Below, in pieces: positions 1-64,000 of a stretch of DNA of 64,000 bases (the first letter of the stretch is position 1; the number at the start of each line of letters is the position of its first letter). The notes under the pieces were generated by a model. It was given only the letters and a program-made list of their open reading frames with translations, had not been told where the DNA came from and ran no database searches. Origin of the DNA: Massilia atriviolacea (GTDB lineage: Bacteria; Pseudomonadota; Gammaproteobacteria; Burkholderiales; Burkholderiaceae_D); assembly GCF_003953935.1 (NCBI RefSeq), contig NZ_RXLQ01000002.1, forward strand, positions 124,001 through 188,000, written 5' to 3'. The position numbers and the translations under genes were made by a program.

Positions 1-1
1 G

Positions 2-37
2 CGCCTGCGCGAGCAGGCATGGAGCCTGTATGCGTAG
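2..37 (+). CDS. 3' end of an upstream aryl-polyene operon gene (partial)
   Basis: Only the last 11 codons are in the window, reading R-L-R-E-Q-A-W-S-L-Y-A and then TAG. The stop overlaps the start of the next gene by 8 bases, the tight coupling seen in the rest of this operon. In related aryl-polyene loci the gene before the thioesterase is an acyltransferase/glycosyltransferase or an ammonia-lyase-like gene, but the fragment is too short to tell which. The alternative is that it is not coding. Confidence 0.35.
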   Translation, partial: RLREQAWSLYA

Positions 38-464
38 GGGCGCGCCGCCGAGCCGCTGGTTCGCCGAGACGGAAATGCAGGTCCAGTTCTTCGACCTGGA
101 CCCGATGCAGATCGTCTGGCACGGTAACTATGTCAAGTACCTCGAAGTGGCGCGCTGCGCGCTGCTCGACAAGATCGATTACAACTACGAGCAGATGAAG
201 GCCTCCGGCTACGCCTGGCCGGTGATCGACATGAACCTGCGCTACATCGGGCCGGCCGTGTTCGGCCAGCGGCTGACCCTGCGCGCCGAAATCGTCGAAT
301 ACGAAAACCGCCTCAAGATCGATTACCTGATCGCCGACGCGGCCAGCGGCAAGCGCCTGAACCGCGCCAGCACCACCCAGGTCGCGGTCGATATCGCCAG
401 CGGCGAGATGTGCTTCATGTCGCCGCCCGTGCTGTTTGAAAAATTAGGAGTGACACCCGCATGA
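30..464 (+). CDS. 4HBT-family acyl-CoA/ACP thioesterase of the aryl-polyene operon
   Basis: A 144-residue single hotdog-fold thioesterase of the 4-hydroxybenzoyl-CoA/YbgC type. Residues 19-40 carry the family signature: Gln-Phe-Phe-Asp-Leu-Asp-Pro, then His-Gly-Asn-Tyr and a Glu in the following helix. The first Asp is the usual catalytic residue position. The size is normal for a one-domain thioesterase. It overlaps the LolA-like gene by 4 bases and precedes an exporter and fatty-acid-type synthases, so it probably releases or edits acyl chains during aryl-polyene assembly (ApeK position in E. coli naming). A start at Met16 in the same frame would also keep the whole fold. Confidence 0.85.
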   Translation: MRRGAPPSRWFAETEMQVQFFDLDPMQIVWHGNYVKYLEVARCALLDKIDYNYEQMKASGYAWPVIDMNLRYIGPAVFGQRLTLRAEIVEYENRLKIDYLIADAASGKRLNRASTTQVAVDIASGEMCFMSPPVLFEKLGVTPA

Positions 465-1063
465 AACGTCTGATGTTCGCCATCGCCATTGCCGCCTCCT
501 GCGCCAGCGCCAGCGCTGGCGCGCCGATCGCCAGGATCCAGTCGATGCTGGCCAAGCCGACCATGCTGTGCGGCCGCTTCGACCAGACCAAGCACCTGGC
601 CGGCATGAAAAAGCCGCTCGCCTCGCACGGGCGCTTTTGCGTCGTCGCCGGCAAGGGCGTCCTGTGGCGCACCCTCAAACCCTTCCCCAACACCTTGCGC
701 CTGACGCGCGACGAAATCGTCAGTTTCCAGGGCGAGCGCGTCGCGATGCGCCTGGAAGCGAAGCAGGAACCGACCGTGCGCATGATTAACAGCGTGCTGT
801 TCTCGCTGCTGTCGGGCGACCTGGGCCAGCTCGACACCCTGTTCGAAGTCGACGGCAGTGTCGACGGCGGCGCCTGGAACGTCGCCCTCAAGGCGCGCCA
901 GCCGGCGCTGGCCAAGGCCATCGGCGCCATCTCGCTCGACGGCGGCGCCTACGTGAAGAACATCCAGATCGCGGAAGCATCGGGCGACAAGACCTTCATC
1001 GTTTTCTCGGAAATCAAGACAGGCGAGGGCGCCATGGGACCTGACGAGGCGACGCTGCTGTGA
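461..1063 (+). CDS. LolA-like outer membrane lipoprotein carrier protein
   Basis: A 200-residue protein with an N-terminal Sec signal peptide (Met-Lys-Arg followed by an Ala-rich core, cleavage near residue 20). The mature part has the LolA-like pattern 'LCGRFDQTKHLAGMKKPLAS', which resembles the 'G.F.Q.K.....KPL.S.G.F' strand of LolA-related proteins. It lies between the thioesterase and the MMPL exporter, with 4-base overlaps on both sides. In aryl-polyene loci such proteins are thought to carry the lipid product across the periplasm. That role is inferred from family and context only. Confidence 0.8.
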   Translation: MKRLMFAIAIAASCASASAGAPIARIQSMLAKPTMLCGRFDQTKHLAGMKKPLASHGRFCVVAGKGVLWRTLKPFPNTLRLTRDEIVSFQGERVAMRLEAKQEPTVRMINSVLFSLLSGDLGQLDTLFEVDGSVDGGAWNVALKARQPALAKAIGAISLDGGAYVKNIQIAEASGDKTFIVFSEIKTGEGAMGPDEATLL

Positions 1064-3423
1064 ACATGGAAGTCAAGCGCCACAAGTGGCTGGCCTGGAC
1101 CTGGGCCCTGGTGGTGTGCGCCCTGCTGGGGCATAACGCCTACCTGTGGATGGTCCAGCGCATCGTGCCGGACACCGATATCCTGGCCCTGCTGCCGGTG
1201 CAGGAGCGCGACCGCGTGCTGCAGGAGTCGTTCACGCACATGGTGGACGCGGCGCAGCAGCGCGTGATCGTGCTGGTCGGCGCCGCCGACTGGCAGGACG
1301 CCAAGCGTGCGGCCGACGCCTACAATGCGGTGCTGGCCACCAGGCCGGGCGTGCTCGACGCGGTCAAGCTGTCCGACGAAACCCAGGGCGGCTGGCTGGC
1401 GCCGTTCCAGAAGCACAGCGTGGCCTTGCTGACCGCGCAGCAGGAAGCGCAGCTGCGCAGCGAAACGCCGCAATTCTGGACCGAGGCTTCGCTCGCCAAA
1501 CTCTACACCGCATTCTCGGGCCCGAAACTGGGAGCGTTCCGCGACGATCCGTTCGGCCTGTTCACCGGCTGGGTCCAGGAACGCGCGCAGGAAACCCCGG
1601 TGCGTCCGCGCGACGACAGGCTGTTCGTGGCCGACGGCGAGCGCCAGTATGTACTGATGCCGATGACGATGCGCGCGCCTGCATTCTCGATGACGGCCCA
1701 GCAAACCGTGGTGCCGCTGCTGGAACAGGCAAAGCAGGCGGCGCTCAATGCCGCGCCGCAGGCCAGGGTCATCACCGCCGGCGTGGTGCTGCATGCCTCC
1801 GCCGCCAGCAGCCAGGCCGAGGGCGAAATGTCGACCATCGGCGTCGGCTCGCTGGCCGGCATCGTGCTGCTGACCTGGTTCACCTTCCGCTCGCTGCGCC
1901 CGATCGCGCTGGTGCTGCTGTCGATCGGGATCGGTTTCCTCGGTTCGCTGTCGGTGTGCTGGCTGCTGTTCGGCCGCATCCACCTGCTCACCCTCGTATT
2001 CGGCGCAAGCCTGATCGGCGTGGCCCAGGACTACGGCATCTACTACCTGTGCAACCGCCTGAGCGCCGCTCCAGGCGAAGGCTCGGTGCCCCTGCTCAAG
2101 CGCCTGCTGCCTGGCCTTTGCCTGACCTTGCTGGCGGCGGTGATCGGCTACATGGGCCTGGGCTTCACGCCGTTCCCCGGCCTGCGCCACATGGCCGTGT
2201 TTTCCGCCACGGGACTGGTGTTCGCGTGGCTGACGGTGGTGTTCTGGTTCCCGCTGCTGGTCTCCGGCGGCACCCTGAAGACCGGCGCGCTGGGGCGGCG
2301 CTACGGCGCCACCCTGGCGCACTGGCCGCGCGCGCGCATGAATGCGCCGACCTTCGTCGTCGGGGCGCTGTTCGTGCTGCTGGCCGGTGCCGGCTGGTCG
2401 CGCCTGGGCGTCAACGACGACATCCGCTCCCTGCAAACGCCGCCCAGGCACCTGATCGACGACCAGATCAAACTCGGCAAGCTGCTCGACGCGCCGACGC
2501 CGGTGCAGTACTACCTGGTGCGCGGCGCCAGCGCCGAAGTCGTGCTCCAGCGCGAAGAGGCACTCAAGCGCCGCCTCGATCCGCTGATCGCGGCAAAGCG
2601 CATCGGCGGCTACCAGGCCATGTCGAACTGGGTGCCCTCGGCGCGCACCCAGACCGAACGGCGCGCTCTGGTCGAGAGCAAATTGCTGGCGCCTGGCGGC
2701 CCGCTCGACGCGGTGGCCAAGGCCATCGACGAAGACAGCGCCTGGGTGGCCGCCACGCGTGCGCACCTGATGGCGCCGCGCGCGCCGCTCACGCCTGAAG
2801 AATTCCTCAAGACGCCGCCGAGCGAACCATGGCGCCACCTGTGGCTGGGCGAGATCGAGGGCGTGCACGCCAGCATCGTCGCGCTGCGCGGCATGAGCAT
2901 GGCCGCGCTGCCCGACCTGCGCAAGGCCGGGGAGGGCATGGAAGGCGTGCAGTGGGTCGACAAGGTGGCCGAGATTTCGTCGGTGCTGGGCCGCTACCGC
3001 GCCTACATGGGCTGGGCGGTACTGGCCGCGTACGCGGTGGTGTTTGCGCTGCTGTATCCGCGCTACCGGGGCAACGCCTGGCGCGTCCTGGCGCCGACCG
3101 CGGTGGCCAGCATCGCCACCCTCGGCGTGCTGGGCCTGGCCGGCCAGCCGCTGCAGCTGTTCCATGTGCTCGCGCTGATGCTGCTGCTCGGGGTGGTGGT
3201 CGACTACGGCATCTTCATGCAGGAGCATCCCGGCCTGCGCGATACGGCGCCATGGCTGGCCGTCGGCCTGTCGGCCGCGAATACGATTCTCGCTTTCGGC
3301 CTGCTTGGCCTGAGCCGCACCCCGGCCCTGCAGGCCTTCGGGCTGACCATGCTGATCGGGACCACGCTCGCGTGGCTGCTGGTCCCCTGTTTTGCCAATA
3401 CCAAGGAAAAAGCCCATGCATGA
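1060..3423 (+). CDS. MMPL/RND-type exporter of the aryl-polyene operon
   Basis: A 787-residue inner-membrane transporter with the RND/MMPL plan: TM1 near residues 10-30, a periplasmic loop to about 255, five or six TM helices (about 255-420), a second periplasmic loop and a second TM bundle (about 650-780). Intramembrane patterns such as 'FGASLIGVAQDYGIYYL' and 'LLLGVVVDYGIFMQ' place an Asp-Tyr-Gly in each bundle, the expected proton-relay position. Translation starts at GTG, whose last two bases overlap the previous stop; an ATG lies two codons on. It is the ApeM-type pump presumed to export the aryl-polyene lipid. Confidence 0.88.
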   Translation: MNMEVKRHKWLAWTWALVVCALLGHNAYLWMVQRIVPDTDILALLPVQERDRVLQESFTHMVDAAQQRVIVLVGAADWQDAKRAADAYNAVLATRPGVLDAVKLSDETQGGWLAPFQKHSVALLTAQQEAQLRSETPQFWTEASLAKLYTAFSGPKLGAFRDDPFGLFTGWVQERAQETPVRPRDDRLFVADGERQYVLMPMTMRAPAFSMTAQQTVVPLLEQAKQAALNAAPQARVITAGVVLHASAASSQAEGEMSTIGVGSLAGIVLLTWFTFRSLRPIALVLLSIGIGFLGSLSVCWLLFGRIHLLTLVFGASLIGVAQDYGIYYLCNRLSAAPGEGSVPLLKRLLPGLCLTLLAAVIGYMGLGFTPFPGLRHMAVFSATGLVFAWLTVVFWFPLLVSGGTLKTGALGRRYGATLAHWPRARMNAPTFVVGALFVLLAGAGWSRLGVNDDIRSLQTPPRHLIDDQIKLGKLLDAPTPVQYYLVRGASAEVVLQREEALKRRLDPLIAAKRIGGYQAMSNWVPSARTQTERRALVESKLLAPGGPLDAVAKAIDEDSAWVAATRAHLMAPRAPLTPEEFLKTPPSEPWRHLWLGEIEGVHASIVALRGMSMAALPDLRKAGEGMEGVQWVDKVAEISSVLGRYRAYMGWAVLAAYAVVFALLYPRYRGNAWRVLAPTAVASIATLGVLGLAGQPLQLFHVLALMLLLGVVVDYGIFMQEHPGLRDTAPWLAVGLSAANTILAFGLLGLSRTPALQAFGLTMLIGTTLAWLLVPCFANTKEKAHA

Positions 3424-3970
3424 CCGTCTTCGTTTAACAGCGCCACTGCTGGCGGTGCTCCTGGCGGCGCTGCTGGCCGCCTGCGGCACGCCGCCGGCGC
3501 CGCTCGCGCGACTCGGCATCAAGCTCGCGCCGCAAGCGCTGGAGTCGACCATCAGCGTGCAGCAGCACCTGAAGGTCGAGCGCAAGGGCCGCATCGACGA
3601 ACTCGATGCGGCGGTCGAAGTCGATCCGCAGCAGGTGCAGATGGTCGGTCTGGCCTTCGGCCAGCGCGTCCTGAGCCTGAACTACGACGGCAAGGAACTG
3701 AGCTCCTGGCGCCACATGATGCTGCCCAAGCAGGTGCGCGCCGAAGACGTGCTGGAGGACATGCAGCTGACCCTGTGGCCGGCCGAGGCGATTGCGCGCA
3801 GCCTGCCGCAGGGCTGGCGCATCGAAGACGAAGGCCTGCGCCGCACCCTGACCCTCGACGGCGCGGTGGTGGCCAAGATTAGCTACTCGCAGATGCCGCG
3901 CTGGAGCGGCACTGTCATCCTCGACAACCTGCGTTACGATTACCGCCTGACCATCGAGTCGGCGCCTTAA
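3416..3970 (+). CDS. DUF3261 family lipoprotein
   Basis: A 184-residue predicted outer-membrane lipoprotein. The N-terminus has a hydrophobic signal and the lipobox Leu-Ala-Ala-Cys, with the acylated Cys near residue 23. The mature domain reads as beta-rich, for example 'VQMVGLAFGQRVLSLNYDGK', as expected for DUF3261. The ATG chosen overlaps the exporter stop by 8 bases and puts the signal peptide at the true N-terminus; a longer in-frame start 8 codons upstream would spoil it. In aryl-polyene loci this family (ApeN position) is thought to help insert the product in the outer membrane, which is unproven. Confidence 0.85.
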   Translation: MHDRLRLTAPLLAVLLAALLAACGTPPAPLARLGIKLAPQALESTISVQQHLKVERKGRIDELDAAVEVDPQQVQMVGLAFGQRVLSLNYDGKELSSWRHMMLPKQVRAEDVLEDMQLTLWPAEAIARSLPQGWRIEDEGLRRTLTLDGAVVAKISYSQMPRWSGTVILDNLRYDYRLTIESAP

Positions 3971-3974
3971 GACT

Positions 3975-5156
3975 ATGAAGCTGTTTCTAAACGAATGCGG
4001 GATCGTCTGCGCGCTGGGCGATTCGCACGCTGAGATCAAACGCCGCCTGTTCGCCGGCGAAAGCGGCATTGCGCCGACCGAGGCCTGGTCGCCGGGACGC
4101 ACGCTGCCGCTCGGACGCGTGCTGACCGGCCTGCCCGACGGCGCCGCGCTGCCGCTCGGCCAGCGCAGCCGCAACAACCGGCTGGCCCTGGCCGCGCTGG
4201 CGCAGATCCGCGCCGCCGTCGACGCCGCCGTGGCGCGCTACGGCGCCAGCCGCATCGGCATCGTGATCGGCACCAGCACCTCGGGCATCGCCGAAACCGA
4301 AGCGGCGCTGCAGGCGCACTTTGCGGGTGCGTCGCTGCCGCCCGATTTCCATTACGCGCAGCAGGAAATGGGCTCGCCCGCCGCCATGCTGGCCCATGAG
4401 CTGAAGGTCTCCGGCCCGGCCTACGCCCATTCGAGCGCCTGCGCGTCCGGCGCCAAGGCCATGGCCAGCGCCGCGCGCCTGATCCGCATGGGGCTGTGCG
4501 ACGCCGTCCTCAGCGGCGGCGTGGACACCCTGTGCGGCTTTACGGTGGCCGGCTTCTCGGCGCTCGAATCGGTCAGCGCGGCGCGCTGCAATCCCCTCAG
4601 CGCGAACCGTGGCGGTATCAATATCGGCGAAGGCGCCGCCCTGTTCCTGATGACGCGCGAGCCGGCGGCCGTGGCGCTGTGCGGCTGGGGCGAAGCCTCG
4701 GACGGCCATCACATGTCGGCGCCCGATCCGGCCGGCAGCGGCGCGCGCCTGGCGATCGCCGAAGCGCTGGGGCGCGCCGGCGTCGAACCGGCGCAGATCG
4801 ATTACATCAACCTGCACGGCACCGCCACCATCCAGAACGACGCGATGGAGTCGCGCGTGGTGCACGAGCTGTTCGGCGCCGCGGTGCCGGTCAGTTCCAC
4901 CAAAGGCTACACCGGCCACGCGCTCGGCGCGGCGGCCGCGCTGGAAGCGGCCCTGATCTGGATGGCCATGCAGATTGACAATCCGGAGGGCTTGCTGCCG
5001 CCGCAGTTGTGGGACGGCGTGCCCGATCCGGCGCTGCCGGCCCTGAACGTGGTGGCGCCCGGCGCGCGCCTCGGGCGTCCGCTCGACTGGGCGCTGAGTA
5101 ACTCGTTCGCCTTCGGCGGCTCGAACGCCACCCTGATCCTGGGACGGACCCGATGA
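3975..5156 (+). CDS. Beta-ketoacyl-ACP synthase (aryl-polyene, ApeO-type)
   Basis: A 393-residue FabF/FabB-fold condensing enzyme. The catalytic triad is intact: Cys156 in 'SSACASGAK', His281 in 'NLHGTAT' and His315 in 'GYTGHALGAAAALEAAL'. It should carry out decarboxylative Claisen condensation with malonyl-ACP. The gene starts four bases after the lipoprotein gene and overlaps the dehydratase by 4 bases. With the second synthase at 6370 it gives the two-KS arrangement of aryl-polyene loci. The N-terminus is shorter than FabF and begins 'MKLFLNECGIVCALGD'. Confidence 0.9.
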   Translation: MKLFLNECGIVCALGDSHAEIKRRLFAGESGIAPTEAWSPGRTLPLGRVLTGLPDGAALPLGQRSRNNRLALAALAQIRAAVDAAVARYGASRIGIVIGTSTSGIAETEAALQAHFAGASLPPDFHYAQQEMGSPAAMLAHELKVSGPAYAHSSACASGAKAMASAARLIRMGLCDAVLSGGVDTLCGFTVAGFSALESVSAARCNPLSANRGGINIGEGAALFLMTREPAAVALCGWGEASDGHHMSAPDPAGSGARLAIAEALGRAGVEPAQIDYINLHGTATIQNDAMESRVVHELFGAAVPVSSTKGYTGHALGAAAALEAALIWMAMQIDNPEGLLPPQLWDGVPDPALPALNVVAPGARLGRPLDWALSNSFAFGGSNATLILGRTR

Positions 5157-5629
5157 ACAGCGACAGCTTCCCCGACATCCGCGCGCTGGTCCCGCACGAA
5201 GGCGAGATGGTCTTCCTCGACCGCGTGGTCACCGCCGGCACCAGCACCCTGTGCGCCGAAGTGACCATCGGCCAGCACAGCGTATTTTTCGACGCTGCCG
5301 GCGCCGAGCCGGGCGTCGGTTCCTGGGTCGGCATCGAGTACATGGCGCAGGCCATCGCGGCCCATGCCGGCTTCCTGGCGCGCCTGCGCGGCGACGCCGT
5401 GCGCGTCGGCTTTCTGCTCGGCGCGCGCCGCTACACGGCCAATGTGCCCCTGTTCGCGCTGGGCAGCGTGCTGCACGTGCATGTCCAGCACGTGCTGCAG
5501 GGCGAGAACGGCCTGGGCGCGTTCGACTGCCGCATCGACGATGGCGCGACCGCCGCGACCCTGGCCAGCGCCACCATCACGGTCTTCCAGCCCGATAACG
5601 TTAACGAATTTTTGCAGCGGAGTTTTTAA
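5153..5629 (+). CDS. 3-hydroxyacyl-ACP dehydratase, hotdog fold (ApeP-type)
   Basis: A 158-residue protein related to FabZ/FabA. The N-terminal segment 'IRALVPHEGEMVFLDRVV' has the Pro-His...Met...Leu-Asp-Arg-Val pattern of aryl-polyene dehydratases, and a central helix follows ('GIEYMAQAIAAHAGFLAR', residues about 62-80) where the second active-site residue normally lies. Together with the ketoreductase encoded directly after it, it would form each conjugated double bond. It overlaps the upstream synthase by 4 bases and abuts the next gene with no gap. Confidence 0.85.
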   Translation: MNSDSFPDIRALVPHEGEMVFLDRVVTAGTSTLCAEVTIGQHSVFFDAAGAEPGVGSWVGIEYMAQAIAAHAGFLARLRGDAVRVGFLLGARRYTANVPLFALGSVLHVHVQHVLQGENGLGAFDCRIDDGATAATLASATITVFQPDNVNEFLQRSF

Positions 5630-6373
5630 ATGAGTAGCCAGAGCAGTATCAACGAGACAGTATTGGTGACGGGTTCCTCGCGCGGCATCGGCAAGGCCAT
5701 CGCGCTGCGCCTGGCGCGCGACGGCTACGATATCGTCGTTCATTGCCGCAGCCAGCGCGCCGAGGCCGACGCGGTCGCGCGCGAGATCGAGGCCATGGGC
5801 CGCAAGGCGCGCGTGCTGCAGTTCGACATCGGCGAGCGCGCGGCGGTAGCGGCCGCGCTGCTGGCCGACATCGAACAGCATGGCTGCTACTACGGCGTGG
5901 TGTGCAATGCCGGCGTGGCGCGCGACAATGCCTTTCCGGCCATGAGCGGCGAGGACTGGGACATCGTCCTCAAGACCAACCTCGATGGCTTCTACAACGT
6001 GCTCAATCCCCTGGTCATGCCGATGGTCCAGCGCAGGAAACCCGGCCGCATCGTCACCATGGCCTCGGTCTCCGGCCTGGCCGGCAATCGCGGGCAGGTC
6101 AACTACAGCGCCGCCAAGGCCGGCATCATCGGCGCCACCAAGGCGCTGGCGGTCGAACTGGCCAAGCGCGCGATCACCGTCAACTGCGTCGCGCCCGGCC
6201 TGATCGAGACCGACATGATCGGCGACGTGCCGCTGGAAGAAGCGCTCAAGATGATTCCCGCCAAACGCATCGGCAAGCCCGAGGAAGTGGCGGCGGCGGT
6301 CAGTTTCCTGGTCGGCGCCGACGCCTCGTACGTCACGCGCCAGGTTATCAGTGTCAACGGAGGCATGGTATGA
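5630..6373 (+). CDS. 3-ketoacyl-ACP reductase, SDR family (FabG-like, ApeQ-type)
   Basis: A 247-residue classical short-chain dehydrogenase. It has the Gly-rich cofactor motif 'GSSRGIGKAIALRL' near residues 16-29, the Asn-Ala-Gly strand end ('VVCNAGVARDNAF') and the Tyr-Ser-Ala-Ala-Lys catalytic motif with a preceding Ser. This is the NADPH-type FabG layout. The gene begins directly after the dehydratase stop and overlaps the second ketosynthase by the ATGA junction. It reduces the beta-keto intermediate during polyene chain growth. Confidence 0.92.
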   Translation: MSSQSSINETVLVTGSSRGIGKAIALRLARDGYDIVVHCRSQRAEADAVAREIEAMGRKARVLQFDIGERAAVAAALLADIEQHGCYYGVVCNAGVARDNAFPAMSGEDWDIVLKTNLDGFYNVLNPLVMPMVQRRKPGRIVTMASVSGLAGNRGQVNYSAAKAGIIGATKALAVELAKRAITVNCVAPGLIETDMIGDVPLEEALKMIPAKRIGKPEEVAAAVSFLVGADASYVTRQVISVNGGMV

Positions 6374-7599
6374 AGCGGCGCGTGGTCGTCACCGGCATGG
6401 CCGGCATCAGCCCCCTGGGCAACGACTGGGCCGCGATCCGCACGCGCCTGGGCGAGTACCGCAACGCCATCGTGCCGATGGGCGAGTGGGCCGACTACGA
6501 AGGCCTCAATACCAAGCTGGGCGCGCCGGCCGCGCCGTTCGACCTGGGCGAGCGCTTTCACCGCAAGGCGATCCGCAGCATGGGGCGCGTGGCGCTGATG
6601 GCCACGCGCGCCAGCGAAATGGCGCTCGAGCACGCCGGCCTGCTGGAGCATCCGCTGCTCAAGAGCGGGCGCATGGGCGTGTCCTTCGGTTCGTCCGCCG
6701 GCACCCCGAGCGCGATCGGCGACTTCGGCCGCATGATGGAAGAGCGCAGCACGCGCGGCATCAACGCCACCACCTACATCAAGATGATGGCGCATACGGC
6801 GCCGGTCAATATCGGCGTGTTCTTCGGTTTGACCGGACGCGTGATCACCACCTCGTCGGCCTGCACCTCGGGCAGCCAGGGCATCGGCTACGCGTATGAG
6901 GCGATCCGCAACGGCCAGCAAACGGCCATGGTCGCCGGCGGCGCCGAGGAATTGTGCGCCACCGAAGCGGCGGTGTTCGACACCCTGTTCGCCACCAGCA
7001 CCCGCAACGACATGCCGGCCACCACCCCGCGCCCTTTCGACGGTGCGCGCGACGGCCTGGTGATCGGCGAGGGCGCCGGCTGCCTGATCCTGGAAGAGAT
7101 GGAGCATGCGCTCGCGCGCGGCGCCGCCATCCACGCGGAGCTGGTCGGTTTCGGCACCAACAGCGACGGCTGCCACGTCACCCAGCCGAATGCGGCGACC
7201 ATGAAGGTGGCGATGCAGCTGGCCCTGGACGACGCCGGCCTGGCGCCCGCCGCCATCGGCTACGTGAATGCGCACGGCACCGCGACCGAGCAGGGCGACA
7301 TCGCCGAATCGCAGGCCACGGCGGAGATGTTCGGCGCGCGCGTGCCGTTCAGTTCACTGAAAAGCTATATGGGCCACACCCTGGGCGCCTGCGGCGCGCT
7401 GGAAGCGTGGATCAGCATCGAGATGATGCGCGAAGGCTGGTTTGCGCCGACCATCAACCTGGAGCAGGTCGATGCGCGCTGCGCGCCGCTCGACTACATC
7501 CACGGCGAGGGGCGGCGCATCGACACCGACTACATCATGAGCAACAATTTTGCGTTCGGCGGCATTAACACGTCGCTGATTTTTAAGAAGTATGGCTAA
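6370..7599 (+). CDS. Second beta-ketoacyl-ACP synthase (FabF-like, ApeR-type)
   Basis: A 409-residue condensing enzyme starting at the ATG that overlaps the ketoreductase stop. Cys165 ('SSACTSGSQ'), His302 ('NAHGTATEQGD') and His336 ('SYMGHTLGACGALEAW') form a complete Cys-His-His active site, so this copy should also be active and not a chain-length-factor subunit. An open frame continues far upstream but runs through the ketoreductase in another frame and is not used. It is the last biosynthetic gene of the aryl-polyene operon here. Confidence 0.92.
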   Translation: MKRRVVVTGMAGISPLGNDWAAIRTRLGEYRNAIVPMGEWADYEGLNTKLGAPAAPFDLGERFHRKAIRSMGRVALMATRASEMALEHAGLLEHPLLKSGRMGVSFGSSAGTPSAIGDFGRMMEERSTRGINATTYIKMMAHTAPVNIGVFFGLTGRVITTSSACTSGSQGIGYAYEAIRNGQQTAMVAGGAEELCATEAAVFDTLFATSTRNDMPATTPRPFDGARDGLVIGEGAGCLILEEMEHALARGAAIHAELVGFGTNSDGCHVTQPNAATMKVAMQLALDDAGLAPAAIGYVNAHGTATEQGDIAESQATAEMFGARVPFSSLKSYMGHTLGACGALEAWISIEMMREGWFAPTINLEQVDARCAPLDYIHGEGRRIDTDYIMSNNFAFGGINTSLIFKKYG

Positions 7600-7616
7600 C
7601 CTGGAGATATAAACGA

Positions 7617-8069
7617 ATGAAAAAAATCCTCTCGACGATGGCAGTTCTCGCAGCAATCGGCAGCGCATTGCCTGCGCACGCGGCCGACAAGAAGGTCATG
7701 ATGCCGATCGCCGGCGCGATGGAAGACAATGGCGCCAAGGAGCGCCTGGGCGACTCCATCAAGTTCTATTTCGGCACGCAGAAGACGCCGAAGGTCCTGG
7801 AAAAGCGCGGTTCCGACCAGACCAGCCAGAAAACCAATGCCTTCGCCAAGAGCGACCAGGCGGTGTGCCACTGGGCCTTCCTGTCGGCCATGCTGGCCTT
7901 GCAGAAGCGCGCACAGGAAGTCGGCGCCGACGCGGTGATCAACATCACCAGCAACTACAAGAACATCCCGTATTCGAGCGAGACCGATTTTGAATGCCAC
8001 GTCGGCAATGTGGTCGGCGGCGTCGCCCTGAAAGGCGACTTCGTGCGCCTGGCAGGCGGCAAGAAGTAA
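7617..8069 (+). CDS. Small secreted protein following the aryl-polyene genes
   Basis: A 150-residue protein with a clear Sec signal (cleavage after 'ALPAHA', near residue 22). The mature part contains a Cys-His-Trp motif ('DQAVCHWAFLSAML', near residue 84), the stretch 'AQEVGADAVINITSNY' and a second Cys ('DFECHVGNVVGG'). Similar proteins next to aryl-polyene genes are often labelled 'excinuclease ATPase subunit', but nothing here looks like an ATPase and that label appears to be a misannotation. The start follows a GGAG site 17 bases after the ketosynthase stop, so it is probably in the same operon. Function unknown. Confidence 0.75.
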   Translation: MKKILSTMAVLAAIGSALPAHAADKKVMMPIAGAMEDNGAKERLGDSIKFYFGTQKTPKVLEKRGSDQTSQKTNAFAKSDQAVCHWAFLSAMLALQKRAQEVGADAVINITSNYKNIPYSSETDFECHVGNVVGGVALKGDFVRLAGGKK

Positions 8070-8082
8070 TACCGCAGCATGC

Positions 8083-8109
8083 AGCGCGGCCTGGAGCCCA
8101 GGCCGCGCT
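8083..8109. terminator. Hairpin between convergent genes
   Basis: An 11-bp perfect GC-rich stem (arms 8083-8093 and 8099-8109, 5-base loop) fills the gap between the converging genes that end at 8069 and 8115. There is no long T tract on either side, so termination is inferred from position and stem strength. Confidence 0.55.
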
Positions 8110-8114
8110 CGCCA

Positions 8115-8549
8115 TCAGGATCCCGCCATGCGCGGGAACAGCTGGTCGACCAGCTCCGTGATTTTCTTTTCGGCCCCGATGAACTTGCCCATGTTGCCGC
8201 CGCCGCGCGTCGCATCGTAGGTGGCTTTGCCGGACGGCTTGCCGTTCTTGTAGACGATGATGTCGGCATACGACATGTACATCGCCAGGTCCCAGCGCCA
8301 GCTCGCCGTGTAGGTCGAGGTGACCGGGCACGCGATGAGCGAGGCGTCGGTGGCCAGGCGCTTGACCTCGTATCCCTTGTTGCTCAAGGCATTCTCGTAG
8401 GCGTCGAGGAAGGTCGCGCGCACGTTGCCGTTCTGGACGATGCACACCGTCTTGCTGTCGAAGCGCTCGACCGGCTTGACGTTCTGGTGGATGGCGCAGC
8501 CGCTCAGGGCGAACAGGGCGAGGGAGATTCCGGCGATTTTGGCGATCAT
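8115..8549 (-). CDS. Small lipoprotein, Sbal_3080-like
   Basis: A 144-residue predicted lipoprotein: hydrophobic signal followed by the lipobox Leu-Ser-Gly-Cys with the acylated Cys near residue 18. The mature sequence begins 'AIHQNVKPVERF' and contains 'CIVQNGNVRATFLDAYENAL' and 'WRWDLAMYMSYADIIVYKNG'. This matches what I recall of the Sbal_3080 lipoprotein family, whose function is unknown. It converges on the aryl-polyene operon and diverges from the chemoreceptor gene across 188 bases. Confidence 0.7.
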   Translation of the reverse strand: MIAKIAGISLALFALSGCAIHQNVKPVERFDSKTVCIVQNGNVRATFLDAYENALSNKGYEVKRLATDASLIACPVTSTYTASWRWDLAMYMSYADIIVYKNGKPSGKATYDATRGGGNMGKFIGAEKKITELVDQLFPRMAGS

Positions 8550-8737
8550 GTAGTTTCCAAATGGAAATTAAAGCCGCACTATATCATTCTGTTTCCGCGT
8601 AAACATATCTATTCCAGTAAAAACCAAGACTCGGTCAGCCAAACCTCAAAAAGCAACGCCTATTCGGGAATTATTCGACATGGATCACTACGGGGCATAG
8701 AATCCACAGTTGTCCATCGGAAACTAAAGAGGCCGCC

Positions 8738-10336
8738 ATGTCCTGGTTCTACAATCTGAAGATTGCGCGCAAGCTGATGCTGGTGTTTGCCCTGGTCATT
8801 GCGATGGCCTGTTTCCTGGGCGTGTTCTCGATCGGCCAGCTGGTCAAGGTGCGCGACGCGTCGAACGAGATCGCCACCAACTGGCTGCCCTCGGTCCGCT
8901 ACCTGGGCCAGGTGCAAGCCTCGCTGTCGCGCTACCGCATTTCGGAAGCGACCCACGTGCTGCTGCCGGACGAAGCCGACATGCAGGCCACCGACAAATC
9001 CATGGCCACGCGCCTGGACACCCTGCGCAAGCAGCAAGCCTCGTACGCGGCCCTGGTGACCGAGCCGGAAGAAACGCGGCTCTACAAGGAACTCGCGGTG
9101 GCGCTGGACGCCTACCTGGCCGAGAGCAAGAAGGTCACCGACCTGTCGCATGCCGGCAAGAAGGATGAAGCGCGCGCCGCCTTCCGCGGCCCGTCGAACA
9201 AGCTGTTCCGCCAGATTAACGAGGCGCTCGACGCCATCATCAAGATCAACGATGGCGGCAGCGCGGCATCGGCGGCATCGGCCATGCAGACCTACCAGAT
9301 GGCGCGCAACATGATCATCGGCAGCCTGGCGGCGCTGGCGGTGGTGGGCATGCTGCTGGCCATGTGGCTGGCGCGCATCGTGGCCCGCCCCCTGCAGGAA
9401 GCGGTGACGATCGCCGGACGCGTTGCCGGCGGCGACCTGACCGCGGCGATCGTCCCGACCAGCGAGGATGAAACCGGCCAGCTGATGACGTCCCTGCGCA
9501 GCATGAACGACAGCCTGCTCGGCGTGGTCCAGCAAGTGCGCGCCGGCACCGACACGATCGCCCTGGCCTCGGCCGAAATCGCCAGCGGCAACCTGGACCT
9601 GTCGAGCCGCACCGAGGAACAGGCCAGCTCGCTCGAAGAAACCGCTTCCGCCATGGAAGAACTGACCTCCACCGTGCGCCAGAACGCCGACAATGCGCGC
9701 CAGGCCAATCAGCTGGCCATGACCGCGTCCACCATCGCCAGCGACGGCGGCGCCGTGGTCAACGAGGTGATCAGCACCATGGAATCGATCAGCGCTTCCT
9801 CGCGCAAGATCGTCGACATCATCAGCGTGATCGACGGCATTGCCTTCCAGACGAATATCCTGGCGCTCAACGCCGCCGTCGAAGCGGCGCGCGCGGGCGA
9901 GCAGGGCAGGGGCTTCGCGGTGGTCGCGTCCGAAGTGCGCAACCTGGCCCAGCGCAGCGCGGCGGCGGCCAAGGAAATCAAGCAGTTGATCGACAATTCG
10001 GTGTTCCAGGTCGATGCCGGCACCGCGCTGGTGCAGCGCGCCGGCAACACCATGACCGAGGTGGTGGTCAGCGTGCGCCGGGTGAGCGACGTGGTGGCCG
10101 AAATCTCGGCCGCCAGCCACGAGCAGAGCACCGGCATCGACGAAGTCAACAAGGCCATCGTGCAGATGGATGAAGTGACCCAGCAAAACGCGGCCCTGGT
10201 CGAAGAGGCGGCGGCCGCCGCCGGCGCCTTGCAGGAACAGGCCGACAAGCTGGCAAGCGTGGTCAGCGTGTTCCGGCTCGACAGCGCCAGCCCCGGCGCA
10301 CGTCCGGCATCGCGCGCAGTGGCCTTGCGGCCGTAA
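8738..10336 (+). CDS. Methyl-accepting chemotaxis protein (4HB sensor, HAMP)
   Basis: A 532-residue chemoreceptor: TM1 at about residues 10-32, a helical periplasmic sensor (about 33-188), TM2 at about 190-213, HAMP (about 213-265) and a cytoplasmic signalling domain. The hairpin tip has the conserved '[30 protein letters not shown]' region (start quoted: '[20 protein letters not shown]'). The sensor reads as a four-helix bundle of the Tar/Tsr type. The C-terminus lacks a CheR-tethering pentapeptide. An AGAGG ribosome site lies 8 bases before the ATG. No chemotaxis kinase gene adjoins it, so it is a stand-alone receptor; the signal sensed is unknown. Confidence 0.92.
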
Positions 10337-10391
10337 GCGGCGCGCCATCCACGCCTGAGCGCCAGCCCCGTTCCATCCATCGGAGAGATCA

Positions 10392-11453
10392 ATGAAAAGC
10401 CCGTCGTTTGCCCTTGCCATCCTTGCCCTCGGCGCCAGCGCCGCAGCCCAGGCCCAGTCCAGCGTCCAGATTTACGGCCTGCTCGACGCGGGTGTCGACT
10501 ATGCGTCCGATGCCGGCGCGGGCGGCAAGTCGGCCACCCGGGTCAGTTCGGGCGGCATGAATACCTCGCGCTGGGGCTTGCGCGGCAGCGAAGACATGGG
10601 CGGCGGCCTGAAAGCGGTGTGGAACCTGGAAGGCGGGGTGCTGATGGATAGCGGCGGCGCCGACGGCGCGCTGTTCCGGCGCCAGGCCTATGTGGGCCTG
10701 GACGGCAGGTTCGGCCGCGTGGTGCTGGGGCGCTCGTTTACCAGCGTGTACGACACCGTCATCCAGTTCGACCCGATGGGCTTTGCGCCTTTCTATTCCT
10801 GGGCCACGGGCGGGCCGGCCACCGGCGCGTCGCGCTACGGCATGACGACCGGCTTCGACAATATGCTCAAGTATGCGGGCACCAGCGGCGCCTTCAAGTA
10901 CGGCGCCAGCTACGGTTTCGGCGAGCAGGGCAACGGCGCGCGCGACAGCGCCAAGCTGGCCGCCGCGCTGAGCTACAGCGCCAAGGGCCTGGGGCTGATG
11001 GGGACCTGGGAGCGGATCGACGGCAATACCCTGCCGGCCAGCGGGCGGCGCGACGAGACGAGCGTCATCCACGCCGGCGCGACCTATGAAGCCGGCGCCT
11101 TCAAGTTGTACCTGAGCGGGCGCGATTACCGGGCCAGGCAGGGCAACCGGACCTTGCGCGACGTGGAAGGCCAGACCGTCTGGGCCGGCCTCGCCTGGAA
11201 GGGCTTGCCGAACACCACGCTGACCGGCGCGGTGTACAGGATCGACGTGCGCAACGTGGCGGGCGGCACCGATGCCGATCCGCTCATGTACGTGGCGCGC
11301 TACCGCTATGCGCTGTCGAAACGCACCGATGTCTACGTGGCGGCGGCCTACGCCAAGGCGAAAAACGCGCGCCTGACCGGCCTGTCGCGCGACGATGCCG
11401 GCTTTGCCGATACCCAGCGCGGGGTGATCGCGGGCGTGCAGCACCGTTTCTGA
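10392..11453 (+). CDS. Gram-negative porin, trimeric 16-strand type
   Basis: A 353-residue outer-membrane porin of the Burkholderiales OmpC-like family. A signal peptide ends at 'ASAAAQAQSS' (about residue 21) and the mature protein opens with 'VQIYGLLDAGVDYASDAG'. The family pattern 'SRWGLRGSEDMGGGLKAVWN' follows, and the last residue is Phe ('GVIAGVQHRF'), as needed for Bam-dependent assembly. A GGAGAG site precedes the ATG. It would allow passive diffusion of small solutes. It converges on the PAS-LuxR regulator gene with 34 bases between stops. Confidence 0.93.
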   Translation: MKSPSFALAILALGASAAAQAQSSVQIYGLLDAGVDYASDAGAGGKSATRVSSGGMNTSRWGLRGSEDMGGGLKAVWNLEGGVLMDSGGADGALFRRQAYVGLDGRFGRVVLGRSFTSVYDTVIQFDPMGFAPFYSWATGGPATGASRYGMTTGFDNMLKYAGTSGAFKYGASYGFGEQGNGARDSAKLAAALSYSAKGLGLMGTWERIDGNTLPASGRRDETSVIHAGATYEAGAFKLYLSGRDYRARQGNRTLRDVEGQTVWAGLAWKGLPNTTLTGAVYRIDVRNVAGGTDADPLMYVARYRYALSKRTDVYVAAAYAKAKNARLTGLSRDDAGFADTQRGVIAGVQHRF

Positions 11454-11487
11454 GGGGCCGCCGCCGGCGCGGCATCCGGCAAGCAGT

Positions 11488-12048
11488 TCAGCGGCTGACC
11501 CCGACCAGCTTGTGCACCAGCTCGGACGAGGTGGACGCCGAGAATTTGCGCATCAGCTTGGCGCGATGCATTTCCACCGTGCGCGGGCTGAGGTCGGTCT
11601 CGCGCGCGATCACCTTGCTGGTCTTGCCTTCCACCAGCAGCGCGGCGATTTCGCGTTCGCGCGGGGTCAGTTCGGCCGTGACCGGGCGCTTTTCGCTGAC
11701 ATCCTCGAACGTCCATACCCCGGCCCCGAGCGGATCGCGCGCATCGAGGGCGCGCCCGCTCACATGGCACCAGAACAGTTCGCCCCCGGCGCGGCGCATG
11801 ATGCGCTCGTCCGAATACACGCCGCGCGCGTTCATCACCGGGATGATGCGGTCGCCCGTGCGCAGGAATTCATCCATGGTCGGATACAGCACCAGGAAGG
11901 ACTGGCCGTCGAGCGCGCCATGGGCGTAGTCGAACATCGAGGTCAGCGCATCGTTGCAGGACTGGATCACGCGGTCGACCGAAATGCACATGCCCACCGG
12001 GGCGTGGCGAAAAATGGTTTCGTAGTCGATGGCGTATGATGCGGTCAT
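11488..12048 (-). CDS. PAS domain LuxR-type transcriptional regulator
   Basis: A 186-residue regulator. Residues 1-110 form a PAS domain ('IFRHAPVGMCISVDRVIQSC', later 'GVWTFEDVSEKR'), and residues about 118-180 form a LuxR/GerE helix-turn-helix ('ELTPREREIAALLVEGKTSK', then 'LSPRTVEMHRAKLM'). The ATG at 12046-12048 gives the natural PAS start; longer open reading would run back through scoA on the opposite strand. It is divergent from scoAB with a 144-base shared promoter region, which makes it a plausible regulator of ketone-body use. The ligand or signal is unknown. Confidence 0.82.
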   Translation of the reverse strand: MTASYAIDYETIFRHAPVGMCISVDRVIQSCNDALTSMFDYAHGALDGQSFLVLYPTMDEFLRTGDRIIPVMNARGVYSDERIMRRAGGELFWCHVSGRALDARDPLGAGVWTFEDVSEKRPVTAELTPREREIAALLVEGKTSKVIARETDLSPRTVEMHRAKLMRKFSASTSSELVHKLVGVSR

Positions 12049-12192
12049 TGGAAGGTGTTCAGTGATTCGGTGACAGGGGGCAAAAGCCGGTAGTTCTACG
12101 GTATTGTGCTTTCGGCCCGCGTATTTTATGCTGAGAATCCACTGTGCAGTGGAGATGGAAGATTTTAGCCTAACTATAAAAAGGGACAGGGA
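12049..12192. promoter_or_regulatory. Divergent promoter region, PAS-LuxR gene / scoAB
   Basis: This 144-base AT-richer region separates two divergent genes. A -10-like TAACTATAA lies at about 12171-12179, close to scoA, and the GGGACAGGG stretch serves as its ribosome site. No clear repeat that could be assigned to the regulator was seen. Confidence 0.4.
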
Positions 12193-12891
12193 ATGAACAA
12201 AGTTTATCCTGACGCGGCATCGGCGCTGGCCGGCATCGTGAGCGACGGCCAGACCATCGCAGTCGGCGGCTTCGGCCTGTGCGGCATACCGGAAGCGCTG
12301 ATCCTGGCCTTGCGCAACAGCGCCGTCAAGCAGCTCACCGTGATCTCCAACAATGCCGGCGTGGACGACTTCGGCCTCGGCCAGCTGCTCACCACGCGCC
12401 AGATCAAGAAAATGATTTCGTCCTACGTGGGCGAGAACAAGGAATTCGCACGCCAGTACCTGGCCGGCGAACTCGAACTCGAATTCACGCCGCAGGGCAC
12501 GCTGGCCGAAAAGCTGCGCGCCGGCGGCTCGGGCATTCCCGCGTTTTTCACCAGGACCGGCGTCGGCACCATCGTCGCCGAGGGCAAGGAAGTGCGCGAG
12601 TTTGACGGAGAACAATACGTGATGGAGCGCAGCCTGGTAGCGGACGTGTCTCTGGTCAAGGCCTACATGGCCGACCGCGCCGGCAACCTGGTGTACCGCA
12701 AGACCGCGCGCAACTTCAACCCGAACGTGGCGATGGCCGGCAAGATCACCATCGTCGAAGTCGAAAAGCTGGTGGAAGTGGGCGAGATCGATCCCGACCA
12801 GGTGCACACGCCGAGCATTTTCGTGCACCGCATCGTCGTCAACGCCACGCCGGAAAAGCGCATCGAACAGCGCACCGTGCGCACCAACTAA
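12193..12891 (+). CDS. scoA: Succinyl-CoA:3-ketoacid CoA transferase subunit A
   Basis: A 232-residue alpha subunit of 3-oxoacid CoA-transferase. It contains the family segments '[15 protein letters not shown]', '[14 protein letters not shown]' and '[11 protein letters not shown]'. With subunit B it moves CoA between succinyl-CoA and acetoacetate, which channels acetoacetate (for example from polyhydroxybutyrate breakdown) to acetoacetyl-CoA in the cytoplasm. It is 17 bases upstream of scoB and in the same operon. The 3-hydroxybutyrate dehydrogenase that would supply acetoacetate is encoded at 34958-35752. Confidence 0.93.
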
Positions 12892-12908
12892 GACCACAGG
12901 AGAAGAAG

Positions 12909-13559
12909 ATGGCATGGACTCGTGATGAAATGGCCGCGCGCGCGGCGAAAGAATTGCAGGATGGTTTTTATGTGAACCTGGGCATCGGTTTGCCGACCCT
13001 GGTGGCGAACTATGTGCCAGCGGACATCGAAGTGTTCTTGCAGTCCGAAAACGGCTTGCTCGGCATCGGGCCCTTCCCGCTTGATGCCGAAGTCGACGCC
13101 GACCTGATCAACGCCGGCAAGCAGACCGTGACGGCCTTGCCCGGCGCTGCCTATTTCAGCTCGGCCGATTCCTTCGGCATGATTCGCGGCGGCAAGATCA
13201 ACCTGGCGATTCTTGGCGCGATGCAAGTGTCGGCCCAGGGCGACCTGGCCAACTGGATGATTCCGGGCAAAATGGTCAAGGGCATGGGCGGCGCCATGGA
13301 CCTGGTGGCCGGCGTCAAGCGCGTGGTGGTGGTGATGGAACACGTCGCCACGGCCAAGGATGGCTCGACCTCGCATAAAATCCTGCCCAAGTGCGACCTG
13401 CCGCTGACCGGCGTGGGCGTGGTCGACCTGATCATTACCGACCTGGGCGTGATCGAGGTGTCCGCATCCGGCCTGAAGCTGGTGGAACTGGCGCCCGGCG
13501 TGACGAAAGAGCAGGTGGTGGCCGCCACCGGCGCCGAACTCGACGTCAGCGCGCTATAA
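12909..13559 (+). CDS. scoB: Succinyl-CoA:3-ketoacid CoA transferase subunit B
   Basis: A 216-residue beta subunit. It has the catalytic Ser-Glu-Asn-Gly motif ('[16 protein letters not shown]', Glu near residue 46), in which Glu carries the CoA thioester, and the downstream '[19 protein letters not shown]' segment typical of SCOT B subunits. An AGGAGAAG ribosome site precedes the ATG. The gene ends 41 bases before a strong intrinsic terminator, so scoAB is a two-gene operon. Confidence 0.94.
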
Positions 13560-13600
13560 CATACCGCGCCCGCGTGGCGCAAATGCCGTGCAAACGAAAC

Positions 13601-13631
13601 AGCACCGGGATACACACCGGTGCTTTTTTTT
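13601..13631 (+). terminator. Intrinsic terminator of scoAB
   Basis: Perfect 8-bp stem AGCACCGG / CCGGTGCT (13601-13608 and 13617-13624) with an 8-base loop, followed directly by eight Ts (13624-13631). This is a textbook rho-independent terminator. Confidence 0.92.
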
Positions 13632-13680
13632 CGTCTGTATGGACGGAATGATCGTAGAATCGCCATAGTGGTTTTGATTG

Positions 13681-13712
13681 CATTTCCTTAATGCTTTGGC
13701 ATTAAGGAAATG
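13681..13712. repeat. 14-bp perfect inverted repeat with 4-base loop
   Basis: Arms CATTTCCTTAATGC (13681-13694) and GCATTAAGGAAATG (13699-13712) are perfectly complementary around TTTG. It lies about 50 bases after the scoAB terminator and about 145 bases before the NarL-type regulator gene. It is AT-rich and has no T tract, so it is more likely an operator or an RNA hairpin than a terminator. The rest of 13632-13858 shows no gene. Confidence 0.6.
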
Positions 13713-13858
13713 TAAGTACTGGTCACTGCGCATTGCGCTGGAGAAAACATTACTTACCCATTCATCACGCACGAGCGCGCTGCGCCACGCCGCCAGTCCG
13801 GCGCGTGGCCGCGCGCCTGCGGCCGCCGCGGCCGCGCATCGACGCTGGGGCGCCGCCC

Positions 13859-14500
13859 ATGACCCGGCCTGTGCGCATCCTCCTGATCGACGACCATACG
13901 GTGGCGCGCTACGGCCTGCGCCTGATGCTGGCCGGCGCCGATGAGCTGCAGGTTGCCGGCGAGGCCGACAGCGCTGCCGCCGCCCAGCAACTGCTGCGCA
14001 CCGAGCCCTTCGACGTGGCCCTGCTCGACATCGGCCTGCCCGACAAGAACGGCCTGGAATTGCTCAAGCAGGTGCGCGAACAGCATCCGGCCCTGGCGGT
14101 GCTGATCGTGAGCGTGTACAGCGAGGATATCTACGCGCTGCGCGCCCTCAAGCTGGGCGCGTCCGGCTACCTGACCAAGACCTGCAGCGCCGCGAGCCTG
14201 ATCGACGCGGTGCGCAAGGCGGCCGCCGGCGGCAAGTACGTCACCCCGTCGCTGCTGCAAAAGCTGGCCGGCATGCTCGGCGGCGGCCCCGGCGGCGTGC
14301 TGCACGACGCGCTCACCGACCGCGAGCTGGAAATCTTCCGCATGATCGCCTCGGGCGAAAGCCTGGTCGGCATCGCCGCCGCCCTGCACCTGAGCCCGAG
14401 CACGGTGACCACCTACCGCGCCCGCATCCTCGACAAGATGGACATGAAAAGCAATGCCGAACTGACACGTTACGGCCTCGATCACGGCTTGCTGGGTTAG
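13859..14500 (+). CDS. NarL/FixJ-type response regulator
   Basis: A 213-residue two-domain regulator. The receiver spans residues 5-120 with acidic residues Asp11-Asp12, phosphoacceptor Asp57 ('VALLDIGLPDKNG') and Lys in 'GYLTKTC'. The LuxR-type HTH follows ('LTDRELEIFRMIASGES', 'LSPSTVTTYRARILDKM'). The ATG before 'TRPVRILLIDDH' is used; an open frame extends 42 codons upstream but is Arg/Ala-rich and lacks family similarity. The nearest kinase is the hybrid enzyme at 15454, so the two may form a pathway. A perfect palindrome lies just downstream. Confidence 0.9.
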   Translation: MTRPVRILLIDDHTVARYGLRLMLAGADELQVAGEADSAAAAQQLLRTEPFDVALLDIGLPDKNGLELLKQVREQHPALAVLIVSVYSEDIYALRALKLGASGYLTKTCSAASLIDAVRKAAAGGKYVTPSLLQKLAGMLGGGPGGVLHDALTDRELEIFRMIASGESLVGIAAALHLSPSTVTTYRARILDKMDMKSNAELTRYGLDHGLLG

Positions 14501-14516
14501 CAAGCAAGCGACAGCC

Positions 14517-14534
14517 TGTAGTGGATCCACTACA
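14517..14534. promoter_or_regulatory. 18-bp perfect palindrome upstream of the RsbQ-like gene
   Basis: TGTAGTGGATCCACTACA is fully self-complementary with no spacer. It lies between the response regulator stop (14500) and the hydrolase start (14652). Its length and symmetry fit a dimeric LuxR/NarL-type operator. No second copy was noticed by eye in the window. Confidence 0.5.
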
Positions 14535-14651
14535 ACGGCCCCGGACAAAGTCCCGACAAACGATCACACAAATCCACGATAGCGAGTTTTTTACCCAAGG
14601 GCAATACTTGAATCCAGGGCGTAGTTACACGCAGTATGGATCGGGGGCAGG

Positions 14652-15443
14652 ATGTCCGCTTTGAGGAAAAACAATGTTCGTGTTGATGGAGCGGGGCAGC
14701 AAGCCATGCTGTTCGCCCATGGCTTCGGCTGCGACCAGGGCATGTGGCGTTTCGTCGAGCCGTCCTTCCGCGCCGACTACCGCACCGTGCTGTTCGACCA
14801 TGTGGGCGCCGGCCAGGCCGACCTGGCTTGCTACGACCCGGTCCGTTACAGCAGCCTCGGCCAGTATGCCGACGATGTGCTCGACATCTGCCGCGAACTG
14901 GCGCTCGACCAGCCGGTCTTCGTCGGCCATTCGGTGTCGGCCATGATCGGCATGCTGGCCGCGATCAGGGCGCCGCAGCTGTTTGCGCGCCTGGTGCTGA
15001 TCTGTCCATCGCCGTGCTACATCGACGACGGCGACTACGTGGGCGGCTTTTCGCGCGACGACATCGCCGGCCTGATCGACTTTTTGGACGATAACTTCGT
15101 CGCCTGGTCGGGCGCCATGGCCCCCGCCATCATGGGCAACGCCGAGCGTCCGGAACTGGGCCGGGAGCTGGAAAGCAGCTTTTGCCGCACCGACCCGACC
15201 GCCGCGCGCCAGTTCGCCCGCGTCACCTTTTTGTCCGACAACCGGCGCGAGCTGGACTTGCTGCGCACGCCGTCCCTGATCCTGCAGGCGTCGGACGACG
15301 CCATCGCCCCGCCGGCCGTGGGCCGCTATCTGCACCAGGCGCTGCGCGGCAGCACCCTGGTCCAGCTGGCCGCGCGCGGCCACTGCCCGAACCTGAGCGC
15401 GCCACAGGAAACCGTGGCGGCGATCCGTGATTACCTGCGCTGA
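14652..15443 (+). CDS. Alpha/beta hydrolase, RsbQ-like
   Basis: A 263-residue hydrolase with clear similarity to RsbQ of Bacillus subtilis and plant KAI2/D14: 'FAHGFGCDQGMWRFVEPSF', 'TVLFDHVGAGQADLACYD' and nucleophile elbow Gly-His-Ser-Val-Ser. The predicted triad is Ser94, Asp215 or Asp216 and His244, near the RsbQ triad (Ser96, Asp219, His247). In Bacillus, RsbQ turns over an unknown small molecule and activates the PAS phosphatase RsbP. Here the next gene, 10 bases on, encodes a PAS histidine kinase, so the hydrolase probably feeds that kinase. The role is inferred from homology and context. Confidence 0.85.
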   Translation: MSALRKNNVRVDGAGQQAMLFAHGFGCDQGMWRFVEPSFRADYRTVLFDHVGAGQADLACYDPVRYSSLGQYADDVLDICRELALDQPVFVGHSVSAMIGMLAAIRAPQLFARLVLICPSPCYIDDGDYVGGFSRDDIAGLIDFLDDNFVAWSGAMAPAIMGNAERPELGRELESSFCRTDPTAARQFARVTFLSDNRRELDLLRTPSLILQASDDAIAPPAVGRYLHQALRGSTLVQLAARGHCPNLSAPQETVAAIRDYLR

Positions 15444-15453
15444 GGACCTCGCC

Positions 15454-17547
<2,094 letters not shown>

Positions 17548-17584
17548 CGCCATACCATCCCACTAAAAAAAGCGAGCAACCACC

Positions 17585-18001
17585 ATGACCGCCATTTCCA
17601 CCCCGACCACGCTGGCATCGCTGCACGTGCTGCTGGTCGACGACGACCCCTTCATGCTCGAACTGCTGGGCAGCATGCTCAATAAAATGGGCGTCACGCG
17701 CGTGTCCCAGGCCACCGACGGCGAACGCGGGGTGGCCGCCATGGGCGCCGGGCGCAGCATGCCGGACGTGGTCATCTGCGACATCCACATGCCCGGCAAG
17801 GACGGCTTCCAGGTGATGGAGGCGATGGCCGCCAGCGGCTACAAGGGGGCGGTGGTGCTGCTGTCCGGGATGGATGCGCGCACCCTCAATTCGGCCACCT
17901 TGATGGCGCGCTTCCACCACCTGAACGTGCTGGGCGTGATGTCCAAGCCGGTCTCGAAGGCGGCGCTGTCGGACCTGCTGTCGCGGGCCAGGCCATTGTA
18001 G
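17585..18001 (+). CDS. Single-domain response regulator
   Basis: A 138-residue stand-alone receiver with no output domain. It has acidic residues in 'VLLVDDDPFML', phosphoacceptor Asp in 'VVICDIHMPGKDGF' (near residue 62), a Ser in 'VLLSGMD' in place of the usual Thr/Ser switch, and Lys in 'VMSKPVS'. It lies between the hybrid kinase and the HAMP-less MCP, 8 bases before the latter. It probably shuttles phosphate within this signalling locus; the partner is not known. Confidence 0.88.
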   Translation: MTAISTPTTLASLHVLLVDDDPFMLELLGSMLNKMGVTRVSQATDGERGVAAMGAGRSMPDVVICDIHMPGKDGFQVMEAMAASGYKGAVVLLSGMDARTLNSATLMARFHHLNVLGVMSKPVSKAALSDLLSRARPL

Positions 18002-18009
18002 GAGCGACC

Positions 18010-19143
18010 ATGCATACCTCGACCCTCGCTTATTCCGATTCCTCCGCGCGGCGCCTGCTGGCCTGGCGCCACCTGCCGGCGCTGGCCGCCTGCGCCAGTG
18101 CCGCCTTGCCGCTGCTGGGCCAGTCCGTGTGGCTGAAACTGGGCGCGCTGGCGGGCGTGGCCGCCGCCTGCGCCTGGAGCGCGCTGCGCGAGCCCGCTCC
18201 GGCGCTGCCGGCCGATGGCGCCGCCGCGCCGGTCCAGGACGGGACCGAGATGGCGGCGCTGCTCGGCGACGTGCTGCCGGTGTGGGAGCACCATGTGGCC
18301 TCGGTGCGCAGCCAGTCCGAAGAAGCGATCGGCCAGCTGATTACCTCGTTCTCGTCGATCCTGGCGCGCTTCGACGCCGCCGGCTTCCAGGGCGCGCACG
18401 GCGACTCCGTCGCCCCCGACTCGGCCATCAGCCTGCTGACCCTGTGCCAGCGCGAGCTCGGTCCGGTGATCGCGGTGCTGCAGAGCGTCATCGACAGCAA
18501 GGCCGGCCTGCTGGGCCACGTGCGCTCGCTGTCGGACACCATCGCCGAACTGAAGGAACTGTCGACCGAAGTGAGCCTGATCGCGGCCCAGACCAACCTG
18601 CTGGCGATTAACGCCTCGATCGAGGCCGCGCGCGCCGGCACCGCGGGACGCGGCTTTGCCGTGATCGCGGCCGAAGTGCGGCGCCTGTCGTCGTCCTCGT
18701 CCGACATCGGCAAGCGCATCACCGACCGCATGAACCTGGCCTCGGCCACCATGCGCACCACGCTCGACGTGGCCGGGCGCGCCGACGAAAGCGACCGCGA
18801 AGCGATGGTCTCGTCGGGCCACGTGATGGAAGACGTGCTCTCGCACGTGCGCGAACTGGCCGCGTCGACCGAATCGATGAAAACCAACGGCGGCGCCCTG
18901 CGCGGCGACGTCGCCGAACTGCTGGTGGCGCTGCAGTTCCAGGACCGCATCCGCCAGATCCTGGAGGTGGTCAGCGCCGACATGCTGCGCATGCAGCAGG
19001 CCCTGGGCGAGGGCGCGGCGCTGCCGCCGGCGCAGCAGTGGCTGGCCGACCTGGGCACGCGCTACACCATGGCCGAGGAACACCACGCGCACGCGGCGCC
19101 GGCCGCCGCCGCGGCCGGCGATGATGAAGTGACGTTTTTCTGA
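18010..19143 (+). CDS. HAMP-less MCP-like protein with a CheZ-like motif
   Basis: A 377-residue receptor. Two short TM helices lie near residues 20-36 and 40-57 with almost no periplasmic loop, then a helical linker ('VRSQSEEAIGQLITSFSSIL'). The MCP hairpin core is 'LIAAQTNLLAINASIEAARA' (about residues 193-212), followed by 'GRGFAVIAAEVRRLSSS'. There is no HAMP domain. Near the C-terminus 'LQFQDRIRQIL' has Asp312 and Gln316 spaced as the CheZ catalytic pair (Asp143/Gln147 in E. coli, in QD-LTG-Q). It may therefore sense near the membrane and also dephosphorylate a CheY. The phosphatase role is inference. No cheZ gene is present in the locus. Confidence 0.8.
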   Translation: MHTSTLAYSDSSARRLLAWRHLPALAACASAALPLLGQSVWLKLGALAGVAAACAWSALREPAPALPADGAAAPVQDGTEMAALLGDVLPVWEHHVASVRSQSEEAIGQLITSFSSILARFDAAGFQGAHGDSVAPDSAISLLTLCQRELGPVIAVLQSVIDSKAGLLGHVRSLSDTIAELKELSTEVSLIAAQTNLLAINASIEAARAGTAGRGFAVIAAEVRRLSSSSSDIGKRITDRMNLASATMRTTLDVAGRADESDREAMVSSGHVMEDVLSHVRELAASTESMKTNGGALRGDVAELLVALQFQDRIRQILEVVSADMLRMQQALGEGAALPPAQQWLADLGTRYTMAEEHHAHAAPAAAAAGDDEVTFF

Positions 19144-19184
19144 TTTTTATACACACCAAGACAACGATAAAACAAGAGGGAACC

Positions 19185-19553
19185 ATGGCAAAGACAATCA
19201 TGATCGTCGACGATTCGAGCTCGGTGCGCCAGGTGATCGGGATCACCCTGCGCGGCGCAGGCTACGAAGTGATCGAAGGCTGCGACGGCAAGGATGCGCT
19301 GACCCGCCTCGACGGGCGCAAGGTGCACCTGATCATCAGCGACGTCAACATGCCGAATATGGACGGCATCAGCTTCGTCAAGCAGGTCAAGCTGCTGCCC
19401 AATTACCGCTTTACGCCGGTGATCATGCTCACCACCGAATCGGCCGAGGAAAAAAAGCGCGAAGGGCAGGCCGCCGGCGCCAAGGCCTGGGTGGTCAAGC
19501 CGTTCAAGCCGGACGTGCTGCTCAATGCCGTGCAAAAGCTGATCCTGCCATGA
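19185..19553 (+). CDS. cheY: Chemotaxis response regulator CheY
   Basis: A 122-residue CheY-type receiver with Asp9/Asp10, phosphoacceptor Asp53 ('LIISDVNMPNMDG'), Thr in 'MLTTESAEEKK' and Lys in 'VKPFKPD'. It overlaps the STAS gene by 4 bases (ATGA). It is phosphorylated by the CheA encoded two genes on. Whether it acts on flagella or on another output cannot be told, because no motor genes are near. Confidence 0.92.
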   Translation: MAKTIMIVDDSSSVRQVIGITLRGAGYEVIEGCDGKDALTRLDGRKVHLIISDVNMPNMDGISFVKQVKLLPNYRFTPVIMLTTESAEEKKREGQAAGAKAWVVKPFKPDVLLNAVQKLILP

Positions 19554-19849
19554 GCGCCACGCAAGAACGGGTGCTGCGCCTGGAGCCGGAGCTGACCATC
19601 TACAGCGCGGCCCAGGTCAAACAGGTCCTGGTCGACGCCCTGGTGGCGCGCGACCGGCTCACGCTCGACCTGACCGATGTGTGCGAAGTCGACAGCGCCG
19701 GCGTGCAGCTGCTGCTGGCGGCCATGCGCCACGCCGGCGCCCAGGGCGTGCCGCTGCTGCTGGCCAGCCACAGCGCGGCCGTGCAGGACGCGTTCGCGCT
19801 GCTCGGCTTCGACGCGCAGCTCGCGCCGCTCCACTCCACCGCCAACTGA
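19550..19849 (+). CDS. STAS domain protein (anti-sigma antagonist-like)
   Basis: A 99-residue stand-alone STAS domain. The motif 'EVDSAGVQLLLAAM' carries Ser49 at the position that is phosphorylated in SpoIIAA/RsbV-type antagonists. It is translationally coupled to cheY and followed by cheA after 13 bases. STAS proteins in chemosensory loci may act as adaptors or phosphoacceptors; no matching anti-sigma kinase is in the window. Together with the RsbQ-like gene it gives this locus a general-stress (Rsb) flavour. Confidence 0.85.
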   Translation: MSATQERVLRLEPELTIYSAAQVKQVLVDALVARDRLTLDLTDVCEVDSAGVQLLLAAMRHAGAQGVPLLLASHSAAVQDAFALLGFDAQLAPLHSTAN

Positions 19850-19862
19850 CGCGAGGCCCCGC

Positions 19863-21965
19863 ATGAATCTCGACGACGCGCTGGTCACCTTCATCGCCGA
19901 ATGCGGCGAACTGCTGCAGGACATGGAAGCGGCGCTGCTCTCCATCGGCGACGGCCAGGCCGATGGCGAAGCGGTCAACGCCATCTTCCGCGCCGCCCAC
20001 ACCATCAAGGGCTCGGCCGGCCTGTTCGGACTCGATCACATCGTCGCCTTCACCCACGTGGCCGAAAGCGTGCTCGATGTGGTGCGCACCGGCGCCTGCC
20101 CGCTCGATCCGGAACTGGTGGCCCTGCTGCTGGCCTGCCGCGACCACCTGGGCCACCTGATGGCCACGGTGCAGAGCGACGGCATGGCCGAGGACCTGTC
20201 CCTGACCGAGGCCGGCAAACCCTTGCTGGTGCGCCTGCAGCGCTACCTGGAGCCGTGCGCCGCCGCGCCGCAGGCGGCCAGCGACCTGTGGCGCATCTCC
20301 CTGCGTTTCGGCCCGCCGGTGCTGTGCAACGGCATGGACCCGATGTCCTTCCTGCGCTACCTGGGCACCATGGGCAGCATCGAATGCATCGAGACCTTGA
20401 GCGAAGCGCTGCCGCCGCTGGCCGAGATGGACCCGGAATGCTGCTACCTGGGCTTCGAGATCGGCCTGCGCAGCAGCGCCAGCAAGGCCGATATCGAAGG
20501 CGTGTTCGAATTCGTGCGCGACGACTGTCAAATCGCCATCGCGCCGCCGGCCAGCACCGTGTCGGACGCGATCCGCCAGATCGAAGCCAGTCCCGATACC
20601 CCCGAGCGCCTGGGCGACACCCTGGTGCGCACCGGCAGCGTCACGCGCAACGAGCTGGCCAGCGCGCTGCACCAGCAGGCCAGCGGCGACCCGGGCCGGC
20701 CGATCGGCGAGATCCTGATCGCCCAGGGCGCGGCCGCCGCGCCGGTGGTCGAAGCGGCGCTGGCGCGCCAGGGCAAGGCGCGCGACGCCCGTGGCCTGGA
20801 CGGCAGCAGCATCCGGGTCGACGCCGAAAAGCTGGACCGCCTGATCAACCTGGTGGGCGAATTGATCATCACCACCGCCAGCGCCAACCTGATCGCGCGG
20901 CGCGCCCGCAACGTCCAGTTCCAGGAATGCAGTTCGACCCTGTCGGCGCTGGTGGAAGAAGTGCGCAACAGCGCGCTGCAACTGCGCATGGTGAAGATCG
21001 GCGCCACCTTCAACCGCTTCCAGCGCGTGGTGCACGACGTGGCGCGTGAACTGGGCAAGGACATCGCCCTGCACGTCAGCGGCGAAGACACTGAACTCGA
21101 CAAGACCGTGGTCGAGAAGATCGGCGACCCGCTCACGCACCTGGTGCGCAACGCCATGGACCACGGCATCGAGGCGGCCGAGTTGCGCCTCGCGCGCGGC
21201 AAGCCGGCGGCCGGCGCCATCGCCCTGCATGCCTACCACGACTCGGGCACGATCGTGATCGAGGTGGCCGACGACGGCGGTGGCCTGAACCGCGAACGCA
21301 TCCTGGCCAAGGCGATCGAGCGCGGACTGGTCGAACCGGGCCGGGTCCTGACCGATCCGGAAGTGTTCGCGCTGGTGTTCGAGCCGGGCTTTTCGACTGC
21401 CGAAAAAGTCACCAACCTGTCCGGGCGCGGGGTCGGCATGGATGTCGTCAAGCGCAACATCACGGCGCTGCGCGGCACCGTCGGCATCGACAGCATCGAA
21501 GGCCAGGGCACCACCGTGACGGTGCGCCTGCCGCTGACGCTGGCGATCATCAACGGCTTCCAGGTCGGGGTGGGGCGCTCGGTCTTCGTGATCCCGCTCG
21601 ACATGGTCGACGAATGCGTGGAACTGCGCGCCGAAGCGGGCCACGATTTCGCCGACCTGCGCGGCCAGATCCTGCCGCTGCTGCGCCTGCGCCAGCTGTT
21701 CGCGGTGGACGGCGTGCCCGGTCCGCGCCAGAGCGTGGTGGTGGTCAAGTACGCCGGCCAGCGCGTGGGACTGGTGGTCGACACCCTGCTGGGCGAATCG
21801 CAGACGGTCATCAAACCGCTCGGCAAACTGTTTCAAAAGCTCGATTGCATCAGTGGTTCGAGCATCCTGGGCAGCGGCGAAGTGGCGCTGATCCTCGACG
21901 TGCCGGCGCTGCTGCGCGCGGCTCCCGCAGCGGCGGCGCCTCAGGCAGAGGCACTTATGCACTGA
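19863..21965 (+). CDS. cheA: Chemotaxis histidine kinase CheA
   Basis: A 700-residue kinase. HPt with His46 ('[13 protein letters not shown]'), an intermediate region (about 140-320), dimerisation helices (about 330-390), HATPase ('[12 protein letters not shown]', '[13 protein letters not shown]') and a C-terminal CheW-like domain. The region between HPt and dimerisation domain is unusual: after a variable part it holds two repeats beginning at Arg249-Leu-Gly and Pro280-Ile-Gly that resemble the MshEN 'RLG..L...G......L..AL..Q' pattern. The ATG at 19863 follows GCGAGG; an upstream in-frame extension is rejected because it overlaps the STAS gene. Confidence 0.94.
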
Positions 21966-22050
21966 ATCAGGCCAGCCGCGTCAACGTGCCATACGTGCAC
22001 CACGTGCTCTGTCAGGAGCCACCGGAGTTACCTTTACAAGGAGTGAGATT

Positions 22051-23727
22051 ATGAAATTTGGAAACCTGAACATCGGCGTGCGCCTGGCCGCCGGATTCGG
22101 CCTGATGCTGGCCCTGCTGATCGCCTGCGTGCTGCTGTCCATGAACCGCATGGCCGCCGTCCAGGGCAGCCTGGAACGGATCGTCGAAGTCAATAACGTC
22201 GAGATGGGCCTGGCCACCGCGATGCGGGTGACGGTCACCGACCGCATGCTGGCACTGCGCAACGTGGCGCTGCTCAACGACGCCAACGAGATGGCGCCCG
22301 AGATCGAGCGCATCAAGCGCCAGAAAGACAAGTACGACGAGACCGAGGCCAGGCTGGCCAAGATGTTCAGCGACCTGCCCGACACCTCGCCCGAGGAAAA
22401 AGCCTTCATGGGCCGCATCAAGGAAGCCGAATCGGTCATCCTGCCCGTGATGGCCAAGGCGCTGGCGCTGGGCCAGGCCGGCAAGAGCGACGAAGCGATC
22501 AAGGTCATGATCCACGATGTGCGCCCCTTGCAGAACAAGTGGCTGGGCGAGTTGAACGGCCTGATCGACCTGGAACAGAAACGCAGCGACCAGGCGTCGG
22601 TCGATGCGCGCAAAGCCTATGAGGCCGCGCGCACCGAATTGATAAGCCTGGGCGTGGGCGCCAGCGTCGTCGGCCTGCTGTTCGCCTTCCTGATCACCCG
22701 TTCGATCACCAAACCGATCAACGTGGCGGTGGCGCTGGCCGAAAAAGTGGCCAGCGGCGACCTGACCAGCGAGATCGAAGTCACCACCACCGACGAAACC
22801 GGCAAGCTGCTGCGCGCCATGAAGAACATGAACGAGAGCCTGGTGCGCATCGTCACGGAAGCGAACAGCTCGGCCGAAGCGGTGGCCAGCGCCTCCGAGG
22901 AAGTCAGCGCCACCGCGCAGGCATTGTCGCAATCGGCCAGCGAGCAGGCCGCCGGGGTGGAACAGACCAGCGCCTCGATCGAGCAGATGACCGCCTCGAT
23001 CAGCCAGAACACCGAGAATGCCAAGGTCACCGACGGCATGGCGTCGCGTTCGGCCGAAGGCGCGGTCGAAGGCGGCGAAGCCGTGAAAGCCACCGCCGGC
23101 GCGATGAACCAGATCGCCCAGAAGATCGGCATCATCGACGATATCGCCTACCAGACCAACCTGCTGGCGCTGAACGCGGCGATCGAAGCGGCGCGCGCCG
23201 GTGAACACGGCAAGGGCTTTGCGGTGGTGGCGGCCGAAGTGCGCAAGCTGGCCGAACGCAGCCAGGTGGCGGCGCAGGAAATCAGCAGCGTGGCAGGCAG
23301 CAGCGTGGAACTGGCGCAGCGCGCCGGCAAGCTGCTCGACGAAATGGTCCCGAACATCAAGAAGACCTCCGACCTGGTGCAGGAAATCACGGCCGCCTCG
23401 GAAGAGCAGTCGACCGGCGTGAGCCAGATCAATTCGGCCATCGGCCAACTGAGCATGGCGACCCAGCAGAACGCATCGAGTTCGGAAGAACTGGCCGCCA
23501 CCGCCGAAGAACTGAGCGGCCAGGCCGAGCAGCTGCAGCAGACCATGAGCTTCTTCCGCCTGGCGCGCGACGCCGGCGGCCACGCGCGCAGCAAGCCGGC
23601 CAAGCCGGCCGCGCCAGGCAGGCGCGCGCCAGCGGCCAAGCCGGCGCCGACCCGGTTCGGATCCGGCCTGACGCTGGCGCCGGCGGCGGCGGGTGCGCCC
23701 GACGAAGCCGATTTCACCAAGTTCTGA
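22051..23727 (+). CDS. Methyl-accepting chemotaxis protein (4HB sensor, HAMP)
   Basis: A 558-residue receptor: TM1 (about residues 10-30), helical periplasmic sensor (about 31-190), TM2 (about 193-213), HAMP and a cytoplasmic domain with the tip '[20 protein letters not shown]'. The tail after residue 500 is Ala/Pro/Lys-rich and ends 'DEADFTKF', with no CheR-binding pentapeptide. It lies in the che operon between cheA and cheW, so it is the main dedicated receptor. AAGGAG lies 8 bases upstream of the ATG. Confidence 0.93.
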
Positions 23728-23738
23728 ACGGGGGCATC

Positions 23739-24269
23739 ATGAACCAACTGATCCAGAACCGGGCCGGGGCTGCGGCCGGCGCGCCGCCGGCAGCGGCGGC
23801 GCCGACCCAGTACCTGACCTTTACCCTGGGCGGGGAGACCTTCGCCATCGGCATCCTGGGCGTCAAGGAGATCATCGAGTACACCAGCCTGACCGACGTG
23901 CCGATGATGTCGGACTGCATTCGCGGCGTGATCAACCTGCGCGGCTCGGTGGTGACGGTGATGGACCTGTCGGTGCGCTTCGGCCGGCCGTCCACGCCGG
24001 TGACCAAGCGCACCTGCATCATCATCGTCGAAATCGACGACGGCGAAGAGCGCCAGGTGATCGGGGTGGTGGTCGATGCCGTCAACGCGGTGCTGGAGAT
24101 CGCCCCCGGCGACATCGAACCGCCGCCGGCCTTCGGCGCGCATATCCGCAACGACTACATCGCCGGCATGGGCAAGATCAACGGCCGCTTCGTGATCCTG
24201 CTCGAAATCGGCCAGGTCTTCGCCGGCCTGCAGACGGACGACGCGGCGCTGGCCGCGCCGGACCAGTAA
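23739..24269 (+). CDS. cheW: Chemotaxis adaptor CheW
   Basis: A 176-residue CheW: an Ala/Pro-rich N-terminal extension of about 25 residues, then the SH3-like fold ('YLTFTLGGETFAIGILGVKE', 'VPMMSDCIRGVINLRGSVV'). It couples receptor tips to CheA. It sits 11 bases after the receptor gene and its TAA abuts the cheR ATG with no gap. Confidence 0.93.
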   Translation: MNQLIQNRAGAAAGAPPAAAAPTQYLTFTLGGETFAIGILGVKEIIEYTSLTDVPMMSDCIRGVINLRGSVVTVMDLSVRFGRPSTPVTKRTCIIIVEIDDGEERQVIGVVVDAVNAVLEIAPGDIEPPPAFGAHIRNDYIAGMGKINGRFVILLEIGQVFAGLQTDDAALAAPDQ

Positions 24270-25100
24270 ATGACGCGCCATTCCCACCAGGAGCTGCGGC
24301 CCGGGATCAGCCAGGCCGAATTCGTCCAGTTCCAGCGCTTTATCTACGACGCCGCCGGCATCACCCTGTCGGACGCCAAAAAGGCCTTGGTCAGCGGGCG
24401 CCTGGCCAAGCGCCTGGCGCACTGCGGGGTAGCCAGCTACGGCGAGTATTTCCGCCTGCTCGACAGCGGATCGCACAAGGACGAGGTGCAGGAAGCGATC
24501 GACCTGCTGACCACCAACGAGACCTATTTTTTTCGCGAAGCGAAGCACTTCGACCTGTTGCGCGAGCGCGCCCTCAGTCCCCAGCGCCCGCGCGGCGAGG
24601 CGTTCCGGGTGTGGAGCGCGGCCTGTTCCAGCGGCGAGGAATGCTACAGCATCGCCATGGTGCTGGCCGACTGCCTGGGCGAGCGGCCGTGGGAAATCAT
24701 GGGTTCGGATATCTGCACCAAGGTGCTGCACAAGGCTCGCATCGGGCACTATCCGATGGAACGCGCGCGCCATATTCCCCAGCCCCTGCTGCGCAAGTAC
24801 TGCCTGAAAGGCCAGGATGCGCAGGAAGGCACCATGCTGGTCGAGGCGAGCCTGCGCCGGCGCGTGCAGTTCGGCCAGGTCAACCTGAACACGGCGCTGC
24901 CGCAACTGGGCCAGTTCGACATGGTCTTCCTGCGCAACGTGATGATCTATTTTAACGGCGACACCAAGCGCCAGGTGGTCGACCGCATCGGCGCCCTGCT
25001 CAAACCCCACGGCTGCCTGGTGATCGGCCTGGCCGAGTCGCTCAGCGACACCGGCGCCATGGTCAAGTCGCTGGCGCCGTCGATCTACGTGAGGGCGTGA
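24270..25100 (+). CDS. cheR: Chemotaxis methyltransferase CheR
   Basis: A 276-residue SAM-dependent glutamate methyltransferase. The N-terminal helical domain (about 10-80) is followed by 'TTNETYFFREAKHFDLL' and the SAM-binding 'WSAACSSGEECYSIAMVL', then 'FDMVFLRNVMIYFN'. It methylates receptor glutamates during adaptation. The ATG directly follows the cheW stop. Cluster order R-D-B with 4-base spacing or overlap indicates one operon. Confidence 0.94.
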   Translation: MTRHSHQELRPGISQAEFVQFQRFIYDAAGITLSDAKKALVSGRLAKRLAHCGVASYGEYFRLLDSGSHKDEVQEAIDLLTTNETYFFREAKHFDLLRERALSPQRPRGEAFRVWSAACSSGEECYSIAMVLADCLGERPWEIMGSDICTKVLHKARIGHYPMERARHIPQPLLRKYCLKGQDAQEGTMLVEASLRRRVQFGQVNLNTALPQLGQFDMVFLRNVMIYFNGDTKRQVVDRIGALLKPHGCLVIGLAESLSDTGAMVKSLAPSIYVRA

Positions 25101-25104
25101 ATGC

Positions 25105-25584
25105 ATGCCGGATGCCAGCGTGATCGATATCTTCCTGCAGCCCGGTGATTTTTTCGTCGGCGACGCGGAGTTTCGCGTACGGACCCTGCTCGGGTCGTGC
25201 GTGTCGATCACCTTGTGGCAGCCGGACGCGCGCATCGGCGCCATGTCGCATTTTTTGCTGCCGGGGCGCAGCAAGGGCGCCCAGCCCGACGCCCGCTACG
25301 GCAACGATGCGCTGGACCTGATGCTGTCCGGCCTGCGCGCGCAGGGGGTGCAGGCAAGCGACTGCCAGGCCAAGCTTTTCGGCGGCGGGAACATGTTCCC
25401 CAGCCGCCGTTCCGAGCGTCCCGCCATCGGCATGCAGAACGGCGCGGAAGCGCGCGCGCTGCTGGCCGCGCATGCGATCCCGCTGCTGTCGGCCTGCCTG
25501 TACGGGGTCGGCCACCGCCAGATCATCTTCGACATCGCCAGCGGCGACGTCTGGTCGCGCCAATTCGAGAAAGTGGAGCAATGA
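25105..25584 (+). CDS. cheD: Chemoreceptor glutamine deamidase CheD
   Basis: A 159-residue CheD. It carries the catalytic Cys32 ('[12 protein letters not shown]') and His49 ('[12 protein letters not shown]') of the Cys-His-Thr deamidase family, and '[10 protein letters not shown]'. It converts receptor glutamines to glutamates. It starts four bases after cheR and overlaps cheB by 4 bases. Confidence 0.93.
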
Positions 25585-26651
25585 ACCGCATCAAGGTATT
25601 GATCGTCGACGATTCCGCAGTGGTGCGCCAGGTGGTGGCCGGGGTGCTCGCCGCCGACCCGCGCATCGAGGTCCTCGGCGCGGCGGCCGACCCGCTGCTG
25701 GCCATCGAATACATGCGGCGCCAGTGGCCGGACGTGATCGTGCTGGACCTGGAAATGCCGAAGATGGACGGACTGACCTTCCTGCGCAAGATCATGACCG
25801 AGCGCCCGACGCCGGTGATCATCTGCTCGACCCTGACCGAGGCCGGCGCGCGCGTGACCATCGACGCGCTGGCCGCCGGCGCGGCGGCCATCATCCAGAA
25901 GCCCAAGCTGGGCCTGAAGTCGTTTCTGAGCGCGGCGTCCGACGACCTGACCAGCGCGGTGCTGAGCGCGGCGCGCGTCAACGTGGCGGTGCTGGCCGGC
26001 CGCCGACCGCCGGCGCCGCCCCAGCCGGTGGCCAAGCTCAATGCCGACGCGGTGATCGCGCCGGGAACCGGCGGCACCCTGATCCAGACCACCGAGCGGG
26101 TGGTGGCGATCGGCACCTCGACCGGCGGCACCCAGGCGCTCGAAGTGGTGCTGGCGGCGCTGCCGCGCAACGCGCCGGGCATCGTGGTGGTCCAGCACAT
26201 GCCCGAAAAATTCACGGCGGCGTTTGCCGAGCGCCTGAACAGCGTGTGCCGCATCACGGTGGTGGAGGCGGCGCACAATATGCGGGTGCTGCCGGGGCAG
26301 GCCCTGATCGCCCCCGGCGGCAAGCACATGCTGATGCGGCGCAGCGGCGCGCAGTACGTGGTCGATGTGGTGGACGGGCCGCTGGTGAACCGTCACCGGC
26401 CGTCGGTCGACGTGCTGTTTCGCTCGGTGGCAAAGTGCGCCGGGCCGAATGCGACAGGGATCATCATGACCGGCATGGGCGACGACGGCGCGGCCGGCCT
26501 GCTGGAGATGCGCAGCGCCGGCGCGCGCACCATCGCGCAGGACGAGGCCAGCTGCGTGGTGTACGGCATGCCCAAGGAGGCGGTCAAGCGCGGCGGCGTG
26601 CAGCACACGGTGGCGCTGGACGCGATCGCCCGCTCGATCACGGCGGTGTAG
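25581..26651 (+). CDS. cheB: Chemotaxis methylesterase/deamidase CheB
   Basis: A 356-residue CheB: receiver with Asp56 ('[13 protein letters not shown]'), linker (about 135-160), and the methylesterase domain with '[10 protein letters not shown]' (catalytic Ser), '[17 protein letters not shown]' (His) and '[14 protein letters not shown]' (Asp). It starts at the ATG overlapping the cheD stop. It ends the operon; the M56 gene on the other strand begins only 10 bases on, with no obvious terminator. Confidence 0.95.
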
Positions 26652-26661
26652 AGACAGGCTC

Positions 26662-27927
26662 TCAGTTCAGCATCCAGACATACTGCATGTCCATCCAGGA
26701 GGAGACGGGCTTGCCGTTTTCCATGCCGGGCTTGAACCGGCACTGCATGATTCCCTCGCGCGCAGCCTGGTCGAGCAGTACATGGCCGCTCGATTTCTTG
26801 ACGCGCGAGTCGTTCACGCGCCCGTTCGGCCCGACCTTGAACGACAGCGTCACCGTGCCCGTGTGTTCCGCCTTGAGCGACGATGCCGGCCACACCGGCT
26901 TGGCGCAGCTGGAAAAATCGGCGACGGCTTTGACCTTCGCCAGTACCGGCTGGACCCTGGTCCGGCTCTCGGCGGCGTGCGCGTACAGGCTGAAACAGGC
27001 GGCGGCCAGTCCCAGCGCGGGCAGGGCGGCCTTCCAGTCGAGCGCCTGGCGCGCGGGCTTGACCAGGCGCCGCACGCGCGCCACCAGGTCGCCGCCGCTG
27101 GCCGCCAGCGCCAGGTGGTGGCTGGAGAATTGCAGGCGTTCCAGTTCGGACAGCGCGCGCGCCAGGCGGCGCGGCTCGCCCAGGTGGCGCGCCGCCAGGT
27201 CGTCGGCGATCTGTTCGCGCTCGACCCGGATGCGGCCTGAAATCCACCACACCGCAGGGTGGTAGAACAGCACGATCTCGGCTGCGTTCTGGGCCAGGTT
27301 GACCAGGTAGTCGAAGCGCCGGATGTGCGCCAGTTCGTGCGCCAGCAGCGCTTCGAGCAGGTCGGGCGGCATGCCGGTCATGAGCGAGGCGGGGATGAGC
27401 ACCAGCGGGCGCAGGGTGCCGATGGTCAGCGGGCTGTCCAGGTTGTCGACCACGCGCAGGCGCACCGTGCGCCTGATGCCGAAGGCGGCGGCCATGCGGG
27501 CGGCGCGCGCCTGCCATGCGGCGCCGGCCGGCGGCGCGCCGGCGGCGCGGCCGATCCATGCCAGGCCGGCCGCCATGCGCAGCGCCAGCAGCGCGGCGCA
27601 GACCGACCAGAAACCGACGATCCACAGCAGCTGTTCCTGCAGCCAGGCGGCCAGGCTGGCGTCGTCGGCGGCCGCCGCACCGGTCATCCGGGCGCCGAAG
27701 CGCACCGCGGCGGCGCCGGCGCCGCCGTCCTGCAGGCGCGCCAGCAGGTCGGCGGCGGGCCACAGCACGCAGGCCAGCAGCGCCGCGCAGGCCACGTTGT
27801 AGCGGTATTCGGGACGCGTGTTGCGCATCAGGGCCAGCAGGACGGCGCTGGCGCAGCCGATCAGCACCCCCTGCCAGCTGAAGTGCAGCAGGGTCCAGCC
27901 GATGCTGTCGACCAGGGAGCGCGTCAT
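26662..27927 (-). CDS. BlaR1-like M56 peptidase with a C-terminal TonB-like domain
   Basis: A 421-residue inner-membrane protein. TM helices lie near residues 15-35, 45-62 and 97-125. The zinc metalloprotease motif His197-Glu-Leu-Ala-His201 lies in 'LLAHELAHIRRFDYLVN'. A further TM near 318 is followed by a periplasmic TonB-C-like domain ('VWPASSLKAEHTGTVTLSFKV'), replacing the penicillin-binding sensor of classical BlaR1. It overlaps the BlaI-type repressor gene by 4 bases. It probably senses an envelope signal and inactivates the repressor. The ligand is unknown; the energy-transducer label would be misleading because no ExbB/ExbD-type partner is near. Confidence 0.88.
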   Translation of the reverse strand: MTRSLVDSIGWTLLHFSWQGVLIGCASAVLLALMRNTRPEYRYNVACAALLACVLWPAADLLARLQDGGAGAAAVRFGARMTGAAAADDASLAAWLQEQLLWIVGFWSVCAALLALRMAAGLAWIGRAAGAPPAGAAWQARAARMAAAFGIRRTVRLRVVDNLDSPLTIGTLRPLVLIPASLMTGMPPDLLEALLAHELAHIRRFDYLVNLAQNAAEIVLFYHPAVWWISGRIRVEREQIADDLAARHLGEPRRLARALSELERLQFSSHHLALAASGGDLVARVRRLVKPARQALDWKAALPALGLAAACFSLYAHAAESRTRVQPVLAKVKAVADFSSCAKPVWPASSLKAEHTGTVTLSFKVGPNGRVNDSRVKKSSGHVLLDQAAREGIMQCRFKPGMENGKPVSSWMDMQYVWMLN

Positions 27928-28307
27928 TTGTCGTCTTCCTTGAGCATGTTCTCGATCTCCTCGCGCTCTTTTTTGCTGATGCCGCTGCGCAGGGCCGCCA
28001 TCACCAGCGCCTTGGCCGAACCGGAAAACGCCTTCTGGATCAGGTCCTTGAGCAGATTGGTCTGCAGCGAATCCTGCGCCTGCGCCGGCGCATACACGTG
28101 CGAGCGTTCGCTTTCGTCGCGGATCAGCAAGCCCTTGGTGTGCATGATCTGCATCAGGCGCAGCACCGTCGCATACGTCACCTCGGGCCGGTCCTTGAGG
28201 ATGGCCTGGTGGACTTGCTTGGCGGTGGCGGCGCCGAGCGGCCACAGGGTCTGCAGGAGATCGAGTTCGGCCGCTGTCGGCTTGGGCGGGGCGGGCAGTT
28301 TGGGCAT
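27924..28307 (-). CDS. BlaI/MecI-family repressor
   Basis: A 127-residue winged-helix repressor: 'PTAAELDLLQTLWPLGAATA', 'VTYATVLRLMQIMHTKGLL' and a C-terminal dimerisation helix ending 'ENMLKEDDK'. The ATG at 28305-28307 gives the normal family start; longer reading adds 28 unrelated residues. It is the first gene of a repressor/protease pair. A dyad matching its expected operator lies 43 bases upstream (28350-28365), so autorepression is likely. Confidence 0.92.
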   Translation of the reverse strand: MPKLPAPPKPTAAELDLLQTLWPLGAATAKQVHQAILKDRPEVTYATVLRLMQIMHTKGLLIRDESERSHVYAPAQAQDSLQTNLLKDLIQKAFSGSAKALVMAALRSGISKKEREEIENMLKEDDK

Positions 28308-28349
28308 GGCGTGTTTTTCATTGAAGGACAAGCAGCAGCTTAGCGTATC

Positions 28350-28365
28350 TAGACTTTCGTGTCTA
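28350..28365. promoter_or_regulatory. BlaI-type operator 1 (repressor gene promoter)
   Basis: TAGACT-TTCG-TGTCTA: two 6-base half sites, one imperfect, separated by 4 bases. The same dyad occurs three more times (28426, 31666, 31720), always in a divergent promoter region near the blaI-like gene. This copy lies upstream of the repressor gene. Confidence 0.75.
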
Positions 28366-28425
28366 ACTAAAAATCTCGCTGGGTCATGCAATATCGATTG
28401 TCCATGGCGGCACTTCGACTTAACA

Positions 28426-28441
28426 TAGACATCATTGTCTA
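28426..28441. promoter_or_regulatory. BlaI-type operator 2 (ABC permease promoter)
   Basis: TAGACA-TCAT-TGTCTA, a perfect dyad 14 bases before the ATG of the permease gene at 28456. Binding here would block transcription or the start region of that gene. The two operators in this 148-base gap are 60 bases apart. Confidence 0.78.
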
Positions 28442-28455
28442 TATTGGGAGGGCGT

Positions 28456-30831
28456 ATGGGATATCTGGATGGGCGGATTGGCTGGCGCTTGCTGGCCAGG
28501 GAGCCGGGCTATTCGCTGGCGGTGATCGGCGGGCTGGCGGTCGGCTTTGCGGCCTGTTTCCTGCTGCTCGGTTTCGTGATCCATAGCCTGGGCTACAACG
28601 CGCAGCTGCCGGCCAGCGAGCGCACTTACCTGGTCAAGGAACGGCGCAACCTGCTGCCGCGTCCCGAATGGCGGGCATCGGCTCCCGGCGCCTTGCGCGA
28701 CGTGGTCGGCGCCAGCGGCATGGCCGCCGCCTTCACCCAGTCCCACAGCGTCGAGCTGACGGCGCGCGTCGGCCAACGCGTCCTGCCCCTGACCGTGAGC
28801 GCGGTCGAGCCGAACTACCTGGCGTTTTTCGGCGTGACGGCGCTGCAGGGCGACGCGTCGGCGGCGCTGGCGCGTCCGGATGCGCTGGTGCTGAGCGAAT
28901 CCGAGGCGCTGCGCCTGTTCGGCCGGCGCGATGCGATCGGCCAGGTCGCGCGCATCGACGGCGTGCCGTTCCAGGTGCGTGCCATCGTTCCCGACATGCC
29001 CGGCAATACCACCGTGCGCGCCGATGCGCTGGTCGGCGCCGGCATCCATGGCTGGGATCGGGGGAAAGCGCCCGCGCAAGCCTGGAACAGCAATACCGAG
29101 TTGTACGTGCGGCTGGCGCCGGGCGCCGATCCGGGCGCGATCAACGCCGTGCTGCAAGAGGCCGTGGTGCGCCACCGCGACGCGCCGGCCATGACCGCCG
29201 CGCTGCGCCAGCGCTTCGCCGGCCGCCACATGACCGAGATCGGCATGACCGCCTTGTCGGCGCTGTATTTCGACGAAGGGCTGCTGGCCGGCCGCGACGG
29301 CGCCAGCTACGGCAACATCAAGTCGCTGGCCGCCCTCGGGGCGCTGGCCTTGCTGATCCTGGCGCTGGCCGGCGCCAACTACGTCAACCTGGTAGCGGTG
29401 CGCATGGTCGACCGGCGCCGTGAAATCGGCATGCGCAAGGCCATGGGCGTCAGTGCGCCGGCGCTCGCACGCCAGTTCGTCGCCGAGTCGATGGTGGTGG
29501 CGCTGCTGGCCAGCGCACTCGGGGTGGCGCTGGCATGGCTGGCGGCGCCGCAGTTCGCGATGCTGGTCGAGCGGCCGCTGGACGGCATGTTCGGGCCGTC
29601 GATGCTGGGCGCCGCGCTGCTGGCCGGCGGCGCGGTGGGGGCGCTGTCGGCCCTGTATCCGGCATCGGTGGCGCTGCGCCTGCCGGTGCGCGAGATGCTG
29701 CAGGGGCGCGCAGGCGGGCAGGATGCCGGTGGCCTGCGCTTGCGCCAGGCGCTGTCGGTGTTCCAGTTCGCCTGCGCGATCGGCCTGGTTGGCGCGACCG
29801 GCGCGGTGTACTGGCAGGCCGACTATGCCAGCCGCGTCGACCCCGGCTTCGATCCCGCGTCCTTGCTGGTGCTCGACCTGCCGACGGCGGACGCGCCGGC
29901 GCAGGCGTTCCGGGAAGCGCTGGCGCGCCTGCCCGGGGTGGGCGGCGTGGTGGCCGTGGCCGACGCGGTCGGACGCGATACGGTCGTCGCCACGGCCAGC
30001 GTCGGCCGCGCCGGCGGCGCCGAGGTGGCGCTGGAGGTGAAGGGCGTCGGCCCCGAATTCTTCCAGGTGCTCGGGGTGCGCGCGCAGCTCGGGCGCGTGT
30101 TCGACCCGGCCCGGGACCGGCCAGGCAGCGGCAGCGTGGTGCTCAACGCGCTGGCGGCGCAGGCGCTCGGCTTCGCCACGCCGCGGGAGGCGCTGGGGGC
30201 AATGCTGGGCAAGGAGCGCGTGGTGGGGATCGTGCCCGACCTGCGCTACCGCACCCTGCGCGAACATCCCGGCCCGATGATGTACCGGATCGATCCGCTG
30301 CAAACGGTGCTGATGGTGCGGACCACCTCCGGCAAGGCCGCGCTGCACGGGGCCATCGAGACGCTGTGGCAGCGCTATTATCCGGACCAGGTGCTGTACC
30401 TGGAACCGGCGGCCGCCATCTTCGCGCAGAATTATGGCGAGGACCGGCGCCTGGCGCTGATGCTGGCCGGCGCCAGCGTGGTGGCAACGGCGCTGGCCTC
30501 GTTCGGCATTTACGTGCTGGCGGCGTACAGCATCCGCCGGCGCGCGCGCGAAATCGTGCTGCGCAAGCTGCATGGTGCCGGCGGCGCCGCCATCGGCCGC
30601 CTGGTGGCGCGCGAATTCGCGGCGCTGGCCGGGATCGGCGCGGCGCTCGGACTGCCGCTGGCGTGGCTGGCCAACGAGCGCTATCTGTCAGGCTTCGTGG
30701 AGCGCGCGCCGATGGGGCAGTGGCCGCTGGTATGCGCCGCCGGCGGCGTGTTCGCGGTGGCGCTGGCGGCGACCGCGCGCCATACCATCGGCGCGATGCG
30801 CATGGCCCCCGCGGCGGCCTTGCGCGGCTGA
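28456..30831 (+). CDS. MacB/FtsX-type ABC transporter permease
   Basis: A 791-residue permease with the duplicated MacB_PCD/FtsX arrangement: TM near residues 22-42, a periplasmic domain (about 50-280), three TM helices (about 290-420), then a TM at about 435-452, a second periplasmic domain and three TM helices to the end. Conserved 'RRREIGMRKAMGVSAPALAR' and 'RRRAREIVLRKLHGAGGAAI' follow the TM helices, as in this family. The ATG at 28456 is preceded by GGGAGG. No ATP-binding gene adjoins it, so the ATPase must come from elsewhere. The substrate is unknown. Its promoter holds a BlaI-type operator. Confidence 0.88.
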   Translation: MGYLDGRIGWRLLAREPGYSLAVIGGLAVGFAACFLLLGFVIHSLGYNAQLPASERTYLVKERRNLLPRPEWRASAPGALRDVVGASGMAAAFTQSHSVELTARVGQRVLPLTVSAVEPNYLAFFGVTALQGDASAALARPDALVLSESEALRLFGRRDAIGQVARIDGVPFQVRAIVPDMPGNTTVRADALVGAGIHGWDRGKAPAQAWNSNTELYVRLAPGADPGAINAVLQEAVVRHRDAPAMTAALRQRFAGRHMTEIGMTALSALYFDEGLLAGRDGASYGNIKSLAALGALALLILALAGANYVNLVAVRMVDRRREIGMRKAMGVSAPALARQFVAESMVVALLASALGVALAWLAAPQFAMLVERPLDGMFGPSMLGAALLAGGAVGALSALYPASVALRLPVREMLQGRAGGQDAGGLRLRQALSVFQFACAIGLVGATGAVYWQADYASRVDPGFDPASLLVLDLPTADAPAQAFREALARLPGVGGVVAVADAVGRDTVVATASVGRAGGAEVALEVKGVGPEFFQVLGVRAQLGRVFDPARDRPGSGSVVLNALAAQALGFATPREALGAMLGKERVVGIVPDLRYRTLREHPGPMMYRIDPLQTVLMVRTTSGKAALHGAIETLWQRYYPDQVLYLEPAAAIFAQNYGEDRRLALMLAGASVVATALASFGIYVLAAYSIRRRAREIVLRKLHGAGGAAIGRLVAREFAALAGIGAALGLPLAWLANERYLSGFVERAPMGQWPLVCAAGGVFAVALAATARHTIGAMRMAPAAALRG

Positions 30832-30850
30832 GATTTGCTTTGCCGGCGGC

Positions 30851-30872
30851 GGGCATGGGCAGTACCATGCCC
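30851..30872 (+). repeat. Small hairpin between permease and small membrane gene
   Basis: An 8-bp perfect stem GGGCATGG / CCATGCCC (30851-30858 and 30865-30872) with a 6-base loop, 20 bases after the permease stop. There is no T tract, so partial termination or mRNA processing is only a guess. Confidence 0.35.
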
Positions 30873-30906
30873 GTGCAGGCATGGCAAACGACACAAGGGG
30901 AATCCA

Positions 30907-31209
30907 TTGAAGAGCGTTCCACTCGCGCTGGCGAGCATCGGCGTCGCCGCGCTGGCTTACGCGCTGGCGATGCTCGTTACGCGCGGGACGTTTTCGTCCT
31001 GGACCGGCGGCTGCGGCGACTTCGGCATGCGTTGCGTGGGCCAGGGCGTCATCGTGCTCGGGGTGGGATGCCTGGCCGGCGCGCTGCTGGCCCTGGTCTC
31101 GCTCGGGCATGCCGACGCGCGCACCCGGCTTGGCTGGGTGGCGCTGCTGATGAATGGCTTGCCGCTGGCCGCGATCGGCCTGACGGCACTGCTGATCGGG
31201 CTGCGTTAG
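30907..31209 (+). CDS. Small integral membrane protein
   Basis: A 100-residue hydrophobic protein with three predicted TM helices (about residues 5-25, 38-62 and 75-97) and two Cys in the first loop ('GGCGDFGMRCVGQG'). The TTG at 30907 is chosen because AAGGGGAA precedes it at the right distance and it puts TM1 at the N-terminus; the longer frame adds an implausible Arg/Cys-rich start. It follows the permease by 75 bases and is probably co-transcribed. I do not recognise the family. Confidence 0.6.
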   Translation: MKSVPLALASIGVAALAYALAMLVTRGTFSSWTGGCGDFGMRCVGQGVIVLGVGCLAGALLALVSLGHADARTRLGWVALLMNGLPLAAIGLTALLIGLR

Positions 31210-31244
31210 GCGGCCCAAGGGGCGTTCGCCCCTCGTTTCCGCTC

Positions 31245-31598
31245 CTACAGCTGCCAGATGTAGTCGACGCGGGCCCAGCTTTCCACCGGCTTGCCCCTGG
31301 CGCTGGCGGGGCCGAACTTGCACAGCTTGAGCGCCTGGTGCGCTGCATCGTCGAGCGCCGGGTGGCCGCTCGACGTTTCCACCTTGCTGTCGGCCAGCTT
31401 GCCGTCGGCGCCGACCAGGAAGGCCAGCTTGACCGTGCCGGTGTGCTTTGCGGCGCGCGCTTCGGCCGGGTAGACCGGCTTGGCGCACGATGCCAGGTCG
31501 GCTTTGGGCTTGGTGCTGCCGGCCGGCGCCGCATGCGCGCCGGCGCTGGTGCAAGCGGCGATCGCGATCGCCGCCATCGTTGTCGTCAACAGCTTCAT
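31245..31598 (-). CDS. Secreted TonB-C-like domain protein, paralogue of the M56 C-terminus
   Basis: A 117-residue protein with a Sec signal (to about residue 22, 'AGAHAAPAG') and a single TonB-C-like domain. The domain ('SCAKPVYPAEARAAKHTGTV', 'SSGHPALDDAAHQALKLCKF') closely resembles the periplasmic domain of the M56 protein ('SCAKPVWPASSLKAEHTGTV', 'SSGHVLLDQAAREGIMQCRF'), including both Cys. The ATG at 31596-31598 with GGAGAAACC upstream is chosen. A BlaI-type operator lies 68 bases upstream. It may compete with or sense for the M56 protein. Confidence 0.75.
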   Translation of the reverse strand: MKLLTTTMAAIAIAACTSAGAHAAPAGSTKPKADLASCAKPVYPAEARAAKHTGTVKLAFLVGADGKLADSKVETSSGHPALDDAAHQALKLCKFGPASARGKPVESWARVDYIWQL

Positions 31599-31665
31599 GG
31601 TTTCTCCTTTGGTGGCGTCATGCGCCATGGTTTGGGCGGGTGCCTGATGTATAGATTAATCTGTC

Positions 31666-31681
31666 TAGACAAAGTTGTCTA
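31666..31681. promoter_or_regulatory. BlaI-type operator 3 (secreted TonB-C-like gene)
   Basis: TAGACA-AAGT-TGTCTA, a perfect dyad, 68 bases upstream of the minus-strand gene starting at 31598. It is 54 bases from operator 4, so the two could be bound together to control both divergent genes. Confidence 0.78.
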
Positions 31682-31719
31682 TTGATTTATTTCTAGCATT
31701 CGCAGCTGACAAATATTAA

Positions 31720-31735
31720 TAGACAAGGATGTCTA
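31720..31735. promoter_or_regulatory. BlaI-type operator 4 (SIMPL-domain gene)
   Basis: TAGACA-AGGA-TGTCTA, a perfect dyad 48 bases upstream of the ATG at 31783. Finding it inside a possible longer reading frame of that gene supports the shorter start. Confidence 0.78.
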
Positions 31736-31782
31736 CTATGGATATTCTGGCGGTCCATGTCACATCGTTTCCCGGAGAACCC

Positions 31783-32502
31783 ATGCTGAAGACACTCGCC
31801 ACCCTCGGCGCACTGACCTTGCTGCCGACGGCGGCACCCGCGGCCGGCTTGCCCGACTATCCTTTCATCCATGTCAGCGGCGTGGGCAGCACGGTCGTCA
31901 TGCCGGACCTGGGGCAGATCGATTTTGAGATCGCCGCCTTCGATGCCGATCCGGCCGCCGCCGTCGGCGTGATCGCGGCGCGCGCCAGCGAGATCCGGGC
32001 CGCGATGGAGCAGGCCGGCGTGCCGCTGGAGGATGTGGAAATTCGCGATGTGCGCAAGGATTTCCGCAAGCAGGACCCGGCCGCGGCGCCCGGACCGGTG
32101 CTGTACGACATCCGCGCCGGCGTGCGCATCAATGTGCGCGACCTGAGCAGGTGGCGCGCGGCCGCCACGCCGCTGCTGGCGATGCCGAACCTCGATGGCT
32201 TCATGATCGTGTTCGACACCAGCGGGCGCGAAAAGATCGAGATGGCGCTGGCGGGCGACGCGCTCAGGATCGCGCGCCGCAAGGCGGAGGGGATTGCGGC
32301 GGGACTGGGAAGGAAGCTGGGAGCGGCGAGCGCCGTCAGTACGGGGGACTTGAAGAACCTGACGCGGGCGATGGGGCTGGCGCCGGGCGAGCCTGGTTCG
32401 CGCTCGCCGGCGCAGCGGATCGGCACCGAGCGCGCCGAGCTGCTGACGGTGATGTCGCTCAAATTCGCGCAGCCGGTCGACGTGATCTACCGTCTGAAGT
32501 AG
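31783..32502 (+). CDS. SIMPL (DUF541) domain periplasmic protein
   Basis: A 239-residue secreted protein: signal peptide to about residue 21 ('LLPTAAPAAG'), then a SIMPL/DUF541 domain beginning 'IHVSGVGSTVVMPDLGQIDF' and including 'ALRIARRKAEGIAAGLGRKL'. SIMPL proteins are periplasmic, often stress-linked and of unclear biochemistry. An in-frame ATG at 31729 lies inside operator 4 and gives no signal peptide at the N-terminus; the ATG at 31783 follows GGAGAA. The operator makes it a likely BlaI target. Confidence 0.85.
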   Translation: MLKTLATLGALTLLPTAAPAAGLPDYPFIHVSGVGSTVVMPDLGQIDFEIAAFDADPAAAVGVIAARASEIRAAMEQAGVPLEDVEIRDVRKDFRKQDPAAAPGPVLYDIRAGVRINVRDLSRWRAAATPLLAMPNLDGFMIVFDTSGREKIEMALAGDALRIARRKAEGIAAGLGRKLGAASAVSTGDLKNLTRAMGLAPGEPGSRSPAQRIGTERAELLTVMSLKFAQPVDVIYRLK

Positions 32503-32508
32503 CCGGGT

Positions 32509-32537
32509 TCCCGCAGGGTTCGTTGGTCCCTGCGGGA
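32509..32537. terminator. Hairpin between convergent SIMPL and dctA genes
   Basis: A perfect 10-bp stem TCCCGCAGGG / CCCTGCGGGA (32509-32518 and 32528-32537) with a 9-base loop fills the 46-base gap between two converging genes. It probably works in both directions; no strong T tract follows. Confidence 0.65.
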
Positions 32538-32548
32538 GAGGGCGATGG

Positions 32549-33853
32549 TCAGGCGGCTTTGCGAACAGGGTACATTTCGCGGTCGTCTTCAATGTGGGTC
32601 GGATTGGCCAGTTCGCTCTTCATGCGCTCGTGATCGAGCTCTTTTTCCCAGTGCGAGACCACCACCGTCGCCACGCCGTTGCCGACGAAATTGGTCAGTG
32701 CGCGGCACTCGCTCATGAAGCGGTCGATGCCGAGGATGAGGGCCATGCCGGCCACGGGAATGGTCGGCACCACGGCCAGGGTCGCGGCCAGGGTGATGAA
32801 GCCGGCGCCGGTGATGCCCGACGCGCCCTTGGAGGTCAGCATCGCCACGCCCAGGATGGTGAGCTGCTGGCTGAAGGTCAGGTCGGTGTTGGTGGCCTGC
32901 GCCACGAACAGGGCGGCCATGGTCATGTAGATATTGGTGCCGTCGAGGTTGAACGAATAACCGGTCGGCACCACCAGGCCGACGACCGACTTCGAGCAGC
33001 CGAGTTTTTCGAGCTTGCGCATCAGGGCCGGCAGGGCGCTTTCCGAGGAGCTGGTGCCGAGCACGATCAGCAGTTCTTCCTTGATGTAGGAGATGAAGCG
33101 GAAGATCGAGAAGCCGGTCATGCGGGCGATCAGGCCGAGCACGATGAACACGAACAGGGCGCAGGTCAGGTAGAAGGAGCCCATCAGCTTGGCCAGCGGC
33201 AGCAGCGAAGCCAGGCCGAATTTACCGATGGTGAAGGCCATGGCGCCGAACGCGCCGATCGGAGCGACTTTCATCACGATGCCGACGACGCCGAAAATCA
33301 CGTGCGACAGGTCGTCGATCAGTTTCGTGACCGGGCGGCCACGTTCGCCCAGCATCGACAGCGCGAAGCCGAACAGGATCGCAAACAGCAGCACCTGCAG
33401 GATGTCGCCCTTGGCGAAGGCGTCGACCACCGTGTTCGGGATGATGTTCATCACGAAGTCGAGCGTGCTCTGGTTCTTGGCCTTGGCCGTGTATTCGGCG
33501 ATGGCCTTGGTGTCGAGCGTGGCCGGGTCGGCGTTGAAGCCGTCGCCCGGACGCACCACGTTGGCGACGATCAGGCCGATGGCCAGGGCGAAGGTGGAGA
33601 CCACCTCGAAGTACAGCAGGGCCTTGCCGCCGACGCGGCCGATTTTCTTCATGTCCTGCATGCCGGCGATGCCGGCGACGACGGTACAGAAAATCACGGG
33701 AGCGATGATCATCTTGATCAGTTTGATGAAGCCGTCGCCGAGCGGTTTCATGTCGACCCCGAGTTTCGGATAGAACACGCCGAGCAGGACGCCGCACACG
33801 ATGGCGATCAGAACCTGCACATACAGGATCTTGTAGAAGGGTTGCTTTTTCAT
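32549..33853 (-). CDS. dctA: C4-dicarboxylate/proton symporter DctA
   Basis: A 434-residue member of the dicarboxylate/amino acid:cation symporter (DAACS) family. It opens '[20 protein letters not shown]', and has the serine-rich hairpin '[20 protein letters not shown]', the '[20 protein letters not shown]' motif and '[19 protein letters not shown]', all typical of DctA. It should import succinate, fumarate and malate across the inner membrane. The ATG with the typical 'MKKQPFYK' start is chosen over a long upstream extension. No dctBD two-component pair is beside it. Confidence 0.94.
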
Positions 33854-33998
33854 GACGGTGTCTCCGTTCGATATTTGAGTTCGTGTATCTTTATCGAAAT
33901 CGACGGCCTCATCTATTGTGGATATCCGCAGTGCGTAGCCGGCCGCTGCCGCCACGCGCGCCTTGTGCGGTGCAGCAAAATTTAACTGAAGAGAGACG

Positions 33999-34322
33999 AT
34001 GCACAGAGCTTTATTTATCTGCAGCCAGAACCGGCTGCGCAGTCCCACGGCCGAGCAGGTGTTTGCCAGCTGGCCCGGGGTCGAGACCGATTCGGCCGGC
34101 CTGGGCGGCGATGCTTCGGTGCCGCTCTCGCCCGAGCAGATCGCCTGGGCGACGATTGTCTTCGTGATGGAAAAGGCGCACCGGCGGCGCCTGGGCGAGC
34201 GTTTCCGCGCTCACCTGAACGGCAAGAAGCTCATCTGCCTGGATATCCCCGACAACTACGGCTACATGCAGCCGGAGCTGGTCGCCATCCTGGAGGCGAA
34301 TGCCGGCAAGTTCCTGCGCTGA
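33999..34322 (+). CDS. Short low-molecular-weight protein tyrosine phosphatase-like protein
   Basis: A 107-residue protein with the phosphatase loop Cys8-x5-Arg14-Ser15 ('[14 protein letters not shown]') at the N-terminus. The usual LMW-PTP length is about 150, and the normal C-terminal Asp-Pro general acid is replaced by '[10 protein letters not shown]' near residue 85. So the active-site loop is intact but the fold is shortened. It is preceded by GAAGAGAG and diverges from dctA over 145 bases. Substrate unknown. Confidence 0.8.
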
Positions 34323-34426
34323 GCGGGGGCGGGCGCGGCGGGGGGACGGCGCAATTGTGCATGCGACAAGGCCGCACGCGGTATAGTCATGCTTTCGACC
34401 CTGCGTCGGCCAATCGGGAACCCGCC

Positions 34427-34930
34427 ATGAGAATACTCCGTCACCTACTGCTCGCTGCCGCCATCGCCCCAGCCATCGCGCATGCAGCGCCGAAGATGAA
34501 GCCGGCCGCCAGACCGGTGACCTCGTTCTTTCCCCAGCTCGACCTGGGGCGCTTCCTGGCCGATAACTTCGACCTGGCCTCGGTCCGCAGTTCGCTGGCC
34601 CCGCGCCGCACGCCGGACCTGCGCACCTTCGCCGATTTCGGCATGCTGCCGACCAACAGCGGCGACGATGGGGTCACCTTCGACGGCGAACGCTGGCTGT
34701 ACCAGCTGCGCGTGGTGCGCCGCGCCGACATCAACAACGACGGCATCGAAGACCTGGAAGTGTGCTTCACCGACCGCGCCAAGGGCGCCAGCTACGACGC
34801 CTCGCAAAGCCTGCTGGTGAGCCGCTATTCCGACGAAACCTACGCGGTCGCGCTGCGCTACGAATCGGAGGCCTGCGGCCCCGCCGCCAAAAGCAGCCCG
34901 GCGCGGACCCGCACCATCGAAGTCAAGTAG
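34427..34930 (+). CDS. Secreted protein with a DxNxDGxxD motif, unknown function
   Basis: A 167-residue protein with a Sec signal (to about residue 21, 'PAIAHA'). The mature part includes 'DLRTFADFGMLPTNSGDDGV' and a calcium-loop-like 'RADINNDGIEDLEVCF', the Asp-x-Asn-x-Asp-Gly-x-x-Asp pattern of EF-hand/dockerin and FG-GAP-type loops. I do not recognise the family. It converges on bdhA with 27 bases between stops. Confidence 0.65.
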   Translation: MRILRHLLLAAAIAPAIAHAAPKMKPAARPVTSFFPQLDLGRFLADNFDLASVRSSLAPRRTPDLRTFADFGMLPTNSGDDGVTFDGERWLYQLRVVRRADINNDGIEDLEVCFTDRAKGASYDASQSLLVSRYSDETYAVALRYESEACGPAAKSSPARTRTIEVK

Positions 34931-34941
34931 GCACGCCCGCC

Positions 34942-34957
34942 GCGCCTGGACAGGCGC
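34942..34957. terminator. Short hairpin between convergent genes
   Basis: A 6-bp GC stem GCGCCT / AGGCGC with GGAC loop lies directly against the bdhA stop codon and 12 bases after the opposing gene. There is no T tract; termination is a weak inference. Confidence 0.3.
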
Positions 34958-35752
34958 TTACTGCGCGGCCCAGCCGCCGTCCATGTTCCACGCCACGCCG
35001 CGCACCTGGTTGCCGGCCGGGCTGCACAGGAATACCGCCAGCGCGCCCAGTTCCTCGGGCGTGACGAATTCGCCGGACGGCTGCTTTTCGCCCAGCAGGG
35101 CCTTCTTGGCTTCCTCGTTGCCGATGCCGTCCCGGGCGGCGCGGTCGTCCACCTGTTTTTGCACCAGCGGCGTCAATACCCAGCCCGGGCAGATGGCGTT
35201 GCAGGTCACGCCGGTGGCGGCCGTCTCCAGCGCGGTCACCTTGGTAAAGCCGACCAGCCCGTGCTTGGCCGCCACGTAGGCCGACTTTTGCGCCGAGCCG
35301 ACCAGCCCGTGCACCGACGCCAGGTTGATGATGCGGCCCCAGTTCTTCCGCTTCATGGCCGGCAGCGCCAGGCGCGAGGTGTGGAAGGCGGAGCTGAGGT
35401 TGATGGCGATGATCGCGTCCCACTTCTCGGCCGGAAAATCCTCGATATCGGCCACGTGCTGGATGCCGGCGTTATTGACCAGCACATCGACGCCGCCGAA
35501 CTTGTCGCTTGCGAACCGCATCATGGCCTCGATCTCGGCCGGTTTCGACATGTCGGCATTGTGGTAGGCCGTCTGCACGCCGAATTCGCGCGCCAGGTCG
35601 GTGTGCAGTTTCTCGATCTGCTGGGCGTCGCCGAAGCCGTTGAACACGATGTTGGCGCCTTCCCGGGCCAGCGAGCGTGCGATGCCGAGGCCGATGCCGG
35701 AGGTCGAGCCGGTGACCAGAGCGGTCTTGCCGCTCAGCATAGTTGATTTCAT
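34958..35752 (-). CDS. bdhA: 3-hydroxybutyrate dehydrogenase
   Basis: A 264-residue short-chain dehydrogenase with the D-3-hydroxybutyrate dehydrogenase profile: 'GSTSGIGLGIARSLA' (NAD site), 'NNAGIQHVADIEDFPAEKW', 'INLASVHGLVGSAQKSAYVA' with catalytic Ser, Tyr and following Lys, and 'AICPGWVLTPLVQKQV'. The 'GIQHV' and 'PGWVLTPLVQ' segments separate it from FabG. It interconverts 3-hydroxybutyrate and acetoacetate in PHB/ketone-body metabolism, which links it to scoAB at 12 kb. Confidence 0.92.
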   Translation of the reverse strand: MKSTMLSGKTALVTGSTSGIGLGIARSLAREGANIVFNGFGDAQQIEKLHTDLAREFGVQTAYHNADMSKPAEIEAMMRFASDKFGGVDVLVNNAGIQHVADIEDFPAEKWDAIIAINLSSAFHTSRLALPAMKRKNWGRIINLASVHGLVGSAQKSAYVAAKHGLVGFTKVTALETAATGVTCNAICPGWVLTPLVQKQVDDRAARDGIGNEEAKKALLGEKQPSGEFVTPEELGALAVFLCSPAGNQVRGVAWNMDGGWAAQ

Positions 35753-35878
35753 TGTGTCCTCTACGGAAGAAAGAATTAGGGGGGATGATGTAGAATTCTA
35801 AACGCAGTGAAGATTGAAGCACATATTTGAAAGTGGCGACGGATCGACACGCCCGACAACGCCTAACGAGGAGCCGGC

Positions 35879-36760
35879 ATGATCGAAGCAAGAATCAAAT
35901 CCGTCCAGTGCATCTCGCCCGCCGGCTTGCACCAGATGTCCTACAAGGAGTGGGGCGACGAGGCCAATCCGCGCGTGCTGGTATGCGTGCATGGCGTCAC
36001 GCGCGTGGGCGACGACTTCGACAGGCTGGCGCGCGCGCTGGCCGGCCACTACCGCGTGGTGGCGCCGGACGTGGTCGGGCGCGGCCGCTCCGGACGCCTG
36101 GCCAATCCGCAGCTGTACCGCGTGCCGCAGTACGTGAGCGACATGGTGACGCTGATCGCGCGCGTCACCGGGGGCACCGGCTCCGATGGCGTCGACTGGT
36201 TCGGCACCTCGATGGGCGGCCTGATCGGCCTGGCCCTGGCTTCGCTGCCCGGCACCCCGGTGCGCAAACTGGTCCTCAACGACATCGGTCCGACCCTCGA
36301 CCCGGCGGCGCTGCGGCGCATCGGCGACTACATCGGCCAGGAGCTGCGCTTCCCGGACTTCGACGCCGCCGCGCGCTTCGTGCGCGAGGTGTCGCAGTCG
36401 TTCGGCGAGCACACCGAGGAAGAATGGCACAAGCTGTGCAGCGACGTGCTGCGGCGCGATGCCGACGGCCAGTGGGTGCGCCATTACGACATGGGACTGG
36501 CGCTGCCGTTCCGCTCGGCCACGCCGGAGAGCACGCAGGCCGACGAAGCCATGCTGTGGGCCGCCTACGATGCGATCCGCTGCCCGACCATGCTGGTGCG
36601 CGGCGAGCACTCCGACCTGCTCTCGCGCGCCACCGCCGCCAGCATGGCCGCGCGCGGACCGCGCGCCACCTTGGTCGAGATGCCCGGCGTGGGCCACGCC
36701 CCGACTTTTATCCACGACGACCAGATCGCCGTTGCACGACAATTTTTGATTGGTACTTGA
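35879..36760 (+). CDS. Alpha/beta hydrolase
   Basis: A 293-residue hydrolase with the oxyanion His-Gly ('LVCVHGVTRVGDDFDRLA'), nucleophile elbow Gly-Thr-Ser-Met-Gly-Gly, and C-terminal His in 'GVGHAPTFIHDDQI'; Asp is likely in 'VRGEHSDLLSRAT'. The substrate cannot be deduced. It starts after GAGGAGCCGGC and is followed 8 bases later by a RidA-type gene, so the two are probably co-transcribed, and relA follows in the same direction. Confidence 0.88.
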   Translation: MIEARIKSVQCISPAGLHQMSYKEWGDEANPRVLVCVHGVTRVGDDFDRLARALAGHYRVVAPDVVGRGRSGRLANPQLYRVPQYVSDMVTLIARVTGGTGSDGVDWFGTSMGGLIGLALASLPGTPVRKLVLNDIGPTLDPAALRRIGDYIGQELRFPDFDAAARFVREVSQSFGEHTEEEWHKLCSDVLRRDADGQWVRHYDMGLALPFRSATPESTQADEAMLWAAYDAIRCPTMLVRGEHSDLLSRATAASMAARGPRATLVEMPGVGHAPTFIHDDQIAVARQFLIGT

Positions 36761-36768
36761 AAGACATT

Positions 36769-37119
36769 ATGGAAATTACACGACTGCACGTAGGAAAACG
36801 CCTCTCCGAAGTGGCCATCCACAATGGCACGGTCTACCTGGCCGGCCAGATCGCCGACGACACAAGCGCCGACATCGGCGGCCAGATGCGCGAAGTGCTG
36901 GGCCACGTCGACCGCCTGCTGGCCGAAGCGGGCAGCGACAAGACCTGCATCCTGATGGCGCAGATATTCATCGCCGACATGGCGCACTTCGACGGCATGA
37001 ACGCGGTCTGGGACGAATGGGTCGCCTCCGGCCACACGCCGCCGCGCGCCACCGTCGAATCGAAGCTGGCCAACCCCGCATGCCTGGTTGAGATCGTCGT
37101 CACCGCAGCCCTGCGCTAA
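36769..37119 (+). CDS. RidA/YjgF-family protein
   Basis: A 116-residue RidA-like protein with 'VYLAGQIADDTSADIGGQMR', 'AQIFIADMAHFDGMNAVWDE' and 'PPRATVESKLANPACLVEIV', the last holding the conserved Arg that binds carboxylates in imine deaminases. It probably hydrolyses reactive enamines or imines. The ATG at 36769 is the family start; the longer open frame overlaps the hydrolase gene. It is five bases upstream of relA. Confidence 0.88.
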   Translation: MEITRLHVGKRLSEVAIHNGTVYLAGQIADDTSADIGGQMREVLGHVDRLLAEAGSDKTCILMAQIFIADMAHFDGMNAVWDEWVASGHTPPRATVESKLANPACLVEIVVTAALR

Positions 37120-37124
37120 GCCGC

Positions 37125-45647: not shown

Positions 45648-46340
45648 TTACTCGCCCTGCCAGAAATCCCTGAAGGTGGCATTCCTGAACCGGATGTCGG
45701 AGAAGCGGGCACGGAACTCCTCGCCCATGGGCGATTGGGCGGAGAAGCCGACTTTCACGGTGCCCGCTCCCGGCAGGCTGAAGGTGCGCACCATGCTCCA
45801 GTTTGCCCCGTCGGGCGAGGTGTAGAACACGAACATGTCCTTGCGCCGCACGACCTTGAGGTAGACTTCGCTGCCTTCCCTGGCGCCGTGGTGCGCGTCG
45901 TCGCCCACGCCCTTCGCCACCGTTGTCGAGATGCCCGGCTTGCCCGTCCTGGCCAGTTCGAACAGCAGCTTTCCCCAGCTTGTCTTGTCGCCGTACACAA
46001 TCAGCGCTGCGCCGTCGAAGGGCTTGCCGAAGCCGGCGCCGACCCGGGCCGAAAAGATGAAGTCGCCGGCCGGCTGGAACAGCACGCGCGGGGTTGTATC
46101 CGCCATCTCGGTGCCGTCGGTATTGACGTAAAGGTCGCTGCCTTTTTTTGCCACGAGCACCAGCGTCGCCGCATCCACCTGTGCCGCCCCCGGATCGGCG
46201 TGCATGTCGAGCGCGAACGGCAGCGCGGCGATCGCCGGCTTGGCCGCGCCCGGGGTGGCGGCGCCGGCAGGCGCCTGAAATGCGAGCAGGGCCGCTCCCA
46301 ATGCGGCGCTCCCAAGCACACGTGCTGTCTGGCTGTTCAT
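45648..46340 (-). CDS. Secreted DUF1349-like protein
   Basis: A 230-residue secreted protein: signal to about residue 28 ('APAGAATPG'), then a concanavalin-like beta sandwich of the DUF1349 type ('DLYVNTDGTEMADTTPRVLF', 'MFVFYTSPDGANWSMVRTFS', 'KVGFSAQSPMGEEFRARFSD'). Such domains often bind carbohydrate, but no catalytic residues are known. It diverges from the MerR-type gene over 171 bases and converges with the VOC gene. Confidence 0.75.
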   Translation of the reverse strand: MNSQTARVLGSAALGAALLAFQAPAGAATPGAAKPAIAALPFALDMHADPGAAQVDAATLVLVAKKGSDLYVNTDGTEMADTTPRVLFQPAGDFIFSARVGAGFGKPFDGAALIVYGDKTSWGKLLFELARTGKPGISTTVAKGVGDDAHHGAREGSEVYLKVVRRKDMFVFYTSPDGANWSMVRTFSLPGAGTVKVGFSAQSPMGEEFRARFSDIRFRNATFRDFWQGE

Positions 46341-46511
46341 ATCGCTACTCCCGTTGTGGTTTGCCGGCGGTGCGGTGGAATCGCTTCCAATCGCTGTCCC
46401 GAAGGTAGCATGGACATTACTTCTTTGTCAATATTGGAAGGGAATGGGGTTTGACGGCCTCCGGTAGTAAACTGCGGCAGGGCTTTTCCATTTCATCATC
46501 GACAGACCAGC

Positions 46512-46916
46512 ATGTACATCAGCGAATTAGGGCGCCGCGCCAATGCCTCGCCCAAGGCGATCCGCCTTTATGAATCCCTCGGATTACTGGGCGAGGTCGG
46601 GCGCAAAGGCACTTACCGCATCTATTCCGAACAGAACGTGCAGCAGGTCCAGCTGATCCGGCAGGTGCAGGCGCTGGGATTTAAGCTGGCCGACATGGGA
46701 CCGCTGCTGGTCGCCGCCCAGGGGGCGCCCGATTGGGCCGAGTTAAGGGCGTTCATCGAGCGGCGCCGGGTGCTGGTGCGCGCCGAGGTGGCGCGCCTGG
46801 AACAGCTGGAACGCAAGCTGGGCCAGGTCAGTGCCGAGATCGGCGCTTGCCTGGCCGCGCCGCAGCCGTCGACGATGGCCGATTGCATCGACGAAACGCT
46901 TGACTCTGCCCCATAG
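46512..46916 (+). CDS. MerR-family transcriptional regulator
   Basis: A 134-residue regulator with the MerR winged helix ('YISELGRRANASPKAIRLYE', 'GTYRIYSEQNVQQVQLIRQV') and a dimerisation helix (about residues 78-112). It has only one Cys, close to the C-terminus ('IGACLAAPQPSTMADCIDE' holds two at most), not a metal-binding array, so a metal sensor is unlikely. It lies 44 bases upstream of the quinone-reductase-like gene, its probable target. Confidence 0.88.
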   Translation: MYISELGRRANASPKAIRLYESLGLLGEVGRKGTYRIYSEQNVQQVQLIRQVQALGFKLADMGPLLVAAQGAPDWAELRAFIERRRVLVRAEVARLEQLERKLGQVSAEIGACLAAPQPSTMADCIDETLDSAP

Positions 46917-46960
46917 GGCAAGCTGCATACTTCCTGAAATTTATTTTTCAGGAGAGTACG

Positions 46961-47554
46961 ATGGGCAATCGCGCAGGGGCGAAACGGGTGCTGGTGATCG
47001 CGGCCCATGCGTCGGACGGGACTTTCGGCAGTGCGCTGGCGCAGGATTATGCGCAAGCGGCACGGCAGGCGGGACACGAGGTCCAGCTGATCGCCCTGGA
47101 CCGGCTGGCGTTCGATCCGATCCTGCATCACGGCTACAAGGTGGTCCAGGAACTGGAACCGGACTTGAAGAAGGCGCAGGAGCTCATCACCTGGGCGCAG
47201 CACCTGGTGTTTGCCTTTCCGGTCTGGTGGGGCGGGGTTCCGGCGCTGCTGAAGGGTTTTCTCGACCGGATCATGCTGCCCGGCTTTGCCTTCAAGTACC
47301 AGAAGGGCAAGGCGTTTCCGGCCAAGCTGCTGAGCGGGCGCAGCGCGCATCTGCTGGTGACGATGGATACGCCGCCGTGGTACTACCGGCTCGTGTACCG
47401 CGCACCGGCCATTCACCAGATGAAAAAGACCACGCTGGCGTTTTGCGGCATCACGCCGGTCGACACGCTGATGTGCGGTCCCATTCTCGATTCGACGCCG
47501 GAGAAAAGAAGCGCATGGCTGGCCCGGGCCCGCGCATTGGCGGCGCGGATTTAA
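46961..47554 (+). CDS. NAD(P)H:quinone oxidoreductase-like flavodoxin-fold protein
   Basis: A 197-residue member of the NQO1/modulator-of-drug-activity family: phosphate-binding start 'RVLVIAAHASDGTFGSALAQ', 'AQHLVFAFPVWWGGVPALLK' with the FMN/FAD-contacting Pro-x-Trp-Trp-Gly, and 'TMDTPPWYYRLVYRAP'. It probably reduces quinones or electrophiles with NAD(P)H. A GGAGAG site precedes the ATG. Its stop overlaps the stop of the converging gene at a TTAA. Confidence 0.88.
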   Translation: MGNRAGAKRVLVIAAHASDGTFGSALAQDYAQAARQAGHEVQLIALDRLAFDPILHHGYKVVQELEPDLKKAQELITWAQHLVFAFPVWWGGVPALLKGFLDRIMLPGFAFKYQKGKAFPAKLLSGRSAHLLVTMDTPPWYYRLVYRAPAIHQMKKTTLAFCGITPVDTLMCGPILDSTPEKRSAWLARARALAARI

Positions 47555-48135
47555 GCGCGCTTGTTGGTCTTCTTGCCGGGTTTGCCCTGTTTTGCTTGTT
47601 TGGCTTGTTTTCTTTGTCTGCGCGTGGCGACATACAGGCCGAGGCCGGCCAGCGCGGCCGGCAGCCATACCCAGATCAGTTCCGATCTCAGCACGGTGAC
47701 CCCGCGCGCACTGAAAAACCGCTGCACGGTCAGGGGACTGACCCGTATCACGCGGACCGGAAAGAACATCCGCGCCTCCGACACCGGCCAGGCCAGCGCC
47801 ACGCCCAGTCCGCCGCTGGTCAGCATGTCGAGCAAGCCATGCGAGACGGCGCTGGCGGTGATGAAGAAAAACGCGGCCAGGCGCGAGGCATTCAACTGCC
47901 GTGCAAAGGCCGCCGCCAGCAATCCGAGCACGATGGCAAACGCCAGCGAATGCGATGCCCCCCGGTGCCCCAGTTCGTTCGCATAAGGAATGCCTATGTG
48001 CAAACCGGCGACATCGGCATCCGGCACGATCGAGGCCAGCACGCCGGCCGCCAGCAAGCGGCCCGGAATTACCCTGGAACCCAGGGCCAGGCCGATTGCG
48101 AGGGGAACGGCGGGGTGGGACAGGATGGTCGGCAT
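47551..48135 (-). CDS. YdjM-like membrane-bound metal-dependent hydrolase
   Basis: A 194-residue inner-membrane protein with about four TM helices and the family's metal-ligand motifs: 'ILSHPAVPLAIG', 'SIVPDADVAG', 'HRGASHSLAF' and 'SHGLLDMLTSGG'. These match the LexA-binding, inner-membrane-associated putative hydrolase family (PF04307). The C-terminal tail is Lys/Gln-rich ('RRQRKQAKQAKQGKPGKK') and cytoplasmic, possibly nucleic-acid or membrane binding. The substrate is unknown. Confidence 0.85.
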   Translation of the reverse strand: MPTILSHPAVPLAIGLALGSRVIPGRLLAAGVLASIVPDADVAGLHIGIPYANELGHRGASHSLAFAIVLGLLAAAFARQLNASRLAAFFFITASAVSHGLLDMLTSGGLGVALAWPVSEARMFFPVRVIRVSPLTVQRFFSARGVTVLRSELIWVWLPAALAGLGLYVATRRQRKQAKQAKQGKPGKKTNKRA

Positions 48136-48254
48136 GGCGGTAATGATCGTCGATCGATAGTCGGGGCCACGATCATAGCGCTTTCCTTGCGATGATCGGC
48201 AGCGCCTGTCGAATAATCTTTATGGTAATTGCTTGTCGCTTTTACTTATACTGG

Positions 48255-48445
48255 CGTCGCGTTTCCTTGGCGGGGAAGTAGTTGTTTAATTGCAGCGGTT
48301 TTGGCTCCTGAGTCCAGACTGGCGCGACGGCATTCCCGTTCGCGTACCGCATTTAGCGGCCTTTCTCAGGTTCGATTCCTGATGTACGCAAGCAGCAGTA
48401 AATTCCGGACTCACCATCCGGCTCGTGCGGGTTAATTCCCGCAAC
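48255..48445 (+). ncRNA. Possible structured RNA with tRNA-like arms (no canonical tRNA)
   Basis: The 357-base gap 48136-48492 has no reading frame but many complementary pairs. CGTCGCG (48255-48261) matches CGCGACG (48323-48329), closing 75 bases as an acceptor stem would. GCGTAC (48341-48346) matches GTACGC (48384-48389) and encloses a T-arm-like TCAGG-TTCGATT-CCTGA. A later hairpin CCGGA-CTCACCA-TCCGG resembles an anticodon arm and is followed by GCGGG-TTAATT-CCCGC. No unit gives a full cloverleaf with a D arm and CCA. These may be decayed tRNAs or a novel RNA. The strand is assumed from the TTCGATT orientation. Confidence 0.25.
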
Positions 48446-48492
48446 ACTGATGCAGTCCCCTCAAGGCTATCATCGCATTAGCGCTTATTTTT

Positions 48493-49281
48493 TTAGCGGC
48501 TGATTTTCTTCATGTCCAGTTCGATCCACGTGGGCGCATGGTCGCTCGGCTTGTCGCGTCCGCGCACGTCGCGGTCGACGTTGGCGGCCGTGAGCGCGCC
48601 GGCCAGCATGGGACTGAGCAGCAGGTGGTCGATGCGCAGCCCGGCATCGCGTCCGTAGGCGTCCCGAAAATAATCCCAGAACGTAAAAATGCGCTCGTCC
48701 GGATGCATCGTGCGCAGGGCATCGGTCCAGCCCTGCGCCACCAGGCGCTGGAAGGCGTCGCGCGTTTCGGGACGGAACAGGGCGTCGGTCACCCAGCGCT
48801 CGGGCTTGTAGACGTCCAGCTCGGTCGGAATGGCGTTGAAGTCGCCGGCCAGCACCACCGGCGCGCCGCTGGCCAGCAGCCCTTGCGCGTGGGCGATCAG
48901 GCGTTCGAACCAGGCCAGCTTGTAATCGAACTTGGGTCCCGGGGAAGGATTGCCGTTGGGGAGGTAGAGGCAGGCCACCAGCACGCCGTCGATGGCCGCC
49001 TCCAGGTAGCGGCTTTGCTCGTCGGCGTCGTCGCCCGGCAAGCCGCGCCGCACTTCCACCGGCGTCGTGCCGCGCGCCAGGATCGCCACGCCGTTCCAGC
49101 TTTTCTGGCCGATCCACAGCGCCTGGTAGCCGGCCTCGTTGAGCGCGGCTTCGGGAAAACGCTCCTGGGGCGCTTTCAGTTCTTGCAGGCAGGCGACGTC
49201 CGGCTGGGTTTCTTCGAGCCATTCCAGCAGGGCGGGCAGGCGGCTGCCGATGCCGTTGATGTTATAGGTGGCGATGCGCAT
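48493..49281 (-). CDS. xthA: Exodeoxyribonuclease III
   Basis: A 262-residue member of the ExoIII/AP endonuclease family. Motifs: 'ATYNINGIGSRLPALLEWLE', 'DVACLQELKAP' (metal-binding Glu), 'SWNGVAILA', 'LAGDFNAIPTELDVY' (catalytic Asp, Asn) and 'LRIDHLLLSP...SDHAPTWIEL' (final Asp-His pair). It cleaves abasic sites and trims 3' ends in base excision repair. All catalytic residues are present and the length is normal. Confidence 0.94.
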   Translation of the reverse strand: MRIATYNINGIGSRLPALLEWLEETQPDVACLQELKAPQERFPEAALNEAGYQALWIGQKSWNGVAILARGTTPVEVRRGLPGDDADEQSRYLEAAIDGVLVACLYLPNGNPSPGPKFDYKLAWFERLIAHAQGLLASGAPVVLAGDFNAIPTELDVYKPERWVTDALFRPETRDAFQRLVAQGWTDALRTMHPDERIFTFWDYFRDAYGRDAGLRIDHLLLSPMLAGALTAANVDRDVRGRDKPSDHAPTWIELDMKKISR

Positions 49282-49476
49282 GGGATGTCCGCGTCAAATG
49301 AAAGTGATGCTATTTTGACCGCAGATGCGCATCCGATGCCGCACGTTAGCGGCGCGCGGGGGCGCGGCAAGCCGCCCTCTCGCGATTGCTTTTAGGAATG
49401 AATAGTTTCGGATAAAATTGCGTTTCCCGGCGTACTGACGCGCGCAATCCCGAGGCAGGCTGTTGCTGACTTTTCC

Positions 49477-51054
49477 ATGACTTTACGCTGGCACAATACG
49501 CCCCTGGCGCGCACGGTACTCGTCTGCCTGGTTGTCGCCGGAACCTGTCTGCGGCTGGACTGGCTCGCCACGCAGTCCTTCCATGCGCGCGAGCGGGCCC
49601 GCGTGGCCGAACAGGTCGCTGCCCTGCGCTCGATGCTGGAACAGCGGCTGCACCTGCACCTGGCGCCGCTGGCGGCGGGCGAGGTGGTGCTGCAGCTGAA
49701 ACCGGACCTGACGCAAGCGCAGTTCCAGCGCCTGGGCCAGAGCCTGCTCAAGGACGCGCCCGCCGTGCGCACCTTGGCCTTGTCGCCGAATGCGGTTCTG
49801 CGGCATGTCTTTCCGCCCGATCAGGCCGGGCATCTGCACATGATGCCCACCCGGGCCGACGTGGAGCAAAGCGCGCGCGACGGCACCATGCGCCTGGACG
49901 GTCCGATGACGCTCGGCGATGGCGGCCTGGGCATGGTGGCGCGGCGTCCGGTCTACCTCGATCCGGACAGCCGCCTGCAATTCTGGGGTTTCGTCAGCGC
50001 CGTGATCGATTACGAACGCTTCATCGCGCTGGCCAGGCCGCTGCTGGCCGCGCCCGACATCGCCTTCGCGCTGCGCCACGTCAGTCCGGGCGGGGCGCCG
50101 GGGGCCGTGTTCCATGGCGCGCCGGCCAGCTTCGATGCGCTCACGGAAACGGCGCTGATCGGCACGCCCGCCGGCTACTGGCAGGTCGGCGCGCGCCCGC
50201 GCGGCGGCTGGGAGCAGCCGCGCCCGTATTCCTTGCCGCTGCGCCTGCTGATGCTGAGCGTGGTCGTCCTCACCGGCGCCGCCACCTGGCTGCTGCGCGC
50301 GCGCGGTCTGCGCAACAAGATGCTCCTGCGCAAGCTGGAGTCGGGCGAAGCGGCGCGGGTGCAGTGGGTGGCCGATACCTCGCACGAGCTGCGCACGCCG
50401 ATCACCATCCTGGCGACCCATCTCGATGCCATGCAGGACGGCATCATCGCGCCCACGCCGGCCAATCTGACGGTGCTGTCCGACACGGTGAAGGAAATGG
50501 AGCGGCTGGTATCGGACCTGCACGTGCTGGCGCGTGCCGACGCCGGCGCCCAGGCCCTGCAGTCCGAGCCGGTCGATCCGGCCGGGCTGTGCGAGGAAGT
50601 GGCGGCCGCCTTTGCGCCGCGCCTTGCCAGCCATCCCTTGCACTATCGGCTGATCGACGAGCTCGAGCCCGGCTGCCTGGTCCATGGCGACCGCCAGCGC
50701 CTGGGCCAGGTGCTGTCCAACCTGATCGGCAATTCGCTGCGCTACACCGATCCCGGCGGACAAGTGCAGGTGGTGCTGGCGCTTGCCGGCCCGCACATCG
50801 TGATCCGGGTCGAGGATTCCGCGCCCGGCGTGCCGGATGCGGCGCTGCCGCGCCTGTTCGAACGCTTTTACCGGGTCGACGAGTCGCGCAGCCGTGCCAG
50901 CGGCGGGTCCGGGCTGGGCCTGGCGATCTGCGAGGCCATCGTGGCCGGCCACGGCGGGCGCATGCAGGCCAGCCATTCGCCGCTGGGCGGCTTGCGCATC
51001 GATATCCTGCTGCCGGCCCAGGCGGCGCGCCCCCATCACGGAGATTGCCCATGA
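49477..51054 (+). CDS. Sensor histidine kinase, BaeS-like
   Basis: A 525-residue membrane kinase: TM1 (about residues 10-28), a periplasmic CHASE-like sensor (about 30-245), TM2 (about 248-270), a short linker, HisKA with 'WVADTSHELRTPITILATHL' and HATPase ('LSNLIGNSLRYTDPGGQV', 'GGSGLGLAICEAIVAGHGGR'). The kinase core resembles BaeS. The periplasmic part begins 'RLDWLATQSFHARERARVAE' and is of the type seen in kinases that sense small ligands. It overlaps its regulator by 4 bases. Confidence 0.9.
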   Translation: MTLRWHNTPLARTVLVCLVVAGTCLRLDWLATQSFHARERARVAEQVAALRSMLEQRLHLHLAPLAAGEVVLQLKPDLTQAQFQRLGQSLLKDAPAVRTLALSPNAVLRHVFPPDQAGHLHMMPTRADVEQSARDGTMRLDGPMTLGDGGLGMVARRPVYLDPDSRLQFWGFVSAVIDYERFIALARPLLAAPDIAFALRHVSPGGAPGAVFHGAPASFDALTETALIGTPAGYWQVGARPRGGWEQPRPYSLPLRLLMLSVVVLTGAATWLLRARGLRNKMLLRKLESGEAARVQWVADTSHELRTPITILATHLDAMQDGIIAPTPANLTVLSDTVKEMERLVSDLHVLARADAGAQALQSEPVDPAGLCEEVAAAFAPRLASHPLHYRLIDELEPGCLVHGDRQRLGQVLSNLIGNSLRYTDPGGQVQVVLALAGPHIVIRVEDSAPGVPDAALPRLFERFYRVDESRSRASGGSGLGLAICEAIVAGHGGRMQASHSPLGGLRIDILLPAQAARPHHGDCP

Positions 51055-51740
51055 CATCGCCCCTCGTTTTGCTGGTCGAGGATGAACCGCGCATTGCCGA
51101 GATTCAGCTTGCTTACTTGCAGCAGGCCGGCATGCGCACCCACCACCTGCTGCGCGGCGACGAGGTCGTCGCGTGGGTACGCGCCAAGCTGCCCGACCTG
51201 GTCTTGCTCGACCTGATGCTGCCCGGGCTGGATGGCACCGCCGTGTGCAGCCAGCTGCGCACCTTCACCGACGTGCCGGTAATCATGGTCACCGCGCGGG
51301 TGGAAGAAATCGACCGCCTGCTGGGCTTCGATGTCGGCGCCGACGATTACTTGTGCAAGCCGTTCAGCCCGCGCGAACTGGTGGCGCGCGCCCAGGTCTG
51401 CCTGCGCCGGCGCGGCAAGGCGGCGGCCGGGCCGCGCACGCCGACCAGCGCGCTGTCGATCGACGAGGAGCGCCAGTGCGCCACCTGGAACGGGGCGCGG
51501 CTCGAGTTGACGGCGCAGCAATATCGCCTGCTGAGCGTGATGGCGCGCCAGCCCGGACGCATCTTTTCGCGGGCGCAATTGCTGGAGCTTGCTTTCGAGG
51601 CCGGCAGCGAACGCTTCGACCGCGCCATCGACAGCCAGATCAAGAACCTGCGCAAAAAACTCTCCCAGCAGGTGGCCGACCAGGAATTGATTCACTCGGT
51701 GTACGGCGTCGGCTACCGTTTCGAATGCCAGCCGGCGTGA
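51051..51740 (+). CDS. OmpR-family response regulator, BaeR-like
   Basis: A 229-residue regulator: receiver with 'VLLVEDEPRIAEIQLAYLQQ', phosphoacceptor Asp in 'LVLLDLMLPGLDG', Lys in 'YLCKPFSP', and a winged-helix DNA-binding domain ('LTAQQYRLLSVMARQPGRIF', 'VYGVGYRFECQPA'). It is the partner of the kinase encoded upstream. The next gene in the same direction is the RTX-like giant protein, 89 bases on, so this pair may control it. Confidence 0.92.
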   Translation: MTSPLVLLVEDEPRIAEIQLAYLQQAGMRTHHLLRGDEVVAWVRAKLPDLVLLDLMLPGLDGTAVCSQLRTFTDVPVIMVTARVEEIDRLLGFDVGADDYLCKPFSPRELVARAQVCLRRRGKAAAGPRTPTSALSIDEERQCATWNGARLELTAQQYRLLSVMARQPGRIFSRAQLLELAFEAGSERFDRAIDSQIKNLRKKLSQQVADQELIHSVYGVGYRFECQPA

Positions 51741-51829
51741 TCGTTCCACCCTGAACGCCATAATTGCGCCACATTTGCTCGTCAATATGCACGCTCGGCA
51801 GATTGCCAGGCATGCATCGAGGAGAGAAA

Positions 51830-54800
51830 ATGGGTTTCACGAAATGGGTCAAGAAGACGGTCAAGAAGGTCGGCAAGTCGTTTAACGATGTCGTCAACGA
51901 CACGGTCAAGGATATCGGCGGCGGTATCGACGAGATCGGCAAGAGCTTCGACGACATGGGCAACGCGGCGCGCGACATCGCCGAAGACATCGCCGAACTG
52001 GGCTACACCAAGAAGAATTTCGGCAACGGCAACGACAACTTCACCTCCAGTTCGTTGGGCGGCAACTTTTTGAATGGGGGCGGCGGCAACGATACCCTGC
52101 GCGTGACGGCCGGCGCCTACAACGTGCTCAAGGGCGAAGACGGCGACGATACGCTCAGCGTGCAGGTCGGCGGCTACAACAAGCTCGACGGCGGCAACGG
52201 CAACGACAGGCTGTCGGTCAGCGCGGGCGCCGACAATATCCTGATCGGCGGCGAAGGCGACGATCATCTGTCCATCGGCGCCGGCGCGAGCGCCGAGATC
52301 GAGGGCGGCGGCGGCAACGACCGCATCGAGGTGGCGGCCGGCGGCGTGGTCAAGGTCAACGACTGGCACGGCCACAACACGATTCATTACAACGCCTTGT
52401 CCGGCTCGGTCAACAGCGGCGGCGGCAACGATACCGTGACCGGCAACGGCGCGAAGAACAGCATCAACACCAACGACGGCGACGACAAGGTCGACATGAC
52501 CGGCGCCAGCAATAACGTCAATGTCGGCAACGGCAACAATACCGTCAACCTCACCGGCGGCAGCAATGTGGTCCATGCCGGCAATGGCAGCGACCGGATC
52601 TCGGTGGGTGGCGGGCGCAACGTGGTCAATGCCGGCGATGGCGCGAATGTGATCAAGGCCGACGGCATCGCCAACAAAATTACGGCCGGCAACGGCGCCG
52701 ACAAGGTCAGCGTCAGCGCCGTGTCGAACGAGATCAGCACCGGCCAGGGCAACGACGAAGTCCTTGCCAGCAGCGCCAGCAATATCATCGATACCGGCGA
52801 CGGCAACGACACGGTCAAGGTCGATGGCGCATCGAATATCGTTCGCACCGGTAACAACGACGACAGCGTCGACGCGGCCGGCGGTTCCAACGTGCTGGAA
52901 CTGGGCAACGGCAACAACAGCGCCAACGCGGCCGGCGTATCGAACGTCATCAAGGCCGGCGACGGCAACGACACCGTGGTGGCCATGGGCGGCATCAATA
53001 CCGTACTGGCCGGCCATGGCGACAACAGCGTGACCGTGGGCGGCGGCGCCAACATCGTTACGACTGGCAACGGCAGCGACAAGATCAAGGCCTATGGCGG
53101 CAGCAACACGCTCACCATCGGCAACGGCAGCGACAAGCTGGTGGCATTGGGCGGCGTCAACGTGGTGATCGCCAGCGACGGCGGCGACAGCATCGTCGCG
53201 GGCGGTGGCGGCAATGCCATCGGCAGTGCGGGCGGCAACAACAGCATCCTGGTCGGCGGCTTGCTGAACGTCGTCGTCAGCGGCGGCGGCAGCAACCAGA
53301 TCGGCGCACTCGGCAATACCAACGCGCTGGTCGCCAACGGCGCATCGAACCTGGTGGCGGCCGTGGGCAACACCAACGTCGCGCTGGCCAACGGCGGCAA
53401 GAACACCGTGCTGGCGGCCGGCGCGGGCAACCTGGTGGCCACGACCGTCGGCGGCAACACGGTGGCGGCGGTCGGCGGCGCCAACGTGATCCTGACCGAA
53501 GTAGGCGGCATGCTGGACGCGGCCAGCGGCGGCCTCGGCAAGGTGCTGGCCGGCGCGGTGCCGGACAAGACCATCGCCACGGCGATCAACAACGCCACCG
53601 GCAAGCTGACCGGCGCCATCCAGAGCGGCAGCGGCAAGGATGTGGTGATCGCGGTCGGCGGCACCAATGTGATCTACACCGGCGCGCAGGACGACGTGGT
53701 GGCTGCCATCGGCGGCAATAACGTGCTGCTGGCCAACGGCGGCAATAATGTCAGCACGGCCATCGGTTCGAACAACCTGCTCATCAATAGCGCCGGCAAC
53801 AACGTCGTCACGACCCTGGGCAGCGCCAACGTGGTGCTGACCGGCGCGGGCGAGGGCATCACCGACCTGGCGAAGAAACTGGACAAGGCGACCGCCGGCA
53901 GCGCCACCAGCGCCATCTCCAAATTCCTCGGCAACACCCTGGCCAAGGGGAGCGGCAACGATATCGTCACCGCCATCGGCGCGGCCAACGTGGTCTACAC
54001 CGGCACCGGGAACGATGTCGTCACCACGCTGGGTTCGACCAATGTGGTGTGGGCCGGCGCGGGCAACGACGTGGTGACCGCGGCCGGTTCCAACAATATC
54101 GTCTGGGCCGATGGCGGGGTGGATGTGGTCACCGCTGCCGGCAACAACAACCTGGTCGTGACCGGCGACTACGCCGAAGTGGCGGCCACCGCCATCGGGC
54201 TGGTCGATTCCGTGGCGGCCGGGGTGGCGGCGGTCGACCTGGTCGGCAAGGCCGGCCTGGGCGGCGCGGCGACCAGCCAGGGCGGCACCGAAGCGGTGAC
54301 CGTCATGGGCAAGAACAATGTGGTGGTCGGCGGCAGCAACGCCACCGTCATCACCGCGCTGGGCAGCAATAATCTGCTGGTGAGCGGCGCCGGGAACGAT
54401 GTCATCAGCGCGGCAGGCAGCAAGACCGGGATTGTGGCCGGCGCCGGCAACGATGTGGTGACCGCGCTCGGCTCGTATAACGCGGTGGTGGCGGGCGAGG
54501 GCAACAACGTCGTCACCGCCGTGGGCAAGGGCAACCTGCTCAGCGGCGGCAGCGGCAACGACGTGCTGACCGCGATCGCGGTCGGCTCCGTCGGCACCAG
54601 CAAGTCGAACCTGAACGTGGTGCTGGGCGGCGACGGCAACAATGTCATGACCGTGATCGGCAAGGACAATATCGCGGTCAGCGGCGGCGGCAAGGATGTG
54701 CTGGTCATGGCGTCCTACGGCTCGCAGGAAAAAACCACCGAAAGCGGCAAGGAAGGCGAAGACACCACGACCACCAGCACCACCAAGTTCGATACCCAGG

Positions 54801-56455
54801 TCAATGTGGCGTGGACCGGCGGCGGCGACGATACGGCCTTGCTGTACGGCAGCCACAATGTGCTGGTGGCCGATGGCGGCAACGATACCGTGATCGTGGT
54901 CAATGCCGGCAGCAAGCTCGATTACAAGAGCGAAACCACCAACGGCGCCAATGAAGTGGTGTCGTCGACCAAGGTCAGCGCCGATACGGGCTTGAACTTC
55001 GTGCACACCGGCAGCGGCAACGATACCGTGATCCTGGCCGGCACCACCACGGTCGGCATGGGCGGCGAGGGCAACGACGTGATCGTCACGGCGGCGCAAA
55101 ACAATATCGCCATCGGTGGCGCGGGCAACGACGTCATCATCGGCCTGTCCGAAATGACGGTGTTTAACGCGGTCGAAAGCCTGGTCGAGAACGACTACGA
55201 GTCGGCCGGCGACTGGATCGGCGCCGCCATGAACTACAACTTTGCCTCGTCGCAGGTCAAGGCCCTGACCAGCGGCAGTCTGAGCAAACTCAATCTGGTC
55301 GGTAATGTGTTGCTGGGAGGCGAGGGCAACGATACCGTGTTCGCCACCAACGCCGGTACCTATATCAGCGGCGGCAATGGCGACGATGTGATGATGGGCA
55401 TGGGCTGGGGCGTCATTACCGAGTTGCTGGGCAAGAATTCGGCCAAGCTGGGCGGCGCGGCGATCGGCGGCTTTGCCGATGTCAGCAAGTATGTGGGCGA
55501 CACCATGCTCAAGGAACTGTCGACTGGCTGGGACCAGATGGGCGCCAGCATCAAGGCCAAGCTGGCGGCGGCCACGGCCAGCGCCGGTGCGCTGGGCGCC
55601 AGCATCGACGGCGTCAGCGGCAAGGCGGTCGACGCGGTGGCGGGCGTGACGGGCGTGGAACTGGGCGACTTCAGCGTTGCCGGCGGCATCAAGGGCGCCA
55701 TGAACGGGGTGTCGGGCGGCGTCAACACGGCCGTGGCCGGCATCGGCAAGGGCTTCAGCTACGCGGCCGACGCCGATGTGGCGGGCGCGCTGGCGGACAG
55801 CGCCAAGTTCCTCGGCAGCAAGGTCGCCGCAGGCAGCGACGCGACCTTCGACGGCCTGGAATGGCTGACCGACAAGCTGGGCCTGGATATGAACTTCGGC
55901 AACTTCAACGGCGCCGAAGGCCTGGTCGGCGGCTTCCTGGCTTACCTGATCGGCTACAAGTACGCCGGCGACAACGACCTGCACGGCGGCGCCGGCAACG
56001 ATACCTTGTACAGCGGCATGGGCAACGATGACTTGCGCGGCGGCAGCGGTACGGACACCTATGTCGTTTCGATGGGCGACGGCAAGGACACGATCTATGA
56101 AAGCGCTGGCGGCAACGACATCCTCAAGTTCGCGGCCAACCGGATTTTCTCGGGCGTGACGATGGACGCCGCCGGCGTGAAGGCGAATATCAGCGGCAAG
56201 GACCTGGTGATCAACTATGTCAAGGACAAGGTCTTGTTCGCCAAGGTCACGATCGCCGACTACGCCAGCGTCAACATGAAAGAGCTGCAGTTGATCGACC
56301 AATCCGGCGCGCTGGTGTCTACTATCAGCATGAATAGCCTGATCGCGGGGGCCGCCGACAGCGACCCGTACGCGATGACCTCGGTGTGGACGGTGAACCA
56401 TCTCGACGCCTTTGCCGAGCTCGTTCTGGTCGGTACGCAGCAGCAGGCGGCATAA
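51830..56455 (+). CDS. Giant RTX-like beta-solenoid protein with 18-residue Asn-ladder repeats
   Basis: A 1541-residue Gly/Asn/Ala/Val-rich protein with no signal peptide. N-terminus: amphipathic helices ('GFTKWVKKTVKKVGKSFNDV'). Residues about 70-225 have RTX-like turns ('GGGGNDTLRV'). Residues 228-551 are exactly 18 units of 18 residues, each opening with Asn and carrying GxGxD on one turn and GGxN on the other. More units follow to about 1110, with Ala-rich helical inserts. The C-terminus has true RTX repeats ('GGAGNDTLYSGMGNDDLRGG') and an HCBP-related end, as in type I secretion substrates. No T1SS genes are nearby. GGAGAG precedes the ATG; an earlier start lacks a ribosome site. A terminator follows. 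Confidence 0.85.
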   Translation: MGFTKWVKKTVKKVGKSFNDVVNDTVKDIGGGIDEIGKSFDDMGNAARDIAEDIAELGYTKKNFGNGNDNFTSSSLGGNFLNGGGGNDTLRVTAGAYNVLKGEDGDDTLSVQVGGYNKLDGGNGNDRLSVSAGADNILIGGEGDDHLSIGAGASAEIEGGGGNDRIEVAAGGVVKVNDWHGHNTIHYNALSGSVNSGGGNDTVTGNGAKNSINTNDGDDKVDMTGASNNVNVGNGNNTVNLTGGSNVVHAGNGSDRISVGGGRNVVNAGDGANVIKADGIANKITAGNGADKVSVSAVSNEISTGQGNDEVLASSASNIIDTGDGNDTVKVDGASNIVRTGNNDDSVDAAGGSNVLELGNGNNSANAAGVSNVIKAGDGNDTVVAMGGINTVLAGHGDNSVTVGGGANIVTTGNGSDKIKAYGGSNTLTIGNGSDKLVALGGVNVVIASDGGDSIVAGGGGNAIGSAGGNNSILVGGLLNVVVSGGGSNQIGALGNTNALVANGASNLVAAVGNTNVALANGGKNTVLAAGAGNLVATTVGGNTVAAVGGANVILTEVGGMLDAASGGLGKVLAGAVPDKTIATAINNATGKLTGAIQSGSGKDVVIAVGGTNVIYTGAQDDVVAAIGGNNVLLANGGNNVSTAIGSNNLLINSAGNNVVTTLGSANVVLTGAGEGITDLAKKLDKATAGSATSAISKFLGNTLAKGSGNDIVTAIGAANVVYTGTGNDVVTTLGSTNVVWAGAGNDVVTAAGSNNIVWADGGVDVVTAAGNNNLVVTGDYAEVAATAIGLVDSVAAGVAAVDLVGKAGLGGAATSQGGTEAVTVMGKNNVVVGGSNATVITALGSNNLLVSGAGNDVISAAGSKTGIVAGAGNDVVTALGSYNAVVAGEGNNVVTAVGKGNLLSGGSGNDVLTAIAVGSVGTSKSNLNVVLGGDGNNVMTVIGKDNIAVSGGGKDVLVMASYGSQEKTTESGKEGEDTTTTSTTKFDTQVNVAWTGGGDDTALLYGSHNVLVADGGNDTVIVVNAGSKLDYKSETTNGANEVVSSTKVSADTGLNFVHTGSGNDTVILAGTTTVGMGGEGNDVIVTAAQNNIAIGGAGNDVIIGLSEMTVFNAVESLVENDYESAGDWIGAAMNYNFASSQVKALTSGSLSKLNLVGNVLLGGEGNDTVFATNAGTYISGGNGDDVMMGMGWGVITELLGKNSAKLGGAAIGGFADVSKYVGDTMLKELSTGWDQMGASIKAKLAAATASAGALGASIDGVSGKAVDAVAGVTGVELGDFSVAGGIKGAMNGVSGGVNTAVAGIGKGFSYAADADVAGALADSAKFLGSKVAAGSDATFDGLEWLTDKLGLDMNFGNFNGAEGLVGGFLAYLIGYKYAGDNDLHGGAGNDTLYSGMGNDDLRGGSGTDTYVVSMGDGKDTIYESAGGNDILKFAANRIFSGVTMDAAGVKANISGKDLVINYVKDKVLFAKVTIADYASVNMKELQLIDQSGALVSTISMNSLIAGAADSDPYAMTSVWTVNHLDAFAELVLVGTQQQAA
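52511..53482 (+). repeat. 18 x 54-bp tandem repeat block in the solenoid gene
   Basis: Exactly 972 bases = 18 x 54, coding residues 228-551 with no insertion or deletion. Units are diverged at DNA level but keep the protein pattern N-h-h-x-x-G-x-G-x-(N/D)-x-h-x-x-x-G-G-x. The following region holds further 18-residue units interrupted by long inserts. Confidence 0.85.
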
Positions 56456-56476
56456 GCTGGACTGAGCAAAACAGGG

Positions 56477-56512
56477 GGCGCAGTCTTCGACGGAGACTGC
56501 GCCTTTGTTGTT
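56477..56512 (+). terminator. Intrinsic terminator after the solenoid gene
   Basis: Perfect 10-bp stem GGCGCAGTCT / AGACTGCGCC (56477-56486 and 56494-56503) with a 7-base loop, followed by TTTGTTGTT. It separates the giant gene from the STM4015-type operon. Confidence 0.85.
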
Positions 56513-56627
56513 GGAGGGGCCAGGCAGCGGTCTAGGCAAGGCAGAAAGATTTCCATGTCGTGGTAAAATTTCAAGATTGCCAGGGCGATTCGCGCCAGCG
56601 GCCTTTTCACTTTTCCGGACGCATACC

Positions 56628-57548
56628 ATGCCGATTTCAGAAGATACTGTCACCTTTTTCAACAGGACGGTTACCGAGTACGACGCCGACGAGCCGGTCG
56701 CGTTGTCCGACGATGTCGTCTATCGCTTGTCGCGCGAGTACGACGGCGAGCAAACGATGCCGGAAATGATGGAAGAGTTTTTCGGCCGCATCGACAAATC
56801 CAAGCTCGACGCGCTCATCATCGGAATGTGGAGCGATGAATGCGACGATAGTTCGGCCGAGGCTGTCGAGACCTTGCTCAAGCATGCAGGCGAGTTGCAG
56901 AACCTGCGCGCGCTGTTCATCGGCGACATGACGTATGAAGAATGCGAAATTTCGTGGATCGTCCAGAGCGACCTGACGCCGCTGCTGAAAGCCTTCCCGA
57001 ACCTGGAAGAGTTCAAGGTGCGCGGCGCCAACGGCCTGGAATTCCAGCCGTTCACCCACGCCAAGCTGAAAAAATTCACCATCGAAAGCGGCGGCCTGCC
57101 ATCCTCCGTGGCGCAGGCGGTGGCGGCCTCGAGCATGCCGGCGCTGACCCACCTGGAACTGTGGCTGGGCTCGGAAGACTATGGCTTCGACGGCGATCTG
57201 GCGCTGTACCAGGACCTGGTGGCCAAGCTGCGCACGCCGACCCTGGCCTACCTGGGCTTGCGCGATTCGGAGATTGCCGACGAGCTGGCGGTATGGCTGG
57301 CCGCTTACGACCTGGTCGGCTGCCTGAACACGCTGGACCTGTCGCTCGGCACCCTCGGCGATGTCGGCGCCGAAGCCCTGTTCAACAGCCAGTACGTGCC
57401 CAAGCTCAATACCCTGGACCTGGAGCACCACTACATTTCCGAAGAATGGCAGGACAAGCTCAAGACGCTGAAGATCACGGTCGACCTGTCCGATCCACAA
57501 GAGCTGGAAGATGAAGACGACGAGCGCTACGTCGCCGTCGGCGAGTAA
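56628..57548 (+). CDS. STM4015-family LRR-like protein
   Basis: A 306-residue acidic cytoplasmic protein. The second half has leucine-rich-repeat-like units ('LRALFIGDMTYEECE', 'FPNLEEFKVRGANGLEF', 'TPTLAYLGLRDSEIADELAV', 'LNTLDLSLGTLGDVGAEALF', 'LNTLDLEHHYISEEW') and a Glu/Asp-rich tail ('DPQELEDEDDERYVAVGE'). This plan and the next four genes match the STM4015-STM4011 set named after Salmonella loci, all of unknown function. The ATG at 56628 is the family-like start ('MPISEDTVTFFNRTV'). It is first in the operon and could be a substrate-binding scaffold or the protein that is modified. Confidence 0.82.
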   Translation: MPISEDTVTFFNRTVTEYDADEPVALSDDVVYRLSREYDGEQTMPEMMEEFFGRIDKSKLDALIIGMWSDECDDSSAEAVETLLKHAGELQNLRALFIGDMTYEECEISWIVQSDLTPLLKAFPNLEEFKVRGANGLEFQPFTHAKLKKFTIESGGLPSSVAQAVAASSMPALTHLELWLGSEDYGFDGDLALYQDLVAKLRTPTLAYLGLRDSEIADELAVWLAAYDLVGCLNTLDLSLGTLGDVGAEALFNSQYVPKLNTLDLEHHYISEEWQDKLKTLKITVDLSDPQELEDEDDERYVAVGE

Positions 57549-57557
57549 GATGCCGCG

Positions 57558-58700
57558 ATGGATGGCGCCGGGCTGCCGCGCATGCTAGACGGCAGCGCGC
57601 ACCTGCCGCTGGTGTTGCTGGGCGTGCGTGGCGGCAAGCGGGAAACACTGCTGCAGGCGGCACGCGCCTCGCTCGGCCAGCCTGCGGCCGTGGTGGTCGA
57701 CTGGGCCGAGTGGCTGGAGCAGCCTGCGCTGCTGACGGCCAGCCTGGCCCGTCCTTGCATGTTCAAGATCGACTCGCCGGGCGACGACGCGCGCGTGCAC
57801 GCCGTGCTGATGCGTGAAGGCTGCGCGTCGCTGGGCCGCAGCCTGCCGCGTGCGCCCGATCATGGCGAAATCGCGGTCTCCGACGACTGGTTCGCCGGCT
57901 TGACGCTGGCGCTGCAAGGCGTTGCGGCGGAACTGTCGGCGCTGCCCCATGTCCTATCATTCAACGCACCTGACGAATTGCTGCTGATGACAGACAAGCT
58001 GGCTTGCCAGCGGCATCTGGCTGCGCACGGCATTCCGATTCCCCGCCTGCTCGGTCCCATCGGCGGCTACGCGCAGCTGCGCGCGGTGATGGACGAGCAC
58101 GACCTGAAGCAGGTGTTTCTCAAAACCCGCTACGGATCGAGCGCGTCCGGCGTGGTGGCGTACCGCCGCAACGGCCGTGGGGCCGAGCAGGCCACCAGTT
58201 CCGCCAGCCTGGTGCCGGGGGCCGATGGCGCGCGCCTGTACAACGTCAAGCGCTTGCGCAGCTACGACACGCAGGCCGACATCGTGCAACTGATCGACCT
58301 GCTGGCGCGCCAGCAGATCTATGCCGAAGCGTGGATTCCCAAGCCGCGCCATGGCAATGGGCATTTCGACCTGCGCGTGCTCACCCTGGGCGGCCGGCCG
58401 GCGCACCGGGTGGCCCGGGTCGGCGCGCGCATGATGACCAATCTGCACCTCGACAACCAGCGCGCCGATGTGGCCAGCCTGCTTGGCGACAAAGACCATG
58501 CCGCGCTGGAACAGGCAGCCTGCGCGGCGGCTGCGGCTTTTCCGCAGAGTCACGTCATCGGCCTGGATATGGTGGTGCGCAAGGGACGCGCCCATGTGCT
58601 GGAAGCGAATGCCTTCGGCGACCTGCTGCCCAGGCTGCTGTGGCAGGGCCGCGATACCTATGCGGCGCAGTTGCAAAGTTTTGCTTCCCATGAAGCCTGA
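57558..58700 (+). CDS. STM4014-family ATP-grasp protein
   Basis: A 380-residue protein with an ATP-grasp core: N-terminal alpha/beta domain (about 15-130), 'DKLACQRHLAAHGIPIPRLL' (ATP-grasp entry), 'VFLKTRYGSSASGVVAYRRN' (nucleotide-binding Lys and loop), 'IYAEAWIPKP', and the metal-binding end 'IGLDMVVRKGRAHVLEANAF'. ATP-grasp enzymes join a carboxylate to an amine, thiol or similar group. Its partner substrates are unknown. It starts 9 bases after the LRR-like gene and overlaps the next by 11 bases. Confidence 0.85.
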   Translation: MDGAGLPRMLDGSAHLPLVLLGVRGGKRETLLQAARASLGQPAAVVVDWAEWLEQPALLTASLARPCMFKIDSPGDDARVHAVLMREGCASLGRSLPRAPDHGEIAVSDDWFAGLTLALQGVAAELSALPHVLSFNAPDELLLMTDKLACQRHLAAHGIPIPRLLGPIGGYAQLRAVMDEHDLKQVFLKTRYGSSASGVVAYRRNGRGAEQATSSASLVPGADGARLYNVKRLRSYDTQADIVQLIDLLARQQIYAEAWIPKPRHGNGHFDLRVLTLGGRPAHRVARVGARMMTNLHLDNQRADVASLLGDKDHAALEQAACAAAAAFPQSHVIGLDMVVRKGRAHVLEANAFGDLLPRLLWQGRDTYAAQLQSFASHEA

Positions 58701-59523
58701 TCCACGCTCGATTCCCGACATGAACAAGGTGGTCGGCAGTCATGACATCGTGTTCATCACGCTCGACACCCTGCGCCATGACGTCGCCCAGCGCCTGTAC
58801 GAGGCGGGCGAACTGCCGGTGCTGGGGCCGTACCTGCCGCCGGGCGGCTGGGAGCGCCGGCACAGCCCGGCCAGCTTTACCTATGCGGCCCATCACGCGT
58901 TTTTTGCCGGCTTCCTGCCTACGCCCGAGCATCCGGGGCGGCATCCGCGCCTGTTCGCGACCGCGTTCCGGGGCAGCGAGACGACCTCGGCCCATACGCA
59001 CGAGTTTGCCGAGGAAAGCGTGCCCGCCGGCCTGGCGCGCGCCGGTTACCGCACGATCTGCATCGGCGGGGTGGGCTTTTTCAACAAGGAAACGGCGCTC
59101 GGCTGCGTCCTGCCGGGTATGTTCCAGGAAAGCCACTGGACGCGTTCGATGGGCGTGGACGGCCGCCGCTCGACCGAACGCCAGGTGGCGCTGGCGATCG
59201 CGCGCCTGGCCGCGCTCGGCAGGCAGCGCGTATTCCTGTTCATCAATGTGGCGGCCATCCATTCGCCCAACCGCGGCTACCTGCCGGGCTGCCGCAGCGA
59301 CACGATCGACAGCCATGCCGCCGCGCTGCGCTATGTGGACGGGGCGCTGGCGCCGCTGTTCGCCGCCTGCGCGGCGCGCGCGCCGACCTTTGCCATCGTC
59401 TGCTCCGATCACGGCAGCGCGTATGGCGAAGACGGCTTTCGCGGCCATCGCATCGCCCATGACACCGTGTGGAACGTTCCATACGCCCATTTCTTTATCG
59501 ACTTTAACGGAACGACGCCATGA
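58690..59523 (+). CDS. STM4013-family hydrolase, alkaline phosphatase/sulfatase fold
   Basis: A 277-residue protein of the alkaline phosphatase superfamily. Metal-site motifs are 'VFITLDTLRHD' (Asp26, Asp31) and 'CSDHGSAYGEDGFRGHR' (Asp240, His241). The candidate nucleophile is Thr64 in 'FTYAAHHAFFAGFLP', at the place of the formylglycine Cys/Ser of sulfatases; a Thr there suggests phospho-transfer or hydrolysis, not sulfatase activity. An alternative ATG at 58720 ('MNKVVGSHD') is equally possible. It is coupled to its neighbours by overlaps. Confidence 0.85.
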   Translation: MKPDPRSIPDMNKVVGSHDIVFITLDTLRHDVAQRLYEAGELPVLGPYLPPGGWERRHSPASFTYAAHHAFFAGFLPTPEHPGRHPRLFATAFRGSETTSAHTHEFAEESVPAGLARAGYRTICIGGVGFFNKETALGCVLPGMFQESHWTRSMGVDGRRSTERQVALAIARLAALGRQRVFLFINVAAIHSPNRGYLPGCRSDTIDSHAAALRYVDGALAPLFAACAARAPTFAIVCSDHGSAYGEDGFRGHRIAHDTVWNVPYAHFFIDFNGTTP

Positions 59524-60899
59524 ACCATCCCGCCACTCCCGGCACGCTCGCCCAGCGCATGCGTCACACGCCGTACCAGGCGTATTCCTATTCCTATCCG
59601 CACAAGGCGGCATACCGCGCGCTGGCCCAGCCGGCCTCGCTCGAACAGCTGTGGGCGGCGCAGGACCGCTCGGCCCTGTTCGCCTATATCCATATTCCGT
59701 TTTGCGAAATGCGCTGCGGCTTTTGCAATCTGTTCGCGATGGCGCGCCCGCATCCCGAGATGGTGGAACGTTATGTGGCGCAGGTGGTCCAACAGATGCG
59801 TGTCCTCGACAAGGTGCTCGGCGCGCGCAGGTTTGCCCGTTTCGCCCTGGGCGGCGGCACGCCCACGTTTTTGTCGGCGGCGCAGCTGCAAACGCTGCTC
59901 GAAGGCGCGCGCGATATCCTGGGCATCGATTTGCAGGCCACGCCGGCCGGCATCGAAGCCTCGCCCGAGACCGTCACGCCCGAGCGCATGGCGGTGTGCC
60001 GCAGCATGGGCATCGACCGCGTCAGCCTGGGCATCCAGAGCTTTGCGGCGGGCGAGATGCGCTCGCTGGCGCGGCCGCAGCAGAACGAGGTGGTGACCCG
60101 GGCGATCGGCCATATCCGCGCTGCGGGTTTTCCGACGCTCAATCTGGACTTGATTTACGGCATCGGCGGGCAGACGGTGGAGAGCTTGCTGGCGTCGATC
60201 GACAGCGCCCTCGCGTTCAGTCCGGAAGAGCTGTATCTGTATCCGCTGTACGTGCGCCAGCATACGGGGCTGGGCAAGATTGCCAACAGAAAGGGGGTTG
60301 CCTCGTTCGATCCGATCGTGCTGAACCAGGAAGGCGACAGCCGCATGCAGCTGTACGAGGCGGCGCGCGACCATTTGCGCGCGCGCGGCTACGTGCAGGT
60401 GTCGATGCGCATGTTCCGCGCACCGCACGCCCCGAGCGAGAGCGGTCCGTCCTACTGCTGCCAGAACGACGGCATGGTGGGCCTGGGCACCGGTGCGCGC
60501 TCGTATACGCGCGATCTGCATTATTCGACCGATTACGCGGTCGAGCGGGTCGACACGATCGGCATCATCGACAATTACCTGGCGCTCGACGCCGATAGCT
60601 TCACCCATGCGCAGCACGGCTTTGCGCTGGACTTTGACGAACAGCGGCGGCGCTATGTGATCCAGTCGCTGCTGACCGATCCCGGCCTCGATCCGGCGGC
60701 GTACACGCAGCGTTTCGGCGGCGATTGCATGCAGGACTTGCCGCAACTGCGGGAATTGGGCGAACTGGGCCTGCTGGAAGAGGGCGCTGCGATGCTGCGC
60801 CTGAACGATCGCGGCTACGCGTATGCCGACACCATCGGTCCCTGGCTGGCTTCGGAAAACGTGCGCCTGCTGATGGCGGACGGCGGGACAACATGCTGA
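59520..60899 (+). CDS. STM4012-family radical SAM protein (HemN-like)
   Basis: A 459-residue radical SAM enzyme with Cys62-x3-Cys66-x2-Cys69 ('IPFCEMRCGFCNLF'), the Gly-Gly-Gly-Thr-Pro SAM motif ('FALGGGTPTFL') and a HemN-like C-terminal domain ('YCCQNDGMVGLGTGARSY'). The layout resembles coproporphyrinogen oxidase/HemW, but it lies in an operon that has no haem genes, so a different substrate is likely. It overlaps genes on both sides. The N-terminal extension of about 50 residues includes 'HTPYQAYSYSYPHKAAYRAL'. Confidence 0.88.
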   Translation: MNHPATPGTLAQRMRHTPYQAYSYSYPHKAAYRALAQPASLEQLWAAQDRSALFAYIHIPFCEMRCGFCNLFAMARPHPEMVERYVAQVVQQMRVLDKVLGARRFARFALGGGTPTFLSAAQLQTLLEGARDILGIDLQATPAGIEASPETVTPERMAVCRSMGIDRVSLGIQSFAAGEMRSLARPQQNEVVTRAIGHIRAAGFPTLNLDLIYGIGGQTVESLLASIDSALAFSPEELYLYPLYVRQHTGLGKIANRKGVASFDPIVLNQEGDSRMQLYEAARDHLRARGYVQVSMRMFRAPHAPSESGPSYCCQNDGMVGLGTGARSYTRDLHYSTDYAVERVDTIGIIDNYLALDADSFTHAQHGFALDFDEQRRRYVIQSLLTDPGLDPAAYTQRFGGDCMQDLPQLRELGELGLLEEGAAMLRLNDRGYAYADTIGPWLASENVRLLMADGGTTC

Positions 60900-61828
60900 G
60901 CATGCTGCCGGTTGCCGCACTGGCATCGGCACAGCCGGCGGACGGGGCGCGGGCGCAGCCGGTACTGTCGCTGCTGTACCGGGGCACGCTGTCGGGATGC
61001 AATTACGATTGTGTGTATTGCCCGTTCGCCAAGCGGCGCGACAGCCGGGCCACGCTGGCGCGCGACGCGGCCGAGGTGGCGCGCTTCGTCGCCTGGGTGG
61101 GCGCGCAGGAGCGCCCGCTCAGCGTGCTGTTCACGCCGTGGGGGGAAGGCATGATCCGGCGCCATTACCAGGAGGCGATCACGGCCCTGTCCGGCATGGC
61201 GCATGTGCGCCAGGTGGCGATCCAGACCAATCTGTCCGGACCGCTGGCGTGGCTGGAGCAGGCCGACAGGCGCAAGGTGGGGCTGTGGTGCACTTACCAT
61301 CCGAGCCAGGTGCGGCTGGCGCGGTTTGTCGAGCGTTGCGTGCGCCTGGAGCGCATGGGCGTGCATTTTTCGGTGGGCATTGTGGCGCTGCGCGAACATT
61401 TCGACGCGATCCGCGCCTTGCGCGCCGCATTGCCGCAGCAGCATTATCTCTGGCTCAATGCCTACGGCCGGCGTCCGCCCGGGTATTATCGTCCCGACGA
61501 CCTGGCCTGGCTCGACGCCATGGACCCATGGTTCAGCTACAGCCGCAATCCCGAGATGTCACGCGGGAAAGCCTGCCGCGCCGGCTCGGAAGCGCTGTCG
61601 GTCGATGGCGACGGCGACGTGCAGCGCTGCCATTTCCTGCCGCAGCGGCTTGGCAACCTGTATACGGATCGCCTGGAAGACATGCTGGCCGAGAAGCCGT
61701 GCACCCGCCTGCGCAAATGCGATTGCTATATCGGTTACGCGCACCGGCAGGAACTGCCGTTTTATGACGATTTCGGTGCCGGCGTACTGGCGCGCATTCC
61801 CTTGCGGCCGGTACCCGCGCAGGGATGA
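60893..61828 (+). CDS. STM4011-family radical SAM protein
   Basis: A 311-residue radical SAM enzyme with Cys36-x3-Cys40-x2-Cys43 ('SGCNYDCVYCPFAKR'), a partial TIM barrel and a Cys-rich C-terminus: 'GKACRAGSEALSVDGDGDVQ', 'RCHFLPQRLGNLYTD' and 'CTRLRKCDCYIGYAHRQ', about five Cys that could bind an extra Fe-S cluster as in SPASM/twitch domains. Such domains are common in peptide-modifying enzymes. The ATG at 60893 overlaps the previous stop by 7 bases. The substrate is unknown. Confidence 0.85.
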   Translation: MLSMLPVAALASAQPADGARAQPVLSLLYRGTLSGCNYDCVYCPFAKRRDSRATLARDAAEVARFVAWVGAQERPLSVLFTPWGEGMIRRHYQEAITALSGMAHVRQVAIQTNLSGPLAWLEQADRRKVGLWCTYHPSQVRLARFVERCVRLERMGVHFSVGIVALREHFDAIRALRAALPQQHYLWLNAYGRRPPGYYRPDDLAWLDAMDPWFSYSRNPEMSRGKACRAGSEALSVDGDGDVQRCHFLPQRLGNLYTDRLEDMLAEKPCTRLRKCDCYIGYAHRQELPFYDDFGAGVLARIPLRPVPAQG

Positions 61829-62361
61829 CGATGATGCTGCCTCAAATCACGAATCCGCACCGCGTTCTGATCCAGGCCGGTATGTGGGTACACCGTAACT
61901 CGGACTGTATCTCGTTCGAGTTGTTGCTGACGCCGGACCAGGCCACGATCCGGTACTTCAGGGGGGAGGGGCCGTGGTGGGAAGACTTTCTGGTCGGCGA
62001 GCAGCGTGTGCCGGCCAAGGTCGCTACCGATTTCATCGCCGGCGTCAATGCGGTGATCGGACGCGAGGATCGTTTTGTTAACTGGGGTCGGAGCGGCACG
62101 CAATACCATGCCAGGATCAGCGAAGGCCCGGCGGGCACTGCACACCTGCTGGAGATCGACTCGGACGACCTCACTCGCGAGGTGCTCAGAGAAGTGGCGT
62201 CCGATCCGGCGCAGCGCCCCGAGGTTGCCGAGTATGCGCGCTCAGCCCTGGCGCGCGATCCGTTCAACCGTGCCTACGCGGTCTTCAGGCTGGCGCAGGC
62301 TTTCGCGCACGCGCTCGGTTACGACGTGCCTCCACCGGTGGCCCCGAGATACGGGGACTGA
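61825..62361 (+). CDS. Unknown protein at the end of the STM4015-4011 operon
   Basis: A 178-residue soluble protein with no recognised family. It begins 'MTMMLPQITNPHRVLIQAGM' and contains 'WWEDFLVGEQRVPAKVATDF' and 'ARDPFNRAYAVFRLAQAFAH'. A 4-base ATGA overlap with the STM4011-like gene shows it is translated with the operon. It is absent from the five-gene set I know from Salmonella, so it may be a lineage-specific partner. It converges on the PepSY gene with 6 bases between stops. Confidence 0.7.
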   Translation: MTMMLPQITNPHRVLIQAGMWVHRNSDCISFELLLTPDQATIRYFRGEGPWWEDFLVGEQRVPAKVATDFIAGVNAVIGREDRFVNWGRSGTQYHARISEGPAGTAHLLEIDSDDLTREVLREVASDPAQRPEVAEYARSALARDPFNRAYAVFRLAQAFAHALGYDVPPPVAPRYGD

Positions 62362-62367
62362 CCAGGC

Positions 62368-63615
62368 CTACTCCAGCACGGGCATACTGCCCTGGCGCAC
62401 CGGCTGCGACAGCGGGCCGGGCGCGGCACGCGCCGCGACCATCCGCGCACGCCGTTTGCGCACCCAGATCAGCACCCCGGTCACGCTCAGCATCGCCACC
62501 ACCACGCCCAGGAAGGACAGCACGATCCGGCCCGGCAAGCCGGCGATGCGGCCCGAATGCAGGGGGAACTGGAGCTGCAGGAAAATATCGCCCGCACTGC
62601 CGGTGCCCGGTACGCGGTCGGCCGCGAATGTGCCGTTCCGGCCGTCGAAATACAGCCAGGAATTGCCCAGCCCGACGTCGCCGTGGTCGTTGCCCGGCTG
62701 GAAAAATCCGACCCCGTACAGGCCGTATGCGGACGCGTAGAACACGCCGCCGACCGGCTCCGTCCAGCCGCGCTTGCTTCCTTCGGCACGCGCCAGCGCA
62801 ATCACCTGCTCGCGGCTGACCAGGGCCGGAATCGGTTTTTCCGGCGGATTCATGGTGCGGCTGGCAAACGCATCGGTGCTCAGGGTGGACACGGTCGAGA
62901 GCAGCGGACGCACCACGCGGTCGGTCAGGTTCATCGACACCGAGGTGATCGCCAGCACCAGCAGCAAGAGCCAGACCCAGACGCCGCCGGAGCGGTGCAG
63001 GTCGAAGTTGAGCTTGTGGCCGCCGGCCTTCCAGCGGAAGGCGAAGGATTTGCGCCAGCTGCGGAAGTTGGGAAACGACAAATACAGGGCGATGAAGCAA
63101 TCGACCACCCAGACAATGGCGATGATGCCCATGAACCAGATGCCCAGCTCGACGCCGCCCACGTCCGGAATATGCATCGTGTAATGCAGCTTGTACAGGA
63201 AGGGCAGCAGGTTTTCGCGCGACAGCGAAATCTGGCCCCACTCGCGCCTGGCCTGGATGGTGCCGGTGACCGGATCGACGCCGATCTGATTAAAGCCCAG
63301 CGCGTACGGCTTGCCGGTGGCCGGATCGATCGTGCCTTCGACCGACATCATCGACGTATGGCCCGGCTCGACCTCGGTCATCACATAGGTGACGCGCACG
63401 CGCGGATCGGCCGCCTCGATGGCGCGCGCCAGCGCGGGGCCGGGGATCTGGCGCCGGGCCGTCTCGCCGCTGTGGGCGTGGAACAGGTCCGGATTGAGCG
63501 CCGCGTCGAGCTCGTGATCGAAGGAGATCAGGGCGCCCGTTGCACCGGAGATGAACAGAAAGATTGCAACGCCGAGTCCGAACCAGCGGTGGAGAACGAC
63601 CAGTGCATGGCGCAT
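62368..63615 (-). CDS. PepSY-domain membrane protein (iron-regulated type)
   Basis: A 415-residue inner-membrane protein: TM1 (about residues 10-30), a periplasmic PepSY region ('LSFNRWFGLGVAIFLFISGA'-type start, 'RVTYVMTEVEPGHTSMMSVE'), further TM helices near 150-175, 200-225 and 355-380, and a cytoplasmic Arg-rich end. It matches the PiuB/FhuE-associated PepSY family, thought to help in ferric-siderophore reduction or release. It starts one base after the stop of the receptor gene, so they are co-transcribed. Confidence 0.85.
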   Translation of the reverse strand: MRHALVVLHRWFGLGVAIFLFISGATGALISFDHELDAALNPDLFHAHSGETARRQIPGPALARAIEAADPRVRVTYVMTEVEPGHTSMMSVEGTIDPATGKPYALGFNQIGVDPVTGTIQARREWGQISLSRENLLPFLYKLHYTMHIPDVGGVELGIWFMGIIAIVWVVDCFIALYLSFPNFRSWRKSFAFRWKAGGHKLNFDLHRSGGVWVWLLLLVLAITSVSMNLTDRVVRPLLSTVSTLSTDAFASRTMNPPEKPIPALVSREQVIALARAEGSKRGWTEPVGGVFYASAYGLYGVGFFQPGNDHGDVGLGNSWLYFDGRNGTFAADRVPGTGSAGDIFLQLQFPLHSGRIAGLPGRIVLSFLGVVVAMLSVTGVLIWVRKRRARMVAARAAPGPLSQPVRQGSMPVLE

Positions 63616-63616
63616 A

Positions 63617-64000
63617 TCAATACGTCCAGTTGAGGGTGGCGCTGGCGCTGCGTGGCGCCGCGTAGTAGGCCTGGCTCCAGTACAGCGAGGTCAGGTATTT
63701 TTTATCCGTGACGTTGTTCAGGTTCACGGCCAGGGTCATATTGCGGTTGATGTCGTAACGCGCCAACAGGCCCAGCGTGGCGTAGCTGTCCTGGCGCGTG
63801 ACGATGCCCGGTTCCTGCTCGCGCTCGATGTCGCTCTGCCAATTCAGCTTGGCGCCGATCTTGAGTTGCGGCACCATCGGCAGGCGGTAGGTGGTGGACA
63901 TGCGCAGCAGGCGGCGCGGCACGTAGGTCCGGGTCTTCCTGCCTTCGCCGTCTTCCACGTTGAGGTGGGTGTAGCCGACGCTGGCCAGCCAGCCTTTGGC
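63617..64000 (-). CDS. TonB-dependent siderophore receptor, C-terminal end (partial)
   Basis: The last 127 residues of a TonB-dependent outer-membrane receptor; the gene enters from the right edge and the rest is outside. It shows alternating transmembrane beta strands ('MSTTYRLPMVPQLKIGAKLN', 'LLARYDINRNMTLAVNLNNV') and the family end 'DKKYLTSLYWSQAYYAAPRS' with a final aromatic ('LNWTY'). It is of the FhuE/FpvA ferric-siderophore type and pairs with the PepSY gene. Confidence 0.88.
   Translation of the reverse strand, partial: AKGWLASVGYTHLNVEDGEGRKTRTYVPRRLLRMSTTYRLPMVPQLKIGAKLNWQSDIEREQEPGIVTRQDSYATLGLLARYDINRNMTLAVNLNNVTDKKYLTSLYWSQAYYAAPRSASATLNWTY

Follow-up and report, generated by a model that had tools for sequence, protein, structure and literature searches.

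What is the function of a five-gene operon whose protein families are named after Salmonella locus tags? This question was raised by a stretch of 64,000 nucleotides from Massilia atriviolacea (NZ_RXLQ01000002.1, positions 124,001 to 188,000; hereafter the window). Here, a tight operon on the + strand at 56628-61828 has the gene order STM4015-STM4014-STM4013-STM4012-STM4011. The curated NCBIfam cut-off of each model was taken as the threshold of family membership, and all five proteins exceeded their own cut-off. The genes, all on the + strand, encode an LRR-like protein of 306 aa (STM4015, 56628-57548; NF038076, 335 bits vs 275), an ATP-grasp enzyme (STM4014, 57558-58700; NF038074, 335 bits vs 175), a member of the alkaline-phosphatase superfamily (STM4013, 58720-59523; NF038075, 393 bits vs 250), a HemN-like radical SAM enzyme (STM4012, 59520-60899; NF006067, 564 bits vs 380), and a SPASM radical SAM enzyme (STM4011, 60893-61828; NF038073, 369 bits vs 200). 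The gap between STM4015 and STM4014 is 9 nt, an in-frame ATG at 58690 is an alternative start of STM4013, and the reading frames overlap by a few bases at each junction from STM4013-STM4012 onward. Thus, the sequence-only reading, which had described a complete STM4015-STM4011-type operon of families named by these locus tags, was borne out for five of five genes in one clustered unit. In addition, no Rfam match at gathering thresholds was found in 51000-64000. Within 56300-62600, there was one sigma-70-like promoter match (1.0 expected) and 12 terminator-like sites (4.0 expected, sd 2.0), the latter on both strands and mostly within genes.

The distribution of the genes shows what belongs to the system. 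The gene-neighbourhood survey that the earlier reading had suggested was run on the best 80 of 438 relatives, among which actinomycetes, Massilia, and Janthinobacterium are heavily represented. We found that the five families co-occur broadly and not just in a few genomes: all five genes were present in 73 of these 80 loci, and the set spans phyla. Lineages with the system include Salmonella, Deinococcus, Streptomyces, Bacteroides, and planctomycetes. Furthermore, among 58 same-family genomes, STM4014 and STM4015 were above cut-off in 29/29 genomes positive for STM4013 and in 0/29 negative ones, the latter being 29 of 215 genomes without STM4013 above cut-off. The gene association is not due to chance, because this co-occurrence with STM4013 is all-or-none. 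Sub-cut-off matches were seen in a few STM4013-negative genomes, of LRR type in two (G413 and G600) and of ATP-grasp type in two (G403 and G404). One locus (L108) has STM4012 and STM4011 alone. In Bacteroides finegoldii (L031), what is left of STM4013 is an N-terminal piece, and of STM4012 a C-terminal piece; therefore, deletion is likely, and this locus was rejected as a natural three-gene minimal system.

The sixth gene had also been counted in the operon, and this did not hold. This co-directional open reading frame of 178 aa (orf6, 61825-62361, + strand) has no NCBIfam or Pfam match, and a homologue was found at only one of the best 80 of 438 loci (Massilia frigida). By this distribution, orf6 appears to be lineage-specific and outside the conserved system, and it was ruled out as a part. 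Meanwhile, DUF6745 and an ORF of about 100 aa lie close to 48 of 93 loci. They were rejected as obligatory parts on this count; the genome of the window has no DUF6745 match either, an absence that is unproven, as control genomes gave no match. Neighbour clustering gave a noisy result, as its input consisted of ORFs called from stop to stop in GC-rich genomes. An anti-phage defence system was also rejected, PADLOC giving one weak match only (STM4012, 26.2 bits).

STM4015 is acidic, with a net charge of −39 (K+R−D−E). Its PDB homologue is 2RA8 (E 1.7e-44), an entry labelled uncharacterized, which we take to be an LRR fold. The LRR label itself comes from sub-cut-off Pfam matches (LRR_14, 25.5 bits vs 40) and the repeat pattern in alignments. 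A large part of the LRR body is highly conserved, with GD, SWI, and YG blocks, and a zinc-domain match is absent (NCBIfam, Pfam). As a new observation, the alignments indicate that STM4015 ends in a conserved tail, RYVAVGE in the window (57525-57545, + strand), after a variable, gapped acidic linker of low conservation (about residues 286-299, 57483-57524, + strand) that separates it from the LRR. The last residue, Glu306 in the window and the proposed attachment site, was Glu in all 121 copies that reach the profile end, which share ancestry and are not 121 independent events, and also in 21/21 representatives at 50% identity. It is the sole residue of the window protein found in all 121, and no match above 180 bits lacked it. 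Every copy has an aromatic residue at −6 to −8 (Tyr/Phe being missing at −6 in 10/121), a hydrophobic residue at −3 (V, I, L, M, A, Y), and a small one at −2 (G, S, A, T, P), and none has Lys in the final eight residues. The tail was kept in 29/29 same-family genomes; in 8 of these, the final 60 residues match exactly those of a copy that had been counted before.

The 121 copies were taken from 126 matches. Five were dropped; each of them scored below 180 bits and stopped short of profile position 290. These were two pieces of a frame-split copy at L066 (one ending VAVGE, the other inner), the N-terminal pieces of two frame-split L088 copies, whose C-terminal pieces were counted, and a very different LRR-like protein of Gemmata (L069), whose end FLMQGDYE has the Glu and lacks the tail grammar. 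Three of the 121 are C-terminal pieces (one from L068, two from L088).

Could the tail be just the conserved end of a fold, and the gene association incidental? The end of STM4012 is also moderately conserved, up to 3.17 bits at −7. However, residues 301-306 of STM4015 average 3.23 bits vs 1.96 for the linker at 286-300; even the best 15-residue block of the protein (3.10 bits) is below this mean, and for the remaining operon proteins, four in all, the final residue reaches 0.96-2.13 bits. With the variable linker before the tail and the all-or-none presence in 58 genomes, we disfavour such an incidental origin as highly improbable. The earlier suggestion that the acidic LRR-like protein is a scaffold or target thus gains support from the tail, which makes a role as target or carrier specific: an invariant C-terminal Glu faces a RimK/LysX-like ligase.

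That ligase would be STM4014. Its top profile matches are RimK (5ZCT, 4IWX) and LysX, and its top fold match is 3VPB, a structure of ArgX with LysW bound; LysX (3VPD) comes next. Eight residues are invariant (K139, K181, D263, R265, R279, D329, E341, and N343, numbered from alignment A7 and counted from the second ATG at 57582), and STM4014 is, as judged from these residues and matches, an intact ATP-grasp enzyme of RimK/LysX-like type. RimK, an S6-glutamate ligase, has a protein with a C-terminal Glu as its substrate and acts on that residue. LysX and ArgX do likewise, according to PMC10433800. It is because of what these relatives act on that STM4014 is proposed as a candidate ligase of the STM4015 tail Glu. 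Against this, ATP-grasp enzymes resemble one another, which in our judgement weakens the likeness: D-Ala ligase, PsnB, and biotin carboxylase are close behind among the fold matches (query TM about 0.5-0.6), a biotin carboxylase adjoins LysX among the profile matches (E 1e-5), and the profile matches to RimK and LysX contain no individual stretch that is significant alone.

We consider that the operon is probably a protein-tethered modification system, in which STM4014 loads an amine on the tail Glu of STM4015 and the other enzymes modify the group. This reading builds on what was observed: five genes in one unit that are present or absent together, an invariant tail, conserved residues that are candidates for catalysis, and the closest fold matches. 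The tail, [YF]-x-x-V-(G/S/A/T)-Glu, presumably flexible, would be the common handle and the substrate. STM4014 would phosphorylate a carboxylate of the C-terminal Glu and couple the activated Glu to an amine, perhaps an amino acid or an amine-bearing small molecule. STM4011, STM4012, and STM4013 would then work on the tethered group, if the steps follow this order, and the LRR body and the tail would give recognition. Finally, the finished group may be released, or the modified LRR protein may itself be the product. Points against this mechanism include the divergent end of L069, the two-gene locus L108, and the multi-copy loci L042, L088, and L112, in which tails differ more than bodies.

The tail could also be a docking signal. 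Docking is a frequent role of short linear motifs conserved at a C terminus, and STM4014 would in that case use a free small molecule, while the tail would do no more than bring the LRR scaffold to an enzyme of the pathway; STM4013, STM4012, and HAD neighbours could make an ordinary small-molecule pathway. However, docking should rarely need a terminal Glu with a free carboxylate that is invariant across phyla, and a tail of this kind is bound by ArgX, to which STM4014 is closest in structure. We regard docking alone as unlikely.

For the enzymes proposed to modify the tethered group, the nearest folds of STM4013 are the catalytic domains of the phosphoethanolamine transferases EptC, EptA, and MCR-1, with NPP phosphodiesterases lower in the list. 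It shares with them the fold and a Thr/Ser at the presumed nucleophile position (D-[TS]-L-R in 14/14 aligned sequences); it differs in being a single 267-aa domain, at 11-25% identity to the 50 listed fold matches. The fold predicts phospho- or sulfo-ester chemistry rather than amide hydrolysis. STM4012 has a CxxxCxxC motif (C62, C66, C69) and matches HemN (1OLT, E 2.5e-59) and NocN (9P2U, E 3.7e-37), a class C radical SAM methyltransferase; the HemN core and C-terminal domain are common to all of these. It was rejected as HemN (141 vs 324.95 bits) or HemW (146.9 vs 205.4 bits) and is also below the ChuW/HutW cut-off. STM4011 has cluster cysteines C36/C40/C43 and invariant C228, C246, C270, C276, and C278 (alignment of 10). 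It passes the Pfam cut-offs of PF04055 (30.3 vs 29.5) and the SPASM domain PF13186 (25.2 vs 21.5), is below the NCBIfam extended SPASM model TIGR04085 (17.1 vs 27), and matches SkfB (6EFN, E 4.1e-4). With a CxxxCxxC motif and a SPASM domain, it classifies by sequence as a SPASM radical SAM enzyme.

SPASM enzymes mostly modify peptides, and the tail might thus be the core peptide of a RiPP-like pathway, in which the radical SAM enzymes cross-link the aromatic residue and the Glu and a short peptide or cofactor is excised, like PQQ. Both residue types are there in 121/121 copies. However, the aromatic position is not fixed, no protease gene is among the six window genes, and a RiPP does not need a ligase of the STM4014 kind. 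A graspetide core has several acidic residues with Lys/Thr/Ser partners for its side-chain cross-links; in the tail, Lys is absent from the last eight residues and Glu is the sole invariant residue, and graspetide membership was rejected. Overall, a RiPP-like origin seems distinctly improbable.

The multiplicity of STM4015 bears on the fate of the product. Two to six copies were found at 20 of the best 80 of 438 loci, and the bodies of same-locus copies are on average 44-74% identical with a single tail grammar. Of 25 multi-copy loci, 22 had tails that resemble one another more closely than the bodies do, and three (L042, L088, and L112) showed the opposite. In addition, four copies away from operons keep the tail. 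These divergent and distant copies, and the fact that no peptidase or transporter recurs next to the operon in nine annotated records, would suit a system that puts the same group on the tails of a number of LRR proteins whose binding surfaces differ, in the manner of a dedicated post-translational modification, the modified protein being the end product. This agrees with the core of the tethered-modification reading and conflicts with a released small molecule. Nevertheless, the conserved GD, SWI, and YG blocks suit a surface for common enzymes better than diversified binding, and we consider this end-product reading rather doubtful. Release has its own difficulty: no peptidase able to free a product was found among the six window genes (NCBIfam, Pfam), and the STM4013 fold does not predict amide hydrolysis, which we judge to count against the proposed mechanism. 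Near the operon, an S41 peptidase lies more than 4 kb upstream in Bacteroides, and dissimilar transporters occur in Salmonella, Paenibacillus, Bacteroides, and one Streptomyces.

A more specific form of the tethered-modification reading is that the operon represents a class of protein-tethered biosynthesis present in several bacterial phyla, with an LRR protein in the role of LysW, a LysX-like ligase loading an amine on the invariant terminal Glu, and two radical SAM enzymes building an unusual amino acid or cofactor there, one operon sometimes serving several LRR carriers; taken together, this is a tentative proposal, slightly on the doubtful side. In the literature searched, no role or pathway was found for the STM4011-STM4015 families, single locus tags occurring in list mentions only, and the earlier view that no pathway had been described agrees with this. 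With this analysis, five families known only by locus tags are brought together in a single mechanism that can be tested and whose reaction site is defined. If it is true, biosynthesis on a C-terminal-Glu carrier extends beyond small zinc proteins to LRR proteins and is coupled to radical SAM chemistry, which is usually a sign of an unusual product, and one group of bacterial LRR proteins gains a concrete job. It may be an unrecognised bacterial way of building molecules on a protein handle.

Compared with known systems, STM4014 has RimK as top profile match; unlike RimK, it is below the family cut-off (TIGR00768 rimK_fam, 19.9 vs 143.4 bits), S6 is not in the operon, and its partners are radical SAM enzymes. 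PEARL ligases are unrelated to ATP-grasp, and no Pfam or NCBIfam match to one was found in the six window proteins. Tethered products are known to be made on carriers of the LysW and pearlin types (PMC9303977). In pearlin systems (TglA/TmoA), according to the same paper, an amino acid is added at the carrier C terminus and then modified, including by a radical SAM enzyme. There, the ligase uses aminoacyl-tRNA (PMC9303977), whereas STM4014 is an ATP-grasp enzyme; the carrier N-terminus is dispensable and a protease is present. Closest are LysW/ArgW with LysX/ArgX of Thermus and archaea, whose carrier likewise ends in a small residue plus Glu (EDWGE in LysW; PMC10433800). The invariant C-terminal Glu of such an amino-group carrier (LysW/AmCP) is found in 121/121 copies of STM4015; the EDWGE motif and the small zinc-binding globular domain are not, the carrier candidate being a 306-aa LRR-like protein and LysW a 54-aa zinc protein (PMC10433800). 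In addition, the operon has no gene of LysZ/Y/J/K type, and a pair of radical SAM enzymes and an enzyme of phosphatase fold stand in its place. Our best reading, by analogy, is that the operon resembles an amino-group carrier system in its working, yet falls outside that family by its membership tests.

The five genes at 56628-61828 on the plus strand of the window encode an LRR-like protein (STM4015), an ATP-grasp protein (STM4014), a protein with a hydrolase fold (STM4013) and two radical SAM proteins (STM4012 and STM4011), and all five scored above the curated NCBIfam cut-offs in a profile search. Adjacent genes overlap or are separated by no more than about 20 nt, and the 7.36-Mb genome holds a single STM4015 copy. 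In addition, a sixth gene in the same direction, orf6 (61825-62361, plus strand), had no match in Pfam or NCBIfam, and a homologue of it was found in only one of the best 80 loci of at least 438 relatives. Directly upstream of the operon lies a giant RTX/calcium-binding repeat protein gene (51764-56455, plus strand), and a 1626-aa mirror ORF on the other strand is probably spurious and caused by the repeats. Meanwhile, a gene for a PepSY-associated TM protein (62371-63615, minus strand) converges toward the 3′ end of the operon. In the Massilia frigida locus, a similar-looking repeat ORF (L043, 3-4271) also 5′ of the operon and a look-alike of the PepSY-associated ORF in the equivalent position were seen by eye.

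To estimate how widely the genes occur together, genome contigs were scanned with the STM4011 alignment, which gave at least 590 stretches, at least 438 of them encoding relatives; the best 80 loci were kept, and gene presence was scored with profiles from annotated seeds at a 150-bit limit. Among these best 80 of at least 438 relatives, STM4012 was present in 80, STM4013 in 78, STM4014 in 75 and STM4015 in 74 (counting L066, where it is only a frame-split piece), and 73 loci held the complete set. The order was 5-4-3-2-1 in 51 loci, the same with 2-6 STM4015 copies in 19, and different in 3. Seven loci are incomplete: contig ends truncate L051, L068, L073 and L089, STM4014 was not detected in L071, a divergent LRR-like protein takes the STM4015 position in L069, and a Streptacidiphilus locus (L108:7455-9942) has STM4012 and STM4011 only, its 18.8-kb stretch being without other operon genes. 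STM4015 is split across frames in Prescottella defluvii (L066, with portions of STM4013/STM4012 likewise split) and Thermobifida cellulosilytica (L088); thus, the genes there look broken or mis-sequenced.

The carriers among the best 80 of at least 438 include Massilia, Janthinobacterium, Lysobacter, Methylobacterium, Streptomyces, Actinomadura, Nocardia, Paenibacillus and planctomycetes, and one Chloroflexota and one Akkermansia bin. Annotated records add Deinococcus, Salmonella and Bacteroides. Within the family of the window genome, STM4013 exceeded its cut-off in 30 of 245 genomes. Both STM4015 and STM4014 exceeded theirs in 29/29 STM4013-positive genomes (the window's own excluded) versus 0/29 drawn from the 215 STM4013-negative genomes; 4 of these 29 negatives gave weak sub-cut-off matches. 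In a phylum-wide draw of 398 genomes, the only one in which STM4015 passed the cut-off was that of the window. Thus, the system is widespread but patchy.

The most conserved feature of STM4015 is its last residue. The loci gave 126 STM4015 hits, of which 121, including every hit above 180 bits, extended to the profile end, and all 121 terminate in Glu; in the full alignment, Glu306 is the sole window position identical across all of them. The tail consensus is R-[YF]-[VI]-A-V-[SG]-E, with 4.32 bits at -1, 3.68 at -3 and 3.15 at -6, and 0.78-2.21 bits at positions -8 to -19. In 121/121, position -3 is hydrophobic, position -2 is small and an aromatic residue falls within -6 to -8, and none of the 121 has Lys in the last 8 or Cys in the last 12 residues. 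In the other operon proteins, taken as controls, the last residue carries 1.53 bits in STM4014, 1.27 in STM4013, 2.13 in STM4012 and 0.96 in STM4011. Because STM4012 peaks at 3.17 bits at -7, conservation toward the C terminus is not peculiar to STM4015, whereas the invariant last residue is. Glu also terminates 21/21 representatives at 50% identity and 29/29 STM4015 proteins of same-family genomes (8 share their last 60 residues with one of the 121). The solved Bacteroides fragilis homologue 2RA8 was aligned up to residue 354 (YPMITE); the remaining 8 residues of its 362-residue chain, outside the alignment shown, are probably a tag. The divergent LRR-like protein in the STM4015 position of a Gemmata bin (L069:9848-11362) ends in FLMQGDYE, retaining the final Glu with the rest of the tail altered, and its N-terminal part, read by eye, is presumably WGR-like.

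Furthermore, a plasmid-collection search found STM4015 copies lying apart from operons, and the tail is retained in 4/4 of them: RFVAVSE in Streptomyces cadmiisoli (24 kb from its operon), RYTQVAE in Embleya on each of two replicons (at distances of about 140 kb and more than 2 Mb), and RYCSVAE on a Calothrix plasmid, where the 11 kb covered contains none of the operon genes. Same-locus copies share a mean body identity of 44-74%, and tail similarity exceeds body similarity in 22 of 25 multi-copy loci (exceptions L042, L088 and L112). The simplest reading is that one enzyme set serves several tailed proteins. Such a tail might instead have a docking role only or be used in a RiPP-like manner; we consider both less likely than activation of its Glu.

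STM4014 is the candidate ligase. Across 52 sequences, 23 residues are invariant, including lysines and a D..E.N metal site that we take to be those expected of an ATP-grasp enzyme. The profile matched RimK (E 4.5e-6, 5.8e-6), LysX (9.8e-6) and biotin carboxylase (1e-5) best in the PDB, but within the RimK and LysX alignments no stretch is significant by itself. The RimK match comprises a nucleotide-binding stretch and a D-x-R ... R ... NLH-G ... G-V-D ... E-V-N-A stretch, and the second is also the best stretch of LysX. The closest fold to the AlphaFold2 model (mean pLDDT 95.1) is ArgX with LysW (3VPB, E 2.8e-11, TM 0.60), followed by LysX, then D-Ala ligase, PsnB, RimK and biotin carboxylase. 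On the ribosomal protein S6, RimK acts by extending the C-terminal Glu. LysW has the tail EDWGE, and LysX/ArgX couple an amine to its C-terminal Glu (PMC10433800). Two independent findings, the invariance of the terminal Glu in STM4015 and the ligase class of STM4014, which uses such a Glu, thus converge on one reaction. Nevertheless, ATP-grasp fold similarity is broad, so the likeness to ArgX/LysX is support, not proof.

The radical SAM protein STM4012 is HemN-like (1OLT, E 2.5e-59), with the methyltransferase NocN as a further relative (E 3.7e-37); C62, C66 and C69 are invariant in 25/25. In STM4011, the radical SAM triad and five further cysteines are invariant in 10/10, and SkfB was the sole PDB match at E 0.001. 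The closest folds to the STM4013 model (pLDDT 93.9) are catalytic domains of phosphoethanolamine transferases; sulfatases and nucleotide pyrophosphatase/phosphodiesterase come lower in the list. A D-[TS]-L-R motif occurs in 14/14. From these folds and this motif, we take STM4013 to act on phospho-esters and not to be a sulfatase of the formylglycine type. In Bacteroides, STM4011 carries a fused HAD-type hydrolase domain (L031:7965-9527, L030:8910-9644), and a separate Cof-type HAD gene adjoins the operon in Salmonella; these suggest that some lineages use a phosphorylated intermediate. An STM4013-family hydrolase also occurs on a Streptomyces albidoflavus plasmid (L032:5848-9297) within a different cluster, with a radical SAM protein (weak MoaA C-terminal match), a thymidylate-kinase-like protein, a hypothetical protein and a NUDIX hydrolase; this hints that the STM4013 hydrolase family has nucleotide-type substrates.

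Judging from sequences, models and analogy, we think it fairly probable that STM4014 activates the tail Glu of STM4015 and that the radical SAM enzymes work on the tethered group. The product would then either be released from STM4015 as a carrier, as from LysW or pearlins (PMC9303977), or the group would remain on the LRR protein, making STM4015 the client.

In 48 of 93 loci from several phyla, including L035-L041, a DUF6745 protein and an ORF of about 100 aa with GEVTGHSH/HEEH/QREY motifs are paired next to the operon. DUF6745 proteins have a common conserved C-terminal end (YxPxxxT or similar), and the Deinococcus one has an LRR-like N-terminus by eye. The pair is possibly a second module of the system.

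No described role for STM4011-STM4015 was found in a full-text library made up mostly of open-access journal papers. In that library, STM4015 is a single entry in a positive-selection table and STM4013.S one in a table of sigma-54 binding sites. In the same, mostly open-access literature, nothing was found on DUF6745/SEN3800-type names, or on radical SAM with ATP-grasp or SPASM together with a leucine-rich repeat. For 2RA8/Q64V53, the matches listed concern the WGR domain term only, and amino-group carrier, radical SAM and ATP-grasp appear together there in a single paper, on tRNA sulfur. By membership tests, the operon is an STM4011-STM4015 system, and the same tests exclude an amino-group carrier, RimK, graspetide or pearlin system. 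In its manner of working, the STM4011-STM4015 system may resemble an amino-group carrier system.
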